Shown: piece by piece, positions 1-64,000 of the stretch | How positions within the stretch are numbered: the first letter of the stretch is position 1 | Layout of the letters: every line of letters starts with the position of its first letter | Notes under the pieces: model-generated | Database searches by the model: none | Seen by the model: only the letters and a program-made list of their open reading frames with translations | What the model was told of the DNA's origin: nothing | From: Micrococcus sp. 2A | GTDB taxonomy: Bacteria > Actinomycetota > Actinomycetes > Actinomycetales > Micrococcaceae | NCBI RefSeq assembly: GCF_039519235.1 | Contig: NZ_CP154351.1 | Coordinates: forward strand, 310,001 to 374,000 | Length of the DNA: 64,000 bases | Direction of reading: 5' to 3' | Translations under genes and position numbers: made by a program

Positions 1-665
1 TTGGTGGTGAGCGCCCAGCACTGCCCGGAGGCCTGGCTCATCACGTCGTAGAGGGCCTGGTGGTCCAGGCCGAGGCGCTCGCCGAGCACGAAGGCCTCGG
101 CCACGGCGATCTGCGTGACGCCCAGGACCATGTTGTTGCAGATCTTCGCCGCCTGGCCCAGCCCGGACCCGCCGCAGTGCACGATCCGCCCGCCCATCAC
201 CTCGAGCAGCGGCAGCACCTCGGCGTACACGTCGTCGTCGGCGCCGACCATGAACGCGAGCGTCCCGGCCTCGGCGCCCACCTGGCCGCCCGAGACGGGC
301 GCGTCGGCGGCCCGCATGCCCGCGGCCACGGCCGCCTCGGCGGCCTCGCGGGCCTCCGCCACGTCGATCGTGGAGCAGTCCAGGAACACGGTGCCCGGGC
401 GGGCGGCGCCGAGCAGCCCCGGCGCGTCGCCCCGGCCCCGGTACACGTCCAGCACGAGGCGCCCGTGGGGCAGCATGGTGAGCACGACGTCGGCCTCGGC
501 GGCCGCCGCGGCGGTGTCCGAGACGGTCTCGACGCCGGCCGCGCGGGCCTTCTCGAGCGCTGCGGGGACGAGGTCGAAGCCGAGCACGCGGTGGCCCGCG
601 GCGGCGAGGTTGGCGGCCATGGGGCCGCCCATGTGGCCGAGGCCGAGGAACAGGACGGTGGTCAT
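1..665 (-). CDS. mmsB: 3-hydroxyisobutyrate dehydrogenase, 3' end beyond window
   Basis: Oxidises 3-hydroxyisobutyrate to methylmalonate semialdehyde with NAD in valine breakdown. The first 221 residues are present and the gene runs off the left edge. The N-terminus begins MTTVLFLGLGHMGGPMA, a Rossmann GxGxxG nucleotide-binding motif, and the family's substrate-binding DAPVSGG motif and the catalytic-lysine segment AAKICNNM follow. The ATG is preceded by GGAGG. It lies 39 bases after mmsA on the same strand, the usual mmsA-mmsB operon order, and mmsA would consume its product. The closest alternative is another beta-hydroxyacid dehydrogenase, but the mmsA neighbour makes the assignment firm. 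Confidence 0.92.
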   Translation of the reverse strand, partial: MTTVLFLGLGHMGGPMAANLAAAGHRVLGFDLVPAALEKARAAGVETVSDTAAAAAEADVVLTMLPHGRLVLDVYRGRGDAPGLLGAARPGTVFLDCSTIDVAEAREAAEAAVAAGMRAADAPVSGGQVGAEAGTLAFMVGADDDVYAEVLPLLEVMGGRIVHCGGSGLGQAAKICNNMVLGVTQIAVAEAFVLGERLGLDHQALYDVMSQASGQCWALTT

Positions 666-704
666 GGGGATCCTCCGGGTCGGGGTGGGTGCGTGAGGGG
701 CGGG

Positions 705-2219
705 TCAGGACCCGGCGGGCATCACGAAGCTGGCGCCCTCGCGGTTGCCCGAGGGCCAGCGCGTGGTGATCGTCTTGGTCTTGGTGTAGAACTTCAGCCC
801 GTCCGTGCCGTGCTGGTTGAGGTCGCCGAAGCCGGACGCCTTCCAGCCGCCGAACGTGTAGTACGCGATCGGCACGGGGATCGGCACGTTCACGCCGACC
901 ATGCCGACCTCCACGCGGGTGGTGAAGTCGCGGGCCGTGTCTCCGTCGCGGGTGAAGATGGCCACGCCGTTGCCGTACTCGTGCTCGTTCGGCAGGGCGA
1001 GGGCGTCCTCGTAGTCCTTCGCGCGGACCACGCAGAGCACGGGGCCGAAGATCTCCTCGCGGTAGATCCGCATGTCCGGGCTCACGCGGTCGAACAGGGT
1101 GGCGCCCACGTAGAAGCCGTCCTCGTGGCCCTCGACGACGACGCCGCGGCCGTCCTCGACCAGCTCGGCGCCCTCCTCGACACCCGAGGCGATGCACTCC
1201 TCGATGCGGCGCTGCGCGTCCTTCGAGACGACGGGCCCGAAGTCCGAGGACTCCTCCAGCGACGGACCGACCCTCAGGCCCTCCATGCGCTCGCGGAGCA
1301 GGGCCACGAGGCGGTCGGCGGTCTCCTCCCCGACGGGGACGGCCACGGACAGGGCCATGCAGCGCTCGCCGGCGGAGCCGAACGCGGCGCCGATCAGGGC
1401 GTCCGCGGCCATCTCGAGGTCCGCGTCCGGCATGATCACGGCATGGTTCTTGGCCCCGCCGAAGCACTGGGCGCGCTTGCCCATGCGGGCGGCGTGCTCG
1501 TAGATGGACTGGGCGATCGGGGTGGAGCCCACGAAGCCCACGGCCTTCACGCGCGGCTCCTCGATGAGGGTGTCCACCGCGAGCTTGTCCCCGTGCACCA
1601 CGTTGAGGGTGCCCTCGGGCATGCCGGCCTCGAGGGCCAGCTCGGCCAGGCGCACCGGCACGGAGGGGTCGCGCTCGGAGGGCTTGAGGATGAACGCGTT
1701 GCCCGCGGCCAGCGCGATGCCGGCCTTCCACAGGGGGATCATCGCGGGGAAGTTGAAGGGGGTGATGCCCACGACCACGCCGAGGGGCTGGCGGATGGAG
1801 TGCACGTCCACGCCGCGGCCGACCTCGGAGGAGAACTCGCCCTTGAGCAGGTGCGGCGCGCCGGCGGCGAACTCGACCACCTCGACGCCGCGCTGGATGT
1901 CGCCGCGGGCGTCCGGGACGGTCTTGCCGTGCTCCTGGGCCAGGGTCTGGGCCAGCTCGTCCGCGTGCGCGTTGATCAGGTCCACCCAGCGCAGCAGGAT
2001 GCGGGCGCGGCGCTGCGGGTTGAGGCGGGACCAGGCCTGGAACCCCTGCTCCGCGGAGGCGACGGCGGCCTCCACCTCCTCCTTCGTGGCCAGCGGCACG
2101 CGTCCGGCCACCTGCCCGAGGGCCGGGTGGTACACGTCGCCGAAGCGGCCGGACTCGCCGTCGGTGCGGCGTCCGTGCACGAAGTGGGGGATCACGGGGG
2201 TGGAGGTCTCGAGGGACAT
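705..2219 (-). CDS. mmsA: methylmalonate-semialdehyde dehydrogenase (CoA-acylating)
   Basis: A 504-residue aldehyde dehydrogenase of the MmsA type, converting methylmalonate semialdehyde plus CoA and NAD to propionyl-CoA in valine catabolism. It shows the family motif GITPFNFPAMIPLW near residues 151-164, the NAD-binding GFVGSTPIA near 228, and the catalytic cysteine C287 in AAFGSAGERCMALS. Length matches the family (about 500). The ATG has AGGAG eight bases upstream. It heads an operon with mmsB and is divergent from the SDR gene at 2402. The shared region 2220-2401 carries a 20-bp motif also found at the acyl-CoA synthetase/dehydrogenase promoter. Confidence 0.95.
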   Translation of the reverse strand: MSLETSTPVIPHFVHGRRTDGESGRFGDVYHPALGQVAGRVPLATKEEVEAAVASAEQGFQAWSRLNPQRRARILLRWVDLINAHADELAQTLAQEHGKTVPDARGDIQRGVEVVEFAAGAPHLLKGEFSSEVGRGVDVHSIRQPLGVVVGITPFNFPAMIPLWKAGIALAAGNAFILKPSERDPSVPVRLAELALEAGMPEGTLNVVHGDKLAVDTLIEEPRVKAVGFVGSTPIAQSIYEHAARMGKRAQCFGGAKNHAVIMPDADLEMAADALIGAAFGSAGERCMALSVAVPVGEETADRLVALLRERMEGLRVGPSLEESSDFGPVVSKDAQRRIEECIASGVEEGAELVEDGRGVVVEGHEDGFYVGATLFDRVSPDMRIYREEIFGPVLCVVRAKDYEDALALPNEHEYGNGVAIFTRDGDTARDFTTRVEVGMVGVNVPIPVPIAYYTFGGWKASGFGDLNQHGTDGLKFYTKTKTITTRWPSGNREGASFVMPAGS

Positions 2220-2342
2220 GGTGGCGGCTCCTGAAGCGATGGTCGAGGCGGTGGAGGTCGGTCCCGGGAGCCCGGAGCTGGCGCTGCCGCGGGGCCGTGC
2301 GGTGTGATCTGGATGACGTTGCCGCTAATCTATGGCGAGAAC

Positions 2343-2362
2343 GTAGGACATGCAACTATCGA
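2343..2362 (+). promoter_or_regulatory. candidate MarR operator, copy 1 (mmsA/SDR divergent region)
   Basis: The sequence GTAGGACATGCAACTATCGA matches 16 of 20 positions with a site at 6106-6125 (reverse strand) in the other divergent promoter region of this catabolic cluster. The match GTAGGAC-N5-ACTATC-N-A is too long for a chance -10/-35 resemblance. It lies 40 bases before the SDR start and 124 before mmsA. A MarR-family gene in the same cluster is the obvious candidate binder; that assignment is inference. Confidence 0.55.
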
Positions 2363-2401
2363 ACGCCGGGAGTAATCCCCGGCCCGAGGTGAGGAGCCCT
2401 C

Positions 2402-3175
2402 ATGGACCTGAAGAACGCCAGCGCCATCGTCACGGGAGGCGCCTCCGGCCTCGGCCACGCCACGGCGCGCCGGCTCGCGAAGGCGGGCGCCGCCGTCGTG
2501 GTGGTGGACCTGCCGGACCGTGAGGGGGAGACCCTCCGCGCCGACGCCGTGGCCTCCCTGGGCGAGCGGGCGCGGTTCGTCCCCGGCGACGTCACCCAGG
2601 AGGCGGCGGCGGAGGCCGCCGTCGCCGCGGCCGCCGAGCTCGCGCCCCTGCGCGTCCTGGTCAACTGCGCCGGCGTGGCCACCCCCGGCAAGCTCGTGGG
2701 CCGCGAGGGCCCGCTGCCGGCCGAGACGCTGGCGCGCGTCCTCGCGATCAACACCGTGGGCACCGTGAACTTCATGGCCCGTGCCGCGCAGGCGATGCAG
2801 GGGCAGGAGCTGTGGGGCGAGGACCGCGGCGTGATCGTCAACACCGCCTCCGTGGCCGCCTACGACGGCCAGATCGGGCAGATCGCCTACGCCGCGTCGA
2901 AGGGCGCCGTGGTCTCGATGACCCTCCCTGCCGCGCGCGAGCTCGCCCAGAGCGCGATCCGCGTGGTGACGATCGCGCCGGGCCTGATGGAGACTCCGAT
3001 GATGGCCGGCCTGCCCGAGGCCGCGCGCGAGGCGCTCGCCACGAAGACCCCGCATCCCGCCCGCCTGGGCCGCCCGGACGACTACGCCCTGCTCGTGGAG
3101 CAGATCGTGACCAACCCGTTCCTCAACGGCGAGGTCATCCGCCTCGACGGCGCCGTGCGCCTCGAGCCCCGCTGA
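2402..3175 (+). CDS. SDR-family 3-hydroxyacyl-CoA dehydrogenase
   Basis: A 257-residue classical short-chain dehydrogenase. The NAD-binding motif TGGASGLG is at residues 11-18, the structural NCAG motif at 88-91, and the catalytic triad is S150, Y163 and K167 (YAASK). The long insert before the catalytic serine and the C-terminal NGEVIRLDGAVRL resemble 3-hydroxyacyl-CoA / 2-methyl-3-hydroxybutyryl-CoA dehydrogenase (HSD10 type), an enzyme of isoleucine and short-chain fatty acid oxidation. GAGGTGAGGAG precedes the ATG. Divergent from mmsA. The exact substrate is inferred from context and similarity. Confidence 0.85.
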   Translation: MDLKNASAIVTGGASGLGHATARRLAKAGAAVVVVDLPDREGETLRADAVASLGERARFVPGDVTQEAAAEAAVAAAAELAPLRVLVNCAGVATPGKLVGREGPLPAETLARVLAINTVGTVNFMARAAQAMQGQELWGEDRGVIVNTASVAAYDGQIGQIAYAASKGAVVSMTLPAARELAQSAIRVVTIAPGLMETPMMAGLPEAAREALATKTPHPARLGRPDDYALLVEQIVTNPFLNGEVIRLDGAVRLEPR

Positions 3176-3224
3176 GCCGTCCGGCGGGGCTTGGCTGCCC
3201 GGGCGGACAACGGGGCGGGCCCGT

Positions 3225-3659
3225 TCACGAGAAGCGGACGAAGCCGCGCATGCCGCCGTGCGGGACGTCTCGGATCTCCCGGAACCCCAGGGACTCGTAG
3301 AAGGCGCGCTGCCTCTCCTCGGCGTCCGTCATGAGGATGTGCTGACGGACGGACGCGAACGGCGCGAACGCCCTGCCGACCAGCTCGGAGGCGATCCCGC
3401 GGCGCTGGTGCTCCGGATCGACCAGCACGTCCTGCAGGTACGCGATGGTGTGGCCGTCCGAGATCACGCGGGCCAGGCCCACGAGGCGCTCGTCCCTCCA
3501 CGCCGTCACCACGTGCGCCGAGCCGGCGAGCCCGCGCATCAGGGAGTCGAGGTCGTCGGTGTAGGCGGACCAGCCGACGGAGTCGTAGAGCGCCCGCACG
3601 TCCTTCGCGCCGGGGATCCTGCCGGCGGAGCAGCGGATGTCCGCGGGCGTCCCGCTCAT
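3225..3659 (-). CDS. GNAT-family N-acetyltransferase
   Basis: A 144-residue small GNAT. The acetyl-CoA-binding motif A appears as VDPEHQRRGIASELVGRAF (Q/R-x-x-G-x-A form), preceded by the strand AYLQDVLV and followed by the terminal AFYESLGF segment. The substrate cannot be predicted. Its ATG overlaps the stop of the MarR gene in an ATGA tetranucleotide (3656-3659), so it is probably translationally coupled and is the last gene of the acyl-CoA synthetase-marR-GNAT operon. I found no terminator immediately after it; the SDR gene converges from the left. Confidence 0.85.
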   Translation of the reverse strand: MSGTPADIRCSAGRIPGAKDVRALYDSVGWSAYTDDLDSLMRGLAGSAHVVTAWRDERLVGLARVISDGHTIAYLQDVLVDPEHQRRGIASELVGRAFAPFASVRQHILMTDAEERQRAFYESLGFREIRDVPHGGMRGFVRFS

Positions 3660-4207
3660 CGGTCCCGCCCGGCCGGGCTCTCCGCGCCGTCCCCGGCCTC
3701 GAAGTCCCCCGCCTGTGCGCGGAAGCGGGCGAGGATCTCGTTGAGCTGCGCGACGTCGCCGTCCTCGAAGCCCGTCTGCCCGAACACCTCCGCGTTGAGC
3801 GCCTCCGTGGCCTCCGCGGCCACCCTCGTGCCCTCGTCCGTGAGCACCAGCACGAGCGCCCGACGGTCGGACTCGTGCGGCCGGCGCTCCACGAGGCCCG
3901 CGGCCTCGAGGCGGTCCACCGCGTTGGTCACGGACGTGGGGTGCACCTGCAGGAGCGCGCTCGCCTTGGACATGAGCAGCCGCTTCTCCCGGGAGAAGTT
4001 CAGGAGGGCGAGCAGCTCGTAGCGGGCGAACGTCAGGCCGAACGGCTTGAGCACCGTCTGCGTGCGCGCCAGGAGGATCTGCTGGGCGCGCATGATCGAG
4101 GTGACCGCCGCCATCGGGGCCGCGACCTCGCCCCATCCGTGGCGCTCCCAGTTCAGGGCGGCCTCCGCGATGGGGTCCTTGGTCAGGGGCGTGCTGTTGA
4201 CAGTCAT
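3656..4207 (-). CDS. MarR-family transcriptional regulator
   Basis: A 183-residue winged-helix regulator. The DNA-binding core is visible as LMSKASALLQVHPTSVTNAVDRL (helix-turn-helix) followed by the wing with the MarR signature ESDRRALVLVLTDEG. It starts 14 bases after the stop of the acyl-CoA synthetase, too short for its own promoter, so it is probably transcribed from the promoter at about 6.1 kb and would autoregulate. MarR proteins of such clusters usually bind acyl-CoA or aromatic ligands and repress in their absence. Its likely operators are the paired motifs at 2343-2362 and 6106-6125 (inference). Confidence 0.9.
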   Translation of the reverse strand: MTVNSTPLTKDPIAEAALNWERHGWGEVAAPMAAVTSIMRAQQILLARTQTVLKPFGLTFARYELLALLNFSREKRLLMSKASALLQVHPTSVTNAVDRLEAAGLVERRPHESDRRALVLVLTDEGTRVAAEATEALNAEVFGQTGFEDGDVAQLNEILARFRAQAGDFEAGDGAESPAGRDR

Positions 4208-4221
4208 GGATTCCAGCCTAG

Positions 4222-6018
4222 TCAGCGCTGCAGGTCCAGGTCCTCCTCGCGGTACTCGGCGCCGTAGCCCTCGGGGGCCTCGCCGGTCTCGGACCGGGAG
4301 ACCTCCGCCTTGCGCAGCTCCACGCGGCGGATCTTGCCCGAGATGGTCTTGGGCAGCTCGAGGAACTCGATGCGGCGGATCCGCTTGTACGGGGGCAGCT
4401 GCGTGAGCGTGTACTGCAGGATCGCCCGGGCCGTCTCCGCCGTGGGCTCGTGGCCGGGGGCGAGGGTCACGAACGCCTTGGGCACGGCCAGGCGCACCTC
4501 GTCCGGGGTCGGCACGATGGCCGCCTCCATGACGGCCGCGTGCTGCACGAGCACGGACTCGAGCTCGAACGGGGAGACCTTGTAGTCGGAGGACTTGAAC
4601 ACGTCGTCGGCGCGGCCCACATAGGTCAGCACGCCGTTCTCGTCGCGGGAGGCGATGTCGCCGGTGTGGAAGACGCCGTCGCGGAAGACGTCGTCGGTCT
4701 TCTCCTGGTTGCCGTAGTAGGACTTCAGCAGGCCCACGGGGCGCGGGTCCAGGCGGAGGCAGATCTCGCCCTCCGCGGCCTCCGCGCCGGTCAGCGGGTC
4801 GATGAGGACCACGTCCATGCCGGGCAGGGGGCGGCCCATGGAACCGATGACGACCTTCTGCCCCGGCGTGTTGGCCACCTGGAGGGTGGTCTCGGTCATC
4901 CCGAACCCGTCGCGGATCGTGGCGCCCCAGGCCTTCTGGACCTGGTCGATGACCTCGGCGTTCAGGGGCTCGCCGGCGGAGATCGCCTTCGTCGGCGGGG
5001 TGGCCAGCTGGGTCATGTCCGCCTTGATCAGCATGCGCCACACGGTGGGCGGGGCGCAGAAGCTCGTGACCCCGTAGCGGGCCATGTTCTCCATGAGGGA
5101 GGCGGGGTCGAACTTGCGGGCGTTGTGCACGAAGATCGTGGCCTCCGCGATCCACGGGGCGAAGAAGTTGGACCACGCGTGCTTGGCCCACCCCGGCGAG
5201 GCCACGTTCAGGTGCACGTCGCCGGGCTCGAGGCCGATCCAGTACACCGTGGTCAGGTGGCCCACGGGGTAGGAGGTGTGGGTGTGCTCCACGAGCTTGG
5301 GCTTCGAGGTGGTGCCGGACGTGAAGTAGAACAGCAGCGTCTCCTCGGCCGGTGTCGGCTCGTCCGGGGTCAGCTCCGAGGAGGAGGCGGCGGCGTCGTC
5401 GTAGGAGAGCACCGTGTGGCCGGCGACTCGAGGGGCCGTGCGGTCCGCACCCTCGGCGAAGACGCCGGGGACGTGCACGAGGCGCAGGCCCTCGCCCACC
5501 CCCGCGAACTTGGCGAGGTCCTCGGCGCCGGCCACGGCCCACGAGGCCTCGGCGCGCTCGACGCGGTCCTCGAGGTCGGCCGACGTCATCTGCGTGGTGG
5601 TGGGGATCATGACGACGCGCAGCTTGATGCACGCGAGCATGAACTCCCACAGCTCCACCTGGTTGTTCAGCATGAGGATCAGGCGCTCGCCACGGCGCAG
5701 GCCCTGCTCGGTGAGCCAGGTGGCCACGCGGTTCGAGGCGGCGGAGAGCTCCGCGAAGGTCCGCTCGGTGCTGCGCCCGTCGTCCTCCGCGATGATCAGG
5801 GCGGGCACGTCCGCGCGGGCGGGGTCCTTCGCCAGCTGGTCGAACCAGTCGAATCCGAAGTTGAAGTGCTCGAAGCGGGGCCACGCGAACTCGGCGCGGG
5901 CCCGGTCGTAGTCGGTCTGGCACTCGACGAGGAGGTCGCGGGCGGCGCGGAACGCCGAGGTGACCTCGCTCTGGTCTGTGGTTGCGGGGGCCTGGGGAGT
6001 GGTGTCCGGGGTGGTCAA
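4222..6018 (-). CDS. AMP-binding acyl-CoA synthetase
   Basis: A 598-residue ANL-superfamily ligase that activates a carboxylic acid to its CoA thioester via an acyl-adenylate. The phosphate-binding loop LLFYFTSGTTSKPK is at about 228-241, the A5-like segment DGFGMTETT and the TGD motif (FHTGDIASRD) follow, and the catalytic lysine lies in TISGKIRRVELR near the C-terminus. The segment SPGWAKHAW resembles medium/short-chain (ACSM-like) synthetases. I chose the TTG at 6018 because AGGAGG lies just upstream; an in-frame GTG at 6093 lacks that. It heads the operon with marR and the GNAT and is divergent from the acyl-CoA dehydrogenase. The natural acid is unknown; isobutyrate or another short branched acid would fit. 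Confidence 0.9.
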   Translation of the reverse strand: MTTPDTTPQAPATTDQSEVTSAFRAARDLLVECQTDYDRARAEFAWPRFEHFNFGFDWFDQLAKDPARADVPALIIAEDDGRSTERTFAELSAASNRVATWLTEQGLRRGERLILMLNNQVELWEFMLACIKLRVVMIPTTTQMTSADLEDRVERAEASWAVAGAEDLAKFAGVGEGLRLVHVPGVFAEGADRTAPRVAGHTVLSYDDAAASSSELTPDEPTPAEETLLFYFTSGTTSKPKLVEHTHTSYPVGHLTTVYWIGLEPGDVHLNVASPGWAKHAWSNFFAPWIAEATIFVHNARKFDPASLMENMARYGVTSFCAPPTVWRMLIKADMTQLATPPTKAISAGEPLNAEVIDQVQKAWGATIRDGFGMTETTLQVANTPGQKVVIGSMGRPLPGMDVVLIDPLTGAEAAEGEICLRLDPRPVGLLKSYYGNQEKTDDVFRDGVFHTGDIASRDENGVLTYVGRADDVFKSSDYKVSPFELESVLVQHAAVMEAAIVPTPDEVRLAVPKAFVTLAPGHEPTAETARAILQYTLTQLPPYKRIRRIEFLELPKTISGKIRRVELRKAEVSRSETGEAPEGYGAEYREEDLDLQR

Positions 6019-6105
6019 GGGAGTCCTCCTCGTCGGGGCGGGCGGCAGGGGCGCGGGCCGCCCGTGGCCGATGTCCGTTGTGATCTGCAACACTACTCAC
6101 AGACA

Positions 6106-6125
6106 TGGATAGTCGGAAGTCCTAC
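6106..6125 (-). promoter_or_regulatory. candidate MarR operator, copy 2 (synthetase/dehydrogenase divergent region)
   Basis: Read on the minus strand this is GTAGGACTTCCGACTATCCA, matching the copy at 2343-2362 at 16 of 20 positions. It lies between the divergent TTG starts at 6018 and 6194, where an operator controlling both would be expected. The MarR gene lies downstream in the leftward operon. Confidence 0.55.
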
Positions 6126-6193
6126 AGTCGGACTGACGCGAAGACGTCGGCGGCCGCCGGCTCGTGCGTCCGCCGCGCCCGAAGGAGACACCG

Positions 6194-7375
6194 TTGACCA
6201 GCCCCGCCACCCCCTCGCCCTCCGCCCTGCCGCACGTGGACCTGCTCCGTCTGCGGGACGGCCTCGACGAGGCCGAGCGCGCGCGGCTGGAGGCGATCGA
6301 GGAGCACCTGCAGACGCAGGTCCGCCCGCGCCTGGCCCCGTACTGGGATGCCGAGGAGTTCCCCTTCGACCTGCTCCCGGGGCTGGCGGAGCTCGGCCTC
6401 GGCCGGCTGCTCACGGACGGCTCGTCGGCGCTCTTCCAGCACCTCGTGCACGCGGAGATCGCGCGCGTGGACCTCTCCCTGTCCGCCCTCGTGGGCATCC
6501 ACAACGAGCTGAACCTCGGGATGATCGTGCAGCTGGGCTCGGACGAGCAGAAGGCCCGCTGGCAGGGGCCGCTCGAGCGGTTCGAGGCGATCGGCGCCTT
6601 CTGCCTGACCGAGCCGGAGCACGGCTCGGACATCGCGGGCGGGCTGGAGACGACCGCGACGCGGGAGGGGGACGAGTGGGTCATCCGCGGCGCCAAGCGC
6701 TGGATCGGCGCGGGGACCATCGCGCAGGTGGCGCTCGTGTGGGCGCGTGACACGGCCGACGGCGAGATCAAGGGCTTCGTGGTCCCCACGGACACCCCCG
6801 GCTACGAGGCCACGAAGATCGCCGGGAAGATGGGCCTGCGCATCATGCAGAACGCGGACATCACGCTGGACGTGCGCCTGCCGCTGGACGCTCAGCTGCC
6901 CGGCGCGGCCACCTTCGACGCCACGCGCGACCTCCTGCGGGACTCGCGCATGTGGGTGGGCTGGCAGGGGGTGGGCGTGCAGATGGGCCTGCTCGACGTG
7001 CTGCGGGCGTATGCGCTGGAGCGCCGGCAGTTCGGCCGCCCGCTCGCCAAGTTCCAGATGATCCAGTCCCAGATCGCCGAGGTGGCCGGCAACCTGGCGG
7101 CGGCCTCCGGGATGATGATGCAGGTGCACCGGCTCAACGAGGCCGGGACGATGGACATGATGCACGCGGCCATGGGCAAGGCCACGTCCACGCGCCTGGC
7201 GCGCTCCTCCGCGGCCCTCGCCCGGGACGCCTTCGGCGGCAACGGCCTGCTCAGCGAGTACGAGGTCTCCCGGATGATGGGCGACATCGAGGCCATCTAC
7301 AGCTACGAGGGCTCCTACGGCATCAACGCGCTGATCGTGGGCCGCGCCCTGACGGGCGTCTCGGCCTTCGTCTGA
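6194..7375 (+). CDS. acyl-CoA dehydrogenase (glutaryl/isobutyryl-type)
   Basis: A 393-residue FAD-dependent acyl-CoA dehydrogenase introducing the alpha-beta double bond and passing electrons to ETF. It has the FAD-binding CLTEPEHGSDIAG segment near 140, the middle-domain GAKRWIGAGTIA, and the C-terminal YEGSYGINALIVGRALTG, where the glutamate occupies the catalytic-base position of glutaryl-CoA dehydrogenase-like members. The TTG is preferred because AAGGAG lies six bases before it; an upstream in-frame GTG at 6164 has no such site. Its 3' end overlaps the convergent DUF1275 gene by 53 bases. Valine or fatty-acid catabolism fits the neighbours. Confidence 0.92.
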   Translation: MTSPATPSPSALPHVDLLRLRDGLDEAERARLEAIEEHLQTQVRPRLAPYWDAEEFPFDLLPGLAELGLGRLLTDGSSALFQHLVHAEIARVDLSLSALVGIHNELNLGMIVQLGSDEQKARWQGPLERFEAIGAFCLTEPEHGSDIAGGLETTATREGDEWVIRGAKRWIGAGTIAQVALVWARDTADGEIKGFVVPTDTPGYEATKIAGKMGLRIMQNADITLDVRLPLDAQLPGAATFDATRDLLRDSRMWVGWQGVGVQMGLLDVLRAYALERRQFGRPLAKFQMIQSQIAEVAGNLAAASGMMMQVHRLNEAGTMDMMHAAMGKATSTRLARSSAALARDAFGGNGLLSEYEVSRMMGDIEAIYSYEGSYGINALIVGRALTGVSAFV

Positions 7376-8090
7376 GCCACGCCTCCCTCAGGTCCCGGAC
7401 GAGGGGCCGGTGGGCGATCAGCAGGAGCACCGCGGCCACGGGCACCACCACCTCGAAGCCGAGCCAGAGGTACCCCAGGGCGCCCGCCATGCCTCCCAGG
7501 AAGAACAGGGCCACGAGTCCGGCCAGGGCGGCGATGCGCCGCGGCTCCCCGACGACCGGGTCCGCGGCGTCCGCGGGACTGCGGTAGAGGGCCTTCCCGA
7601 TCTCGACGCCGATGTCCGTGACCATGCCCGTGATGTGGGTGGTGCGCACGGGCCACTCGCCGATCCGTGTGATGAGCGCGTTCTGGAGGCCCATGGTGAA
7701 GCAGAGGACACCCACCACGACCACGGACCGGTGGGCGTCCTGCAGGCGCTCGGCGAGCAGCCCGAACAGCAGCATCCCCATGCCCTCGAGCAGCAGGATG
7801 TTGGCGTAGCGCGAGCGCAGTCCCCGGACCCGCCCCCAGTTGAAGACGAGCGCGCAGGCCACCGCCCCCAGCACGAAGGCCGTCAGCGCGAGTGCTCCCA
7901 CGGCCACCAGGTCCGGCAGGCCCAGGGCGATCGCGTCCGCCATCGAGGCGACGATGCCGGTCATGTGCGAGGTGTACCGGGCCACGGCGACGAACCCGAC
8001 GGAGTTGAGGATCCCCGCCACCACCGTGAGGACGCAGGCGAGGTGGAGGTTGCGGCGCACGGTGCGCTCCGTGCTGCACAGGTTGAGCAC
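7323..8090 (-). CDS. DUF1275 (YoaK-type) membrane protein
   Basis: A 255-residue multi-spanning inner-membrane protein. Hydrophobic stretches fall near residues 17-37, 60-85, 100-117, 123-140, 190-210 and 212-235. The motifs AGILNSVGFVAV, YTSHMTGIV and RTTHITGMVTDIG are typical of the DUF1275/YoaK family, whose function is not established. The GTG is six bases after TAGGGT (8097-8102, minus), the leaderless spacing seen throughout this window. Its last 53 bases overlap the end of the acyl-CoA dehydrogenase on the opposite strand, and it has no obvious partner nearby. Confidence 0.85.
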   Translation of the reverse strand: MLNLCSTERTVRRNLHLACVLTVVAGILNSVGFVAVARYTSHMTGIVASMADAIALGLPDLVAVGALALTAFVLGAVACALVFNWGRVRGLRSRYANILLLEGMGMLLFGLLAERLQDAHRSVVVVGVLCFTMGLQNALITRIGEWPVRTTHITGMVTDIGVEIGKALYRSPADAADPVVGEPRRIAALAGLVALFFLGGMAGALGYLWLGFEVVVPVAAVLLLIAHRPLVRDLREAWLRRRPRRPSGRGPRSAR

Positions 8091-8196
8091 GTCGTCACCC
8101 TAGGTCGCTCTCGCAGAGGACGCGGGCGGGTTGCGCCGCCGGTCGTCGACGCGGCCTGCTCCCGAGCTCCCGTTGCGCACACGGAAGCGGGCGCCG

Positions 8197-9285
8197 TCAC
8201 GCCAGCAGGGCCGCGCCCGCTCCGCCCACGGCGACCGCGACGGCGGTGCTCCCCGCGCCGAGCACGAGCGGCCTCGGGCCCACGGCGGCGATCGAGCGCA
8301 GGTGCACGTTCAGGCCCAGCGCCACCATGGCGGCGGCCAGCAGCACCTGCTGCAGCACGGCGACGGCGTCCAGGACTCCGGCGGGCAGCACGCCGGTCGC
8401 CCGGATTGCGACGGCGGCCAGGAACCCGAGCACGAACCACGGCACGAGCGGTGGCCGGGTGACGCTCGCGGCCGGATCTGCGCCCGGGACGGCGGCGTCC
8501 TCGCCCGTGGCCGACCCGGCCGGACGGCGCCGCTCCCACCAGGCCAGGCCCGTCATGACCGGCGCGAGCAGGACGACGCGCGCGAGCTTCACGGTGACCG
8601 CCACGGAGAGTGCCGTCGGGCCGACGAGCCCGCCGGCCGCCACCACCTGGGCGACCTCGTGCGTGGACGCGCCGATCCACAGCCCGGCCGCCCGCTCGTC
8701 GAGCCCGAGCGCACCGGTGAGCAGCGGCATCAGCGGGATCATGAGCGTCCCGAACAGCACCACGAGGCCGATCGCCGTGGCCGCCATCTCGCGGCGCGCG
8801 CGCACCACGGAGTCCGCGCCGGCGACGGCCGCCGCGCCGCAGATCGAGAACCCCGAGGCCACGAGGGCCGTCAGGTCCCACGGCAGCCCCAGAGCGCGCC
8901 CCAGCGCCACGGTCGCCGCGAACGTGAGGCCGACGGCGGCCACCACCAGCGCGATCACGCCCGGGCCCAGCGCGAGCACGTCGGCGAGCACCAGCTGCAG
9001 CCCGAGCAGGACGATGCCCGCGCGCAGCACCGGCTTCGCCGCGACCGCGATGCCCGGGGCGAGGGTCGCCGGCACGGGGGCGAGGTTCCGCCACGCCAGG
9101 CCCACGAGGATGGCGAGCAGCAGCGGGCTGAGCGCGGGCATCCAGGGGCGCGCCGTCGTCGCGATCAGGACACAGACGACGCCGAGCACCGTGCAGACCG
9201 CGAGGCCGGGCAGCCAGGCGGCGCGGGCGGGGCCGGCCGTCGGCTGCGGGGCGGACCTGGTGGTGGAGGAGGGTGATGCGCGCAC
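8197..9285 (-). CDS. YeiH/UPF0324-family putative sulfate exporter
   Basis: A 362-residue protein with about ten hydrophobic segments. The motifs PVLRAGIVLLGLQL, FSICGAAAVAG and the central WIGASTHEVAQVVAAG are characteristic of the YeiH/UPF0324 family, often annotated as putative sulfate exporters although direct evidence is thin. The GTG start lies six bases after TAGGGT (9292-9297, minus), consistent with a leaderless transcript. A LysR regulator is frequently adjacent in other bacteria but is absent here. Confidence 0.88.
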   Translation of the reverse strand: MRASPSSTTRSAPQPTAGPARAAWLPGLAVCTVLGVVCVLIATTARPWMPALSPLLLAILVGLAWRNLAPVPATLAPGIAVAAKPVLRAGIVLLGLQLVLADVLALGPGVIALVVAAVGLTFAATVALGRALGLPWDLTALVASGFSICGAAAVAGADSVVRARREMAATAIGLVVLFGTLMIPLMPLLTGALGLDERAAGLWIGASTHEVAQVVAAGGLVGPTALSVAVTVKLARVVLLAPVMTGLAWWERRRPAGSATGEDAAVPGADPAASVTRPPLVPWFVLGFLAAVAIRATGVLPAGVLDAVAVLQQVLLAAAMVALGLNVHLRSIAAVGPRPLVLGAGSTAVAVAVGGAGAALLA

Positions 9286-9333
9286 GGGGCCACCCTAGGG
9301 GAGGCCGCGCGACACGGCTGCGCCGGTGCGCCC

Positions 9334-9386
9334 ACCCTGAGGTCCGTGCCGCAACGCCCTCGACGTCGCGGCACGGACCTCAGGGT
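9334..9386 (-). terminator. long perfect inverted repeat, probable terminator
   Basis: Two perfect 19-base arms (9334-9352 and 9368-9386) separated by 15 bases, sitting 22 bases after the stop of the metallophosphoesterase gene. No run of T follows, as is common for terminators in high-G+C actinobacteria. It also lies just upstream of the YeiH promoter and may insulate it. Confidence 0.7.
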
Positions 9387-9408
9387 CGGCGAAGGGGACC
9401 GGTGTCCG

Positions 9409-11349
9409 TCAGCGGCGCGGCTTCGGCACGCCGCTGCGGTCGAAGCGGACCACCTGGACGTCGTCGTACGCGCGGCGCTCCGTGCGCACCAGCCGGTACT
9501 GGGCGTCCAGGATCGGGAACACGTACATCGGCGTCAGCGTCATCTCGGCCTCCTGGCCGCGGCGCCTCAGGTCGATCTGCAGGTGGCCGTAGTGCATGCC
9601 GCCGCCCACGAGCTGGCGCACGCCGTCCACGTCGGCCCAGGTCTCGGGCTCGTGCGTGTTGGCGGTCCACTCCATGTGGGTGTTGAAGCGCACCGGGACG
9701 TACTCGCCCGCCGCGTTCTTGGCGTACTGCTCGCCGCGCAGGCCGTCCGCGGCCACGCCCACGTCGTAGGCGTGGAAGCCGCGGCCGTCGCCGTCCGCGT
9801 CCACCCACGAGCGCTGGAACATCTCGTCGTGCCCGGAGATGACGACGGCGACGCCGTACTTCTCCAGCAGCGGCGTGTACACGCGCATCGCGACGCCGGA
9901 CTGGTCGTCCGGGAACTCGTGGTTCGGCGGGGTGCCGTGCACGCCCACGGAGTAGGGCGCGTGGTGGAACTCGACCATGATGATCTGCCCCTTCGCCCGC
10001 GCGTCGGCGAGCTGGCGCTCCGCCCAGGCCCACTGGTCGTGGCCGGGGTTGAACACGGGGAGGTCGGCGTCCGCGGCGGTGGTGCCGGGGAAGACCTCCG
10101 TGAAGGCCTCCTCGTAGGCGGCCTGGGTGAACGAGCCCTGCGTGTCGGTCGGCATGCGCTCGCCCGTGAGGTTGCGGTCGTCGCCCGAGAACGTCTCGCC
10201 GGAGAGCAGGCCCGCGCCCACGGACTCGTCCGGCACGCCGTTCGTGGAGTCCAGCGTGATGATCGTCAGCGGCCCGTGGTCGGTGCGGTAGTAGGAGCCG
10301 CGGTACTGCGGGTTCTCCTGGTCCGTGCCGGCGCCGGTGCGCTCGAAGTAGGCGTGGTACTTGTTGCGCGAGCGGACCACGGGGGAGCGGTCCTCGGGGG
10401 TGCCGTAGCCGCCGTTGATCGAGGCGAAGGTCTCCCAGTTGCCCAGCGAGGTGATGAGCGGGACGTGCGAGGCGATGTCCGAGAGCTCGCCCGCGAAGTG
10501 GCGGAAGAACTCGTCCCAGCCCGGCTGGTAGCCGCCGCCCTGGCCGAGGTCGCCGGCCACGAGCAGCAGGTCCGGGTCCGCGGCCTCGATGTGGCGGACG
10601 TTCTCGGTGAGCGCGACGTCCTGGGTCAGGGGGTATTTCAGCGTGAACTGGCCGTAGCGCGTCGTGGAGCCGAAGGTGTGGTGCCACAGCGAGCCCTCGC
10701 CCGGGCGGGGCAGCGAGCTCTCGGTGTAGGGGGTGACCTGGTTGAGCTCCCACTCGCGGTTCTCGACGCGCCCGAAGGGCTCGGTCTCGGTGTCCGAGAA
10801 GGCGATCACGCGCAGGTCGTGCCAGCCGTTGCCGGCGTCGGCCGTGCGGAACGTGGCGGTGTGGCGCTGCCCGCCCTGGGTGACGGTGTAGGTGTACTCC
10901 TTGCCGGGCTCCAGGCCGGTGAGGGAGACGCGGTGCTTCCAGTTCTGCGCGCCCAGCAGCCACGAGCCCTGGGCGAGGCCCTCGATGCTCTGGGCCAGCT
11001 CCGCCTCGGTGTAGTCGAGCAGGGGCTGGTGCTCGGGGGCGGAGACACGCGTGCCCGCCGGGCGGGTGCGGCCCTTGCCGTGGTTGTTGCCCAGGCCCGG
11101 GCCGGAGACGACGACGGTGCCGGCCACGCCGCGCTCGGAGAACCACACGAGGTCCATCGAGGTGGCGGTGGGCTCCATGAGGTAGGGCAGGACGCGGAAG
11201 CCGTCGCCCCCGGCGGGGGCGGCCGAGGCGCCGGCGGCGGTCTTCGCCAGGGCGGCGGGGGCGGCGGTGGACACGGTGCCCGCGACGACGGCGGCGGCCA
11301 GGGTGCGCAGGCCGGTGCGGCGGGAGAAGGTCGGGTTCAGGGCGTTCAC
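9409..11349 (-). CDS. Tat-exported metallophosphoesterase with PAP-like N-terminal domain
   Basis: A 646-residue secreted protein. The N-terminus has a twin-arginine signal (FSRRTGLRTLAAA, then a hydrophobic stretch to about residue 35). A fibronectin-like purple-acid-phosphatase N-terminal domain spans roughly 45-190, and a calcineurin-like phosphoesterase domain follows. The metal-site motifs are atypical: the usual D-x-H appears as SDTET, GD is kept in VAGDLGQGG, GNHE appears as GNWE, the single His remains in EFHHAPYS, and the last GH-x-H appears as GHDEMF. Three histidine ligands are therefore replaced. The GTG start has GGAGG upstream; an in-frame reading continues far upstream through the antisense of gcvP but has no other support. 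Activity and substrate are unknown. Confidence 0.85.
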   Translation of the reverse strand: MNALNPTFSRRTGLRTLAAAVVAGTVSTAAPAALAKTAAGASAAPAGGDGFRVLPYLMEPTATSMDLVWFSERGVAGTVVVSGPGLGNNHGKGRTRPAGTRVSAPEHQPLLDYTEAELAQSIEGLAQGSWLLGAQNWKHRVSLTGLEPGKEYTYTVTQGGQRHTATFRTADAGNGWHDLRVIAFSDTETEPFGRVENREWELNQVTPYTESSLPRPGEGSLWHHTFGSTTRYGQFTLKYPLTQDVALTENVRHIEAADPDLLLVAGDLGQGGGYQPGWDEFFRHFAGELSDIASHVPLITSLGNWETFASINGGYGTPEDRSPVVRSRNKYHAYFERTGAGTDQENPQYRGSYYRTDHGPLTIITLDSTNGVPDESVGAGLLSGETFSGDDRNLTGERMPTDTQGSFTQAAYEEAFTEVFPGTTAADADLPVFNPGHDQWAWAERQLADARAKGQIIMVEFHHAPYSVGVHGTPPNHEFPDDQSGVAMRVYTPLLEKYGVAVVISGHDEMFQRSWVDADGDGRGFHAYDVGVAADGLRGEQYAKNAAGEYVPVRFNTHMEWTANTHEPETWADVDGVRQLVGGGMHYGHLQIDLRRRGQEAEMTLTPMYVFPILDAQYRLVRTERRAYDDVQVVRFDRSGVPKPRR

Positions 11350-11565
11350 GGTGGCCTCCGGGAGGGTGGGTGGCGAGGGTACGGCTCCGATCCTGCGCCC
11401 CGGAGTCGGCGGGCGGCTCAGCGTCAGGTGGACGGCCGGCGTCGGGCGGGTGAACTCGGGTCGCCCGCCGTCGTCCTGCCCCCGTCCGGCCGGGCGACCG
11501 TCCACCCGGCCGCTGTGTCCCGCGCGACACCGTGTGGGATACTCGAGCCACGCCGCATGCCCCCC

Positions 11566-11795
11566 GCGGGAGAGCGTCGACGCGCCCCGTGCCCTGCCGG
11601 GCCCGGGGCGCCGGTCGGCCGCCGAAGGAGCAAGTCCTCCCCGGGAATCTCTCAGGCACCCGTACCGCGAGGGGTCAGGCGCTCTGGAAAGCGTCCTTGT
11701 CGCGCCCGCACCCGCGGCCGTGCAGGGGCCACCGACGGTGCAAGCCGGCCCCTCAGGCCGGCGGAAACTCTCAGGTCCATGACAGAGCGGGGAGG
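11566..11795 (+). ncRNA. tandem glycine riboswitch (two aptamers)
   Basis: Two consecutive glycine aptamers ahead of gcvP. The first runs from GCGGGAGAGC (11566) through GCCGCCGAAGGAGCAAG to the conserved AATCTCTCAGGCACC. The second contains GCCACCGACGGTGCAAGCC and GAAACTCTCAGGTCCATGACAGAGCGGGGAGG, ending at 11795. A -10-like GATACT at 11538-11543 lies 23 bases upstream. The usual action is to turn on gcv expression when glycine is high; the gcvP ribosome-binding site follows 33 bases after the element. The whole 489-base gap between the metallophosphoesterase and gcvP is accounted for by this promoter, riboswitch and leader. Confidence 0.93.
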
Positions 11796-11838
11796 AGCAG
11801 ACCACGCCGTGACCGGCAGGATCCCCCGGAGGTAGCTC

Positions 11839-14829
<2,991 letters not shown>

Positions 14830-14843
14830 GAGAGGAACCTGAC

Positions 14844-16010
14844 ATGACCGACTCCCTGCGCAACTCCCCGCTCCATCCGGTCCACGAGGCCGCCGGGGCC
14901 TCCTTCACCGACTTCGGCGGCTGGAACATGCCCCTGAAGTACGGGTCCGAGCTGGCCGAGCACAAGGCCGTCCGCGGCTCGGCGGGCCTGTTCGACCTCT
15001 CCCACATGGGCGAGGTCCGCGTGAGCGGCCGCGAGGCCGGCGCCATGCTGGACCACGCCCTCTCCAGCACGCTCTCCGTGCTGAAGCCGGGCCGCGCCAA
15101 GTACGCGCTCTGCCTCACGGACGCCGGCACGATCCTGGACGACCTGATCGTCTACCGCAGGGACGACGGCGCCGAGGGCTCCGAGCCCGACTTCCTCGTG
15201 GTCCCCAACGCCGGCAACATCGCCGCGGTGCACACGGCCCTGAACCAGCGCGCCTCCGGGTGGGACGCGACGGTCGAGGACGAGTCCGCCTCCACGGCCC
15301 TCGTGGCGGTGCAGGGCCCGCGCGCCGAGGCGATCCTGGCCCACGCCATGCCCGCGCAGGCCGAGCAGCTGGCGGGCCTGAAGTACTACGGCCACCTCAC
15401 GCTGAGCCTCCCCACCGACGCCGGCGAGGTCACCGTGCTCGTGGCCCGCACGGGGTACACGGGCGAGGACGGCTTCGAGCTGTTCGTGCCCGCGGACTCC
15501 CGCCAGGAGGCGGGCGACCGCGGCTCCGCCGTGTGGAACGCGATGCTGCAGGCGGCCGAGGCCGCCGACGTCGAGCTCACCCCGTGCGGCCTCGCCTCCC
15601 GCGACTCGTTGCGCCTCGAAGCCGGCATGCCGCTGTACGGCAACGAGCTGGACACCGCGCACCAGCCCCACGCCTCCGGTGTGAGCTTCGCGGTGCCGGC
15701 GGCCAAGGAGGCGGACTTCGTGGGCAAGGCCGCCCTCGTGGGCGCCGACGACGTCCAGGAGGTCCTCGTGGGCCTGCGCGGCGAGGGCCGCCGGGCCGCC
15801 CGCCACGGCTATCCCGTCCTCGACGCCGAGGGCAACCGGGTCGGCGAGGTCACCTCGGGCGCCCCGAGCCCCACGCTCGGCTTCCCGATCGCGATGGCCC
15901 GCGTGGCCCGCGAGCACGCCGCCGAGGGCACCTCCCTCCAGGTGGACCTGCGCGGCAAGGGCGAGCCCTTCACCGTGGTGCCGCTGCCGTTCTACCGACG
16001 CGAGCGCTGA
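14844..16010 (+). CDS. gcvT: aminomethyltransferase, T protein
   Basis: A 388-residue folate-binding T protein that releases ammonia from the GcvH-bound aminomethyl group and forms 5,10-methylenetetrahydrofolate. It shows FGGWNMPLKYGSELAEHKAVR and DLSHMGEV near the N-terminus, the folate-site YTGEDGFELFVP, and GEVTSGAPSPTLGFPIAMARV in the C-terminal domain. The ATG lies 14 bases after the gcvP stop with AGAGGA upstream. In many actinobacteria gcvH follows directly; here a terminator and an unrelated gene follow, so gcvH must be elsewhere in the genome. Confidence 0.96.
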   Translation: MTDSLRNSPLHPVHEAAGASFTDFGGWNMPLKYGSELAEHKAVRGSAGLFDLSHMGEVRVSGREAGAMLDHALSSTLSVLKPGRAKYALCLTDAGTILDDLIVYRRDDGAEGSEPDFLVVPNAGNIAAVHTALNQRASGWDATVEDESASTALVAVQGPRAEAILAHAMPAQAEQLAGLKYYGHLTLSLPTDAGEVTVLVARTGYTGEDGFELFVPADSRQEAGDRGSAVWNAMLQAAEAADVELTPCGLASRDSLRLEAGMPLYGNELDTAHQPHASGVSFAVPAAKEADFVGKAALVGADDVQEVLVGLRGEGRRAARHGYPVLDAEGNRVGEVTSGAPSPTLGFPIAMARVAREHAAEGTSLQVDLRGKGEPFTVVPLPFYRRER

Positions 16011-16044
16011 CCGCGGGGCGCCCTCGCGCGCACCCGGCGCCGCA

Positions 16045-16080
16045 GCGCCCCGGACCCGCCGCACGGCAGGTCCGGGGCGC
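16045..16080 (+). terminator. terminator after gcvPT
   Basis: Perfect 12-base arms GCGCCCCGGACC (16045-16056) and its complement (16069-16080) with a 12-base loop, followed by TTCGCT, 35 bases after the gcvT stop. A -10-like TAGACT (16085-16090) directly after it probably starts the next transcript. Confidence 0.8.
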
Positions 16081-16170
16081 TTCGCTAGACTCGGCCTCCG
16101 GGCCCGACGGCCCCGCCCGCGGGGCGGTCGTCGTCCCCCACCCTCCATCGCCCACCTGCAGGAAGTCCGC

Positions 16171-17016
16171 ATGACTCACGTCGCCGCTCAAGCCCGGGTG
16201 CCCAAGAAGGGCTTGCTCATCTTCCTCGGGGTGGCGGGCCTGCTCCTGCTCCTCGGGGTGCTCTCCGTGCTCAAGGGCATCGTGGACGAGCGCTCCCGCG
16301 TGGACATCGTCTCCGTGGTGGACGGCAACACCGTGGTGGTGAACGCGGGCGGGGAGCAGAAGACCCTGGTCATGGCCGGTGTGACCGCGGCCCCGCGCAA
16401 TCCGGACGGCCTGCGCGTCGGCACCGAGTTCTGCCTGGGCGAGGAGTCGTACGCGTGGCTGCGCGACCGCCTGCCGCAGGGCGCCGTGGCCACCGTCAAG
16501 ACGAGCCGTCACGGGGCGCCCGAGGGCACCGAGTCGGCGGTGTTCACGCTCGCCGGCTCCACCGTGAACGTGGACATGGCGGAGGCGGGCATGGCGGCCC
16601 CCACCGGCGAGGGCGTGGGCCGTGGTCTCCGGGAGGAGATCGCCCAGGCCAACGAGACGGCGCGGAAGAGCGCGAACGGCCGGGGGTCGGGGCTCTACGA
16701 CGTCGAGGAGAACTGCACGCTCAACCACGAGCTCTACGAGTCCTCCTACGCCCTCGAGCACGCGCCGACGAGCGCCGAGGCCACCGTGGACGCGATCGAC
16801 CAGCGCTCCGTGGAGTACGCCGACACGCTGGACGAGGTGCGGCTCGTGCGCCAGGACATCGCCGAGCTCGACGCTTCGCGTGGCACCTTCACGGACCTCG
16901 CGTGGGCCCCGGCCAAGGAGGACCTCCAGAAGAAGGCGGACGCCGTCGTCTCCGAGGGCCTGCAGGTGCTGCGGGACCTCAACGCGAAGCGCAACGAGCT
17001 CGTCGCGCAGGGCTGA
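16171..17016 (+). CDS. membrane-anchored SNase-like protein of unknown function
   Basis: A 281-residue protein with one transmembrane anchor near residues 13-36 (GLLIFLGVAGLLLLLGVLSV) and an extracytoplasmic remainder. Residues 44-150 resemble the staphylococcal nuclease OB fold: VVDGNTVVV, a region where LxGxxAPE would be expected (seen as VMAGVTAAPRN), and GLYDVEENC near the end of the fold. The nuclease arginines and acidic residues are not clearly kept, so activity is doubtful. A helical C-terminal half follows (about 195-281). AGGAAG precedes the ATG. It is transcribed away from gcvT behind a terminator. Function unknown. Confidence 0.7.
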   Translation: MTHVAAQARVPKKGLLIFLGVAGLLLLLGVLSVLKGIVDERSRVDIVSVVDGNTVVVNAGGEQKTLVMAGVTAAPRNPDGLRVGTEFCLGEESYAWLRDRLPQGAVATVKTSRHGAPEGTESAVFTLAGSTVNVDMAEAGMAAPTGEGVGRGLREEIAQANETARKSANGRGSGLYDVEENCTLNHELYESSYALEHAPTSAEATVDAIDQRSVEYADTLDEVRLVRQDIAELDASRGTFTDLAWAPAKEDLQKKADAVVSEGLQVLRDLNAKRNELVAQG

Positions 17017-17508
17017 TCACGCCGCGGCGGGATCCTCGGCGCCCGGCGTCACGACGTCCACGAGCGGCCGGGCGGCCATGCGGCCCAGGCCCATGAGCAC
17101 GCCGGCCGGGAACCCGATCACCGGGATGAGCATCGGCAGCACGCCCCCGGCGCCCTGCGTGAGCACCACGAGCCCGTAGAGCATGCCCACGAGGGCGTAG
17201 GCCAGCACGTGGACCCACTGGTTGGTGACGTGGCGGAAGGCCACGTTGACGAGCAGGCACAGCGGCAGGCCCACCACGAGGCCCGCGATCCCGACCACGC
17301 TCAGCAGCGGCGTGAGGCTGCCGAACTCCTGGAGCCCCGGGATGAGGGAGAGCGCCGCCACGATCGCCGCCATCACCAGGTTCGGCGCGAGCCAGGCCAC
17401 GAGGAACCCGTTGAGGCCCATCCGCAGGCGCGGACGCGGGCCCGCGGCGGCGCGCTGGGCCGCGCGGCGGGCGCGAGCGGTGGACTTGACCGGGGCGGGG
17501 GTGGTCAT
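17017..17508 (-). CDS. small multi-pass membrane protein, unknown function
   Basis: A 163-residue protein with a basic N-terminus (about 27 residues, Ala/Arg rich) and four hydrophobic segments near 30-52, 63-85, 92-112 and 118-140. I do not recognise a family. Its stop is directly adjacent to the stop of the convergent SNase-like gene, with no space for a terminator between them. GGAGTG precedes the ATG. Nothing in the neighbourhood hints at a role. Confidence 0.65.
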   Translation of the reverse strand: MTTPAPVKSTARARRAAQRAAAGPRPRLRMGLNGFLVAWLAPNLVMAAIVAALSLIPGLQEFGSLTPLLSVVGIAGLVVGLPLCLLVNVAFRHVTNQWVHVLAYALVGMLYGLVVLTQGAGGVLPMLIPVIGFPAGVLMGLGRMAARPLVDVVTPGAEDPAAA

Positions 17509-17530
17509 GGGGCACTCCGTGGTTGGACGA

Positions 17531-17577
17531 CGTCGGGCGGCTCCCCACTCTAGTGGGGAGCCGCCCGACGCCGGTCG
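17531..17577 (-). terminator. terminator of the 346-residue membrane protein gene
   Basis: A long near-perfect inverted repeat: CGTCGGGCGGCTCCCCACT and its complement around a CTAG centre, ending about ten bases before the stop at 17587. It separates the two leftward membrane-protein genes. Confidence 0.85.
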
Positions 17578-17586
17578 TCCAGGGTG

Positions 17587-18627
17587 TCAGCGGCGCTCGC
17601 CGTCCACCTCGAAGGACAGCTGGTGCACGCCCGGCCAGGTCTGCACCGTGGGGATCTCGTCCCACACGAGGCGGCCGGACTCCTCATCGGGGGAGACGGT
17701 CAGGGCGCCCAGCTCACCGTCGATCACCAGGAGGGTGAGCTCGAACGGCTGGCCCTCATGGGTGAAGTGGCCGCGCACGGGCCAGGTGAAGTCGTGGGGC
17801 ACGGCGCGCTCCACGTCCTCCTCCGCCTCCACCACGAGGGGGAGCCAGTCGATGCCCTCGGCGTCGCCGTCGGCGGGGATGCGGACAGCGTCGGCGACGG
17901 TGCGCATGTGCGGCAGCTGGGCGCGCAGGGCGGCCGCGCCGGGCAGGTCACGGCCCTCGAAGAGCGTGGGGTCCAGCAGCGTCTCCACCAAAACGCGCGC
18001 CTCCACCGGCACGGGCGCGGTCTCCACCGCGTCGTCGGCCTCGTCCGTGACGTCCGTGGCGAGGGGCACGTAGGCGTCCTCCACGGCGGTGCGACGGTCC
18101 GTCTCCGCGGTGGCCACGAGGGGGGCGTAGGAGTACACGCCCTCGGCCTCGTCCTCACGGCGGCGGGAGCGCGCGGAGCGGGTGAGCCCGACGGCGGCGG
18201 CGACCGTGGCCGCGAGGGCCGCGAGGGCGGGGCCGTAGGCCTCGGGTCGCAGGAGGCGCTCCATGGGGGTGGGCTCCGGGGTGCGGGCGTGACGCATGGC
18301 CGCGGTGACCGCCGTGGCGAGGGCGCCGGTGGCGATGGCGCCGCCGCCGAGCAGCCAGGGGAGGCGAGAGGACTCCGAGGACTCTTCCACGCGGCGGGTC
18401 GGGGCGTCGGTGCCGGTCACCACGGTGCGCACGACCGGGGGCTCGGGCGTGGTGGTGCGCACGTCCACGGTGCGCTCGACGCGTTCCTGGGCGGGGACGC
18501 GGGTCTCCACCACGACCGGCGGGGCCGGGGTGGTGCGGGTGGCCATGACGTCGGCAGGGGCGGTCAGGCCGAGGTCGTCGGCCGGGGGGACGGGGGCGCC
18601 GGACGAGGCGGGGCGATGAGTGTCCAT
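17587..18627 (-). CDS. hypothetical membrane protein with disordered N-terminus
   Basis: A 346-residue protein not assigned to a family. The first 85 residues are Pro/Thr/Val rich and probably disordered. Two hydrophobic stretches follow: LPWLLGGGAIATGALATAV (about 88-106) and a second near 125-145 (YGPALAALAATVAAAVGL), separated by a basic loop. The remainder is acidic and soluble, ending in a beta-rich segment (HFTHEGQPFELTLLVIDGEL). The chosen ATG at 18627 lies six bases after CAGACT, the leaderless spacing common here. A strong terminator follows its stop. Single-gene transcript by context. Confidence 0.65.
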   Translation of the reverse strand: MDTHRPASSGAPVPPADDLGLTAPADVMATRTTPAPPVVVETRVPAQERVERTVDVRTTTPEPPVVRTVVTGTDAPTRRVEESSESSRLPWLLGGGAIATGALATAVTAAMRHARTPEPTPMERLLRPEAYGPALAALAATVAAAVGLTRSARSRRREDEAEGVYSYAPLVATAETDRRTAVEDAYVPLATDVTDEADDAVETAPVPVEARVLVETLLDPTLFEGRDLPGAAALRAQLPHMRTVADAVRIPADGDAEGIDWLPLVVEAEEDVERAVPHDFTWPVRGHFTHEGQPFELTLLVIDGELGALTVSPDEESGRLVWDEIPTVQTWPGVHQLSFEVDGERR

Positions 18628-18717
18628 GACCCCAGTCTGTGCCATGACCCCGCGGGGTGTCCCGGGTTGGCGGCTCCGTCGTCGCGCCCGCGGCGGCACC
18701 GGTCCCGCCCGCCCGGC

Positions 18718-19485
18718 TCAGCGGCCGAGCACGTGTAGGATCCCGGCGAGGGCGGCGTGGACGCCCGTGGTCAGGGTCGGCTCCAGCACGGGGGCGAACT
18801 GCGGGGTGTGGTTGGCGGGGTTGTCCTCGAGCTCGTCGCCCTCGAATCCGCCCAGGAACCAGTAGACCAGCGGGACGCCGAGCGCGTCGGCGAGGGCCCC
18901 GACGTCCTCCGAGCCCATCAGCGGCGGCATCTCGGTGACGGCCTCGGCCCCCAGCTCCGCGCGCAGCGCGTCCATCACGGACGGGGTGAGCTCGACGTCG
19001 TTGTGGGTGCGGGGGAACGAGTTGTACCGGACGATCTCGGGTTCGGGGGCGCCGGAGGCCAGCGCCTCGGCCGTGAGGATCCGGTGGATCGCCGCGGAGA
19101 CCTTCGCGCGGACCTCGGGCGTGGGCGTGCGCACGTTCAGCGCGATCTCCGCGGTGTCCGGGATGACGTTCTCCTTGAGCCCGGCGTGGAAGGTCCCCAC
19201 CGTGACGACCGCGCGATCGGACGGGGCCACCTCGCGGGAGACGACCCCCTGCAGCCGCGTCACCGCGTGGGCGGCCAGGAGGATGGGGCCGATCGAGCGC
19301 TCCGGCATGGACCCGTGCGCCCCCCGGCGGCGGAAGGTCACGCGGAAGGAGTCGGCGAGGGACATCGCGTCGCCGGTGACGTAGCGGACGGTGCCCGCCC
19401 GCGCCGGCATGACGTGCTGGCCCAGCACGGCGGCGGGGCGGGGCACCCGGTCCCACAGTCCGTCCTCGAGCAGCGCGCCGGCGTC
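18718..19485 (-). pseudogene. M20-family amidohydrolase, C-terminal remnant
   Basis: About 255 residues of an M20D amidohydrolase (family length near 400). What remains begins inside the catalytic domain at DAGALLEDGLWDRVPRP and includes VLGQHVMPARAG (metal-ligand His), FRRRGAHGSMPE, the dimerisation lid, and the C-terminal MGSEDVGALADALGV. The N-terminal 150 or so residues, carrying the first metal ligands, are missing. Directly upstream, in another frame, lies the start of an Lrp/AsnC gene, so a deletion joined the two. A GTG at 19446 could still initiate a 242-residue fragment, but a complete active site is impossible. Confidence 0.85.
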
Positions 19486-19664
19486 CCGGCCACCTGCACC
19501 GTTCCGGACTCCAGCAGCGCCGCCCCGTGGCGGGCCACCGTGCGCTCCGGGGCGCCGAGCACCGTGGCGATCCGTCGCCAGCTGGCGCGGGGGTCCACCT
19601 GCAGGGCCGTCGCGACCGCCAGGTCCAGACCTGCGAGCGGGGTGGGGGATGCGCCCACGCTCAC
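19486..19664 (-). pseudogene. Lrp/AsnC-family regulator, N-terminal remnant
   Basis: Only the helix-turn-helix of an Lrp/AsnC regulator survives: LDLAVATALQVDPRASWRRI, then ATVLGAPERTVARHGAALLESG followed by TVQVAG. The ligand-binding RAM domain is gone; after VAG the frame enters amidohydrolase sequence out of register and stops at 19338. It begins 16 bases after the stop of the pdxK-like gene on the same strand. The junction lies within about 19480-19495. Confidence 0.8.
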
Positions 19665-19680
19665 GCGTGCGACCGCCCGC

Positions 19681-20571
19681 TCACGCGCGCCCGCCGCCCG
19701 GTGCCACAGTCGGGCGCACGGGGTCGTGCGCCCTCCGCAGGCCGCCCTGCCACAGCGCGGCGAACGGGGTGGCCCCCTCCACGGCCTGGGCGATGCCCGC
19801 GGCCACGAACTCCTTCGCGCGACGGGCGGCCTCGAGGGGGGTGGCGCCCTTGGCGAGCTCGGCGGTGACGGCGGCGGCCAGCGAGCAGCCGGCGCCGGAG
19901 ACGCCGGCCTCCCCGATCTTCGGGTGGACGAGCACCTCCACGGTGTCCCCGTCCACGAACACGTCCACGGCGTCCGGGCCCGCGATGTGCATGCCGCCCT
20001 TGGCGAGCACGGCCGCGCCGGAGATCTCGTGGATTCGCTCGGCGGCGGCGGTCAGGTCCTCCACGGTGCGCACGGTCATGCCGGAGAGCTGCTCGGTCTC
20101 GAAGTGGTTCGGGGTGGTGAAGGTGGCCAGCGGGAGCAGCTCGTCCCTCAGGGCCCGGTCCGTGTCTAGCGCGTGGCCCGGCTCCTGGCCCTTGCAGATC
20201 AGCACCGGGTCCAGCAGGACGTGGTCCCACTCCTGGCGCTTCAGCGCCTCGGCGGTGGTGCGGACGGTCTCCGGGGAGCCCATCATGCCGAGCTTCACGG
20301 TGCGCAGACGGCCGGCGTAGTCCGCCTGCACCGCCTCCAGCTGATCCGCGAGCACCGCGGTGGGCACGGGGAAGAAGCGGTGGCTCCACTCGTCCTGCGG
20401 GTCGAAGGAGACGATGCACGTCAGGCTGACGACGCCGAAGACTCCGAGCTCCTGGAACGTCTTCAGGTCGGCCTGCGCACCGGCGCCGCCGGTGGCCTCC
20501 GATCCGGCGATGGCCAGGGCGAGGGCGGGGGCGGACGCGGAGTGCTGGGGGGAGTGCGCGGTCTGGGGCAT
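19681..20571 (-). CDS. pdxK: pyridoxine/pyridoxal kinase of the ThiD-like PdxK type
   Basis: A 296-residue ribokinase-fold kinase of the ThiD/PdxK group. It shows AIAGSEATGGAGAQADLKTF near the N-terminus (usually GSDSSGGAGIQADLKT), DPVLICKG, TPNHFE and the anion hole/base SGAGCSLAAAVTAELAKG. The segments SFDPQDEWSHRFFP and CKG resemble the Bacillus PdxK more than classical ThiD, so vitamin B6 salvage is favoured, but HMP/HMP-P phosphorylation for thiamine cannot be excluded. No thiamine genes adjoin. The ATG at 20571 sits six bases after TACCAT (20578-20583, minus), arguing for a leaderless start here and against a GTG/ATG further upstream. Confidence 0.8.
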   Translation of the reverse strand: MPQTAHSPQHSASAPALALAIAGSEATGGAGAQADLKTFQELGVFGVVSLTCIVSFDPQDEWSHRFFPVPTAVLADQLEAVQADYAGRLRTVKLGMMGSPETVRTTAEALKRQEWDHVLLDPVLICKGQEPGHALDTDRALRDELLPLATFTTPNHFETEQLSGMTVRTVEDLTAAAERIHEISGAAVLAKGGMHIAGPDAVDVFVDGDTVEVLVHPKIGEAGVSGAGCSLAAAVTAELAKGATPLEAARRAKEFVAAGIAQAVEGATPFAALWQGGLRRAHDPVRPTVAPGGGRA

Positions 20572-20702
20572 GCGCCCATGGTAGGACCGACCCCGGACGG
20601 GAAGCGCCCGACGGCCGGCGGTGTTCACGGGGGAGCGAGGGTCCTCGGACCCGGAGCGTCCGCCCGGGCGCCCCGAGCGACCCGCGAAGGAAGGGGACGG
20701 AC

Positions 20703-21329
20703 GTGCTCGAGTTCCTCACCGGCACGGGCCTGGCCACCTCGGCCGGGCTCAACGCCTACATCCCCCTGTTCGCCCTGGGTCTGCTGGACCGGTTCACGGG
20801 GCTCGTCGACCTGCCCGCGGGCTGGACGTGGCTGTCCGCCGACGCCTCCCTCTGGATCCTCGGCGTCCTGCTCGCGCTCGAGCTCGTCGCGGACAAGATC
20901 CCCGGGGTGGACGCGGTCAACGACGTCGTCCAGACGGTCGTGCGTCCCGCGGCCGGCGGCATCGTGTTCGCCTCCGGCGTCGGCGCCGAGACGACGGCGG
21001 TCCACGACCCCGGCACCCTCTTCGCCGGGTCCGGCTGGGTGCCGGTGATCATCGGCGCGGGCATCGCGCTCGCGGTGCACCTGGCCAAGGCCGGCACGCG
21101 CGTGGGCGCCAACACGGTCACCGTGGGCACGGCGGCCCCCGTCCTCTCGACGGCGGAGGACGTCTCCGCGGCGGCCCTCACCCTCACGGCCCTGTTCCTG
21201 CCGGTGCTGGTCGCCGTGCTGGTGGTCGCCGTCGTCGTGGGCCTGTGGCTGCTGGCCCGGCGGTTCCGCGCTCGGCGGACGCGAGGCCGTGCCGCTGCCG
21301 CCCCGGGCGGGTCAGAATGGACCGCATGA
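20703..21329 (+). CDS. DUF4126 family membrane protein
   Basis: A 208-residue protein with about five hydrophobic segments. The N-terminal GTGLATSAGLNAYIPLFALGLL and the segment LALELVADKIPGVDAVNDVVQT are hallmarks of DUF4126, a family without an assigned function. The C-terminus ends in a cluster of arginines after a final transmembrane helix. GGAAGGGGAC precedes the GTG. Its TGA overlaps the ATG of the following monooxygenase (ATGA, 21326-21329), indicating cotranscription. Confidence 0.85.
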   Translation: MLEFLTGTGLATSAGLNAYIPLFALGLLDRFTGLVDLPAGWTWLSADASLWILGVLLALELVADKIPGVDAVNDVVQTVVRPAAGGIVFASGVGAETTAVHDPGTLFAGSGWVPVIIGAGIALAVHLAKAGTRVGANTVTVGTAAPVLSTAEDVSAAALTLTALFLPVLVAVLVVAVVVGLWLLARRFRARRTRGRAAAAPGGSEWTA

Positions 21330-21649
21330 TCCTCATCAACCTGAAGTTCACCGTCCAGCCCGAGCGTGCCGACGAGTGGATGGACGCCGTCGCGAAGTAC
21401 ACCGCGGACGTGCGTTCCGAGCCCGGCAACCTGTTCTTCGAGTGGTACCGCCCGGTGGAGGGCGGCCCCAACGAGTACTTCCTGCTCGAGGGGTTCACGG
21501 ACGAGGGTGCGCAGGCCCACGTCGCGTCCCCGCACTTCCAGGAGGGCCTGGACGCGATGCGTCCGCTGCTGGCGAGCACGCCCCAGATCATCTCCGAGCA
21601 GGTCGGTGCGGAGGGCTTCGGCCCGATGGGCGAGCTGCAGATCGACTGA
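21326..21649 (+). CDS. antibiotic biosynthesis monooxygenase (ABM) domain protein
   Basis: A 107-residue single ABM domain of the ferredoxin-like dimeric type: MILINLKFTVQPERADEW, then SEPGNLFFEWYRP and the C-terminal AHVASPHFQEGLDAMRPLL. Similar to quinol monooxygenase-like/YgiN proteins, though the substrate is unknown. I place the start at the ATG that overlaps the upstream TGA, because family members begin at this point; an in-frame ATG nine bases earlier would add MDR. Followed by a terminator at 21675-21707. Confidence 0.85.
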   Translation: MILINLKFTVQPERADEWMDAVAKYTADVRSEPGNLFFEWYRPVEGGPNEYFLLEGFTDEGAQAHVASPHFQEGLDAMRPLLASTPQIISEQVGAEGFGPMGELQID

Positions 21650-21674
21650 GCCCGCCCCGGCCGGAGGAGGCGAT

Positions 21675-21707
21675 GGCGCCCGCGTCACGAGCGTGACGCA
21701 GGGCGCC
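21675..21707 (+). terminator. terminator after the DUF4126-ABM pair
   Basis: Stem GGCGCC-C-GCGTCAC pairing with GTGACGC-AG-GGCGCC around a GAGC loop, followed by GTCTCTGTAT, 25 bases after the stop of the ABM gene. Confidence 0.75.
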
Positions 21708-21747
21708 GTCTCTGTATCCGGGGTCACACCCTGGCTACGGTGAGCGC

Positions 21748-22383
21748 ATGAGCGCCGAGCAGAACAGCACCCAGACCCCCGGCCACCGCGCCGCCCACGT
21801 CCCTGCCGGCCAGGATCTCGGCCACCGCTGGTCCACCCGTGAGGCCGATCACGACGATCCGGCGGACCGCCGCGCCGTCCGCCAGATCGCCGAGCTCGCC
21901 TTCGCGTCCACGGCCGAGGCCGACCTCGTCGAGGAGCTCGCCGGCGGCGCGGAGGGCTGGCTGCCCCAGTACTCCCTCGTGGCCATGACCGCCGCGATCC
22001 CCGGCACGGACCTGCAGTCGGACCCGATGGGCTACGGCACCCTGGTCCGGGCCCACATCGACGACGCCGAGGTGCTCGCCCTCGCCCCGCACGGCATCCT
22101 GCCCGAGCATCAGGGCGAGGGCGCCGGCACCGCGCTCGTCAACGCCCTGCTGCAGAAGGCGCAGGCCGACGGCGAGGAGGTCGTGGTGGTCTACGGCTGG
22201 CCCGAGTACTACGCGAAGTTCGGCTTCCACCGGGCCTCCGAGCACGGCGTGCGCGCGGCCTTCGCCCGGCAGCCCGAGGCGCTGCAGGTCCTCACGCTCC
22301 AGGACGGGGCCGAGGTGCCGGCCGGCGAGTTCCGCTACCCGCCCGCGTTCGGGGCGGAGAACGCGCAGGTCGCCGGCCGCTGA
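21748..22383 (+). CDS. GNAT-family N-acetyltransferase
   Basis: A 211-residue acetyltransferase of the YhbS-like type. The acetyl-CoA-binding motif reads GILPEHQGEGAGTALVNALL, preceded by AEVLALAPHGI and followed by VVVYGWPEYYAKFGF (motif B with the Y-x-x-F-G-F signature). An N-terminal tail of about 30 residues is probably disordered. Substrate unknown. The ATG lies six bases after TACGGT (21736-21741), a leaderless arrangement with no Shine-Dalgarno sequence. Convergent with the TetR gene, ten bases apart. Confidence 0.85.
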   Translation: MSAEQNSTQTPGHRAAHVPAGQDLGHRWSTREADHDDPADRRAVRQIAELAFASTAEADLVEELAGGAEGWLPQYSLVAMTAAIPGTDLQSDPMGYGTLVRAHIDDAEVLALAPHGILPEHQGEGAGTALVNALLQKAQADGEEVVVVYGWPEYYAKFGFHRASEHGVRAAFARQPEALQVLTLQDGAEVPAGEFRYPPAFGAENAQVAGR

Positions 22384-22393
22384 GAGCCCGGTC

Positions 22394-23008
22394 TCAGCCC
22401 AGGAGCCGGCGCACGGCGGCGAGCGTCCGTTCGGCCTCGGCCGGCTCGGCCGTGAGCCGCGCGATGACCTCCGCGAGGTCCGTGCGCAGGCCGGCCTCGG
22501 CGTCGTCGGCCGGGGCGTGGAGCCACGCCCGCAGGGCGCGGTTGTGGACGGCCACCACGGCCGCCGCCAGCCCGACGGCGACCCCGCCGCGCGCGTGCGT
22601 GTCCGGCAGGGCCGAGGCGAGCCAGCCGGAGAACAGCTCCGTGTAGCGGTGCGAGGTGAGCAGCTCGCGCGTGCGCAGCGCCTGGGAGCCGCGGAGCAGG
22701 CGAGAGCGCGCCCGGGCGCGGTCCGGATCGTCGGTGTGGTGCCGGAAGACCTGGAGGACCGCCTCCTCGAGGGCCTCCCGCACGCCGAGGGAGGTGCCGC
22801 GCAGGAAGTCGTCCAGGCGGGCGAGCAGCGCCGCGTGGTCGGCGAAGACCACCTCCTCCTTCCCGCCGAGGTGGCGGAAGAAGCTGGCCCGGCTCATGCC
22901 GGCCTGGCGGGCGAGCTGGTCGGCCGTGACGGCGTCGTAGCCCTCGCGGTCCAGCAGGTGGATCAGGGCGGTGAGGGTGTCCTCGGCGGGCGTCGTCATG
23001 CGGGCCAT
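22394..23008 (-). CDS. TetR-family transcriptional regulator
   Basis: A 204-residue one-domain-plus-ligand-pocket repressor. The N-terminal helix-turn-helix is clear: LIHLLDREGYDAVTADQLARQAGMSRASFFRHLGGKEEVVFA without gaps from the TetR pattern; the C-terminal domain is divergent, as usual. Divergent from the acyl-CoA dehydrogenase at 23126, with an inverted repeat in the 117-base gap, so it most likely represses that gene and itself in response to an acyl-CoA. The start could also be the ATG at 22999; neither has a convincing ribosome-binding site. Confidence 0.88.
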   Translation of the reverse strand: MARMTTPAEDTLTALIHLLDREGYDAVTADQLARQAGMSRASFFRHLGGKEEVVFADHAALLARLDDFLRGTSLGVREALEEAVLQVFRHHTDDPDRARARSRLLRGSQALRTRELLTSHRYTELFSGWLASALPDTHARGGVAVGLAAAVVAVHNRALRAWLHAPADDAEAGLRTDLAEVIARLTAEPAEAERTLAAVRRLLG

Positions 23009-23053
23009 GGTGCCACGGACGAGGAGACGGGGTGAGACTGCGTCTGATTCTGT

Positions 23054-23101
23054 GAGATGGCGTGTCAGTCGGTGTAGGGTGATGACAGACACACCCATCT
23101 C
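23054..23101. promoter_or_regulatory. inverted repeat, candidate TetR operator
   Basis: Arms GAGATGGCGTGTC (from 23054) and the inverted GACACACCCATCTC (ending 23101) share GAGATGG and GTGTC with a one-base offset, about 20 bases apart. The element is central in the 117-base gap between the TetR gene and the divergent acyl-CoA dehydrogenase. The role is inferred from position and symmetry. Confidence 0.5.
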
Positions 23102-23125
23102 TCCGACCCCGCCCGGGAGGCCACC

Positions 23126-24340
23126 ATGACCGAGACCCTGCCCACCGTCGAGCCCGAGTACGACGTCGCCACGCCGCTGGACACCGACTTCTACCTGGCG
23201 CTCGCGGACGTCTCCGACGCCGAGAAGGACGTGTGGCGTCGGGCCCGCGCCTTCGCGCTCGAGCCGGACGTGCTGCCCCGGATCCGGGATGCATGGGACC
23301 GCCACGAGTACCCGCTGGACCTCGTGGCCCGCCTGGGGCAGGCCGACCTGCTGCGCGACGGCGTGCCCGTCGCCGGGCTGCCCGACGTGTCCCGCGTGGC
23401 CGCGGGCCTGGCCATGATGGAGCTCTCGCGGCTGGACGGCTCGATCGCCACGATGACGGGCGTGCAGGGCGGTCTGGCCATGCGCTCGATCCAGCTGTGC
23501 GGCAGCGAGGAGCAGCGTGCCGAGCACCTGCCGGCCATGGCGCGCGGCGAGCTCTACGGCGCCTTCGCGCTCACGGAGCCGACCCACGGCTCCGACTCCG
23601 TCTCGCTGGAGACCCGCGCCGAGCGCGTCGACGGCGGCTGGCGGCTGCACGGGCACAAGAAGTGGATCGGCAACGGGGCCGCCGGCGGCGTGACCGTCGT
23701 GTGGGCGCGCAGCGCCGAGGACGAGAAGGTCCGCGGGTTCATCGTGCGCCAGGAGTCCGAGGGCTACACGGCCGAGGTCATCAAGGGCAAGGTCGCGCTG
23801 CGGGCCATCGACCAGGCCCACATCACCCTCGACGGCGTGTTCGTGCCCGACGCCGACGTCCTGCCCGAGGCCCGCTCCTTCAAGGACACCTCCCGCGTCC
23901 TCTTCGCCACGCGCGTGGGCGTCGCGTGGTCCGCCCTCGGGAAGGCCGTGGGCTGCTACGAGGCGGCGGTGCACTACGCGGGGCAGCGCGTCCAGTTCGG
24001 CCGGCCGCTGGCGGCCGCCCAGAGCGTGCAGACCCGCCTGGCCGAGATGCTCTCCCAGCTCACCCAGGTGCAGCTGCTCGTGCTGCGCGCGACCCGGCTC
24101 GAAGATGAGGGCCGGCTCACCGGGCCGATGGCGTCCCTGGCCAAGTACTCGGCGACGCGCGCCGCGCGGTCCATCGCCGCGAACGCGCGCGACCTGCTCG
24201 GTGGCAACGGCATCCTCATCCAGAACGAGGTGGCCCGCCACTTCGCGGACATCGAGGCGATCCACACCTACGAGGGCACCGAGACCGTGCAGGGGCTGAT
24301 CATCGGCCGCGAGATCACGGGGGTCGGCGCGTTCGTGTGA
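23126..24340 (+). CDS. acyl-CoA dehydrogenase (glutaryl-CoA-dehydrogenase-like)
   Basis: A 404-residue FAD acyl-CoA dehydrogenase, a second copy distinct from the gene at 6194. The FAD-contact segment FALTEPTHGSDSVSLETRA, the middle-domain GHKKWIGNGAAGG and the C-terminal TYEGTETVQGLIIGREITG (catalytic glutamate in YEG) are present. The N-terminal 30 residues form an extra acidic segment as in plant-type/peroxisomal ACX4 and glutaryl-CoA dehydrogenases. GGGAGG lies upstream of the ATG. Probably controlled by the divergent TetR gene. Substrate unknown; short or branched acyl-CoA is likely. Confidence 0.9.
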   Translation: MTETLPTVEPEYDVATPLDTDFYLALADVSDAEKDVWRRARAFALEPDVLPRIRDAWDRHEYPLDLVARLGQADLLRDGVPVAGLPDVSRVAAGLAMMELSRLDGSIATMTGVQGGLAMRSIQLCGSEEQRAEHLPAMARGELYGAFALTEPTHGSDSVSLETRAERVDGGWRLHGHKKWIGNGAAGGVTVVWARSAEDEKVRGFIVRQESEGYTAEVIKGKVALRAIDQAHITLDGVFVPDADVLPEARSFKDTSRVLFATRVGVAWSALGKAVGCYEAAVHYAGQRVQFGRPLAAAQSVQTRLAEMLSQLTQVQLLVLRATRLEDEGRLTGPMASLAKYSATRAARSIAANARDLLGGNGILIQNEVARHFADIEAIHTYEGTETVQGLIIGREITGVGAFV

Positions 24341-24361
24341 GATGAAGCGAGCGGGGGGCGG

Positions 24362-24440
24362 CGTGAGCCAGAGATTCCTGCTGGTACGCACGTCCCCCTG
24401 CCGCTGATTCGTCTGGCTCGGCGGCCGATTCGTCTGGCTC
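24362..24440. repeat. left cluster of GATTCGTCTGGCTC repeats
   Basis: Two exact copies of GATTCGTCTGGCTC at 24406-24419 and 24427-24440, plus an inverted partial copy (GTGAGCCAGAGATTC, 24362-24376). The last copy supplies the stop codon of the DUF559 gene. Related copies lie on the other side of that gene at 25475-25600. Confidence 0.8.
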
Positions 24441-25380
24441 ACGCAGGCAGAGGGAGCCGCAGGTGGGCGGCGAGGTCTCGCAGCAGGGCGTCGAGGCCGC
24501 GCCGAGTGAAGACGCTGGCGGCCACGCGCAGCACGATCCACCCCTCGGCCTGCATCCGGCGGTCGCGCTCGATGTCACGGCGCCACTGCTGCGGGTCCGT
24601 CCGGTGATGATCGCCCTCGTACTGCACGCAGACGCGAGCCTCCCGCCACACCAGGTCCGGCCGGACGGTGGACCCGTCGCTCAGCATCAGCAGCGGATTC
24701 ACCTCCGGCTCCGGCACACCCGCGTCGGTCAGCGCCAGTCGCAGGAGCGTCTCGGCCCTCGAATCCGCGCCGTCCCTGAGCAGCGGCAGGGCCGCTCGCA
24801 GGGTCCGCGTCCCTCGCCTGCCGCGCACCCGCAGCACCTCCGCCTCCAGATCACGCACGGTGCACCGTGGATGCTCGCCGGGACGACGCCGGCCCGCCGG
24901 GCCGTCGGCCCGTTGCAGCAGGCTGTCCCCGGCGGCGACGACGTCGTCCAACGGCAGGCCCAGCTGCGCCAGCGCCGCCCAGGTGGCGGCCGGCGTCGTG
25001 ATCCACACCCCCGAGCGCACCAGCACGGGGTCCTGCGGGTGCAGCTCATGCCCGACGACGCCGCTGCGGCGCGGCGCCCCGCCCTCGGCCCGCGTGCGCG
25101 CCAGATGGATGGGGCCGCGCTCCCACTGCCGCGGCAGCCACATCCCCCAGAGGCGAGCGGCGGTGGCGTGGGTGGCCGCGGTGCCGGGGTTCGTCCGCTG
25201 GAGGGCGCGGACGACGTCGGCCAGTGAGGGCTGACCCGCGGCGGTGTGCCGCAGCCCGTGGTGCGGGGCGTCGAACCGGGGGCCGCGCAGGTGCGAGGCC
25301 GTCAGACCGGCCTGCAGCCCCGCGGCGACCGGGAAGACGGGGCTGAGGGTGGCGTCGTCGTGTGGAGGAGGGGCGACCAT
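24439..25380 (-). CDS. DUF559 endonuclease-like protein with AbiEi-like N-terminal part
   Basis: A 313-residue protein. The C-terminal 110 residues resemble DUF559, related to very-short-patch-repair-type endonucleases: ETLLRLALTDAGVPEPEVNP, then RPDLVWREARVCVQYEGDHH (the D...E/QYEGDxH catalytic-like segment), WRRDIERDRRMQAEGW and VLRVAASVFTRRG. The N-terminal part (SLADVVRALQRTNPGTAATHATAARLWGMWLP) looks like the AbiEi antitoxin-like region often joined to DUF559 in actinobacteria. I chose the ATG at 25380 because GGAGG lies eight bases upstream; an ATG at 25401 has none. No toxin partner is adjacent. The gene is bracketed by related repeats. Confidence 0.75.
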   Translation of the reverse strand: MVAPPPHDDATLSPVFPVAAGLQAGLTASHLRGPRFDAPHHGLRHTAAGQPSLADVVRALQRTNPGTAATHATAARLWGMWLPRQWERGPIHLARTRAEGGAPRRSGVVGHELHPQDPVLVRSGVWITTPAATWAALAQLGLPLDDVVAAGDSLLQRADGPAGRRRPGEHPRCTVRDLEAEVLRVRGRRGTRTLRAALPLLRDGADSRAETLLRLALTDAGVPEPEVNPLLMLSDGSTVRPDLVWREARVCVQYEGDHHRTDPQQWRRDIERDRRMQAEGWIVLRVAASVFTRRGLDALLRDLAAHLRLPLPA

Positions 25381-25474
25381 GCCGCCAGCCTCCCCTTCCA
25401 TGGGCGGACCCGGCGCCGCGACGGCGAGGGCCGTGGAGGGCGAGCCGGGTCGGCGGCTCTGTGCAGGAGCCGCT

Positions 25475-25600
25475 GAATCGTCTGGCTCACGTCCCCCACG
25501 CGTCCGAGCGTCGCCGAGCCAGACGAATCGGTCGTGACAGCCCCCTCAGAACAGCAGAAACGTCTGGCTCGCGCCCGCCGCAGCGTGCTGGCTCGCGCCG
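25475..25600. repeat. right cluster of GATTCGTCTGGCTC-like repeats
   Basis: Copies GAATCGTCTGGCTC (25475-25488), an inverted exact copy GAGCCAGACGAATC (25516-25529), AAACGTCTGGCTC (25558-25570) and a degenerate GTGCTGGCTCGCGCC (25586-25600). They fill the gap between tgt and the DUF559 gene, which otherwise holds no recognisable gene or promoter. Confidence 0.8.
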
Positions 25601-25629
25601 TCGCAGCGTGCCGGCGCACCCGGCACCCC

Positions 25630-27988
<2,359 letters not shown>

Positions 27989-28020
27989 GGCCTCCACGGT
28001 ACGGAAGGGATGGCACGGAA

Positions 28021-28048
28021 GAGGCGGCCCCCGTCAGGGGGCCGCCTC
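28021..28048 (-). terminator. terminator after the subtilase gene
   Basis: Arms GAGGCGGCCCCC and GGGGGCCGCCTC around a GTCA loop, about 55 bases after the subtilase stop and upstream of the cyclodeaminase promoter on the same strand. Confidence 0.8.
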
Positions 28049-28100
28049 GTCTCCGGGGGTCCCGCTCGGCTCTCGCCGGCGGGCCCGCCTCATCCGCGCA

Positions 28101-31100
28101 TCACTGCACGCGCACGGTGGTGGTGTCCACCACCCTGCCGTCGTGCAGGATGTCCACGGTGCCCATGTAGGGGCTGACCCCGTCGGTCTCCAGGGTGCCG
28201 TGGAAGACGTGCGTCTCTCCGGGCTTCACCGCGGCGGAGGCCGGGTCGAAGGTCAGCACGCCGTTGTCGCCGCCGCCCTCCTGCGGGAAGAACACCCGCA
28301 GCGTGTAGTCGATCGGCGCGTCGGAGGGCAGGCCGTCCGCGCCCGGCTTCGCGACCACGTAGACCTGGTGCTCGGGGGCCGAGCTGTAGATCCGGCCCTG
28401 GTAGACCTCCGTGCCGGTGCCGCGCGTCGTGGAGCGGGCCACGGGGTAGCCGGACCACGAGCTCGTCACGTAGACGTCCAGGTCCACGTCGGGCGCGGTG
28501 GTCTCGGCCTCGATCCGCACGGTGGGGTAGCCGCGCGGGTACGCGAAGTCGTGAGCGGTCAGGGCCGCGTCGGCCTTGTCGAAGAACGGGCGGCGCACCG
28601 TGGTGCCGGTGTGCTCCTCGCCGCGGGTCAGCCCGTTCACGCGGGTGGTGAAGGTCCCGTCCACGCCGGAGAGGACCGGCAGCTCGAGCGAGTCGGCGTC
28701 CCGCTCCACGGTCACGGTGGCCGGGGCGTCGGCGACGCCGGGGCGCACGACCACGGGGATCCGCACCCGCTGCTCGGCCGGGCCGGTCCACACGATGTGG
28801 CCGGTGGCCCACTCGCCCGCGGGAGCGCCCGCGGCGGTGACGGAGATGTCCACGTCCGCGTCGGCCCCGCGGCGCGGCTTGATGACCTGTGGGGAGACGG
28901 AGACGTCGAGGCCCTCGAGGCCCTCCACGTGCGCGGTCCACTCGCCGTTGGAGCGACCCACGTTGGTGAGCGTGCGGGTCACGGTCTGCGAGCCGTAGAG
29001 CTCGCCCATCGCGATCGAGGGGACGTTGAGGTCCGAGGCGTCGATCGGGTTCTCGGAGACCGGCTCGCCGGTGGCCGCGAACGTGATGCCCTGGCCGGCG
29101 AGGTAGTCGAACCAGTCCTCTCGGTCCGAGTCGAACACGAGCCCCGGGTCCATCATCGTCGTGGGGTCCACGAAGCCCGCGCCGCCCGCGAACGGGGACG
29201 TCTCGGACGCGTGGTCGCGCGCCGTCGTCATCATGGCGGACTTGATCTCCATGGGGCTGAACTCGGGGCGTCCCTGCTTCACGAGCGCGGCGAGGCCCGC
29301 GATGTGCGGGGAGGACATCGAGGTGCCCGAGACGTAGGCGAAGTCCTCGCCCGCCTCCTCCGGCGAGTATGCGGCGAGCACGTCCACGCCGGGGGCGGAG
29401 ATGTCCGGCTTCAGCAGGTCCGACTCGGCGGCCAGGGACGGGCCGCGCGAGGAGAAGCCCGCGACCTCGGGGACCAGGGTGGTGGTGCCCTCGTTCGTGG
29501 CCAGGATCTGGCCGGTGGCGTTCCCGGCCCGCACGTAGGCCAGCAGGGCATCGCGGTTCGTGTGGTCCAGGTGCACGGAGGGGATCGCGTGCAGGTCGGC
29601 GTTGAGGCCGGCGTCGGTGACGTTCACGAGCACCATGCCGACGCCGCCGGCGTCCTTGACCACGGTGGACTTCTGGGCGCGGGCGTTCTCGCCGCGGTCG
29701 CAGACCACGATCTTCCCGGCCGCCTTCGCGGAGTCGAGGGTGCCCGGCAGGCACAGGGCGGCCTTCGCGGGGTCCGCGCCCGCGGCGGCGATGTCGCCGG
29801 CGTAGACCAGGGCAGTGGAGGCGGGCAGCGGGGCGGTGACGGAGGAGCCGATGAAGCGCTGGCCGTCGCCGGTCACGAGCGTGTGCTCGTAGACCGCGTG
29901 GCTCGAGGCCGCCACGGTGGTGATCCACGGCGAGGGGTGCGCCGTCGTCGAGACCGTGGGGCCGGAGTTGCCGGACGAGGCCGCGACGAACACGCCGGCG
30001 GTGGCGGCGTTCATGAAGGCCACCTCCACCGGGTCCACGACGTTGGTGCTCGTGCCGGAGATCGAGAAGTTCACGACGTCCACGCCGTCGGCCACGGCCG
30101 CGTCGATCGCGGCCACGGTGTCCGAGGTGGCGCAGCCGCCGCCGGTGACGCCCTCCCAGCAGGCCTTGTAGGCGGCCACGTGGGCGCCCGGGGCCATGCC
30201 GGAGACGGTGCCGCGCTCGAGGCCGTCCACCGTGGCGGTCACGTCCTTGTTGCCGGCCGCCGTGGAGGCGGTGTGGGTGCCGTGGCCGCCGGCGTCCAGC
30301 GGGGAGAGGGTCTCGACCTCGGCCAGGCGGGCGGCGCCGAAGCCCTGCACGAAGTACTTGGCGCCGATCAGCTTGTCGTTGCACGAGTCGGCGGGGAACG
30401 CCTCCGCGTCACCGGTCTCGCAGCCGCCGGCCCAGTCCGCGGGGGCGGCGGGGTGGCCGCGGTCCTGGAAGGAGGCGGCCTCCGGGCGGATGCCGCTGTC
30501 GATCACGCCGACGACGACGCCGCGGCCGGCCTGCGCCTGATCGCCCTTCTTGCCCAGGAGCCCCGCCCACACGCCCTTCTTGCCCGTGAGGCCGAGGAAG
30601 TCGGGGGAGGAGACGGTGTCCATCTGGCGGATCTCGTCCGGCACGACGGCGAGCACGGCCGGGTCGGCGGCGAGGGCCGCAGCCTCCTGCGCGGTGAACG
30701 TGCCGGAGAATCCGTTGAGGGCGGTGGTGTACCGGGTGTGCGGGGCGCCGGCGCCGGTGCGCTCGAGGACCGTGTCCTGCTTCTTCGTCAGGTGCTTGGC
30801 GTAGGCCCGGGCGTTCGCGCTCTTGGGGTTGAAGCCGTTGTCCCGGCCCTTGCCCTTGCCGGGGCGGGTGGGGGCGTACCCCTCGGTGCCGCCGTCGTAG
30901 GAGGCCACGGGGGCCTCCGCCAGGACGACGACGTAGGCGCCGTCCTCGAAGGTCTCGGGGGCGGGCGCGGTGCGGGACGTGTCCGCCGCGGCCCCGGTGA
31001 CGGCGGTGACCGCGTCGGGATCGGGGGCGGCCGAGCCCTGCTCGGGGGCGGCCCCGGCGGCGGCGGCGCCGGAGAGGACCAGGGCGAGGGCCGAGGTCAC

Positions 31101-31139
31101 CCCGAGGGCGCGGTGGCGACGAGTGGGCGAGTGGGTCAT
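28101..31139 (-). CDS. secreted subtilisin-like serine protease with PA domain
   Basis: A 1012-residue exported S8 protease. A signal peptide (to about residue 31, ending AGAAP) is followed by an I9-like propeptide (about 65-170), and a catalytic domain with D214 (VGVIDSG), H286 (GGHGTHTAST), oxyanion N391 (SSGNSGP) and S607 (GTSMSSPH). A PA domain of about 110 residues is inserted near 430-545 (LCLPGTLDSAKAAGKIVVCD). A fibronectin-like domain and beta-rich C-terminal region follow. No LPXTG or membrane anchor is seen, so it is probably released. GAGGATCCTC precedes the ATG. A terminator follows; a regulator is divergently transcribed 102 bases away. Confidence 0.93.
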   Translation of the reverse strand: MTHSPTRRHRALGVTSALALVLSGAAAAGAAPEQGSAAPDPDAVTAVTGAAADTSRTAPAPETFEDGAYVVVLAEAPVASYDGGTEGYAPTRPGKGKGRDNGFNPKSANARAYAKHLTKKQDTVLERTGAGAPHTRYTTALNGFSGTFTAQEAAALAADPAVLAVVPDEIRQMDTVSSPDFLGLTGKKGVWAGLLGKKGDQAQAGRGVVVGVIDSGIRPEAASFQDRGHPAAPADWAGGCETGDAEAFPADSCNDKLIGAKYFVQGFGAARLAEVETLSPLDAGGHGTHTASTAAGNKDVTATVDGLERGTVSGMAPGAHVAAYKACWEGVTGGGCATSDTVAAIDAAVADGVDVVNFSISGTSTNVVDPVEVAFMNAATAGVFVAASSGNSGPTVSTTAHPSPWITTVAASSHAVYEHTLVTGDGQRFIGSSVTAPLPASTALVYAGDIAAAGADPAKAALCLPGTLDSAKAAGKIVVCDRGENARAQKSTVVKDAGGVGMVLVNVTDAGLNADLHAIPSVHLDHTNRDALLAYVRAGNATGQILATNEGTTTLVPEVAGFSSRGPSLAAESDLLKPDISAPGVDVLAAYSPEEAGEDFAYVSGTSMSSPHIAGLAALVKQGRPEFSPMEIKSAMMTTARDHASETSPFAGGAGFVDPTTMMDPGLVFDSDREDWFDYLAGQGITFAATGEPVSENPIDASDLNVPSIAMGELYGSQTVTRTLTNVGRSNGEWTAHVEGLEGLDVSVSPQVIKPRRGADADVDISVTAAGAPAGEWATGHIVWTGPAEQRVRIPVVVRPGVADAPATVTVERDADSLELPVLSGVDGTFTTRVNGLTRGEEHTGTTVRRPFFDKADAALTAHDFAYPRGYPTVRIEAETTAPDVDLDVYVTSSWSGYPVARSTTRGTGTEVYQGRIYSSAPEHQVYVVAKPGADGLPSDAPIDYTLRVFFPQEGGGDNGVLTFDPASAAVKPGETHVFHGTLETDGVSPYMGTVDILHDGRVVDTTTVRVQ

Positions 31140-31241
31140 GAGGATCCTCCGTGAGTGACGGGACGGCGCCTGGGCGACGTTCCCGCCATCCCACCACCGT
31201 GAGGTGCATCACGCACCCCTGTGAGGTAGCGTCAACGTGCC

Positions 31242-32168
31242 ATGACGCCCTTGCGCCACGCCGCTCCCCCCGCCCTCGACCCCGAGGAGCTCGCCGCCTT
31301 CCGCGCGCTCCTCGCGCGGCCCGAGACCCGGACCGATGACGTGGACGCCGCCGCGCTCGCGCACCTGGAGGCGCTCGGGCTCGTCCGGCGGCACGACGAC
31401 GGGTCCCTTGCGGTCCAGTCGCCGCACCGGCCGCTGACGGCCGAGGCGAACCGAGCGCAGGCCCGGGCCGACGCCCTGCGCGAGGCGGCCGAGTCCCTGC
31501 ACGCCGAGTTCCGACGTCGTGCCGGCGCGGGGCGCGAGTCGCTGGACGTGGTGGTGGGGGCCGCGGAGATCGTGGAGGCCGCCGTCGGGATCGCGCGCAC
31601 GGCGCGGCACACCGTGCGCGGCTTCGACCGCGGGCCCTACTTCCACGCCGACCCGCTGCCCGAGTCCGCGCAGTCCCGCTCCTCCGCGCGGGGCGTGAAG
31701 TGGCGCGTGATCTACGAGGGCGACTCGCTCCGCGGCGAACCGCCCGAGCGATGGGAGCTGATCGGGTCCACGCCGGGCGAGACGGGGCGCGTCATGCCGC
31801 ACCTGCCGTTCAAGCTCCTGATCGCGGACGACGCCGTCGCGCTCGTGGGACTCGTCGGCCCCAGCCCCGGCTCCGGGGAGGGTCTCGTGGTGCGCGGCGC
31901 CCTGCTCGTGGACGCCCTCGTCCGTCTGTTCGAGCAGCAGTGGGAGCTGGCCCTCCCGGTCTCCTCGGGGGACCACGGCGCGCTCGACCCCCACGACCGC
32001 CGCCTGCTCGCGATGCTCAGCACCGGGATGACGGACGAGGGCATGGCCCGATCGCTCGAGGTCTCCCGCCGCACCGTGCAGCGGCGCGTCTCTGAGCTCG
32101 CACGGCGCATGGGCGCCGAGGGGCGCTTCCAGCTCGGGGTGCAGGCCGCCCGTCGCGGCTGGGTGTGA
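31242..32168 (+). CDS. TrmB/LuxR-type helix-turn-helix regulator
   Basis: A 308-residue regulator. A TrmB-like N-terminal portion (about 1-60, LDPEELAAFRALLARPETR, ALAHLEALGLVRR) is followed by a coiled linker, a phospholipase-D-like sensor fold (about 100-230), and a LuxR-type helix-turn-helix at the C-terminus (LAMLSTGMTDEGMARSLEVS, RRTVQRRVSELARRMG). It is divergent from the subtilase with a 102-base gap, so it is likely to control that protease; this is inference. A -10-like TAGCGT (31227-31232) lies nine bases before the ATG. The gap contains two copies of GTGAGGT (31199-31226 region), candidate binding elements. Confidence 0.82.
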   Translation: MTPLRHAAPPALDPEELAAFRALLARPETRTDDVDAAALAHLEALGLVRRHDDGSLAVQSPHRPLTAEANRAQARADALREAAESLHAEFRRRAGAGRESLDVVVGAAEIVEAAVGIARTARHTVRGFDRGPYFHADPLPESAQSRSSARGVKWRVIYEGDSLRGEPPERWELIGSTPGETGRVMPHLPFKLLIADDAVALVGLVGPSPGSGEGLVVRGALLVDALVRLFEQQWELALPVSSGDHGALDPHDRRLLAMLSTGMTDEGMARSLEVSRRTVQRRVSELARRMGAEGRFQLGVQAARRGWV

Positions 32169-32193
32169 CCCGGCCGTCCCGACGTCGGGCCCG

Positions 32194-32964
32194 TCAGCCC
32201 TCGTAGGCGCGCCGGAAGTTCTCCAGGATCCGCGGCGGCTCGGGCGCGGTCGTCGCGGCGATGCGCGCGAACGTGGCATCGGACTCCTCGGGGGCGAAGT
32301 ACCCGTGGTGCGCGTAGATCCGCAGGCGCTCCAGGAGCCCGGCCTGGTCGAGCTCGGGGTGGAACTGCGTGGCGTACTGGTGCTCGCCGAGGCGGAACAT
32401 CTGCACCGGGCACGTGACGCCGGACGCCAGCACGACGGCGCCCTCCGGCAGCTGCGTCACGGCCTCCTTGTGGCCCACGTAGGCGGTGAAGTCGGCCGGC
32501 ATCCCCGCGAGGAGGGGGTCTGCCGCGCCCTCGTCCGTGAGGGTGACCGTGACGGGCCCGGCGGACTCGCCGTACGTGCCGTCCACGAGCGCTCCCACGT
32601 GACGCCCGAGCGTGCCGACGCCGTAGCAGCAGCCCAAGAACGGACGGTCCTCGGCGAGCACCACCTCGAGCATCCGGGCGAGCTCCGACTCCACGCGCCG
32701 CTGCAGTGCTGACTTCGTGTCCTCGGGGTCGGAGGTGGTGTAGGGGCTGCCGGGCAGGATGACGCCGGCGTGCCGGGCCAGGAGGTCACCCCAGTCGGGG
32801 CGGGCGTCGGGTGCGGCGCCGAGATCGCGGCCCAGCTGCATCGCGGTCAGCTGTCCGTCCGCGAAGCCCCCGAGGCGCTGCACGGCCTCGGCCTCGGCCA
32901 GCGCGGCGTCCACCTCGGGGCGCGTCTGGACCAGGAGGAAGGGGCGCTGCGGGGTGGAGGTCAT
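32194..32964 (-). CDS. class I glutamine amidotransferase-like protein
   Basis: A 256-residue GATase1 protein, probably a stand-alone glutaminase/hydrolase similar to GMP synthase-like amidotransferases. The nucleophile is C113 in FLGCCYGVGTLG, the oxyanion strand VILPGSPYTTSD lies upstream, and the His-Glu pair is in ATQFHPELD. VGHKEAVTQLPEGAVVLA is typical of this family. The acceptor is not predictable. The ATG sits six bases after TAGTCT (32971-32976, minus), a leaderless arrangement. It converges with the LuxR-type regulator gene. Confidence 0.88.
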   Translation of the reverse strand: MTSTPQRPFLLVQTRPEVDAALAEAEAVQRLGGFADGQLTAMQLGRDLGAAPDARPDWGDLLARHAGVILPGSPYTTSDPEDTKSALQRRVESELARMLEVVLAEDRPFLGCCYGVGTLGRHVGALVDGTYGESAGPVTVTLTDEGAADPLLAGMPADFTAYVGHKEAVTQLPEGAVVLASGVTCPVQMFRLGEHQYATQFHPELDQAGLLERLRIYAHHGYFAPEESDATFARIAATTAPEPPRILENFRRAYEG

Positions 32965-33073
32965 CGGAGCAGACTAACCGGCCGCGGGCGGGTCTGCGCC
33001 GGGTCGTCGTCATGGGACGCCGCGCGTGTCCCTCTGCCTCGCGGGCCGCGTCCCGTGGCCGGGCACGCCCCGC

Positions 33074-33979
33074 TCAGCGTCCCGCCGCCGCCTTGGACTC
33101 CACCGTGCGGGCCAGCTCACGCAGCGTCCCGAGCTCCCGGGAGATCCGCGAGTCCAGGTCCGCGTCCGTGAGGGTCTCGGAGCCGCCGCGCGCCCGCAGG
33201 TAGAGCAGCTGGGCGAACCGGGCCCTGCGCCACTGGAACTCGGCGGCGGCGTCCCGGGCCTGCAGGGCCTTGGAGATCTCCCGCTCGTACAGCGGCGGGG
33301 CGTTGAGCTGGCGCTGGCGCACCTCGAGCACGCGGGCGGCGCGGCCGGGTTCGCTGGGCACCTCGTCGGCCTCCAGGAGGCGCTTGCCGAGGTTGGCGGC
33401 GGTGATGTGCTCGCCCTCCTCCCGCAGGATCTGCGCGGCCAGGGCGAGGGCGGCCTGGATGGACTTCCAGCGGCCCACGGCCCCGTCCCACGGCAGGTTC
33501 GTCAGCAGGCCGAGCGTGGCCAGCGCGCCCTCCACGTCCTCGTGCAGCAGGTACATGCGCGCGGCCATGTCGAAGAGGTCCTCGAGCTGGGATCCGGAGC
33601 GCAGGTTCAGCCCGTGGGAGAGGCGGGCGGCCGTGGCCACGAGCTCCGGGTCGTCCAGGTGGCGCTGGCCGACGGCCACGATCCGGGACTCGGGGGAGCC
33701 CGCGTCCACGGGGGAGAAGGCCGTGTCCGCCGCGGCCTTGCGCTCCTCGGGGCGCTCGGTGCGCACCCGGATCACGGAGCCGTGGGCGATCCTCACCTCG
33801 CGGCCGCCCTCCAGGGTGGCGATCACGAGTGCGGGCGTGCCGAAGTCGTCCCGCACGGTGCGCACGGAGGCCACGGCCGGGGCGGGCTCGCCGCGGCGGG
33901 TGAGGAAGGAGTCGCCCGGCTGGACCTCCTGGGCCTTGAGGTGACGGAGGTAGCCGCCGCTGACCGGTGCCACGCTCAT
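33074..33979 (-). CDS. conserved hypothetical protein with helical repeat region
   Basis: A 301-residue protein of unknown function. The N-terminal 80 residues are beta-rich (GDSFLTRRG, VIATLEGGREVRIAHGS), compatible with a small barrel. The remainder is helical and contains TPR-like helix pairs (RMYLLHEDVEGALATLGLL, ALALAAQILREEGEHITAA). Arg/Leu-rich C-terminus. Its ATG overlaps the stop of the upstream Nudix-like gene as ATGA (33976-33979), so the two are cotranscribed and may act together. Otherwise unrecognised. Confidence 0.7.
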   Translation of the reverse strand: MSVAPVSGGYLRHLKAQEVQPGDSFLTRRGEPAPAVASVRTVRDDFGTPALVIATLEGGREVRIAHGSVIRVRTERPEERKAAADTAFSPVDAGSPESRIVAVGQRHLDDPELVATAARLSHGLNLRSGSQLEDLFDMAARMYLLHEDVEGALATLGLLTNLPWDGAVGRWKSIQAALALAAQILREEGEHITAANLGKRLLEADEVPSEPGRAARVLEVRQRQLNAPPLYEREISKALQARDAAAEFQWRRARFAQLLYLRARGGSETLTDADLDSRISRELGTLRELARTVESKAAAGR

Positions 33980-34515
33980 CGCCCCCAGCCCACGTGGGCG
34001 AGCGCCTGGCGGAGCAGGTTCCCGCGGCCGCCGATGAACTCGGCCTGCACGTCCTCGCTCAGCGCCTCGTCCGGCGTGAGCCACGTCAGCTCCAGCGCGT
34101 CCTGGCGCGGGCTGCACTCGCCCGTCACCGGCACCACGTAGACCATCGAGACGGCGTGCTGCCGGTCGTCGGTCAGCCCCGTCTCGGACGGCGCAGGGAA
34201 GTACTCGGCCACGGTGCACGGCACGATCGACGGTGGCAGCTGCGGGAACACGAGCGGGCCCAGGTCCTTCTCGAGGTGGCGCATGAGCGCGGCGCGGATC
34301 GTCTCGCGGTACATCACGCGGCCGGAGACGATGGTGCGCTGGAAGCGGCCCTCGTCGTCGGCCACGTAGAGCAGGCCGATCTCGGAGACGTAGCCGAGCG
34401 CGTCGAGGCGCACCGGGATCGCCTCCACGTAGACCATGGGCAGCCGTCGGCGGGCCTCGTAGAGGTCCTCCTCGGACAGCCATCCCGGATTCGGGTCGGG
34501 GGTGCGCACGCTCAT
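33976..34515 (-). CDS. Nudix-fold protein with degenerate Nudix box (DUF4916-like)
   Basis: A 179-residue protein resembling the DUF4916/Nudix-like group. The expected box GX5EX7REUXEEXGU is recognisable but altered: GRVMYRETIRAALMRHLEKD has RHLEKD where REVxEE is expected, so metal-dependent hydrolysis is doubtful. Strands IGLLYVADDEGRF and VSMVYVVPV flank the helix. A TAGAAC (34522-34527, minus) lies six bases before the ATG. Stop overlaps the next gene (ATGA). Confidence 0.75.
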   Translation of the reverse strand: MSVRTPDPNPGWLSEEDLYEARRRLPMVYVEAIPVRLDALGYVSEIGLLYVADDEGRFQRTIVSGRVMYRETIRAALMRHLEKDLGPLVFPQLPPSIVPCTVAEYFPAPSETGLTDDRQHAVSMVYVVPVTGECSPRQDALELTWLTPDEALSEDVQAEFIGGRGNLLRQALAHVGWGR

Positions 34516-34600
34516 GGCTCTGTTCTACCGGAGTTCCGGGCTCGGGGCACGTCGGGCCGGCGCGTTCCGCCCTCGGCGAGGGGCACGACGACGGCGCGGC

Positions 34601-35731
34601 TCAGTGCGCACCCGGGCCCCACGTCGCGCGGAAGTACTGCCGGGCCATGGGGGCCTGCTCCGCGCTCGCCCCCAGCTCGAGGGCCGCCTCGACCGGCCAG
34701 TTCGGGTTCGCGAGGGCCGCCCGCCCCACGCACACGGCGTCCGCCGCGCCGGAGACGAGCACCTCCTCCACCTCCTGCGGCGTGGTCAGGGAGCCGACGG
34801 CGGACACCACCATCCGCTGCGTCCCCTCCTTCACCGCCCGCGCCAGGGGCACCTGGTAGCCCGGGCCCTTGGGGCCGTGGTACCGGTCGCCCAGGCCCGC
34901 GGAGGAGACGTCCATCCAGTGCACGCCCTCCTCCTCGAGGATCCGGGCCAGGCGCACCGTCTCCTCGATGCCCCAGCCCTCCTCCACCCAGTCGGAGCCG
35001 GAGATCCGCACGCCCAGGATCTTGTCCGCGGGCCACACCTCGCGCACGGCCGCCACGAGCTCGCGCAGGAACCGCGTGCGCCCCTCGAAGTCTCCGCCGT
35101 ACCCGTCCGTGCGGGTGTTGGTCAGCGGGGAGAGGAACTGGTGGATGAGGTAGCCGTGTGCGGCGTGCAGCTGCACGGCGCCGAACCCGGCCTCGTCCGC
35201 GCGACGGGCGGCGTCCGCGAAGGCGCGCACGGTGCCCGCGACGTCCTGCTCGGTCATGGCGCGCACGTTCGCCGGCATCGAGGTGGCGGGCACGCCCGAG
35301 GGCGAGAGGGTCGCCCACGCGTCGGGGCCCTCCAGGATCGGCTCGCCCGCGGGCACGCCCGGGTGCATGGGCACGGTGGAGGCCTTCGCTCCGGCGTGGC
35401 CCAGCTGGACCGCGGGCACCGCGCCCTCGGCGGCGACGTACGCGGCGATCGGCGCCCACGCGTCCCGCTGCTCGTCGTTCCACAGGCCGGTGTCCCACGC
35501 GGAGATGCGCCCCTCGGGCGTCACCGCCGTCGCCTCCGCCACCACGATCCCGAAGCCGCCCGCAGCCCGTGCCCCCAGGTGCTGGAAGTGCCAGCCGTGG
35601 GGGACGCCGTCGCGGGCCTCGCACGCGTACATGCACATGGGCGGCAGGATCAGGCGGTTGCGCACCTCGACGCCGTTGATCGTCAGCGGCTCGAGGATCG
35701 CGGGCAGGGCGGGAGAGGTCGCGTCGGTCAT
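34601..35731 (-). CDS. Old Yellow Enzyme-family NADH:flavin oxidoreductase (YqjM type)
   Basis: A 376-residue FMN-dependent ene-reductase fold. The thermophilic-like (YqjM) signature is visible: PPMCMY with the flavin-tuning cysteine near the N-terminus, EATAVTPEGRIS, the HAGAKAST segment, the substrate-binding His pair within HAAHGYLIHQFLSPLTN, and the C-terminal phosphate-binding VGRAALANPNWP. It reduces activated C=C bonds of unsaturated carbonyls; the natural substrate is unknown. The ATG is six bases after TAAGGT (35738-35743, minus). A short CCCCGGA tandem repeat lies directly upstream. Confidence 0.92.
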   Translation of the reverse strand: MTDATSPALPAILEPLTINGVEVRNRLILPPMCMYACEARDGVPHGWHFQHLGARAAGGFGIVVAEATAVTPEGRISAWDTGLWNDEQRDAWAPIAAYVAAEGAVPAVQLGHAGAKASTVPMHPGVPAGEPILEGPDAWATLSPSGVPATSMPANVRAMTEQDVAGTVRAFADAARRADEAGFGAVQLHAAHGYLIHQFLSPLTNTRTDGYGGDFEGRTRFLRELVAAVREVWPADKILGVRISGSDWVEEGWGIEETVRLARILEEEGVHWMDVSSAGLGDRYHGPKGPGYQVPLARAVKEGTQRMVVSAVGSLTTPQEVEEVLVSGAADAVCVGRAALANPNWPVEAALELGASAEQAPMARQYFRATWGPGAH

Positions 35732-35750
35732 GGCCTCACCTTACGAGGGC

Positions 35751-35785
35751 CCCCGGACCCCGGACCCCGGACCCCGGACCCCGGA
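35751..35785. repeat. five tandem CCCCGGA heptamers
   Basis: Five exact 7-base units from 35751 to 35785, placed between the divergent OYE gene and the 105-residue hypothetical gene. The tract sits upstream of both predicted -10 boxes (35738-35743 and 35807-35812). Copy-number variation would change promoter spacing. Confidence 0.9.
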
Positions 35786-35818
35786 GGCCGTGCGGCGCCG
35801 CCTCGCTACCCTGGCGGC

Positions 35819-36136
35819 ATGCCCTCCTACCGCACCCGTCTGCAGATCGGCGACCTCCGCCCCGGCCATCGCCCCGAGGAGGTCATGGACCTCGCCGAGG
35901 CCGCCGTGCAGGCCACGCACGTGCTCGCCGCGAAGGACGTCGAGGTCGTCTCCCGGGTGCCGCGCATCGTGCTGCGCTTCACCGTCCCCGCCTCGCACCG
36001 CGCGGGGGAGGACGCCGAGGCCGTGGGCGTCGGCGCGCGGATGGCGGAGGCGGTGTCCGGCGTCGCCGTCACGGGGCGCCTGGACGTCCTGCGGCGCGAC
36101 GGCGGCCGCTGGGTCCCGGTGCACGCCGCGCCGTGA
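35819..36136 (+). CDS. small hypothetical protein
   Basis: A 105-residue protein with regular beta-alpha-beta character: MPSYRTRLQIGDLRPG, then VMDLAEAAVQATHVLAAKD, a strand at RVPRIVLRFTVP, and a second helix (DAEAVGVGARMAEAVSG). It is likely a small ferredoxin-like fold; I do not recognise a family. The ATG is six bases after TACCCT (35807-35812), the leaderless pattern, which supports that it is a real gene. Divergent from the OYE gene. Confidence 0.65.
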   Translation: MPSYRTRLQIGDLRPGHRPEEVMDLAEAAVQATHVLAAKDVEVVSRVPRIVLRFTVPASHRAGEDAEAVGVGARMAEAVSGVAVTGRLDVLRRDGGRWVPVHAAP

Positions 36137-36208
36137 GGGTGACGCGCCCTGAGCGCACGGGGGACACCGCGCTGCGCCGTCGACCGGCCGCGCGACGCCG
36201 GTCGGGGC

Positions 36209-38371
36209 TCAGGGGGTGAGGCTCGCGTCCCGCTCCACCTGGCGCACCCACGAGCGGCGCACGGCGACGGCGAGCACGAGGGCGAGGGCCCCGAACACCG
36301 CGGTGAGGCCGACCCAGGCGCTCTGCTCGGCACCGAGCGGGGGCGGCAGCAGGCGCGGGAGGCCGAGGTTCAGCAGGGTCCAGCCCATGCCCAGCGCGAC
36401 CCCCATGCGGCCGCGATCCGTCAGCGCCAGGTGCAGGCCGAGGACCAGCACGGCCAGCAGCAGGAGGGTGGCGAAGAGCTCAGTGGGGAACCACGGCAGG
36501 GCCACGCCCCACGCGTTCAGCGCCGAGCCCAGCGTGGTGGGCAGGCCGGCCAGCAGGACACCGGCGAGCAGACCGGCGGCGCCGTCGGTGACCACCCGCT
36601 CCGCGCCCGTGCGCGCGGGCCGGTCCGTGAGACGCCGGATCACGCGCACCATCAGCGCCAGGGCCACCAGCCACACCAGCACCTCGAGCCCCCACGGGAC
36701 GAGCACGGCGAGCGGGAACCACGTGCTGACGGCCAGGAGCGCGCCGGCCAGGGGCCAGCCGACCTCCCGCTGCCGTGAGGAGGCCGCCTGCCCGGGGGCC
36801 CACTGGTGGAGCACGTGCACGCCCACCGCCGCCCACAGCCCCGGCCACACGAGCGGGTGCAGCGGATACAGGGAGAAGACGGTGGTGGTGAAGCCGTAGC
36901 GGCCGTCGTGTGCGGCGCGGTAGGAGCCGAAGTCCAGGGCGTCCAGCCCGGGGAGGCGGCCGAACAGGCCCAGGCCCCACGCGCCGGCGAGCACGAACAC
37001 CAGCCACGCGAGCGTCAGGCCGGCCTGCCGCCGGCGGTCCTTGGCCGTCGCCGCGCGGCGCGGCTCGGGCGCACCCAGGGGCGCAGTGTAGGACGGGATC
37101 AGGGGGATCGCCGCGGTCGTGGGGCCGTCGGGTGCCGGCGCAGGAGCGGCCGCCGAGCGGATGGCCTCGGCCTTCGTGCTCAGGCGGTCCCGGCGGCGCC
37201 ACTCGGGCAGCGCGACGCGGGCGCGGGCGAACAGCTCCTCGTCCGTCACGTCCTCGTCCGGGTGGGCGAGGAAGGGCCGCTGGGACGCCACGGGGATGAT
37301 CTCCGGGCCCTCGAGCTCGCGCGCCGCCCGGTAGAGGGCCTGCGACTCCCGGTCCTGGTGGGCGCGCAGCCGGCTCGCCTCCTCGAGGGCCTGCTGGTCG
37401 CCCAGGTGGCGCTCGCGGTCGGCGAGCAGGCGAGCCTGGCTCAGGGCGCGGTCCGCGGAGTGCCCGGCGTAGCGGCGCGCGCGCTCGATCCAGCGCCGGC
37501 GCGCCTCCTCCGCCTCCCGGCGCAGACGCTCCTCCTCCGCGCGGCGGCGGCGGCGCTCGGCCTCCTTGGCGGCCGCGGCCTCCTGGCGGGCGCGCTCGCG
37601 CTCGTCGGCCTCGCGGCGCAGGCGTTCGGCCTCCACGCGTGCCGCGTGGCGCCGGCGCTCCTCCTCCGCCAGGAGCCGGGCGTGCTCGGCCTCGGCGCGC
37701 CGGCGCTCACGCTCGGCGGCCTCCGCCTCCTCCCGGGCGCGACGCTCGGCCTGGACGCGGGCGCGCTCGGCGGCCACCTCCGCCTCGCGGCGGCGCCTCT
37801 CCTCCCGCTCCTGGCGGTGGCGGGCGGCCTCCTCGGCCTGGCGGGCCTTCTGCTCGGCGCTCGCGCGGCGCTGGCGCTCGGCCTCCCGCTGCCGGCGGGC
37901 CCGCTGCTCCCCCTTGCGGCGGCGGGCGAGCTCGGCGGCGCGGCGACGGCGCTCCTGCTCCTCGGCCTTTTCCAGCGCCAGGGCCTCGGCCGCGCGCCCG
38001 GGGTCGACCGTCGGGGCCGCCTCGGGCTCCACCGGGCGGTGGCCGAGGGTCCCCACGAGGGGCGTGGTGAAGCGGGCGAGGTCCTGGCCGCCGATCCGGT
38101 CGAGGATGGCGCGCAGGTCTCCGTGGGAGCGCTGGCCCGCCGGCGAGCCCTCCGCGCGCAGGCTGTCCATGGCGGCGTTGACGTCCGCGCGGCGGCCCTC
38201 ACGAGTGGTGCGCTGGGCGGGCGTCTCCGGGCGCGTCGGCGTGCCGCGCAGGGCGCGCGCGTGGCGCTTGATCTGCCGGCGGGAGATCTCCCCGGGGGCG
38301 GCGAGCGCGTGCCGCGGGCGCGAGCGAGGGCTCTCGGAGGACTCCGCGGGCTCGGGAGACGCGCCGGTCAT
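36209..38371 (-). CDS. coiled-coil (single-alpha-helix) plus TspO-like membrane fusion protein
   Basis: A 720-residue protein in three parts. Residues 1-125 are disordered and basic. Residues 126-355 are an almost uninterrupted Arg/Glu/Ala charged helix (runs such as RRRAEEERLRREAEEARRR), with few hydrophobic heptad positions, more like a single alpha-helix or very charged coiled coil. Residues 449-710 hold about seven or eight hydrophobic segments; FTTTVFSLYPLHPLVWPGLW, HQWAPGQA and SRQREVGWPLAGALLAVSTW resemble TspO/MBR-like proteins (tentative). The start overlaps the DedA stop (ATGA, 38368-38371), so it is the last gene of a three-gene operon. An in-frame reading extends to 38935 but lies inside dedA. 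Confidence 0.75.
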   Translation of the reverse strand: MTGASPEPAESSESPRSRPRHALAAPGEISRRQIKRHARALRGTPTRPETPAQRTTREGRRADVNAAMDSLRAEGSPAGQRSHGDLRAILDRIGGQDLARFTTPLVGTLGHRPVEPEAAPTVDPGRAAEALALEKAEEQERRRRAAELARRRKGEQRARRQREAERQRRASAEQKARQAEEAARHRQEREERRRREAEVAAERARVQAERRAREEAEAAERERRRAEAEHARLLAEEERRRHAARVEAERLRREADERERARQEAAAAKEAERRRRRAEEERLRREAEEARRRWIERARRYAGHSADRALSQARLLADRERHLGDQQALEEASRLRAHQDRESQALYRAARELEGPEIIPVASQRPFLAHPDEDVTDEELFARARVALPEWRRRDRLSTKAEAIRSAAAPAPAPDGPTTAAIPLIPSYTAPLGAPEPRRAATAKDRRRQAGLTLAWLVFVLAGAWGLGLFGRLPGLDALDFGSYRAAHDGRYGFTTTVFSLYPLHPLVWPGLWAAVGVHVLHQWAPGQAASSRQREVGWPLAGALLAVSTWFPLAVLVPWGLEVLVWLVALALMVRVIRRLTDRPARTGAERVVTDGAAGLLAGVLLAGLPTTLGSALNAWGVALPWFPTELFATLLLLAVLVLGLHLALTDRGRMGVALGMGWTLLNLGLPRLLPPPLGAEQSAWVGLTAVFGALALVLAVAVRRSWVRQVERDASLTP

Positions 38372-39009
38372 GCTGCCCCCTTCCCGGATCGTCGGCGCCA
38401 TGCCACGATCCCCGCGATGATCATCCCTGCAAGGGTACCCAACGCCACCCCCACCAGTGCCGACGCCCACCAGGGGAGCCCGGTGGTCTGACCGGACACC
38501 CACCCGAGCCCCACCATGTAGACGCTCCAGGTCAGCGAGCCGAGGCCGGAGAGCCACAGGAACACGGGCCACCGGATGCCCGCGATCCCCGCCGCGGCCA
38601 TGGAGGCGGTGCGCCCGCCGGAGACGAACCGCAGCACGAACAGCCCCGCGAGGCCCGTGGCCGGCCCGGCCTTGACCAGCAGGGAGCGGATCCCGCGGTG
38701 CACCCAGCGGCCCCACGCCCAGCGGTCGAGGCGCCTGGCCAGCCCGTGCCGGAAGAGCGCGTACAGGCCGATGTCGCCCGCCCAGCAGCCGAGCCACGCG
38801 GCGAGGACGGACGCCCACAGGCTGACCCGGCCCGCCAGCGCGAGCGAGCCCGAGCCGATCACCAGGATCTCCGACGGCACCGGCGGGACGGGCGCGTCGA
38901 GGGCCACGAGCAGCGCCGTGAGCGGGTGGAACCACGCGCCGAGGCGGTCCAGGAGGTCCGCGGGTCCGGTCTCCGTGGAGGCCGCCGTCAGGGCGGTCAT
39001 GGCCGTCAT
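38368..39009 (-). CDS. DedA-family membrane protein
   Basis: A 213-residue DedA/SNARE-associated-type membrane protein with about five hydrophobic segments. The motifs PSEILVIGSGSLA, AWLGCWAGDIGLYALFRHGLA and LRFVSGGRTASMAAAGIAGI match the family; the conserved basic/proline segment is RFVSGGR. DedA proteins are implicated in flipping undecaprenyl phosphate or phosphatidylethanolamine; which applies here is unknown. Its ATG overlaps the stop of the upstream pseudouridine synthase (ATGA), and its stop overlaps the next start (ATGA). Confidence 0.88.
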   Translation of the reverse strand: MTAMTALTAASTETGPADLLDRLGAWFHPLTALLVALDAPVPPVPSEILVIGSGSLALAGRVSLWASVLAAWLGCWAGDIGLYALFRHGLARRLDRWAWGRWVHRGIRSLLVKAGPATGLAGLFVLRFVSGGRTASMAAAGIAGIRWPVFLWLSGLGSLTWSVYMVGLGWVSGQTTGLPWWASALVGVALGTLAGMIIAGIVAWRRRSGKGAA

Positions 39010-40058
39010 CGCGGACGCTCCTGGAGCTGTGCCGGGGAGGCGAAGGTGCGCGGCACGCCCGTGACCGGGTCGGTGAAGCTCAGGGACCGAGAGAGCAGCT
39101 GGAGCGGGCGGGCGAGGTCGTCCGGCGCGGCGTCCAGCAGCTCGGGGTAGAACGGGTCGAAGGCGATGCCCAGGCCCAGCGACGCGAGGTGGATCCGCAG
39201 CTGGTGCGTCCGCCCCGTGCGCGGGGTGAGCCCGAGGTGCACCACACGCCGCCCCGCGAGCATGCCCGCCGAGCGTCCGACGCCCAGCACCTCCACGCGC
39301 GTCTCCGCGTTGGCCCCGGCGTGGGCCGCGTTCGACTTCTTCGTGCGCACCGGCGCCCCGGCGGCCCGGCCCGAGGCCGCCGCCGGGATCTCCTCGACCA
39401 CCGACCGCAGGATCCCCCTGTCCTTGCGGATGCGGCTGCGGATGGTCAGGGGGAACCGCGTGAGGCGGGGGTCGTCGTCGGGGCGGGCCGCGTCGTCGTC
39501 GGGGTCCGCGGGCGACTCCGGGAGCACGGCGACCGCCTCGTACCGCTTGGCCACCGCGCGCCGCTCGAAGAGCAGGTGGTAGGCGCCGCGCGTGGCGGGG
39601 TTGGCGGAGAACATGACGACGCCGGCCGTCGCCCGGTCGAGGCGGTGCAGGGGCACGAGGTCGTCGAGGCCGAGCTCGTTGCGCAGGCGGACCAGCGCGG
39701 TCTCCTGGATGAAGCGCCCGCCCGGCGTGGTGGGCAGGAAGTGGGGCTTGTGGATCACCACGAGGTGCTCGTCCGCGTGGAGGATCTCGTGGGCGACCGG
39801 CAGGGGCTGCTCGTCCGGCAGATCGCGGTAGTACCAGAGGTCCTCGTGCGCGCCGAGCGGGGTGTCCGCGGGGATGGGCGCGCCGTCCACGGCCACGACC
39901 TCGCCCGCCGCGAAGCGCCGCCGGATGCCGTCCGGGTCCACGTGGCCGAAGCGGTCCAGCACGTACTCCTGCACGCTCGCCCAGGGCCCGGAGGAGGGCA
40001 GGCGCAGTCGGGTCGCGTTGACGCCGTCGCGCAGGGGAAGGGGGGAGGTCACGGCCAC
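39006..40058 (-). CDS. RluA-family pseudouridine synthase
   Basis: A 350-residue RNA pseudouridylate synthase. The catalytic aspartate is in LHRLDRATAGVVMFS; the HKPHFLPTTPGG and GRTHQLRIHLASLG motifs are also present. An S4-like N-terminal region (DRFGHVDPDGIRRRFAAGEVVAVDG) precedes it, as in RluA/C/D-type enzymes. A 40-residue low-complexity insertion (PADPDDDAARPDDDPR, then AASGRAAGAPVRTKKSNAAH) is unusual. The target base is unknown. First gene of an operon with DedA and the coil-membrane protein. Confidence 0.88.
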   Translation of the reverse strand: MAVTSPLPLRDGVNATRLRLPSSGPWASVQEYVLDRFGHVDPDGIRRRFAAGEVVAVDGAPIPADTPLGAHEDLWYYRDLPDEQPLPVAHEILHADEHLVVIHKPHFLPTTPGGRFIQETALVRLRNELGLDDLVPLHRLDRATAGVVMFSANPATRGAYHLLFERRAVAKRYEAVAVLPESPADPDDDAARPDDDPRLTRFPLTIRSRIRKDRGILRSVVEEIPAAASGRAAGAPVRTKKSNAAHAGANAETRVEVLGVGRSAGMLAGRRVVHLGLTPRTGRTHQLRIHLASLGLGIAFDPFYPELLDAAPDDLARPLQLLSRSLSFTDPVTGVPRTFASPAQLQERPR

Positions 40059-40097
40059 GGCCCCATCATTCCAGGCCGGGTGGACGGGCCCGCGCAG

Positions 40098-41348
40098 TCA
40101 GCCCTTCACGGGGGAGCCGGTGCCGGTGGTCTCGTCGCCGCTCTCGGGGGAGCGGTCGCGCGGGCCCAGCACCACGACCTCGTCGGCCGGCTCAGTCTTT
40201 CCGAACACCTCGCGCGCCGGGACGTGCCCGCCGACGTCGACGATGACCGTGTCCAGCACCGCGCCGGAGGGGACCGTGGCGTCGCCGAGGAGAAGGGATC
40301 CGCGCACCGTGGCGCCGGCCTCGACCACCACGCCCGGGCCGACCACGGAGTCCACGACCTCGCCCGCGATGCGGCAGCCCGGGCCGAGCAGTGAGCCGGT
40401 GACCCGCGCGTCGGGGGCCACCCACGCCGGGGGCGACTGGCGTGCGTTGGTGAGCAGCGGCCAGCCCTCGGCGGTGAGGTCCAGCCCGGTGCCGTCGAGG
40501 ATCTCGCGGTGGGCCCGGAAGAACGCGTCGAGCGTGCCGATGTCCCGCCAGTAGCCCTCGAGGCGGTGCTCGCGGACCCGCCCGCGGTCCACGAACGCGG
40601 GGATGATGCTCTCCCCGTAGTCGCCGAGCGAGCCGCCGACCGGATCGCCGTCCTCGTCGGTCTCGCCGTCCTCCTTGGTGCCGGCCTCGTCCTCGGCGGC
40701 CAGGAGCTCGCCCACCACCTCGGAGAGCGCCGCGACGTCGAACACGAACACCTCCGTGGCCACGAGCGAGCCCTCGGGGTCCTCGGGCTTGTAGTCGTAG
40801 GCGGTGACGGCGCCGTCGTCGTCGGCCTGGACCACGCCGAAGCGGGAGGGGTCCTCGTCCGTCCGGGTGGTCACGACGGTGAGCTCCGCGCCCGAGGCCG
40901 CGTGCTCGGCCAGCACGGGGCGCAGGTCCAGCTGGTAGAGGTGGTCCGCGGACATCACGACGACGGTGCTCGCCCCGAACTGCTCCAGGACGGGCACCTG
41001 CTGGGCGATCGCGTGGCCGTTGCCGCGGGAGAAGCCCTCTTCGGCGCGGCCCTGCGCGGGAGGCAGGATCCGCAGGCCGTGGCGCGTGCCGTCGAGGTCC
41101 CAGGGGCGGCCGCCGGCCAGGTGCTGGTTCAGCGTGAACGGGCGGTACTGCTCCACGATCCACACGTCCTGCAGCCCCGAGTGCGCGAGGTTGGACAGCG
41201 CGACGTCGATCAGCCGGTACTGGCCCGCGAGCGGGACCATCGGCTTGGCACGGGCCTGCGTCAGCGGCATGAGACGCCCGCCGGTGCCGCCGGCGAGCAC
41301 GAGCGCGACCGTGGCGCCCTCCGGGTCCTTCGGGAACGGGTCGGCCAT
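40098..41348 (-). CDS. glgC: GlgC-like glucose-1-phosphate adenylyltransferase / sugar nucleotidyltransferase
   Basis: A 416-residue nucleotidyltransferase with a left-handed beta-helix C-terminal half. The pyrophosphorylase signature is ALVLAGGTGGRLMPLTQARAKPMVPLAG (residues 15-42), with GNGHAIAQQ, VVMSADHLYQ and EGYWRDIGTLDAFF typical of GlgC. ADP-glucose synthesis for glycogen or trehalose is the best guess. An acidic insertion of about 23 residues (218-240, AAEDEAGTKEDGETDEDGD) precedes the SIIPAFV motif and is not usual. No glgA or glgB adjoins. The ATG is six bases after TACGGT (41355-41360, minus). Confidence 0.8.
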   Translation of the reverse strand: MADPFPKDPEGATVALVLAGGTGGRLMPLTQARAKPMVPLAGQYRLIDVALSNLAHSGLQDVWIVEQYRPFTLNQHLAGGRPWDLDGTRHGLRILPPAQGRAEEGFSRGNGHAIAQQVPVLEQFGASTVVVMSADHLYQLDLRPVLAEHAASGAELTVVTTRTDEDPSRFGVVQADDDGAVTAYDYKPEDPEGSLVATEVFVFDVAALSEVVGELLAAEDEAGTKEDGETDEDGDPVGGSLGDYGESIIPAFVDRGRVREHRLEGYWRDIGTLDAFFRAHREILDGTGLDLTAEGWPLLTNARQSPPAWVAPDARVTGSLLGPGCRIAGEVVDSVVGPGVVVEAGATVRGSLLLGDATVPSGAVLDTVIVDVGGHVPAREVFGKTEPADEVVVLGPRDRSPESGDETTGTGSPVKG

Positions 41349-41361
41349 GGGACCACCGTAG

Positions 41362-42261
41362 TCACCACTGGCAGTTCGGGCACCACCACAGCTGCCGCTC
41401 GGCGTCCTCGGGGGAACCGTAGTCCTCCTTGCGCACGCGCCCGCCGCAGCGCAGGCACGGGAAGCGATCGTGGCCGTAGACCCAGTAGCTCGGCTGCCGG
41501 CCGCGAGGCGGTCCGTCGAGGACCTCGATCGCGAACGGCCGGGACTCGTTGCGGCGGACATGCGTCGTGGCCCGCTGTGAACCGATCACCGGCGACGCCG
41601 GCGGGACGTTGGCGCGCAGCAGGTCCCCGGCCAGCAGGACGAGTCCCGGGACGTCGTCGACCTCGCCGATCGGGCGGTGGGGGTCGATCCCGGCGAGCAG
41701 CAGCGTCTCGCAGCGGTAGATGTTGCCGATCCCGGAGACGAGGCGCTGGTCCAGCAGGGCCAGCCCCACGGGACGCCCGGGCCGCTCGGTCAGGCGGCGC
41801 ACGCCCTCGGCGAGCAGTGCCGCGGCGGTGGCGGGGTCGGCCCACCCGGGGTCGAGCAGGTCGGTGCCCAGGTGGCCCACCACCGTGTGCTCGCGATCCG
41901 TGCGGACGAGCTCGAGCAGGCCCAGCTGCGCGCCGATCACGCGGTGCTCGTCCGTCTCCAGCACACACCGCACCTGGCACGCGGGCGCGCCCCAGGGCGC
42001 GTCGAGGCCGGAGTCGAGCCAGCGCCCCTCCATCTTCAGGTGGGAGATCAGCGTGAGGGGCGCGGCGCCGTCGTCCTCGGCGGGTGGCGTGAGCCGCATC
42101 AGCAGGTACTTGGCCAGCGGCCGCACCTCGGCCACCGTCCACTCCTCGAGGCGCGCGGTGGCGTGCCGGGGCACGCGCAGGTCAGCATGCCGCAGCACCC
42201 GTCCCGCGAGCAGGGGGCGCAGGCGGTGCGCGGCGCGGACGAGGGAGTCGCCCTCGGGCAT
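41362..42261 (-). CDS. Fpg/Nei-family DNA glycosylase (Nei type)
   Basis: A 299-residue bifunctional DNA glycosylase. The N-terminus MPEGD gives the catalytic P2 and E3 and is of the Nei (not MPELPE Fpg) type. The helix-two-turn-helix SGIGNIYRCETLLLAGIDP and the C-terminal zinc finger CLRCGGRV...WWCPNC are intact; LLDQRLVSGIGNI supports the assignment. It excises oxidised pyrimidines and cleaves at the lesion. It follows the VOC gene on the same strand by 27 bases and precedes glgC, possibly as one transcript. Confidence 0.92.
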   Translation of the reverse strand: MPEGDSLVRAAHRLRPLLAGRVLRHADLRVPRHATARLEEWTVAEVRPLAKYLLMRLTPPAEDDGAAPLTLISHLKMEGRWLDSGLDAPWGAPACQVRCVLETDEHRVIGAQLGLLELVRTDREHTVVGHLGTDLLDPGWADPATAAALLAEGVRRLTERPGRPVGLALLDQRLVSGIGNIYRCETLLLAGIDPHRPIGEVDDVPGLVLLAGDLLRANVPPASPVIGSQRATTHVRRNESRPFAIEVLDGPPRGRQPSYWVYGHDRFPCLRCGGRVRKEDYGSPEDAERQLWWCPNCQW

Positions 42262-42288
42262 GTCAGGCCACCGCCACGACGGCGGCGC

Positions 42289-42858
42289 TCACACCGCGTT
42301 GAGCTGCCACGTCACGCCGAAGCGGTCGGCCACCCACGCGAAGCGGCGGGAGAAGCCGTAGTCGTCCGGGGGCATGAGGTCGGCGCCGCCGCCGGAGACG
42401 AGGGCGTCGTGGATCGCGTCCACCGCCGTGGGGTCCGGCAGCTCCACGAAGAGGCTGATCGAGGGGGTGAAGGAGAAGCCGTGCGGGGTGAACGAGTCGA
42501 AGAAGCGCAGCCGCTGGCCCGCGATCTCGAGCTCGCCGTGCGAGACCTTGCCCGCCCACTCGGCGCCGCGGGGCGTCGAGTCGTCGAACAGGTCGCGGCG
42601 GACCTCGGTGACTGGCAGGTGCTCCACGAACGCGGTGAGGTAGGCGTCCATGGCGGCGCCGGCGTCCCCCTCGAACATGAGGAACGGCGTCACGGAGGGC
42701 TCGGAGGGGTGCGGCATGGACTCGCCGAGGAGCTCGGCCTCGGGGTCGGCGCCGAACGGGCCGTCCGGCTCGGACGGGGCCACGGGATCCGTGCCGGCCA
42801 GTCCGCTCGCGGGGTCGTGCGTCAGGGTGTCCTCGGCGGTGCTCGGGTTCTCGCTCAT
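42289..42858 (-). CDS. VOC-family (PhnB-like) protein
   Basis: A 189-residue protein with an acidic disordered N-terminus (about 1-52) and a VOC/glyoxalase-like domain. The PhnB-type motifs SVTPFLMFEGDAGAAMDAYL, LRFFDS, ISLFVELPD and WVADRFGVTWQLNAV are visible. These proteins lack an assigned reaction. The ATG is seven bases after TAGGTT (42866-42871, minus). Twenty-seven bases separate it from the Nei-type gene. Confidence 0.85.
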   Translation of the reverse strand: MSENPSTAEDTLTHDPASGLAGTDPVAPSEPDGPFGADPEAELLGESMPHPSEPSVTPFLMFEGDAGAAMDAYLTAFVEHLPVTEVRRDLFDDSTPRGAEWAGKVSHGELEIAGQRLRFFDSFTPHGFSFTPSISLFVELPDPTAVDAIHDALVSGGGADLMPPDDYGFSRRFAWVADRFGVTWQLNAV

Positions 42859-42983
42859 GGGCGCGAACCTACCCGGCGCCGCCCGGTGCTGTCGTGCGCC
42901 CGCCGCCCGAGCCGCCACGCCTCCCGCGTGACGCCATGATGACGCGCCGCGGCTGCGGTGGGGCCTCCCCACGACGGCCTGCC

Positions 42984-45900
42984 TCAGCTGCGGTACCGGA
43001 TGCCCGACGGCGACGAGTAGAACCCCGCGTCGAGCATCGCCCCGGAGAGGGGCGTCCCGAGGATGGGCGCGCCGTTGACCTTCTCGAGGCTCAGCCGCTC
43101 CGTCCTCCCGGTGCGCAGCGCCCACACGAGCGCCGCCGCGGCGGCCCGCAACTCCGCGGCGTGCTCCGTGAAGCACAGCAGGGTCTTGCCGCCGCGCTCC
43201 ATGTACAGCACCAGCCGGCCGCGGATCAGCACGACGACGGCGCCCGCCTTCCGGCCCGGCCGGTGCCCCGTGGGGACCACCCCGCCCGGGCCCGGCGGCA
43301 CCGAGGGCCAGTCGAGGGCCGCGCCGTAGGGGTTCGCGGGATCGGTGGCCGCGAGCGCCAGCGCCGGTGGGTCCGGCTCCTCCGGCTGGGCATGGGGGTT
43401 GACGGCCGGGCGGCCGGGCGGCGGTCCGAGCGGGCTGACCCAGCCAGAGGGCGGACCGCCGATCGCGCCGGGACCGTCCGCGCCGTCGTCGTCCCCGCCC
43501 TCCTCCTGCGCGCGCTGGAAGCCGCGCAGCCGGTCCACCACGGCGCCCGTGGAGAACTGGGCGCCGCCGAGGCCCTCCACGAAGTGGCCGCGGCGCACCT
43601 GGCCGGCGTCCTCCATGCGGGTGAGCAGCTGGTACTGCCCCGCGAAGCCGCCGGGCACCTCCTCGGCCACCACGGAGCCGCGCGTGATCACGCCGTAGCG
43701 GTCCAGCAGCAGCTCGGCGGTGGCGTGGGCGCGGACGGTGGGGTCCCGCTCCGCCTCCGGCAGCAGGGACCAGCGGCCGGCCGCGCGCGCCTGCTCCGCG
43801 GCGGAGAGCCCGCCCACGCCGGGGGCGATGCCCGCGCTCGCCGACCCCGCCGCGCCGTCGCCGGCTGCGAGGCCCGCGTACCGGCCGCGCCCGCGCACCC
43901 CCGCCAGCCGACTGCCCAGCCCGCGGCCCGCACCGCCCGTGCGAGCGGTTCGCGCCCGCGGGGACTGCCTCCCCGTGCGGTGCGCGGTCTTGCCGAGCGA
44001 GAGCAGTCCGCGGACGGGGGCGAACGTGTCATTGCCGACCTTGCCCTCCCACACGAGTGCCCACAGGGCCTCGAGCACCGCGGGGCCACGGACCGGCTCA
44101 GCCCCCTGTTCGGCACCGAGGGCCAGCACCCTCTCCACGAGCTGCGGGAAGAACCACGCGCCGCCCGAGCCGAGCACCGCGAGGATCCGCTCGCGCAGCG
44201 CGGCGTCCGCGGGGGCGGGCCCCTGCTGGGCCTCGGGAAGGCGGAGCGTGAGGTCCACGGCGTCGGCAGGGTGGATCGCCACCCAGCCGTCGTTGCCGGC
44301 GGCCTCCGCGGTCCCGGACCACACGTACTCGCCCGTGGAGAGCAGCTCGTCGAGCATCGTGGGCGCGTAGTCCCGCACGCGCGCCGGCAGCACGAGGGAC
44401 TCCCACGCGCTCGCGGGCAGGGGCATGCCGGCCAGCTGGTCCAGGGCGACGGCCACGCCGTCCACGCCCTCGAGCGACGCCGGGGACGGGTGCCCGGGGC
44501 GGGGGCGCAGGTGCTGCCAGTCGGCGAGGAACCGGCCGTAGGCGGCCTGCTCCACCGGCTCCACCTCGGCGCGCAGGGCGGCGAGGGAGCGGCGGCGGAT
44601 GCGGCGCAGCACCTCGGACTCGCACCACTCGGCGTCCAGGCCCGTCGCGCCGGGCGCGCCGTCCGGGCGGAACGCGCCGGTGCTGACGCGGCGCTCGGAG
44701 GCCAGGCGCTGCAGCACCCCCAGCACGACGGCGCCGCCCAGTCCGAGCGCCGCGCCCGCCTCGGCGGCCGTGAAGGGCCCGTGGGTGCGGGCGTAGCGGC
44801 CCACGAGGTCGCCGAGGGGATCCTCGACCGGCTCCAGGAACGTGACCGGCACGCCCATGGGGATCGGCACGCCGAGGGCGTCGCGCAGGCGGGCCGCGTC
44901 CTCGACCGCCGCGTAGACCTCCCCGCCTTCGCGGCGCAGGCGGAACGCCCGGTTGGCGCGGACGAGCTCGTCCAGCATCCCGGCGACGGCGGCCTCGTGC
45001 GCGGCGGAGTCCGGCTCAGACGCGGGTGTCTCACCGGCGGCCGGCTCAGGGTCCGCCGCCCCTGCCTCGACCTCCGGCAGCGTCCGCCGCGCCGCCTCCA
45101 CCACGGTGAGCGGGCCCACGAGCCGCAGCAGGTCAGCGAGGCCTTCGGCCCCGCGCACGCGCCGGTCCGGGGCGAGCCGCTGCAGCTCCGCCTCGACGCC
45201 GGCGATGACGTCCGCGTCCAGGAGCTCCCGCAGCTCCTCCGTGCCGAGCAGCTCGGACAGCAGCGCCGGATCGAGGGACAGGGCCGCCGCGCGGCGCTCG
45301 GCCAGGGGGGAGTCGCCCTCGTAGATGAACTGGGCGACGTACCCGAAGAGGATGGACTGAGCGAAGGGCGAGGGCGCCGTCGTCGTGACCTCGACCATGC
45401 GGATCGCACGCGACGCGAGGCGGGCGGCGACGTCCTTGAGGGCCGGGAGGTCGTAGACGTCCTGGAGCACCTCGCGGACGGTCTCCAGGATCACCGGGAA
45501 CTGCGGGAACTTGCGGGCCACGTCCAGCAGCTGGGCGGCGCGCTGGCGCTGCTGCCACAGGGGCGAGCGCCGGCCGGGGTTGCGGCGGGGGAGCAGCAGG
45601 GCGCGGGCGGCGTTCTCGCGGAAGCGGGCGGCGAACAGCGCGGATCCGCCGACCTCCGCCGTGACGATCTCGTCCAGCTCCTCCGCCGTGAACTCGAAGA
45701 GCTCTGCGCCCGGCGGCTCCGTGTCCATGAGGGGGATGCGCAGGACGATGCCGTCATCGGCGGCCATCGCGGCGCCGGAGCCGGTCTCGAGGCCGTAGCG
45801 CTGGGCCAGCCGGGCGCCCACCGCGAGCGCCCAGGGCGCGTGGACGGCCATGCCGAAGGGGGAGTGGAGCACCACGCGCCAGTCGCCGAGCTCGTCCGTG

Positions 45901-48191
45901 AACCGCTCCACCACGAGGGTCTTCTCCGTGGGCAGCGTGCCGGTGGCCTCGCGCTGGTCCTTCAGATAGGCCAGCAGGTTGTCCCGTGCCCAGGGGTCAA
46001 GGCCCGCGGCCTCGAGGCGGGCGGGCGCGGACTGCGGGTCCGCGTCCACCTCGCGGCGGAAGCGCCCGACGGCGTCGCCGAGCTCGGCGGGGCGTCCGGC
46101 GGCGTCGCCGCGCCAGAACGGGAGCTTGCCCGGCTGGCCGTAGGCGGGGAGCACCAGCACGCGGTCGGCGGTGATGTCCACGATCCGCCATGACGTGGCA
46201 CCGAGCAGGATCACGTCGCCCACGCGGGACTCGTAGACCATCTCCTCGTCCAGCTCGCCGACGCGGCGGCCGCCCGAGCGCGCGGAGCCGGCCGAGGACT
46301 TCGCCGCGGACTCGCCGGTGTCCCCGTCGGCGGCCGCGCCGTCCCGGCCGCCGCCCGCGCCGGAGGAGTCCGTGGCCAGGAAGACCCCGAACAGGCCGCG
46401 GTCCGGGATGGTGCCGCCGGAGGTGACGGCCAGACGCTGGGCGCCGGGGCGGCCGGAGAGCGTGCCCTCCTCGCGGTCCCACAGGATGCGCGGGCGCAGC
46501 TCGGCGAACTCGTCCGAGGGGTAGCGGCCGGCGAGCAGGTCCAGCACAGACTCGTAGGCCGAGTGCGGCAGGGCCGAGAACGGGGCGGAGCGGCGCACGA
46601 GGTCGAACCAGGCCTCGGCCTCCACGTCCTCGATCGCGACGGCGGCCACCGTCTGCTGGGCCAGGATGTCCAGCGGGTTGGCGGGGACGCGCAGGGACTC
46701 GATGCACCCGGCCACCATGCGTTCGGCGACCACGGCGGTGTCGACGAGGTCCCCGCGGTGCTTGGGGAAGAACACGCCGCGGGAGACCTCTCCCACCTGG
46801 TGGCCCGCGCGGCCCACGCGCTGCAGGCCCGAGGCCACCGACGGCGGCGACTCCACCTGGATCACCTGGTCCACCGCGCCCATGTCGATGCCGAGCTCGA
46901 GCGAGCTCGTGGCCACGACGCAGCGGATCTGCCCGGTCTTCAGCGCCTCCTCCACGATGGCGCGCTGCTCCTTGGAGACGGAGCCGTGGTGGGCGCGGGC
47001 GAAGTCGGAGACCGTCCCCGAGCCGGTGCCGGTCTGCCCGGCCACCTGGGCGGGTCCGTGGACCGGGGTGCGCGGCGTCGCGGGGGCCGCGTCCCGCTGC
47101 GCCAGCCATCCGGCGACGACGTCGCCCGCCTGGGCCGGCTCGCGGAAGCCCGGGACGGCGTCGGGCAGGTCCGCGGCGGCGGCCGCCTCCTGGCGGGCCT
47201 CCCAGATCTCGTTGAGGCGACCCGTGAGACGTTCGGCGAGGCGGCGGGAGTTGGCGAACACCAGGGTGGAGCGGCGCTCGGACACCAGGTCCACGATCCG
47301 CTCCTCCACGTGCGGCCAGATGGAGCCGCCCATCGCCGCGCCCCCGTCGGCCCCGCCCGGGGCGCCCGCCGGAGAGGATCCCGGACCCGTGTCCTGGGCA
47401 CCCGAGGGGGCGGAGAGGTCGGTCATGTCCGGGATGGGGACGCTCACCGTGAGGTCCCACTGCTTGGCCGAGGCGGGCCGCACGATGGTGACCGGCTGCA
47501 CGCCGCCGAGGAAGCGGGCGACCTCGGAGGCCGGCTCCACCGTGGCGGAGAGGCCGATGCGCTGCACGGGCCTCTCGAGCAGCGCATCGAGGCGCTCGAG
47601 GGACACGGCCAGGTGGGCGCCGCGCTTCGTGCCGGCGACGGCGTGCACCTCGTCCACGATCACGGTGCGCACGCCGGCCAGGGCCGAGCGACCCTTCGAG
47701 GTGAGCATCAGGAAGAGGGACTCGGGCGTGGTGATGAGGATGTCCGGCGGGTCCTGCAGCAGAAGGCGCCGCTCTGCCGCGGGGGTGTCCCCAGACCGCA
47801 CGCCCACGCGCACCCGCGGCACTGCCCGGCCGAGGGTGCGTGCGGTCTGCGTGATGCCGATCAGCGGGGCACGCAGGTTGCGCTCCACGTCCACGCCGAG
47901 CGCCTTGAGCGGGGAGATGTAGAGGACGCGGGTGGCGGAGACCTCCGGGTCCGCGGGCTCGCGCACGAACGAGTCCAGCGCCCAGAGGAAGGAGGAGAGG
48001 GTCTTGCCGGAGCCCGTCGGGGCGATCACGAGGGCGTGGCGGCCCGAGGAGATCGCGTCCCACGCGCCCACCTGCGCCGGCGTCGGCCCCTCGAAGGCAC
48101 CCGTGAACCACGCGCGGGTGGGCTCGCTGAAGCGGGAGAGGACGGCGGCGGCGCTCGGGGCGGGCGCCCCGGCCCCCTCGGCGCCGCTCAT
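42984..48191 (-). CDS. lhr: ATP-dependent helicase Lhr
   Basis: A 1735-residue superfamily-2 Large Helicase-Related protein, longer than the usual 1500-1600 because of several low-complexity insertions (for example near residue 270, rich in Gly/Ala/Pro). Walker A is APTGSGKT (57-64), the DEVH box is VDEVHAVAGTKRG, motif III RIGLSATVEP, and motifs V/VI are CVVATSSLELGIDMGAVDQ and GLQRVGRAGHQVG. The long C-terminal domain follows, ending in the Lhr-CTD. Lhr acts in DNA repair and RNA:DNA unwinding. Its ATG overlaps the rlmH stop (ATGA, 48188-48191), so the two are cotranscribed. Confidence 0.95.
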   Translation of the reverse strand: MSGAEGAGAPAPSAAAVLSRFSEPTRAWFTGAFEGPTPAQVGAWDAISSGRHALVIAPTGSGKTLSSFLWALDSFVREPADPEVSATRVLYISPLKALGVDVERNLRAPLIGITQTARTLGRAVPRVRVGVRSGDTPAAERRLLLQDPPDILITTPESLFLMLTSKGRSALAGVRTVIVDEVHAVAGTKRGAHLAVSLERLDALLERPVQRIGLSATVEPASEVARFLGGVQPVTIVRPASAKQWDLTVSVPIPDMTDLSAPSGAQDTGPGSSPAGAPGGADGGAAMGGSIWPHVEERIVDLVSERRSTLVFANSRRLAERLTGRLNEIWEARQEAAAAADLPDAVPGFREPAQAGDVVAGWLAQRDAAPATPRTPVHGPAQVAGQTGTGSGTVSDFARAHHGSVSKEQRAIVEEALKTGQIRCVVATSSLELGIDMGAVDQVIQVESPPSVASGLQRVGRAGHQVGEVSRGVFFPKHRGDLVDTAVVAERMVAGCIESLRVPANPLDILAQQTVAAVAIEDVEAEAWFDLVRRSAPFSALPHSAYESVLDLLAGRYPSDEFAELRPRILWDREEGTLSGRPGAQRLAVTSGGTIPDRGLFGVFLATDSSGAGGGRDGAAADGDTGESAAKSSAGSARSGGRRVGELDEEMVYESRVGDVILLGATSWRIVDITADRVLVLPAYGQPGKLPFWRGDAAGRPAELGDAVGRFRREVDADPQSAPARLEAAGLDPWARDNLLAYLKDQREATGTLPTEKTLVVERFTDELGDWRVVLHSPFGMAVHAPWALAVGARLAQRYGLETGSGAAMAADDGIVLRIPLMDTEPPGAELFEFTAEELDEIVTAEVGGSALFAARFRENAARALLLPRRNPGRRSPLWQQRQRAAQLLDVARKFPQFPVILETVREVLQDVYDLPALKDVAARLASRAIRMVEVTTTAPSPFAQSILFGYVAQFIYEGDSPLAERRAAALSLDPALLSELLGTEELRELLDADVIAGVEAELQRLAPDRRVRGAEGLADLLRLVGPLTVVEAARRTLPEVEAGAADPEPAAGETPASEPDSAAHEAAVAGMLDELVRANRAFRLRREGGEVYAAVEDAARLRDALGVPIPMGVPVTFLEPVEDPLGDLVGRYARTHGPFTAAEAGAALGLGGAVVLGVLQRLASERRVSTGAFRPDGAPGATGLDAEWCESEVLRRIRRRSLAALRAEVEPVEQAAYGRFLADWQHLRPRPGHPSPASLEGVDGVAVALDQLAGMPLPASAWESLVLPARVRDYAPTMLDELLSTGEYVWSGTAEAAGNDGWVAIHPADAVDLTLRLPEAQQGPAPADAALRERILAVLGSGGAWFFPQLVERVLALGAEQGAEPVRGPAVLEALWALVWEGKVGNDTFAPVRGLLSLGKTAHRTGRQSPRARTARTGGAGRGLGSRLAGVRGRGRYAGLAAGDGAAGSASAGIAPGVGGLSAAEQARAAGRWSLLPEAERDPTVRAHATAELLLDRYGVITRGSVVAEEVPGGFAGQYQLLTRMEDAGQVRRGHFVEGLGGAQFSTGAVVDRLRGFQRAQEEGGDDDGADGPGAIGGPPSGWVSPLGPPPGRPAVNPHAQPEEPDPPALALAATDPANPYGAALDWPSVPPGPGGVVPTGHRPGRKAGAVVVLIRGRLVLYMERGGKTLLCFTEHAAELRAAAAALVWALRTGRTERLSLEKVNGAPILGTPLSGAMLDAGFYSSPSGIRYRS

Positions 48192-48646
48192 GCGTGGTGG
48201 TACGGCCGGCCGGCGGAGATCTCCTGCGCGCGGTAGACCTGCTCTGCCAGGATGAGGCGCACGAGCTGGTGCGGGAAGACGAGGCCGGAGAGGGACCACA
48301 CGCGGTCGGACCGCGCGTGGACGCGCTGGTCCACCCCGTACGCGCCGCCGATCACGAGCGTGACGGGTGCGCCGACGTCGAACTGCGCCTGCAGGTGCCG
48401 GGCCAGGCCGGGGGAGTCGAAGCCATTGCCGCGCTCGTCCAGGAGGATCACGTGCTCGTCCCCGCCGACCTTGGCCAGGATGCGGTCCGACTCCTCGGTC
48501 CGGGCCGCGTCCTCCTGCCGCGCGGAGTGGGGGAGGAGCTGCCACGTGAGGTCGTAGGGCCTCTTGAGGCGCCGCTCGTAGCGTGCGATCCCGTCCGAGA
48601 CCCACGCTTCATGCTTCTTGCCGACGGCGAGCACCTTCACTGACAT
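48188..48646 (-). CDS. rlmH: 23S rRNA (pseudouridine-1915-N3)-methyltransferase
   Basis: A 152-residue SPOUT methyltransferase that modifies helix 69 of 23S rRNA. The trefoil-knot motifs LLDERGNGFDSPGLARHLQ, VIGGAYGVDQRV and LVFPHQLVRLILAEQVYRA and the C-terminal RPYHHA are canonical. The ATG at 48646 gives the family length (about 155) and the usual N-terminus MSVKVLAVGKKHE; an upstream in-frame start at 48685 would add unsupported residues. It is followed in an ATGA overlap by lhr. Confidence 0.95.
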   Translation of the reverse strand: MSVKVLAVGKKHEAWVSDGIARYERRLKRPYDLTWQLLPHSARQEDAARTEESDRILAKVGGDEHVILLDERGNGFDSPGLARHLQAQFDVGAPVTLVIGGAYGVDQRVHARSDRVWSLSGLVFPHQLVRLILAEQVYRAQEISAGRPYHHA

Positions 48647-48713
48647 GGGGTCCATGATGGCACCGGGGCCGGACGCGCCAGGCACCCGACCCCGGTCGTA
48701 CGACCCGGTGACG

Positions 48714-49232
48714 TCAGTCGACGCGCTGCGTGACCTTCGCCCGCTCGCCGGGTGTGCCGCCCCTGCGGGCCAGGAACATCAGGACGCCGGCGGCAGCGAG
48801 CGCGAGGCCGGCCAGGCCCATGAGCACCAGGCCGATGCCGGGGCTGGCGCCGTGGCCGGCCACCCTCCCGATGTTCGCGAAGCCGTCCACCATCAGGAAC
48901 AGGCCGGTGAGGACAGCCAGGACGCCGGCGGCGATGCGCGCCCACGCCGCTGAGACCAGGAAGGCCGCCACGCACAGGGCGATGGTGAGCAGCAGCAGGG
49001 CCAGGATGATCCCGGCCTCGTCCGCGCTCGCCTCCAGGAAGCTCTGGCTGATCCGGCCGCCGAAGAGGCTCACGCTCGCGGCCGGCAGGAAGAGGGCGAG
49101 CAGGGACACGAGGGCGGAGGCGACCGCTGCGAGCGGCGCCCACGGGTAGCGCAGGTGAGGGGCACGGCGGTCCAGGGATGAGGCGTTCGCCGGCGGGGTG
49201 GGGCCCGCGGCGGGATCGGTGGTGGGGGACAA
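48714..49232 (-). CDS. small four-helix membrane protein, unknown function
   Basis: A 172-residue protein with a short hydrophilic N-terminus and four hydrophobic segments (about 33-55, 75-95, 100-120, 133-160). I see no family signature. The TTG start is chosen because GGAGG lies six bases upstream; an ATG at 49334 would extend into the tRNA terminator region. Not obviously linked to neighbours. Confidence 0.6.
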   Translation of the reverse strand: MSPTTDPAAGPTPPANASSLDRRAPHLRYPWAPLAAVASALVSLLALFLPAASVSLFGGRISQSFLEASADEAGIILALLLLTIALCVAAFLVSAAWARIAAGVLAVLTGLFLMVDGFANIGRVAGHGASPGIGLVLMGLAGLALAAAGVLMFLARRGGTPGERAKVTQRVD

Positions 49233-49337
49233 GGGGGGCCTCCAGGGCGGTGAGGGAGCGGCGGTGACGCCGCGCACTCTAGTGGAGGGCGGGGAACGGC
49301 CCGTGAACAGTCTGTGCGCCCGATGTGGGTGCATGAC

Positions 49338-49381
49338 GAAGGCCCCGGTCAGCGCAGGATCACGCGGGACTCGGGGCCTTC
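49338..49381 (-). terminator. terminator after tRNA-Ser
   Basis: Arms GAAGGCCCCG (49338-49347) and CGGGGCCTTC (49372-49381) with a 24-base loop, six bases after the encoded CCA of the tRNA gene. Confidence 0.7.
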
Positions 49382-49386
49382 ACATC

Positions 49387-49477
49387 TGGCGGTGACGGTG
49401 GGATTTGAACCCACGGTACGGGGTTACCGTACACAGCATTTCGAGTGCTGCACCTTCGGCCGCTCGGACACGTCACC
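49387..49477 (-). tRNA. tRNA-Ser (anticodon CGA)
   Basis: Reading the minus strand, the acceptor pairs GGTGACG with CGTCACC, the anticodon loop is CTCGAAA (anticodon CGA), and the long variable arm (GTACGGTAACCCCGTAC) marks a class II serine tRNA. The T-loop reads GGGTTCAAATCCC. The discriminator is G and CCA is encoded (49387-49389). A promoter candidate TTGGGC-N18-TAGAGT lies just upstream (49488-49517, minus). Confidence 0.97.
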
Positions 49478-49575
49478 AGACTGGGACACTCTACCCGAGC
49501 GGCCGCGACGCGCCCAAACCGGCCGCGGGCCGTCGTCGTCGTCGGCCCCGGAGCCGGCCGTGCCCGGCCATCCGC

Positions 49576-50091
49576 TCATTCCCGGTGCGCGGCGAAGAAC
49601 CCGCGCAGCAGGGCGGCGGACTCCGCGGCGCGGACGCCGCCGCGCACCTGCACCGTGTGGTTGAAGCGCGGGTCCCGCACCACGTCCAGCACGGAGCCGC
49701 ACGCGCCCGCCTTGGGATCCCATGCCCCGAACACAACGCGCGGGACGCGGGCGAGCAGCAAGGCCCCCGCGCACATGGGGCAGGGCTCGAGGGTGACCAC
49801 GAGGGTGGAGTCGGTGAGGCGCCATCCGTCGCCGCCGCCCGAGGCCGCCAGGGCCTCGGCCGCGCGGCGCAGCGCCAGGACCTCGGCGTGGGCGGTGGGG
49901 TCGTGGTGCTGCTCGCGCTCGTTGCCCCCCGCCGCGAGGACGGTCCCGTCCCCGGCCACGAGGACCGCGCCGATCGGGACGTCTCCGGCCTCGCCGGCGG
50001 CGCGGGCGACCCCGAGGGCCAGGCCCATCCAGGCGTGCTCCTGCGCAGAGGTGGGCGCGGGGGCAGACACGGAGGACACGGAGGAGGGCAC
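49576..50091 (-). CDS. tadA: tRNA adenosine deaminase
   Basis: A 171-residue cytidine-deaminase-fold enzyme that converts A34 of tRNA-Arg(ACG) to inosine. The zinc and proton-shuttle motif PTAHAEVLALRRA (HAE) and PCPMCAGALLLARV (PCxxC) are intact; QEHAWMGLALGVARA and GEAGDVPIGAVLV are family features. I place the start at the GTG at 50091 because TACGCT lies six bases upstream (50098-50103), the leaderless spacing seen across this window; a longer frame from 50127 would cross upp's start. Its substrate tRNA-Arg(ACG) is encoded 2.5 kb away. Confidence 0.93.
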   Translation of the reverse strand: MPSSVSSVSAPAPTSAQEHAWMGLALGVARAAGEAGDVPIGAVLVAGDGTVLAAGGNEREQHHDPTAHAEVLALRRAAEALAASGGGDGWRLTDSTLVVTLEPCPMCAGALLLARVPRVVFGAWDPKAGACGSVLDVVRDPRFNHTVQVRGGVRAAESAALLRGFFAAHRE

Positions 50092-50097
50092 GGCTCC

Positions 50098-50119
50098 AGC
50101 GTACGGGGGACGGTAGCGT
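50098..50119. promoter_or_regulatory. back-to-back -10 boxes of tadA and upp
   Basis: TACGCT (50098-50103, minus) lies six bases before the tadA GTG, and TAGCGT (50114-50119, plus) six bases before the upp ATG. The two divergent promoters overlap, so each -35 region lies inside the other gene's 5' end. Confidence 0.65.
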
Positions 50120-50125
50120 GGGAGC

Positions 50126-50761
50126 ATGCGCGTTCACGTCGTCGACCACCCCCTCGTCGCCCACAAGCTCACCGTCCTGCGGAAGCGGGAGACCCCCTCG
50201 ATGATCTTCCGCCAGCTCACCGAGGAGCTGGTGATGCTCCTGGGCTATGAGGCGACGCGCGACGTCGCGGTGGAGCCCGTGACGATCGAGACGCCCGTGA
50301 CCACGACGACGGGCACCCGCCTGGCCCGCCCGCGTCCCCTCGTGGTGCCCATCCTGCGCGCGGGCCTCGGCATGCTTGAGGGCATGGTCAAGATGGCGCC
50401 CTCCGCGGAGGTCGGCTTCCTGGGCATGGCGCGCAACGAGGAGACCCTCGACATCGTCACGTACGCCGAGCGCCTGCCCGCCGACCTGACCGGACGCCAC
50501 GTCTTCCTCCTGGACCCGATGCTCGCCACGGGCGGGACCCTGGTCGAGGCCATCCGCTTCCTCTACGAGCGCGGTGCGGCACGGGTGACATGCCTCTGCC
50601 TGCTTGCGGCGCCGGAGGGCATCGCGCGTCTCGAGGAGTCCCTGGGCGACATGGAGGTGGACCTCTACCTCGCGGCCCTCGACGAACGGCTCAACGAGCG
50701 CTCCTACATCGTCCCGGGACTCGGCGACGCGGGAGACCGCCTCTACGGCCTGGCCGAGTGA
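50126..50761 (+). CDS. upp: uracil phosphoribosyltransferase
   Basis: A 211-residue type I PRTase making UMP from uracil and PRPP in pyrimidine salvage. The PRPP loop [17 protein letters not shown] is clear, with [15 protein letters not shown] and the C-terminal [20 protein letters not shown] uracil-binding segment. Length equals the family norm. The ATG is six bases after TAGCGT. It is followed by a terminator (50802-50829). Confidence 0.97.
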
Positions 50762-50801
50762 ACCGGCTGCACCGCCGGTCCCGGCGCTGCAGCCCGCTCC
50801 C

Positions 50802-50829
50802 CGAGACCCCCGCTCCGGCGGGGGTCTCG
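50802..50829 (+). terminator. terminator after upp
   Basis: Perfect 12-base arms CGAGACCCCCGC / GCGGGGGTCTCG around a TCCG loop, followed by TGCTTTC, 40 bases after the upp stop. Confidence 0.9.
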
Positions 50830-50834
50830 TGCTT

Positions 50835-51181
50835 TCGGTGACCACCATGTCGAATGTGTCGTCCACCAGATGGACGGGCGGGGGGCGACGTCGGAGGCAA
50901 CCCGACGTGGGCGATCTGAACTGGGAGCCGGCTGTGAGAAGATGCGGCATACATATGCGATGCCATCGATGGGGGCGGCGTCGGGTCGAAAATGACACGG
51001 CGGGGTTATGCAGGGCGACGAATGGTGATCTTAGACACAAATGGATCCAGGGCGTCCGATATGCGAGACGAATCACTCAGTGTTACTTGCCAGATCGCCG
51101 GGCGACGTCACATAGTCGTCATATGACGATCCCGCCCGCGTTCTCGCGAGCAGGCGGGGAACCGACTGAGGAGTGACGGTC
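50835..51181 (+). promoter_or_regulatory. AT-richer regulatory region upstream of the winged-helix gene
   Basis: A 347-base gene-free stretch noticeably richer in A and T than its surroundings. It holds a hairpin CGTCCA-CCAGA-TGGACG, a dyad GCATA-CA-TATGC (50947-50958), and a perfect 14-base palindrome TCGTCATATGACGA (51116-51129). A promoter TTGCCA (51087-51092)-N18-CATAGT (51111-51116) would place the palindrome across the start site. I find no credible ORF or known RNA in it. Confidence 0.6.
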
Positions 51182-51979
51182 ATGAGTGAGTCCGCCGGAT
51201 ACGTGCATGTCTCGGTGCGCAACGCGCAGCGCCGGACCCCGGGCCACCGGGTGCGGGGCGCGGCAGGCCGCGGCGACCTCCGCCTCGCCGGGACGCCCGC
51301 GCCGGGCCCGCTCCCCGCACAGACCGATCCGACTCCCGTGCTCGCGCCCAACGGCGTCCCCGGTCCCCAGGCGGTGGCCCGGGAGAACGAGGCCCGCGGC
51401 TTCGTGATCTACGTGGGCATGGACGAGCTCGCGGCCTCGGCCGCCGGCACCTCGCTCACCCGCCTCGCCAACGAGCTGCGCCACTACGTCGAGTCGCTCG
51501 TCCCGGGCTCCCAGTCCCACGCCGCCGTCGCCCTGGCCCCGGCCGGCGCCGAGGGCGACGACCTCGAGGTGGTCCGCCAGGTGCTGGGCGACCCCACCGT
51601 GCAGGGCGCCTTGCGCCCCGACCTGGCCCAGGCGCCCGCCCCGGTGTCCACGCGGCAGCCCGGCGTGCTGATCGACCTGTCCCGTCGCGAGGTGCAGCTG
51701 GACGGGGAGCCGCTGAACCTCACGTTCAAGGAGTTCGAGCTGCTCAACTACCTCGTGGAGAACGGGGAGCGCACGGTGGGCCGCGACGAGCTGCTCGAGG
51801 CGCTGTGGCGCACCTCGGACGAGGTCCCCAACGAGCGCACGATCGACGTCCACATCCGCCGCCTCCGCGCCAAGCTCGGCCGCCTGGCCAACACCGTGCG
51901 CACCGTGCGCGGCCAGGGCTACCGCTTCTACCGGCACCCCGAGGTCGTCGTGTGGGCCGCTCCCGAGTACTCCATCTGA
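51182..51979 (+). CDS. OmpR-type winged-helix regulator without receiver domain
   Basis: A 265-residue protein. The C-terminal domain (about 160-255) is an OmpR/PhoB winged helix: VQLDGEPLNLTFKEFELLNY, then LVENGERTVGRDELLEALWR and DVHIRRLRAKLGRL...VRGQGYRFY. There is no phosphorylatable receiver domain; instead residues 70-145 form an unassigned domain (RGFVIYVGMDELAASAAGTS, LTRLANELRHYVESLVPG). Such orphan regulators are widespread in actinobacteria but poorly understood. AGGAG precedes the ATG by nine bases. It sits 10 bases before the SixA-type phosphatase gene. Confidence 0.82.
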   Translation: MSESAGYVHVSVRNAQRRTPGHRVRGAAGRGDLRLAGTPAPGPLPAQTDPTPVLAPNGVPGPQAVARENEARGFVIYVGMDELAASAAGTSLTRLANELRHYVESLVPGSQSHAAVALAPAGAEGDDLEVVRQVLGDPTVQGALRPDLAQAPAPVSTRQPGVLIDLSRREVQLDGEPLNLTFKEFELLNYLVENGERTVGRDELLEALWRTSDEVPNERTIDVHIRRLRAKLGRLANTVRTVRGQGYRFYRHPEVVVWAAPEYSI

Positions 51980-51989
51980 CCGCGGCGCC

Positions 51990-52514
51990 ATGGGCGGCTC
52001 CGACGCGAAGACCCTGATCGTCCTGCGGCATGCCAAGGCCGGCTGGCCCGAGGGGGCGGACGACCACGACCGCCCGCTCGCCGCGCGCGGGCACGAGCAG
52101 GCGCCCGCCGCCGGCCGCTGGCTCCGGGAGAACGGGCTCGTCCCGGACGGCATCGTCTGCTCGGACGCCTTGCGCACCCGGCAGACCTGCGTGTGGGTGT
52201 GCGAGCAGCTCGGCGAGCTCGCCCCCACCCCCTATCTGGACCGACGGCTCTACGAGGCCGACGCCGCCCGCGCGCTCTCGATCGTCAACGAGACCGAGGA
52301 GGGCGTCCGCTGCCTCCTAGTCGTGGGTCACATGCCGTGGGTGCAGAACCTCGGCATGCGCCTCATGAGCCTCGACTCGGACCAGGACGCAGCGCTGGCC
52401 ATGACGGAGCACTACCCCACGCTGGGGCTGCAGGTCTTCCGGGTCGACAAGCCGTGGGCCGAGCTCGACGGGCGCGACGCCGCCCTCACCCACTTCGTGG
52501 TGCCGGGCCGCTGA
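51990..52514 (+). CDS. SixA-type phosphohistidine phosphatase
   Basis: A 174-residue histidine phosphatase. The RHG motif is LIVLRHAKAGWPEG, followed by DRPLAARGHEQAPAAGRWL, SDALRTRQT and the second histidine in LLVVGHMPWVQNL. SixA proteins dephosphorylate phosphohistidine on signalling or phosphotransferase proteins; the partner is not known. Ten bases downstream of the winged-helix regulator on the same strand, so probably cotranscribed. Confidence 0.88.
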   Translation: MGGSDAKTLIVLRHAKAGWPEGADDHDRPLAARGHEQAPAAGRWLRENGLVPDGIVCSDALRTRQTCVWVCEQLGELAPTPYLDRRLYEADAARALSIVNETEEGVRCLLVVGHMPWVQNLGMRLMSLDSDQDAALAMTEHYPTLGLQVFRVDKPWAELDGRDAALTHFVVPGR

Positions 52515-52560
52515 CGCCGCCGGAGCGGGCCCCGACGTCGCTGGACCTCTCGGGGACGAC

Positions 52561-52594
52561 GAAGGCCCCCGCTCTCCGAGGAGCGGGGGCCTTC
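52561..52594 (+). terminator. terminator between sixA-like gene and tRNA-Arg
   Basis: Arms GAAGGCCCCCGCTC (52561-52574) and GAGCGGGGGCCTTC (52581-52594) around a short loop, serving the rightward phosphatase gene and the leftward tRNA-Arg, which converge here. Confidence 0.85.
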
Positions 52595-52598
52595 CCTG

Positions 52599-52675
<77 letters not shown>

Positions 52676-52711
52676 ATCTTCCGTTCCGCCGGAGCGGATC
52701 GAACTCGTAGA

Positions 52712-52740
52712 ACTATACACACCTTCCCCGGCACGTGCAA
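52712..52740 (-). promoter_or_regulatory. promoter of tRNA-Arg
   Basis: TTGCAC (52740-52735) and TATAGT (52717-52712) on the minus strand are separated by 17 bases, 37 bases upstream of the mature tRNA 5' end. This is the cleanest -35/-10 pair in the window. The rest of 52676-52920 holds the pckG leader with a GAGGCCGCCC hairpin. Confidence 0.8.
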
Positions 52741-52920
52741 AACGGGCCCGGTGGGCGGCCGGGCCGCCCTCGGGTGAGGCCGCCCTGGGCGGCCTCGCCG
52801 CAGGCCCCTCGGGTACCATGGCCCCAAGACCGTGCGACCACAACGGCGTGGCGCACCATGATCGGTGTGCACGTCTGTGGTGGGACGGAACGGTACAGGA
52901 CCCCTACGGGAGGACTCTCC

Positions 52921-54762
52921 ATGGCTGACAACGCCACCCCCACCTTCGCGGAGCGTGCTGTGCAGGACGCGCCCACGGACTACGCCCAGCTGCGCGACTG
53001 GGTCGCCGAGATCGCCGAGCTGACGCAGCCGGACGAGGTCCACTGGGTGGACGGTTCCGAGGAGGAGTACGACCGCCTCGCCGCCGAGCTCGTCGAGGCC
53101 GGCACCCTGACGAAGCTGAACGACGACCTCTTCCCGCACTCGTTCGCCGCGTTCTCCGACCCGGCCGACGTCGCCCGCGTGGAGGACCGCACGTTCATCT
53201 GCTCCGAGAAGGAGGAGGACGCGGGCTTCACCAACAACTGGAAGGCCCCCGCCGAGATGCACGGCATCCTCGACGACGCCTTCCGCGGCTCCATGCGCGG
53301 CCGCACCATGTACGTGATCCCGTTCGTCATGGGCCACCTCGACGCCGAGGACCCCAAGTACGGCGTGGAGATCACCGACTCCGCCTACGTCGTGATGTCC
53401 ATGCGCATCATGGCCCGCATCGGCGCCGACGTGCTGGAGAAGATGTCCCGCGAGCAGGCCTTCTACGTGCCCGCCGTGCACTCCGTGGGCGCCCCCCTCA
53501 CCCCCGGCGAGCAGGACGTGCCGTGGCCGTGCAACGCCACCAAGTGGATCGTGCACTTCCCCGAGGAGCGCTCCATCTGGTCGTACGGCTCGGGCTACGG
53601 CGGCAACGCCCTGCTGGGCAAGAAGTGCTACGCGCTGCGCATCGCCTCCGTGATGGCGCGGGACGAGGGCTGGCTGGCCGAGCACATGCTGATCCTCAAG
53701 CTCACCAACCCCGAGGGCCGTGCCTTCCACATCACGGGCGCCTTCCCCTCCGCGTGCGGCAAGACCAACCTCGCGCTGATCGACCCCACGATCGAGGGCT
53801 GGAAGGCCGAGACCCTGGGCGACGACATCACGTGGATCCGCGCCGGCCACGACGGCGAGCTGCGCGTGATCAACCCCGAGACCGGCTACTTCGGCGTGGC
53901 CCCCGGCACGGGCTGGTCCACCAACCCGAACGCCATGCGCGCGATCGCCCGCGGCAACTCCATCTTCACCAACGTCGCCCTCACGGACGACGGCGGCGTG
54001 TGGTGGGAGGGCATGACGGACGAGGTGCCCGCGCACCTGACCGACTGGCGCGGGAACGACTGGACGCCCGAGTCCGACACCCCCGCAGCCCACCCGAACT
54101 CGCGCTTCTGCACCCCGATCGAGCAGACCGACATGCTCGCGGACGAGTACCGGGACCCGGCCGGCGTGAAGCTGGACGCGATCCTCTTCGGCGGCCGCCG
54201 CAAGACCACCGTCCCCCTCGTGACGGAGGCCTTCGACTGGGAGGACGGCATCCTCAAGGGCGCCACCCTCTCCTCGGAGACCACCGCCGCCGCCGCCGGC
54301 GCTGTGGGCGTGGTGCGTCGCGACCCGATGGCCATGCTGCCGTTCCTCGGCTACGACGCCGGCGACTACCTGGCCCACTGGATCGAGGAGTCCGGCAAGG
54401 CCGACGCGGAGAAGCTGCCGCGCATCTACCTCGTGAACTGGTTCCGCCGCAACCGCGACGGCGGCTTCGCGTGGCCCGGCTTCGGTGAGAACTCCCGCGT
54501 GCTCAAGTGGGTCGCGGAGCGTCTCGAGGGCAAGGCCGACGCCGTGGAGACCCCGATCGGCTTCACCCCCACCCCCGAGTCCCTCGACCTGACCGGCCTG
54601 GATGTGTCCGACGCGGACCTCGAGGACGCCCTCAAGGTGGACCGTGAGGAGTGGGCCAAGGAGTCCGAGCTCATCGAGGAGTGGCTGGAGCGCTTCGGCG
54701 ACTCGCTGCCCGCCTCCATCCGCGAGCGCTACGAGGCCCAGAAGGCACGCTTCGCGCTCTGA
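52921..54762 (+). CDS. pckG: phosphoenolpyruvate carboxykinase (GTP)
   Basis: A 613-residue GTP-dependent PEPCK linking oxaloacetate and PEP in gluconeogenesis. The P-loop and reactive cysteine appear as [13 protein letters not shown] (C279), with [29 protein letters not shown], and FFG-like segment [14 protein letters not shown]; length matches the family. The ATG at 52921 follows GGGAGG by eight bases; longer in-frame reading from 52735 lacks support. A very strong bidirectional terminator follows. Confidence 0.96.
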
Positions 54763-54773
54763 GCCCCGCCACC

Positions 54774-54827
54774 GACGACGTCGGCCCCCCACCTCCGCGA
54801 AGAAGGAGGTGGGGGGCCGACGTCGTC
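54774..54827. terminator. bidirectional terminator between pckG and hmp
   Basis: A 23-base perfect stem (54774-54796 with 54805-54827) with an eight-base GCGAAGAA loop between the converging pckG and flavohemoglobin genes. Confidence 0.92.
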
Positions 54828-54843
54828 CTGCGGGCGGCTCCGC

Positions 54844-56028
54844 TCAGACGGCGAGCCAGAGGTCCGGGCCGAAGATCTCGTAGCGGATCCCGGTCGCCGG
54901 CACGCCGGCGTCGATCAGCGCGGAGCGGGTGGCCTGCATGAAGGCCAGCGGGCCGCAGAGGATGACCTCGGCGCCGGCGGGGAGCTCGATCTCGGAGGGG
55001 TCCATGCGGCCCTCGTGGACAGTGATGCCCTCGGGTGCCTGCTCCGGGGCCACGCCGAGCCACAGGTGGGCCTGGGCGTTCGGCAGCGCGGAGAGCGACT
55101 CCGTGAGCTGCCCGAGCAGGGCCACGGACTCCAGGGAGGCATCGGCGTGCAGGACGACGACCTCGCGGTCGGACCCCTGTTCGGCCAGCGAGCTCAGGAT
55201 GGAGGCGGCCGGCGTGATGCCGATGCCCGCGGTGGCGAGCATGAGGGGCGCCGAGTCGTCCTTCGGGGTGATCTCGCCGTAGGGGTTGGACAGCTCGACG
55301 ACGTCCCCGACCTCCACCGCGTTGATGAGCGTGGGGGAGACCTCGCCGGCCTCGTCCAGCTTCACGGTGATCACGCGCTCGGTGGTGGAGGCGGCGTGGT
55401 CCGAGAGCGAGTACTGCCGGGCCTGGCGCAGGCCGTCGGCCACCTTGACGCGCACCGAGACGAAGCCGCCGGCCTCGCCGGGGGTCTGCGGGGTGTCGTC
55501 GGCCGGCTCGAAGCGGAAGGTCACGGCGGCGTTGCCGGTGGGCTCCTTGGAGACGACCTTCCAGTCGAGCCACATCTTGTCGTTGGCCTGCTTGGCGTAG
55601 AGGCCCTTCTCGAGCTTGATCAGGGCGTCGGCCATGAGCCAGTACACCTCGGTCCAGGCCTCGGCGACCTCGGGGGTCACGGCGTCGCCGAGGACGTCGG
55701 CGATGGCCCAGAAGAGGTTCTCGTAGACGATCTGGTACTGGTCCTCGGTGATGCCGAGGGCGGTGTGCTTGTGCGCGATCCGCGCGAGCACGGCCTCGGG
55801 CAGGGAGTCGGGGTGCTCGAGCTGGTGCACCGCGAAGCGCACGATCGAGCCGGCCAGGGCCTGGGCCTGCTCGCCGCTGCGCTGGTTGGCGCGGGAGAAC
55901 AGCCCGTCCAGCAGCTCCGGATGGGCCTCGAACATGTGGGCGTAGAACTTCGGCGTGATCTCCGGCATGTGCTCGGCGACGACGGCGGCGGTGGCCTCGA
56001 TGACGGGGCGGGACTTCTCGGACAGCAT
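54844..56028 (-). CDS. hmp: flavohemoglobin nitric oxide dioxygenase
   Basis: A 394-residue Hmp: an N-terminal globin domain with Y29, Q54 and proximal H88 (HKHTALGI), an FAD domain with RQYSLSDH (about 220-227), and an NAD domain with GIGITPAASIL and ILCGPLAFM. It oxidises nitric oxide to nitrate. A terminal GPDLWL matches other Hmp. GGAGA precedes the ATG. It follows nsrR in the same direction, with an operator-like dyad between the two (56055-56069). Confidence 0.95.
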   Translation of the reverse strand: MLSEKSRPVIEATAAVVAEHMPEITPKFYAHMFEAHPELLDGLFSRANQRSGEQAQALAGSIVRFAVHQLEHPDSLPEAVLARIAHKHTALGITEDQYQIVYENLFWAIADVLGDAVTPEVAEAWTEVYWLMADALIKLEKGLYAKQANDKMWLDWKVVSKEPTGNAAVTFRFEPADDTPQTPGEAGGFVSVRVKVADGLRQARQYSLSDHAASTTERVITVKLDEAGEVSPTLINAVEVGDVVELSNPYGEITPKDDSAPLMLATAGIGITPAASILSSLAEQGSDREVVVLHADASLESVALLGQLTESLSALPNAQAHLWLGVAPEQAPEGITVHEGRMDPSEIELPAGAEVILCGPLAFMQATRSALIDAGVPATGIRYEIFGPDLWLAV

Positions 56029-56049
56029 GGGGGTCTCCTCGGGAGCCTT

Positions 56050-56072
56050 ATATGTGCATTGTCGATGCAAGA
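56050..56072 (-). promoter_or_regulatory. NsrR-like operator ahead of hmp
   Basis: On the minus strand AATCTTGCATCGACAATGCA contains the dyad TGCAT-N5-ATGCA (56055-56069), the ATGCA-like half-sites expected of NsrR boxes. It occupies the gap between the nsrR stop (56073) and the hmp ATG. Assigned by position and symmetry. Confidence 0.7.
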
Positions 56073-56546
56073 TTACACCGTGGCCGCGTGGGATCCCATC
56101 GCGGGCAGGCCCAGGGAGACCGGCCCCGCGGCGCCCGCTCCGCCCGGACGCACGAGGTCACGGACCGTCAGGAGGTCGAGCTCGGCCATGAAGGCCTCCC
56201 GGGCGCGAGCGAGGGCCTCCCGCAGTCGGCAGTCCGCCGCGAACGGGCACGGGACGCCCGTCTCGTGGCCGGCGCAGTCGAGGACCTCGGCGCGGGGGCT
56301 CAGGTCGCGCACGAGCTCTCCGACGCGCTGGTCCAGCCCCGCCTCCGTGATCCGGGCGCCGCCCAGCCGGCCGCGGGCCACCTGGATGGTCCCGCGGCGG
56401 CGCAGCTCGGCCACGGCCTTGATGACGTGGTTGTACGGCACGTGGATCTCGTCCGCGATCCGTTGGCTGGTCAGCTGGCGCCCCTCGGCGCGGGCGAGCA
56501 CCATGAGGACGCGCAGGCTCACGTCGGTGAACGCGTTCAACTTCAT
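56073..56546 (-). CDS. nsrR: Rrf2-family nitric-oxide-sensing repressor
   Basis: A 157-residue NsrR-type regulator. The winged helix-turn-helix is LTSQRIADEIHVPYNHVIKA with the wing RGRLGGARI. The iron-sulfur cluster ligands C91, C100 and C106 lie in DCAGHETGVPCPFAADC, and D8, the fourth ligand of the Streptomyces NsrR cluster, is conserved in NAFTDVS. Nitric oxide destroys the cluster and relieves repression. It precedes hmp on the same strand. No TANNNT box at the leaderless spacing; GAGAAT is seven bases before the ATG. Confidence 0.93.
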   Translation of the reverse strand: MKLNAFTDVSLRVLMVLARAEGRQLTSQRIADEIHVPYNHVIKAVAELRRRGTIQVARGRLGGARITEAGLDQRVGELVRDLSPRAEVLDCAGHETGVPCPFAADCRLREALARAREAFMAELDLLTVRDLVRPGGAGAAGPVSLGLPAMGSHAATV

Positions 56547-56663
56547 GGCGCCGATTCTCCCATCGGGGGGCACGCTCCTGCACAGGCGCCCCACGGGAGG
56601 CCTGCGTCCCCGGCGTCCCGGCGCCCGCCTCATCCTGTCCGCCTCCGTTGGCATACTGGCGCC

Positions 56664-58877
56664 ATGACCTCCCCCAGGCACGACGCCGGCCCGCCCCTCC
56701 CTCCCGTCGCCGCCCCGGGCGGCCCGCGGCGTGAGCCCGCGGCGGACCCGGAGCTGCACTCCCAGGCCCTGGAGGTCCTGCGCCGCCTGGTGGACCGGCC
56801 GGACGCCGAGTTCAAGGAGGGCCAGTACGAGTCCGTCGAGGCGCTCGTGGCGCACCGCCGGCGGGCGCTGGTGGTGCAGCGCACCGGCTGGGGCAAGTCC
56901 GCCGTGTACTTCGTGGCGTCCCTGCTGCTGCGGGCGCGGGGCGCCGGCCCCACGCTCATCGTCTCCCCGTTGCTGGCCCTCATGCGGGACCAGGTCTCGG
57001 CGGCGGCGCGCGCGGGCGTGCGGGCCGTGTCCGTGAGCTCCGCGAACTCCACCGAGTGGGACGAGGTCCGGGCCAAGCTCGCGGCGGACGAGGTGGACGT
57101 GCTGCTGATCTCCCCGGAGCGGCTGACCAATCCCCGCTTCCGCGAGGAGCAGCTGCCGGACCTCGTGGCCCGCATGGGCCTGCTCGTGGTGGACGAGGCC
57201 CACTGCATCTCCGACTGGGGGCACGACTTCCGGCCGGACTACCGGCGCATCCGCGACCTGATCGGACAGCTGCCCTCCCAGGGACCCCGGGCGGTGCCCG
57301 TGCTGGCCACCACCGCCACGGCCAACGCGCGCGTCGTGCAGGACGTGGTGGAGCAGCTCGGCGTGGACTCGGCGCAGGACGTCTTCGTGCTGCGCGGTCC
57401 GCTGGCGCGCGCCTCGCTGCGCCTCGGCGTGCTGCGGCTGCCGAACCCCGCGGCCCGCCTCGCGTGGCTGCTTGCCCACCTGGGAGAGCTGCCGGGTTCA
57501 GGCATCGTCTACGCGCTCACGGTCTCCGCGGCGGAGGACACGGCGCGGGTGCTGCGCGAGGCCGGCCACGAGGTGGTGGCCTACACGGGCCGCACGGACC
57601 CGGAGCAGCGCGCCCGCATCGAGGAGGACCTCAAGGCCAACCGCGTGAAGGCGGTGGTGGCCACGTCCGCGCTCGGCATGGGGTTCGACAAGCCGGACCT
57701 CACGTTCGTCGTGCACCTCGGGGCGCCGAGCTCCCCGGTGGCGTACTACCAGCAGGTCGGCCGCGCGGGCCGTGGAACGGACCACGCGGACGTGCTCCTG
57801 CTGCCCGGCGCGGAGGACCGCCAGATCTGGCAGTACTTCGCCACGGCCTCCATGCCGGACGAGGCCCAGGCCCACACGGTGCTCGCGGCGCTCTCCGCGG
57901 ACGGCGGGGCGATGTCCGTGGCGGCGCTGGAGCCCGCCGTGAGCATCAAGCGCACCGCCCTCGAGCTGCTGCTCAAGGTGCTCGCCGTGGACGGTGCGGT
58001 GGAGCGCGTGGGCGGCGGCTGGCGGTCCACGGGCCGCCCCTGGACCTACGACGGCGAGCGCTACGCCCGCGTGGCCGAGGCCCGCCGTGCGGAGGAGCGC
58101 CTCATGCTGGACTACCAGACGACGCAGACGTGCCGCATGGAGTTCCTGGCGCGGACCCTGGACGATCCCACGGCCGCGCCGTGCGGGCGGTGCGACGTCT
58201 GCGCCGGCCCGTGGTACCCCACGGGCTCGGACGGTGCCGCTCGGGAGCGCGCCGAGCACGCCCTGCACCGGGCCGGCGTCCCCCTCGAGCCGCGCCGCAT
58301 GTGGCCCTCCGGGATGGACCGGCTGGGCGTGCCGGTGACGGGCCGCATGGCCGCCGGCGCGCAGGCGGAGGAGGGGCGCGCCCTCGCGCGTCTGACGGAC
58401 CTGGGCTGGGGCGGAGTCCTGCGCGAGCTGCTCGCCGCGCCGGATGCCCCGGTGCCGGAGAACGTGCTGCAGGGCGCCGTGGGGGTCCTCGCCGGGTGGG
58501 GCTGGCAGGACCGCCCCATCGCGGTGGTGGCCATGCCCTCGAGGGGGCGGCCACAGCTCGTGGGCTCCTTCGCCGAGGGGGTCGCACGGATCGGCCGCCT
58601 GCCGTTCCTCGGCACCCTCGACCTCGTGGGCGGCGGCCCGACGGCCGGCCCGGGCGGCAACAGCGCCTACCGGCTGGCCTCGGTCCACGGCCGCTTCGCC
58701 GTCCCGCAGGCCATGGCCCACATGCTCCGCACGGCGCCTGAGGCGGGGCACGTCGGCCCCGTCCTGCTCGTGGACGACCTCGTGGACTCCCGGTGGTCGC
58801 TGGCCGAGGCCACGCGGGTGCTGCGCGAGGCCGGTGCCCAGGGGGTGCTGCCCTTCGTCCTCGCCCAGTCCGGCTGA
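56664..58877 (+). CDS. recQ: RecQ-type helicase fused to a C-terminal phosphoribosyltransferase-like domain
   Basis: A 737-residue SF2 helicase. Walker A is QRTGWGKSA (72-80), the DEAH box is VVDEAHCISDWGHDFRPDYRRI with RecQ's aromatic-rich loop, motif VI QVGRAGRG, and zinc-binding cysteines occur in QTCRMEF...CGRCDVC. The final 130 residues form a PRTase-like domain with the PRPP loop VLLVDDLVDSRWSLAEA. This fusion is common in actinobacteria; the PRTase role is unknown. CATACT (56652-56657) lies six bases before the ATG. Divergent from nsrR. Confidence 0.93.
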   Translation: MTSPRHDAGPPLPPVAAPGGPRREPAADPELHSQALEVLRRLVDRPDAEFKEGQYESVEALVAHRRRALVVQRTGWGKSAVYFVASLLLRARGAGPTLIVSPLLALMRDQVSAAARAGVRAVSVSSANSTEWDEVRAKLAADEVDVLLISPERLTNPRFREEQLPDLVARMGLLVVDEAHCISDWGHDFRPDYRRIRDLIGQLPSQGPRAVPVLATTATANARVVQDVVEQLGVDSAQDVFVLRGPLARASLRLGVLRLPNPAARLAWLLAHLGELPGSGIVYALTVSAAEDTARVLREAGHEVVAYTGRTDPEQRARIEEDLKANRVKAVVATSALGMGFDKPDLTFVVHLGAPSSPVAYYQQVGRAGRGTDHADVLLLPGAEDRQIWQYFATASMPDEAQAHTVLAALSADGGAMSVAALEPAVSIKRTALELLLKVLAVDGAVERVGGGWRSTGRPWTYDGERYARVAEARRAEERLMLDYQTTQTCRMEFLARTLDDPTAAPCGRCDVCAGPWYPTGSDGAARERAEHALHRAGVPLEPRRMWPSGMDRLGVPVTGRMAAGAQAEEGRALARLTDLGWGGVLRELLAAPDAPVPENVLQGAVGVLAGWGWQDRPIAVVAMPSRGRPQLVGSFAEGVARIGRLPFLGTLDLVGGGPTAGPGGNSAYRLASVHGRFAVPQAMAHMLRTAPEAGHVGPVLLVDDLVDSRWSLAEATRVLREAGAQGVLPFVLAQSG

Positions 58878-58940
58878 TTCGACAGAGCTGAGGCGGCGGA
58901 GGCTGATTCGCCGGGACCCGACGTGACGAGGGCTGACACG

Positions 58941-58976
58941 CCGAGGGGGCCGGACCGGATGCTCCGGCCCCCTCGG
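58941..58976. terminator. terminator between recQ and the phosphomannomutase
   Basis: Arms CCGAGGGGGCCGGA (58941-58954) and TCCGGCCCCCTCGG (58963-58976) around an eight-base loop, between converging genes. Confidence 0.85.
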
Positions 58977-59006
58977 GCCCGTGGAGGGCGGTCCGCCCGC
59001 CGTCCG

Positions 59007-60482
59007 TCAGCGCTCGGTGCGGACGATCTCCAGCACCGCGTCGCGGATGGCCTCCATGGTCTCCGGGGTCCGGGCCTCGCCGTTGTAGCGCAGGAACGGC
59101 TCCGTGTTGGAGGGGCGCAGGTTGAACCACCATGAGCCGTCGGCCGCGGAGACGGTGGTGCCGTCCATGCGGAGCACGCGCGTGGCCACGCCCGCGAAGT
59201 CCCCGTGGGTGGCCTGGCCGGCGTCGCCGCCGTCCTCGGCGCCCGCGGCGAACTGCGCGAGCACGGCGGCCACGGCGGCGTCCTTGTCCTCCACCTTCGA
59301 GTTGACCTCGCCCGAGGCGAAGTACGGCTCGTACTCCTCGGCCAGCTCGCTCAGGGGCTGCTCCTGCTCGCCCAGGGCGGCCAGGACGTGCATCGCGGCC
59401 AGCATGCCGGTGTCCGCGTTGAAGAAGTCACGGAAGTAGTAGTGCGCGGAGTGCTCGCCGCCGAACACGGCGCCCTCGGACGCCATGACCGCCTTGATGA
59501 AGGAGTGGCCCACACGGGTCACCACGGCGCGGCCGCCGTCGGCCTCCACCAGCTCGGGCACCGCTCGGGAGGTGATGAGGTTGTGGATGATCACGGGGGT
59601 CTCCTCCCCGTCCGCCTTCGCGCGGGCGATCTCGCGGCGCGCCACGAGGGCGGTGACCGCGGACGGGGACACGGGGTCGCCGTTCTCGTCGATCACGAAG
59701 CAGCGGTCGGCGTCTCCGTCGAAGGCCAGGCCGAGGTCCGCGCCGCGGTCCGTCACGGCAGCCTGCAGGTCGCGCAGGTTCTCCGACTCCAGCGGGTTGG
59801 CCGGGTGGTTCGGGAAGGTGCCGTCGAGCTCGAAGTAGAGCGGCTCGATGGTGAGCGGCAGGCCCGGCAGCAGCGTGTCCCCCAGGACCGCCGGAGTCGT
59901 GCGTCCCGCCATGCCGTTGCCCGCGTCCACCACGACCTTCAGCGGGCGGATTCCCCGCAGGTCCACGAGGGAGCGCAGGTACTCGGCGTAGGCGCCCAGG
60001 ATCTCCTGCTCGGACACGGAGCCCGGGGCCTCCACCGCGGGGATCTCGCCGCCGTCCAGGTAGCGCTGGGCCACGTCGCGGATCTCGTAGAGGCCGGTGT
60101 CCGAGGAGACGGGCACCGCGCCGGCCTTGGCCATCTTCATGCCGTTGTACTCGGCCGGGTTGTGCGAGGCCGTGAACACCACGCCGGCGGCCTGCTTCAC
60201 GCCGGCCGCGTAGTACAGCATGTCCGTGGAGATGAGGCCCAGCAGCAGCACGTTCGCGCCGCGAGCCGTGGCGCCGGCCGCGAAGGCGTCCATGAACTCG
60301 GGAGAGGAGGGGCGCATGTCCCCGCCCACCAGCACGGTCTGCCCGGCCAGCTCGAGGACGTCCACGAAGGCTGCGCCCACGGCTCGGACGGACTCCGCCG
60401 TGATGGTCTCGCCCACGATGCCGCGCACGTCATAGGCCTTGAAGGAGTCACGCAGGTCGATGGGTCCAGAGGAAGTAGTCAC
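59007..60482 (-). CDS. manB: phosphomannomutase/phosphoglucomutase
   Basis: A 491-residue alpha-D-phosphohexomutase. The phosphoserine loop is TASHNPAEYNGMK (S106), the metal loop DGDADRCF, and the sugar-binding GEHSAHYYFRDF and phosphate-binding RPSNTEPFLRYNGEA motifs are present. It interconverts mannose-6-P/mannose-1-P or the glucose equivalents for GDP-mannose and glycan synthesis. The GTG at 60482 sits seven bases after TACCAT (60490-60495, minus), which fixes the start. Divergent from the MFS gene, 38 bases apart. Confidence 0.92.
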   Translation of the reverse strand: MTTSSGPIDLRDSFKAYDVRGIVGETITAESVRAVGAAFVDVLELAGQTVLVGGDMRPSSPEFMDAFAAGATARGANVLLLGLISTDMLYYAAGVKQAAGVVFTASHNPAEYNGMKMAKAGAVPVSSDTGLYEIRDVAQRYLDGGEIPAVEAPGSVSEQEILGAYAEYLRSLVDLRGIRPLKVVVDAGNGMAGRTTPAVLGDTLLPGLPLTIEPLYFELDGTFPNHPANPLESENLRDLQAAVTDRGADLGLAFDGDADRCFVIDENGDPVSPSAVTALVARREIARAKADGEETPVIIHNLITSRAVPELVEADGGRAVVTRVGHSFIKAVMASEGAVFGGEHSAHYYFRDFFNADTGMLAAMHVLAALGEQEQPLSELAEEYEPYFASGEVNSKVEDKDAAVAAVLAQFAAGAEDGGDAGQATHGDFAGVATRVLRMDGTTVSAADGSWWFNLRPSNTEPFLRYNGEARTPETMEAIRDAVLEIVRTER

Positions 60483-60489
60483 GCGACCG

Positions 60490-60514
60490 ATGGTAGTGGA
60501 CCCCTGGATACAGT
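60490..60514. promoter_or_regulatory. divergent -10 boxes of manB and MFS gene
   Basis: TACCAT (60490-60495, minus) and TACAGT (60509-60514, plus) each lie 6-7 bases before their GTG start codon. The intergenic space is only 38 bases, so both transcripts must be essentially leaderless. Confidence 0.65.
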
Positions 60515-60520
60515 GGGCTG

Positions 60521-61780
60521 GTGGCCTCCGCAAACCGATTCCCGCGCTCCGGCGGCGTGCCGGGCGGCCCGTGGCCGGAAGCCCCGGAGCCGCTCTCGCC
60601 CGGCACGCCCGCCTACCGCCGGCTGCTGCTCGGCCTCTTCCTGGCCGGCGTGGCCACGTTCGCCCAGCTCTACTCGCCGCAGGGCCTGCTCCCCCTCGTC
60701 AGCGCCGACCTGGGCGTGCCGGCCCACGAGGCGGCGCTGCTCGTCTCCGCCGCCACCCTCGGCCTGGCCGTCTCCGTGGTGCCGTGGTCGCTCGCGGGCG
60801 ACCGGTGGGGCCGTCGACCGGTCATGGGGGTCTCGCTCGCCGGCGCGAGCGCGCTCGCGGTGGCTAGCGGGCTGGCCCCCTCGCTCGAGGCCATGATGGT
60901 GCTGCGCCTGTTCGAGGGGATGGCGCACGGCGGCGTCGCGGGCCTCGCCGTGGCGCTGCTCGCGGAAGAGGTGGCTCCGCGCGCGGTCACCGCGGCGGCG
61001 GGCACCTACATCGCCGGGACCACGCTGGGCGGCCTGTCCGGCCGGCTCATCGCGCTGCCCGTCGCCGAGGCGGCCTCGTGGCGCGCGGGCATGCTCGCGG
61101 TGAGCGCGGTCGGCGTGCTGTGCACCCTGGGGTTCCTCTGGGTCACCCCGCGGGCCCGCCGCTTCGTCCCCTCCCGCACCTCCGTGCGGCAGGTCACCCG
61201 CACGGTCCGTGCGCACCTGCACGCGCCCGCGCTCGTGGCGGTGTACGCGCAGGCGCTGCTGCTCATGGGCGGCTTCGTGGCCCTGTACAACTACGTGGGA
61301 TACACGCTCCTGGCCCCGCCGTTCTCCTGGGACCCCTCGGCCGTGGGACTCGTGTTCCTCGCCTACCTCGCCGGCACCTGGGCGTCGCCGTGGGCCGGCC
61401 GGCTGGCCGCACGGCATGGCCGGCTGCGGGTCCTGGTCGCGGCGACGACGGCGATGGCCGTGGGCGTGGCCCTCACCCTGGTGCCCCACCCGCTCGTGCT
61501 CGTGCCCGCACTGGTGCTGGCCACCGGGGCGTTCTTCGCGGCGCACTCGGTGGCCTCGGCATGGGCCGGCACCGCCGCGGTGACGGGCCGCGCGCAGTCC
61601 ACCTCGCTGTACAACCTGGCCTACTACGCGGGATCGAGCCTCTTCGGCTGGCTGGGCGGGGTGTTCCACGAGGCCCACGGCTGGCCCGGGCCGGTGGTGA
61701 TGGTGGTGGCGCTCGTGCTCACCGCCACCGTGGTCGCCGTCGTCGTCCTGCGCGGAGACGAGACGGCCCCGGCTCGATGA
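60521..61780 (+). CDS. MFS transporter
   Basis: A 419-residue 12-helix major facilitator. The N-terminal GVATFAQLYSPQGLLPLVSADLG, the loop-2/3 motif GDRWGRRPVMG and VAPRAVTAAAGTYIAGTTLGG resemble the arabinose-efflux-like YbcL/YnfM subgroup (sugar or drug efflux). The substrate cannot be inferred. The GTG lies six bases after TACAGT. Neighbours share no pathway with it. Confidence 0.88.
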   Translation: MASANRFPRSGGVPGGPWPEAPEPLSPGTPAYRRLLLGLFLAGVATFAQLYSPQGLLPLVSADLGVPAHEAALLVSAATLGLAVSVVPWSLAGDRWGRRPVMGVSLAGASALAVASGLAPSLEAMMVLRLFEGMAHGGVAGLAVALLAEEVAPRAVTAAAGTYIAGTTLGGLSGRLIALPVAEAASWRAGMLAVSAVGVLCTLGFLWVTPRARRFVPSRTSVRQVTRTVRAHLHAPALVAVYAQALLLMGGFVALYNYVGYTLLAPPFSWDPSAVGLVFLAYLAGTWASPWAGRLAARHGRLRVLVAATTAMAVGVALTLVPHPLVLVPALVLATGAFFAAHSVASAWAGTAAVTGRAQSTSLYNLAYYAGSSLFGWLGGVFHEAHGWPGPVVMVVALVLTATVVAVVVLRGDETAPAR

Positions 61781-61808
61781 GCCGGGGCCGGGCGGGTGCG
61801 GCGGACGG

Positions 61809-63107
61809 TCACCTGCCGCGGCCGGCGGCGTCCGTGCCGTCGGCGGAGCGGGCCTGCTCCTGCCACTGCTTGAGCACGGCCGGGTCCTGCAGCTCGAGCC
61901 AGTCCACCATCTGCTGGTAGGTCACGCAGTACGTGTCCTCCTTCTGGCAGACCTCGCGCATGACCTGGTCCACCGCGGGGTTGAACGTGTTGTCGTTCCA
62001 CGTGTTGAAGTGGTTGCCGAACACGAGCGGGGCGCGGTTGCCGTTGAACGCCGACTCGTACACGTACAGGTAGGTCTCCCGCTGGAACCTGCCGAGGCGC
62101 TCCTTGTCTGCGGGGACCTCCTTGCCGCCGTTGCCGTCCATCCAGAAGTTGTAGTCCATGGCCAGGACCATGGGGTACTTCTTGCCCTCCTCGGCGAGCA
62201 CGGGGGAGTAGACGGTGGGCATGTCGAACTCCCAGATGCCGTCCTTCTGGTAGGGCCAGGCCACCCCGGGCTTGCGCTCCCAGTGCGACGTGTCGTACTC
62301 CAGGCCGTGCTCCTTCCAGACCGGCACGAGCGCGTCCCACTCCCCGTCCAGGCAGGGCAGGCGGCCGCCCTTGACGTCCTCCGCCTCGACCTCGAGCTCG
62401 GGGAAGTCCTCCCCGTAGCCGTTCACGCGGCGCGGGTCGTCCAGGAACTCGTAGAACGTCCCGATCTCCTGCTCCCACTCGGCGGTGGACCACTTGTTCG
62501 CGCCGTACTCCGCCGAGGCACAGAGGTGGCCGCTGTAGTGGGTGCCGATCTCGTGGCCGCGGGCGTGGGCCTCGTTGATGTTCTCCACGCGCTGGGCCAC
62601 CTCGGCCTCCGGTCCGCCGAACTCGGTCTGCACCACGCCGGGCTCGTTGCCCGGGGCGCTGTAGATCTCCTTGTTCGCACTGCCCACCAGGTTGATGCCG
62701 GACTGGAACACGGTGAACTTGGCGCCGGCCTCGTCCGCGGTCTCCATGAACGACTTCCAGCGGGCGTCCTGGTTGCCGCCGTCGAAGGAGAACAGGACGA
62801 ACTGCGGAGGGCGCTCGTCCGCGCCGTATGCGCGCATCGGCACGTCCGGGTTGGACCGGGCCGCCAAGGGGCCCTCGGTCTCCGCCTCCGAGGACGACGC
62901 CGCACTCGAGTCCGCGCTCGGCCCCGTGCCGGTCGTCGCCGAGGCGGACGCATCGCCGCCCTGAGCAGCCGGACCGCCGGGTGAGGCGCCGTCGCTCTGG
63001 GGGGCGGAGCAGCCGCTCAGGAGCAGGGCCAGGGCCGCCGTCGCACCCCACACGCGGTGCCGCCGAGACCCGGAGCGCTCGGTGAGGGACGAAGGGGGAA
63101 GGGCCAT
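61809..63107 (-). CDS. polysaccharide-deacetylase-like lipoprotein
   Basis: A 432-residue exported lipoprotein. The signal peptide ends in a lipobox LLLSGC with C33 as the lipidation site; a Ser/Ala/Thr-rich linker (34-85) follows. The catalytic-like region has FSFDGGNQDARW (in place of the NodB FDDG motif), AKFTVFQSGINLV, and the metal-site-like HEIGTHYSGHLC; later FGNHFNTW. It thus resembles a divergent polysaccharide deacetylase (CE4) acting at the cell surface; activity is not proven. GGAGATCACC precedes the ATG. Confidence 0.82.
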   Translation of the reverse strand: MALPPSSLTERSGSRRHRVWGATAALALLLSGCSAPQSDGASPGGPAAQGGDASASATTGTGPSADSSAASSSEAETEGPLAARSNPDVPMRAYGADERPPQFVLFSFDGGNQDARWKSFMETADEAGAKFTVFQSGINLVGSANKEIYSAPGNEPGVVQTEFGGPEAEVAQRVENINEAHARGHEIGTHYSGHLCASAEYGANKWSTAEWEQEIGTFYEFLDDPRRVNGYGEDFPELEVEAEDVKGGRLPCLDGEWDALVPVWKEHGLEYDTSHWERKPGVAWPYQKDGIWEFDMPTVYSPVLAEEGKKYPMVLAMDYNFWMDGNGGKEVPADKERLGRFQRETYLYVYESAFNGNRAPLVFGNHFNTWNDNTFNPAVDQVMREVCQKEDTYCVTYQQMVDWLELQDPAVLKQWQEQARSADGTDAAGRGR

Positions 63108-63335
63108 GGTGATCTCCTGCGTGGTGGCCGGTGCTGCCGGTGGTGTCGTTGCTGTTCGGGGCGGGCGAGGTCGCGCGCGCGGTGCCGCGGCCGTCCAGCG
63201 GCCGCCTGTCCACCCTAGGCACACCCGAGGGCCCCGGCGGGCGATTCCCCGGGAACTGTGACGGAGGTGTGACCCCTCGCCGCGGCGGGCTCTTCGGCCG
63301 CCGGGGCCCCGGAGCGCCGACCTAGACTGACGGGC

Positions 63336-64000
63336 ATGGAATACCTCGTTCCCGCCCTGGCCGTGCTGGCGATCGGCGTGCTCACGCTGGCGGTCGGCAA
63401 CCGGATGGCGCGCAGCGCCCACAGCGGGAGGACGGCCGCGCCGGCGTCCACCCAGCGGGCGGAGGCGAGTGAGGCCCGGGCCAGGGAAGCCGTGTCCCTG
63501 CTCGACGAGGGGGGCCACCGCGCCGTCTACGGGCACATCGCCCAGAGCCGCGTCATGGAGGCCATCCGCGCCTACCGGGGCATCACCGGCCGGAGCCTGA
63601 AGGACGCCGTCCTGGACGTGCAGTCCCTGGCCGCCTACCCGCAGGTCTACCCGACGCGCCCGCCCGCAGGGCTCGAGGACATCGACGGCCCGGACGCCTC
63701 GACGCCGTCCGCAGGTGGGGACGAGCCCGTGGTGCCCGAGTCTGCCCCCCAGGAGAGGGGCGGGACGCAGAGGGGTGGGGCACCCCGCCGGGTCGGGGAG
63801 ACCCAGGGCCCGGACAAGGCCGGCGGCGGCGCTGGGTCCCACGCCGCGGCCCCGGGCGCGGCGTCCGGGGCGCCGCGCGAGGCGGACGGCTCCGCCGACG
63901 CCGTCCCGGCACCCGCGGAGGCGTCGGCCGGCGCGGAACCCCTCACGATCCCGACCGAGTGGATGGGCGATCCCGCGCCGGAGGAACAGCCGTTCGAGGT
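63336..64000 (+). CDS. hypothetical membrane-anchored protein with L7/L12-CTD-like segment, runs past window
   Basis: The first 221 residues are present. A hydrophobic anchor YLVPALAVLAIGVLTLAVG is followed by a basic linker and a segment SRVMEAIRAYRGITGRSLKD resembling the C-terminal domain of ribosomal protein L7/L12 (which reads KKIAVIKAVREITGLGLKEA). The rest is a Gly/Ala/Pro-rich low-complexity tail. The ATG lies seven bases after TAGACT (63323-63328). Comparable membrane-anchored L7/L12-like proteins occur in actinobacteria; function unknown. Confidence 0.6.
   Translation, partial: MEYLVPALAVLAIGVLTLAVGNRMARSAHSGRTAAPASTQRAEASEARAREAVSLLDEGGHRAVYGHIAQSRVMEAIRAYRGITGRSLKDAVLDVQSLAAYPQVYPTRPPAGLEDIDGPDASTPSAGGDEPVVPESAPQERGGTQRGGAPRRVGETQGPDKAGGGAGSHAAAPGAASGAPREADGSADAVPAPAEASAGAEPLTIPTEWMGDPAPEEQPFE

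Follow-up and report, generated by a model that had tools for sequence, protein, structure and literature searches.

Paired arms lie on both sides of a nuclease gene

The window, i.e. the whole stretch of 64,000 nucleotides analysed here, corresponds to bases 310001-374000 of a 2.62-Mb single-contig Micrococcus genome. It contains a nuclease gene between the genes for an acyl-CoA dehydrogenase and a queuine tRNA-ribosyltransferase (tgt), and inverted arms flank this single gene on both sides (Table 1). Close database relatives of the encoded protein have 313 amino acids, which suggests that codon 8 is probably the start codon.

Table 1. The nuclease locus and its flanking arms (window coordinates).
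Feature	Position	Strand	Remark
Acyl-CoA dehydrogenase gene	23126..24340	+	left neighbour, outside the cassette
Degraded inverted arm of the 3' palindrome, GAGCCAGA-GATTC	24365..24377	-	
Exact arm GATTCGTCTGGCTC	24406..24419	+	inverted partner at a distance of 41 bp (24365)
Exact arm, tandem extra copy	24427..24440	+	21 bp past the 24406 arm; overlaps the nuclease stop codon
AbiEi-like / EDxHD (Vsr, DUF559/MTES_1575) nuclease gene	24439..25401	-	ORF of 320 aa
CTCCTGCACAG motif	25459..25469	-	5' side only, between start codon and palindrome
5' palindrome arm, 1 mismatch	25475..25488	+	folds with 25516-25529
Exact arm	25516..25529	-	common to two overlapping palindromes
Arm, 2 mismatches	25557..25570	+	folds with 25516-25529
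Partial arm CTGGCTCGCGCC	25588..25599	+	
Queuine tRNA-ribosyltransferase gene (tgt)	25630..26994	-	right neighbour, outside the cassette

The repeats are real. The starts of GAGCCAGACGAATC and of its reverse complement are separated by 41 bp at 24365/24406, 25475/25516 and 25516/25557; they are arms of palindromes, and the unit is the pair of arms, not the lone 14-mer. All copies which a sequence-only reading had reported to the left and right of the gene were present at their positions. The stop codon, said to be supplied by the last left copy, is so only in part: two bases of TCA (plus strand, 24439-24441) lie in that copy. The two right-hand hairpins folded far better than shuffled sequences (z -4.4 for 25473-25531, z -3.6 for 25514-25572), the left one weakly so (z -1.9). 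The 41-bp layout, in two cases together with the 21-bp spacing, was seen again away from the gene in the related genomes G006 and G003. When the 5' and 3' flanks of 39 window genes were compared, the nuclease gene ranked first with a score of 18; the next gene reached 15, and none of the 38 others exceeded this value.

In the whole 2.62-Mb genome three exact copies of the 14-mer and one with a single mismatch were found, all at the window locus, and a control pattern read backwards matched once. This ruled out a genome-wide family of the 14-mer, which had been considered from the sequence alone: with up to one mismatch it occurs nowhere beyond the locus. At up to three mismatches the window count was not significant (12 versus 7.3 expected; 8 of 100 shuffles were as high). 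Therefore, the case rests on the exact copies and their spacing. A supposedly related pair after recQ (58873 onward) was no copy, having only GCTGATTCG in common with the motif flank. The stretch 58873-58935, directly past the RecQ-like gene, holds short imperfect direct repeats (GGCTGATTCG / GGCTGATTCG / GGCTGACACG).

An AbiEi-like part is joined to a Vsr-like nuclease domain

In Pfam the window protein matched MTES_1575 REase (8e-6) and DUF559 (0.008), neither of which reached the Pfam cut-off; PADLOC gave a match to AbiEi (1e-5). The modelled protein resembles AbiEi joined to an EDxHD/Vsr-like nuclease, the two-domain fold of AbiEi and the EDxHD catalytic fold both being recognisable. According to the model, the AbiEi-like N-terminal part would span residues ~11-209 and the EDxHD/Vsr-like domain residues 214-315, with a predicted fold closest to the catalytic domain of a homing endonuclease. 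Foldseek returned 1zel as the sole match of the modelled protein below E 0.001. The putative catalytic residues E217, D249, H266 and D276 were invariant.

The protein is 97% identical to an 'endonuclease domain-containing protein' of Micrococcus luteus and belongs to a database cluster of 998 member sequences. Matches at E 0.001 or better occurred in 47 of 59 genomes related to the window genome; many relatives are annotated merely as 'endonuclease domain-containing' or hypothetical proteins. The window genome itself has five further relatives. Each is at most 51% identical, and therefore no recent duplication of the cassette is seen. Carriage by phages was ruled out, as the protein was without a match among 50,697 phage records. 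Four of 72,556 plasmid records had a match, all of 0.75 Mb or more.

Gene-specific elements bracket nuclease relatives in many genera

The score of each relative was that of the best match without gaps between its 5' and 3' flanks of 500 bp, and a score above 16 was counted as a pass. The first set had 50 loci, 30 of them the best in their genome and 20 paralogues. Here 37 passed and 13 failed; pairs with swapped flanks passed in 3 of 300 cases (L073/L066, L014/L013 and L063/L080), which we take to be related genes. For the second set, 40 loci were picked among the listed matches of a Pfam scan covering 197 genomes from the class, with an open frame of 240-519 aa and from outside the family of the window organism; L192 was left out for its short contig. 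Of the 39 usable loci 19 passed and 20 failed; the controls passed in 0 of 300 (swapped pairs), 1 of 200 (random window pairs) and 1 of 38 cases (own-distal pairs). A third set of 21 loci was reduced to 14 by setting aside L196, L197, L200 and L204 (repeats of contigs seen before) as well as L195, L198 and L203 (near-identical Micrococcus). Seven passed, one Bifidobacterium record among them, and seven failed; swapped pairs peaked at 16. Five of the seven loci set aside also passed. Judged from these flanks, gene-specific, often palindromic elements bracket nuclease relatives in many actinobacterial genera.

In the first two sets 56 loci scored at least 17; the stem score was at least 10 in at least one copy at 34 of them and in both copies at 27, and 22 had no clear palindrome. 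Random 85-nt stretches reached a stem score of 10 in 6 of 200 cases. Stems with a score of at least 12, a choice which favours long arms, numbered 52 and had a median arm of 22.5, a loop of 13 and a span of 59.5; this 23/13 geometry agrees poorly with the arms at the window gene, which are 14 bp long and 27 apart. In 30 tested pairs of palindrome copies 14 inter-copy differences were compensated versus 1.6 expected (maximum of 5 in 200 randomisations), along with 67 uncompensated ones. One covariation measure was not significant (7 pairs versus 5.7; 118 of 500 shuffles), and covariation via RNAalifold pairs was dropped as biased since it counts consistent pairs only. Hairpin stability as the main constraint was weakened by columns 15, 19 and 25, which were unpaired in many or most cases next to invariant columns.

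The palindrome sequence differs between one nuclease gene and another. Among non-syntenic pairs, some of which share members, palindrome similarity of at least 12 was observed in 4 of 29 at 45% protein identity or more and in 2 of 1419 below; the likeness thus fades under about 45% protein identity.

Palindromes without a gene

In some genomes cognate palindromes are scattered. Genome G132 has one family at at least 36 places, two of which bracket its nuclease gene L187; 36 may be a lower bound because 40 of 62 candidates were scored. Its congeners G203, G238, G220 and G250 have 2, 1, 0 and 0 copies, respectively. Length was exactly 62 bp in 36 of the 38 copies in which both ends were found, and nearly all read GTTGATCA...TGATCAAC. 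A coding-like frame was overlapped by 2 of the 36 places, versus 69% of random positions; 32 of the 34 solo copies lie outside such frames. The contig with L187 holds 12 of the 34 solo copies versus 4.4 expected (Poisson P 0.002), a clustering noticed and then tested in one data set, post hoc and with a rounded genome size. No relative of the L187 protein was found in the fetched stretches of about 0.7 kb on each side of the solo places, and the notion of solo copies as scars is unsupported. Other genomes carry three relatives of L187 at 60-63% identity. Two of these, L177 and L183, share the core GATCATGG; in the third, L181, a shared element was not detected.

Pre-existing hairpins as targets of the G132 family are a weak proposition (flank complementarity with a permutation p of 0.015; a score of at least 8 in 4 of 38 flanks). 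At L320, about 670-775, the flanks form a long hairpin (complementarity 18 of 18) and the palindrome occupies precisely its tip, as if it had entered the loop of a terminator already present; this was the sole striking case.

Solo copies also exist in Micrococcus. In the window genome the palindromes of two other loci, L061 and L064, have 6 and at least 5 solo copies, respectively, and the window-type repeat has one diverged solo hairpin (2420150). A stem score of at least 11 was kept by 16 of 18 solo copies fetched from four Micrococcus genomes. Copies of the L061 type occurred in both same-species carriers and in none (0 of 8) of the genomes that lack the cassette; G004, with a diverged L061 cassette, had zero solo copies among the matches listed. 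The L011 palindrome was found in 1 of 11 genomes, the one which carries the L011 gene. Window-type solo copies were also seen in G003, which has only a 57% relative, and in G002, with no orthologue found at its tgt site; these copies count against strict pairing of palindrome and nuclease. The idea of a repeat family used by the nuclease thus fits relatives such as those in G132 and of the L061 type, but the window's own repeat is not abundant in its genome.

Could the palindromes be transcription terminators, shared by chance, with the nuclease incidental? They are intergenic, the G132 copies have C-rich, then G-rich flanks, and at one solo site (G000:C1:2538168) other species carry unrelated palindromes in a convergent, terminator-like position. 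Terminators, however, are not required to flank one class of genes on either side with a gene-specific sequence, to have a fixed 62-bp length with invariant outer blocks or to be present in step with a nuclease gene, and the 38 other window genes are without such bracketing. We regard this explanation as very improbable. At the same convergent intergenic place G006:C1 has the unrelated palindrome GGAACCGATACGACCCTTCTG...CAGAAGGGTCGTATCGGTTCC (about 2417030-2417350). The orthologous place of a same-species draft, G059:C34 about 140100-140470, shows an N run and a C-homopolymer at the palindrome; drafts may therefore lose strong palindromes, and copy numbers may be underestimated.

A motif on the promoter side

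The 5' flank of 48 of 89 loci contains CCTGCACAG (Micrococcus) or a TTRTCCACA/TGTGGAYAA-like word, compared with 0 of 89 3' flanks; discovery and counting of the motif used the same data. The latter word equals the DnaA-box consensus. Wherever a clear palindrome and the motif co-occurred, the motif was on the gene side. The window has a second exact CTCCTGCACAG on the plus strand (56575-56585), between divergent genes which, from reading their translations, are regulator-like and RecQ-like helicase genes. The motif may therefore be a more general Micrococcus promoter element.

One-sidedness of the motif would suit an autoregulated regulator. Its AbiEi-type operators would serve 5' self-repression and looping to the 3' palindrome, the solo copies would be a small regulon, and the nuclease domain would have another role, e.g. 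in defence. AbiEi and Rv2827c bind inverted 23-bp sites in their own promoters with a gap of 3 or 13 bp (PMC7319586; PDB 6y8q, 1zel). The window protein shares their N-terminal fold, and that operator geometry resembles the median palindrome described above. Differences are that AbiEii (DUF1814) is absent beside the window gene, where acyl-CoA dehydrogenase and tgt are the neighbours, that sites are also downstream and scattered, and that there is an extra nuclease domain. The element past the stop codon is not explained by autoregulation, nor is the position of nearly all G132 solo copies outside coding-like frames or their near absence in four congeners. Autoregulation alone accounts for the promoter-side palindrome and not for the remaining features; as the full explanation we consider it unlikely.

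Sites without the cassette

At the acyl-CoA dehydrogenase-tgt site of 11 Micrococcus genomes the gene is present in 4 and absent in 5. G003 is one of the four carriers, with the 57% relative and different repeats. In G007 and G008 the two neighbours are about 40-90 bp apart, and the repeat pair had zero matches anywhere in these genomes. The second cassette, L061, is present in 3 of the 11 and absent in 7, in which the neighbour genes, presumably pdxS and pdxT by their protein sequences, are separated by 8-50 bp. The L061 palindromes are inside the inserted stretch, not at its extreme ends. Sites without gene and without repeat thus exist in the available sequences. An empty site with one repeat copy, as had been anticipated, was seen neither in G007 and G008 nor at the seven sites without L061; because no copy was left over, the simple picture of insertion into one repeat fails there. 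No target-site duplication or exact cassette end was found, the flanks being too diverged to fix the ends. The initial interpretation is partly supported: gene and repeats act as one unit, five of the 11 genomes are free of the gene, and relatives in many genera have gene-specific repeats around them.

Cassette-free sites with short gaps also bear on a homing-type selfish gene. Here, cassette-less alleles would be cut and repair would copy the cassette in; palindromes would be carried along and solo copies would be scars. The predicted fold of the nuclease domain argues for this, and the EDxHD homing endonuclease I-Bth0305I forms dimers on its target of almost 60 bp (PMC3943268; PDB 3r3p). The catalytic fold, the conserved, putatively catalytic E, D, H and D and palindromes of ~60 bp are likenesses. 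Unlike I-Bth0305I, the window gene has no intron, and its DNA-binding part is different. Cassette-free sites lack a copy of the repeat, and the surroundings of the G132 solo places are not scar-like. Homing is thus a doubtful candidate, which we judge quite improbable.

A reading akin to REPtrons

From the bracketing pattern we suspect a selfish or self-regulating DNA element of a kind not recognised so far. On balance we lean towards a protein which binds its own palindromes, with cassette and palindromes spreading together in a REPtron-like manner through an unrelated enzyme. We infer binding, cutting and movement from sequence patterns; copy number, location and cassette-free sites point to mobility. 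The element would consist of a palindrome, a short spacer with the promoter-side motif, the nuclease gene and a palindrome. Each dyad half would be bound, in double-stranded form, by the AbiEi-like N-terminal part; the EDxHD/Vsr-like domain tethered to it would cut or nick DNA at or near the bound palindromes. Repair or rejoining would then copy palindromes to other intergenic places and, more rarely, the whole cassette in the same way. Protein at the promoter-side palindrome may also limit expression of its own gene. Another known system, the Vsr mismatch endonuclease (PDB 1vsr, 1cw0), is a stand-alone repair enzyme that is not known to have bracketing palindromes.

REPtrons, as portrayed in two papers (PMC6006769, PMC3733652), combine tnpA-REP/RAYT genes with REP palindromes: a single gene lies between members of its own palindrome family, each enzyme having one such family, with several families per genome and intergenic solo copies. 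Likewise, the nuclease genes are flanked by a private palindrome family, albeit not at every locus, several families occur per genome, and intergenic dispersal reaches many copies in G132 and few in the window genome. Subterminal palindromes, as in IS200/IS605 according to the same papers, are a further likeness. In contrast, the enzyme is an AbiEi/EDxHD nuclease; Pfam matched MTES_1575/DUF559 only and no HUH tyrosine transposase. The palindromes measure ~60 bp, and on inspection of the G132 family neither the GTAG/CGTC tag nor any constant tetranucleotide outside the 62-bp unit was seen. As the defining enzyme is absent, the element is not a member of REPtrons/RAYTs. Among the matches listed from open-licence PMC literature, none tied palindromes or REP-like repeats to genes of the DUF559, MTES_1575 or Vsr-like kind.

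Whether this is an undescribed selfish class, in which AbiEi-EDxHD nucleases across Actinomycetes would each recognise and propagate a private palindrome family of ~60 bp as counterpart of RAYT/REP, finds us evenly divided. If so, it would be a restriction-fold counterpart of independent origin, and enzyme-plus-palindrome families would have arisen at least twice. It could supply missing enzymes for some of the REP families which, in the words of PMC3733652, 'apparently lack a dedicated transposase'. With a private palindrome per nuclease, a binding site can be predicted for many members, and function becomes directly testable. Should binding be confirmed, the nuclease-palindrome pairs would provide a natural collection of DNA-recognition specificities, each about 60 bp long. 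The nucleases are common, and many are thinly annotated.

The L064 locus (G000:C1:1832288-1835888) looks like a hotspot across Micrococcus. Elsewhere this site holds different nuclease relatives or partial matches, e.g. L071 in G006, and in G004 and G001 gaps of about 40-65 bp.
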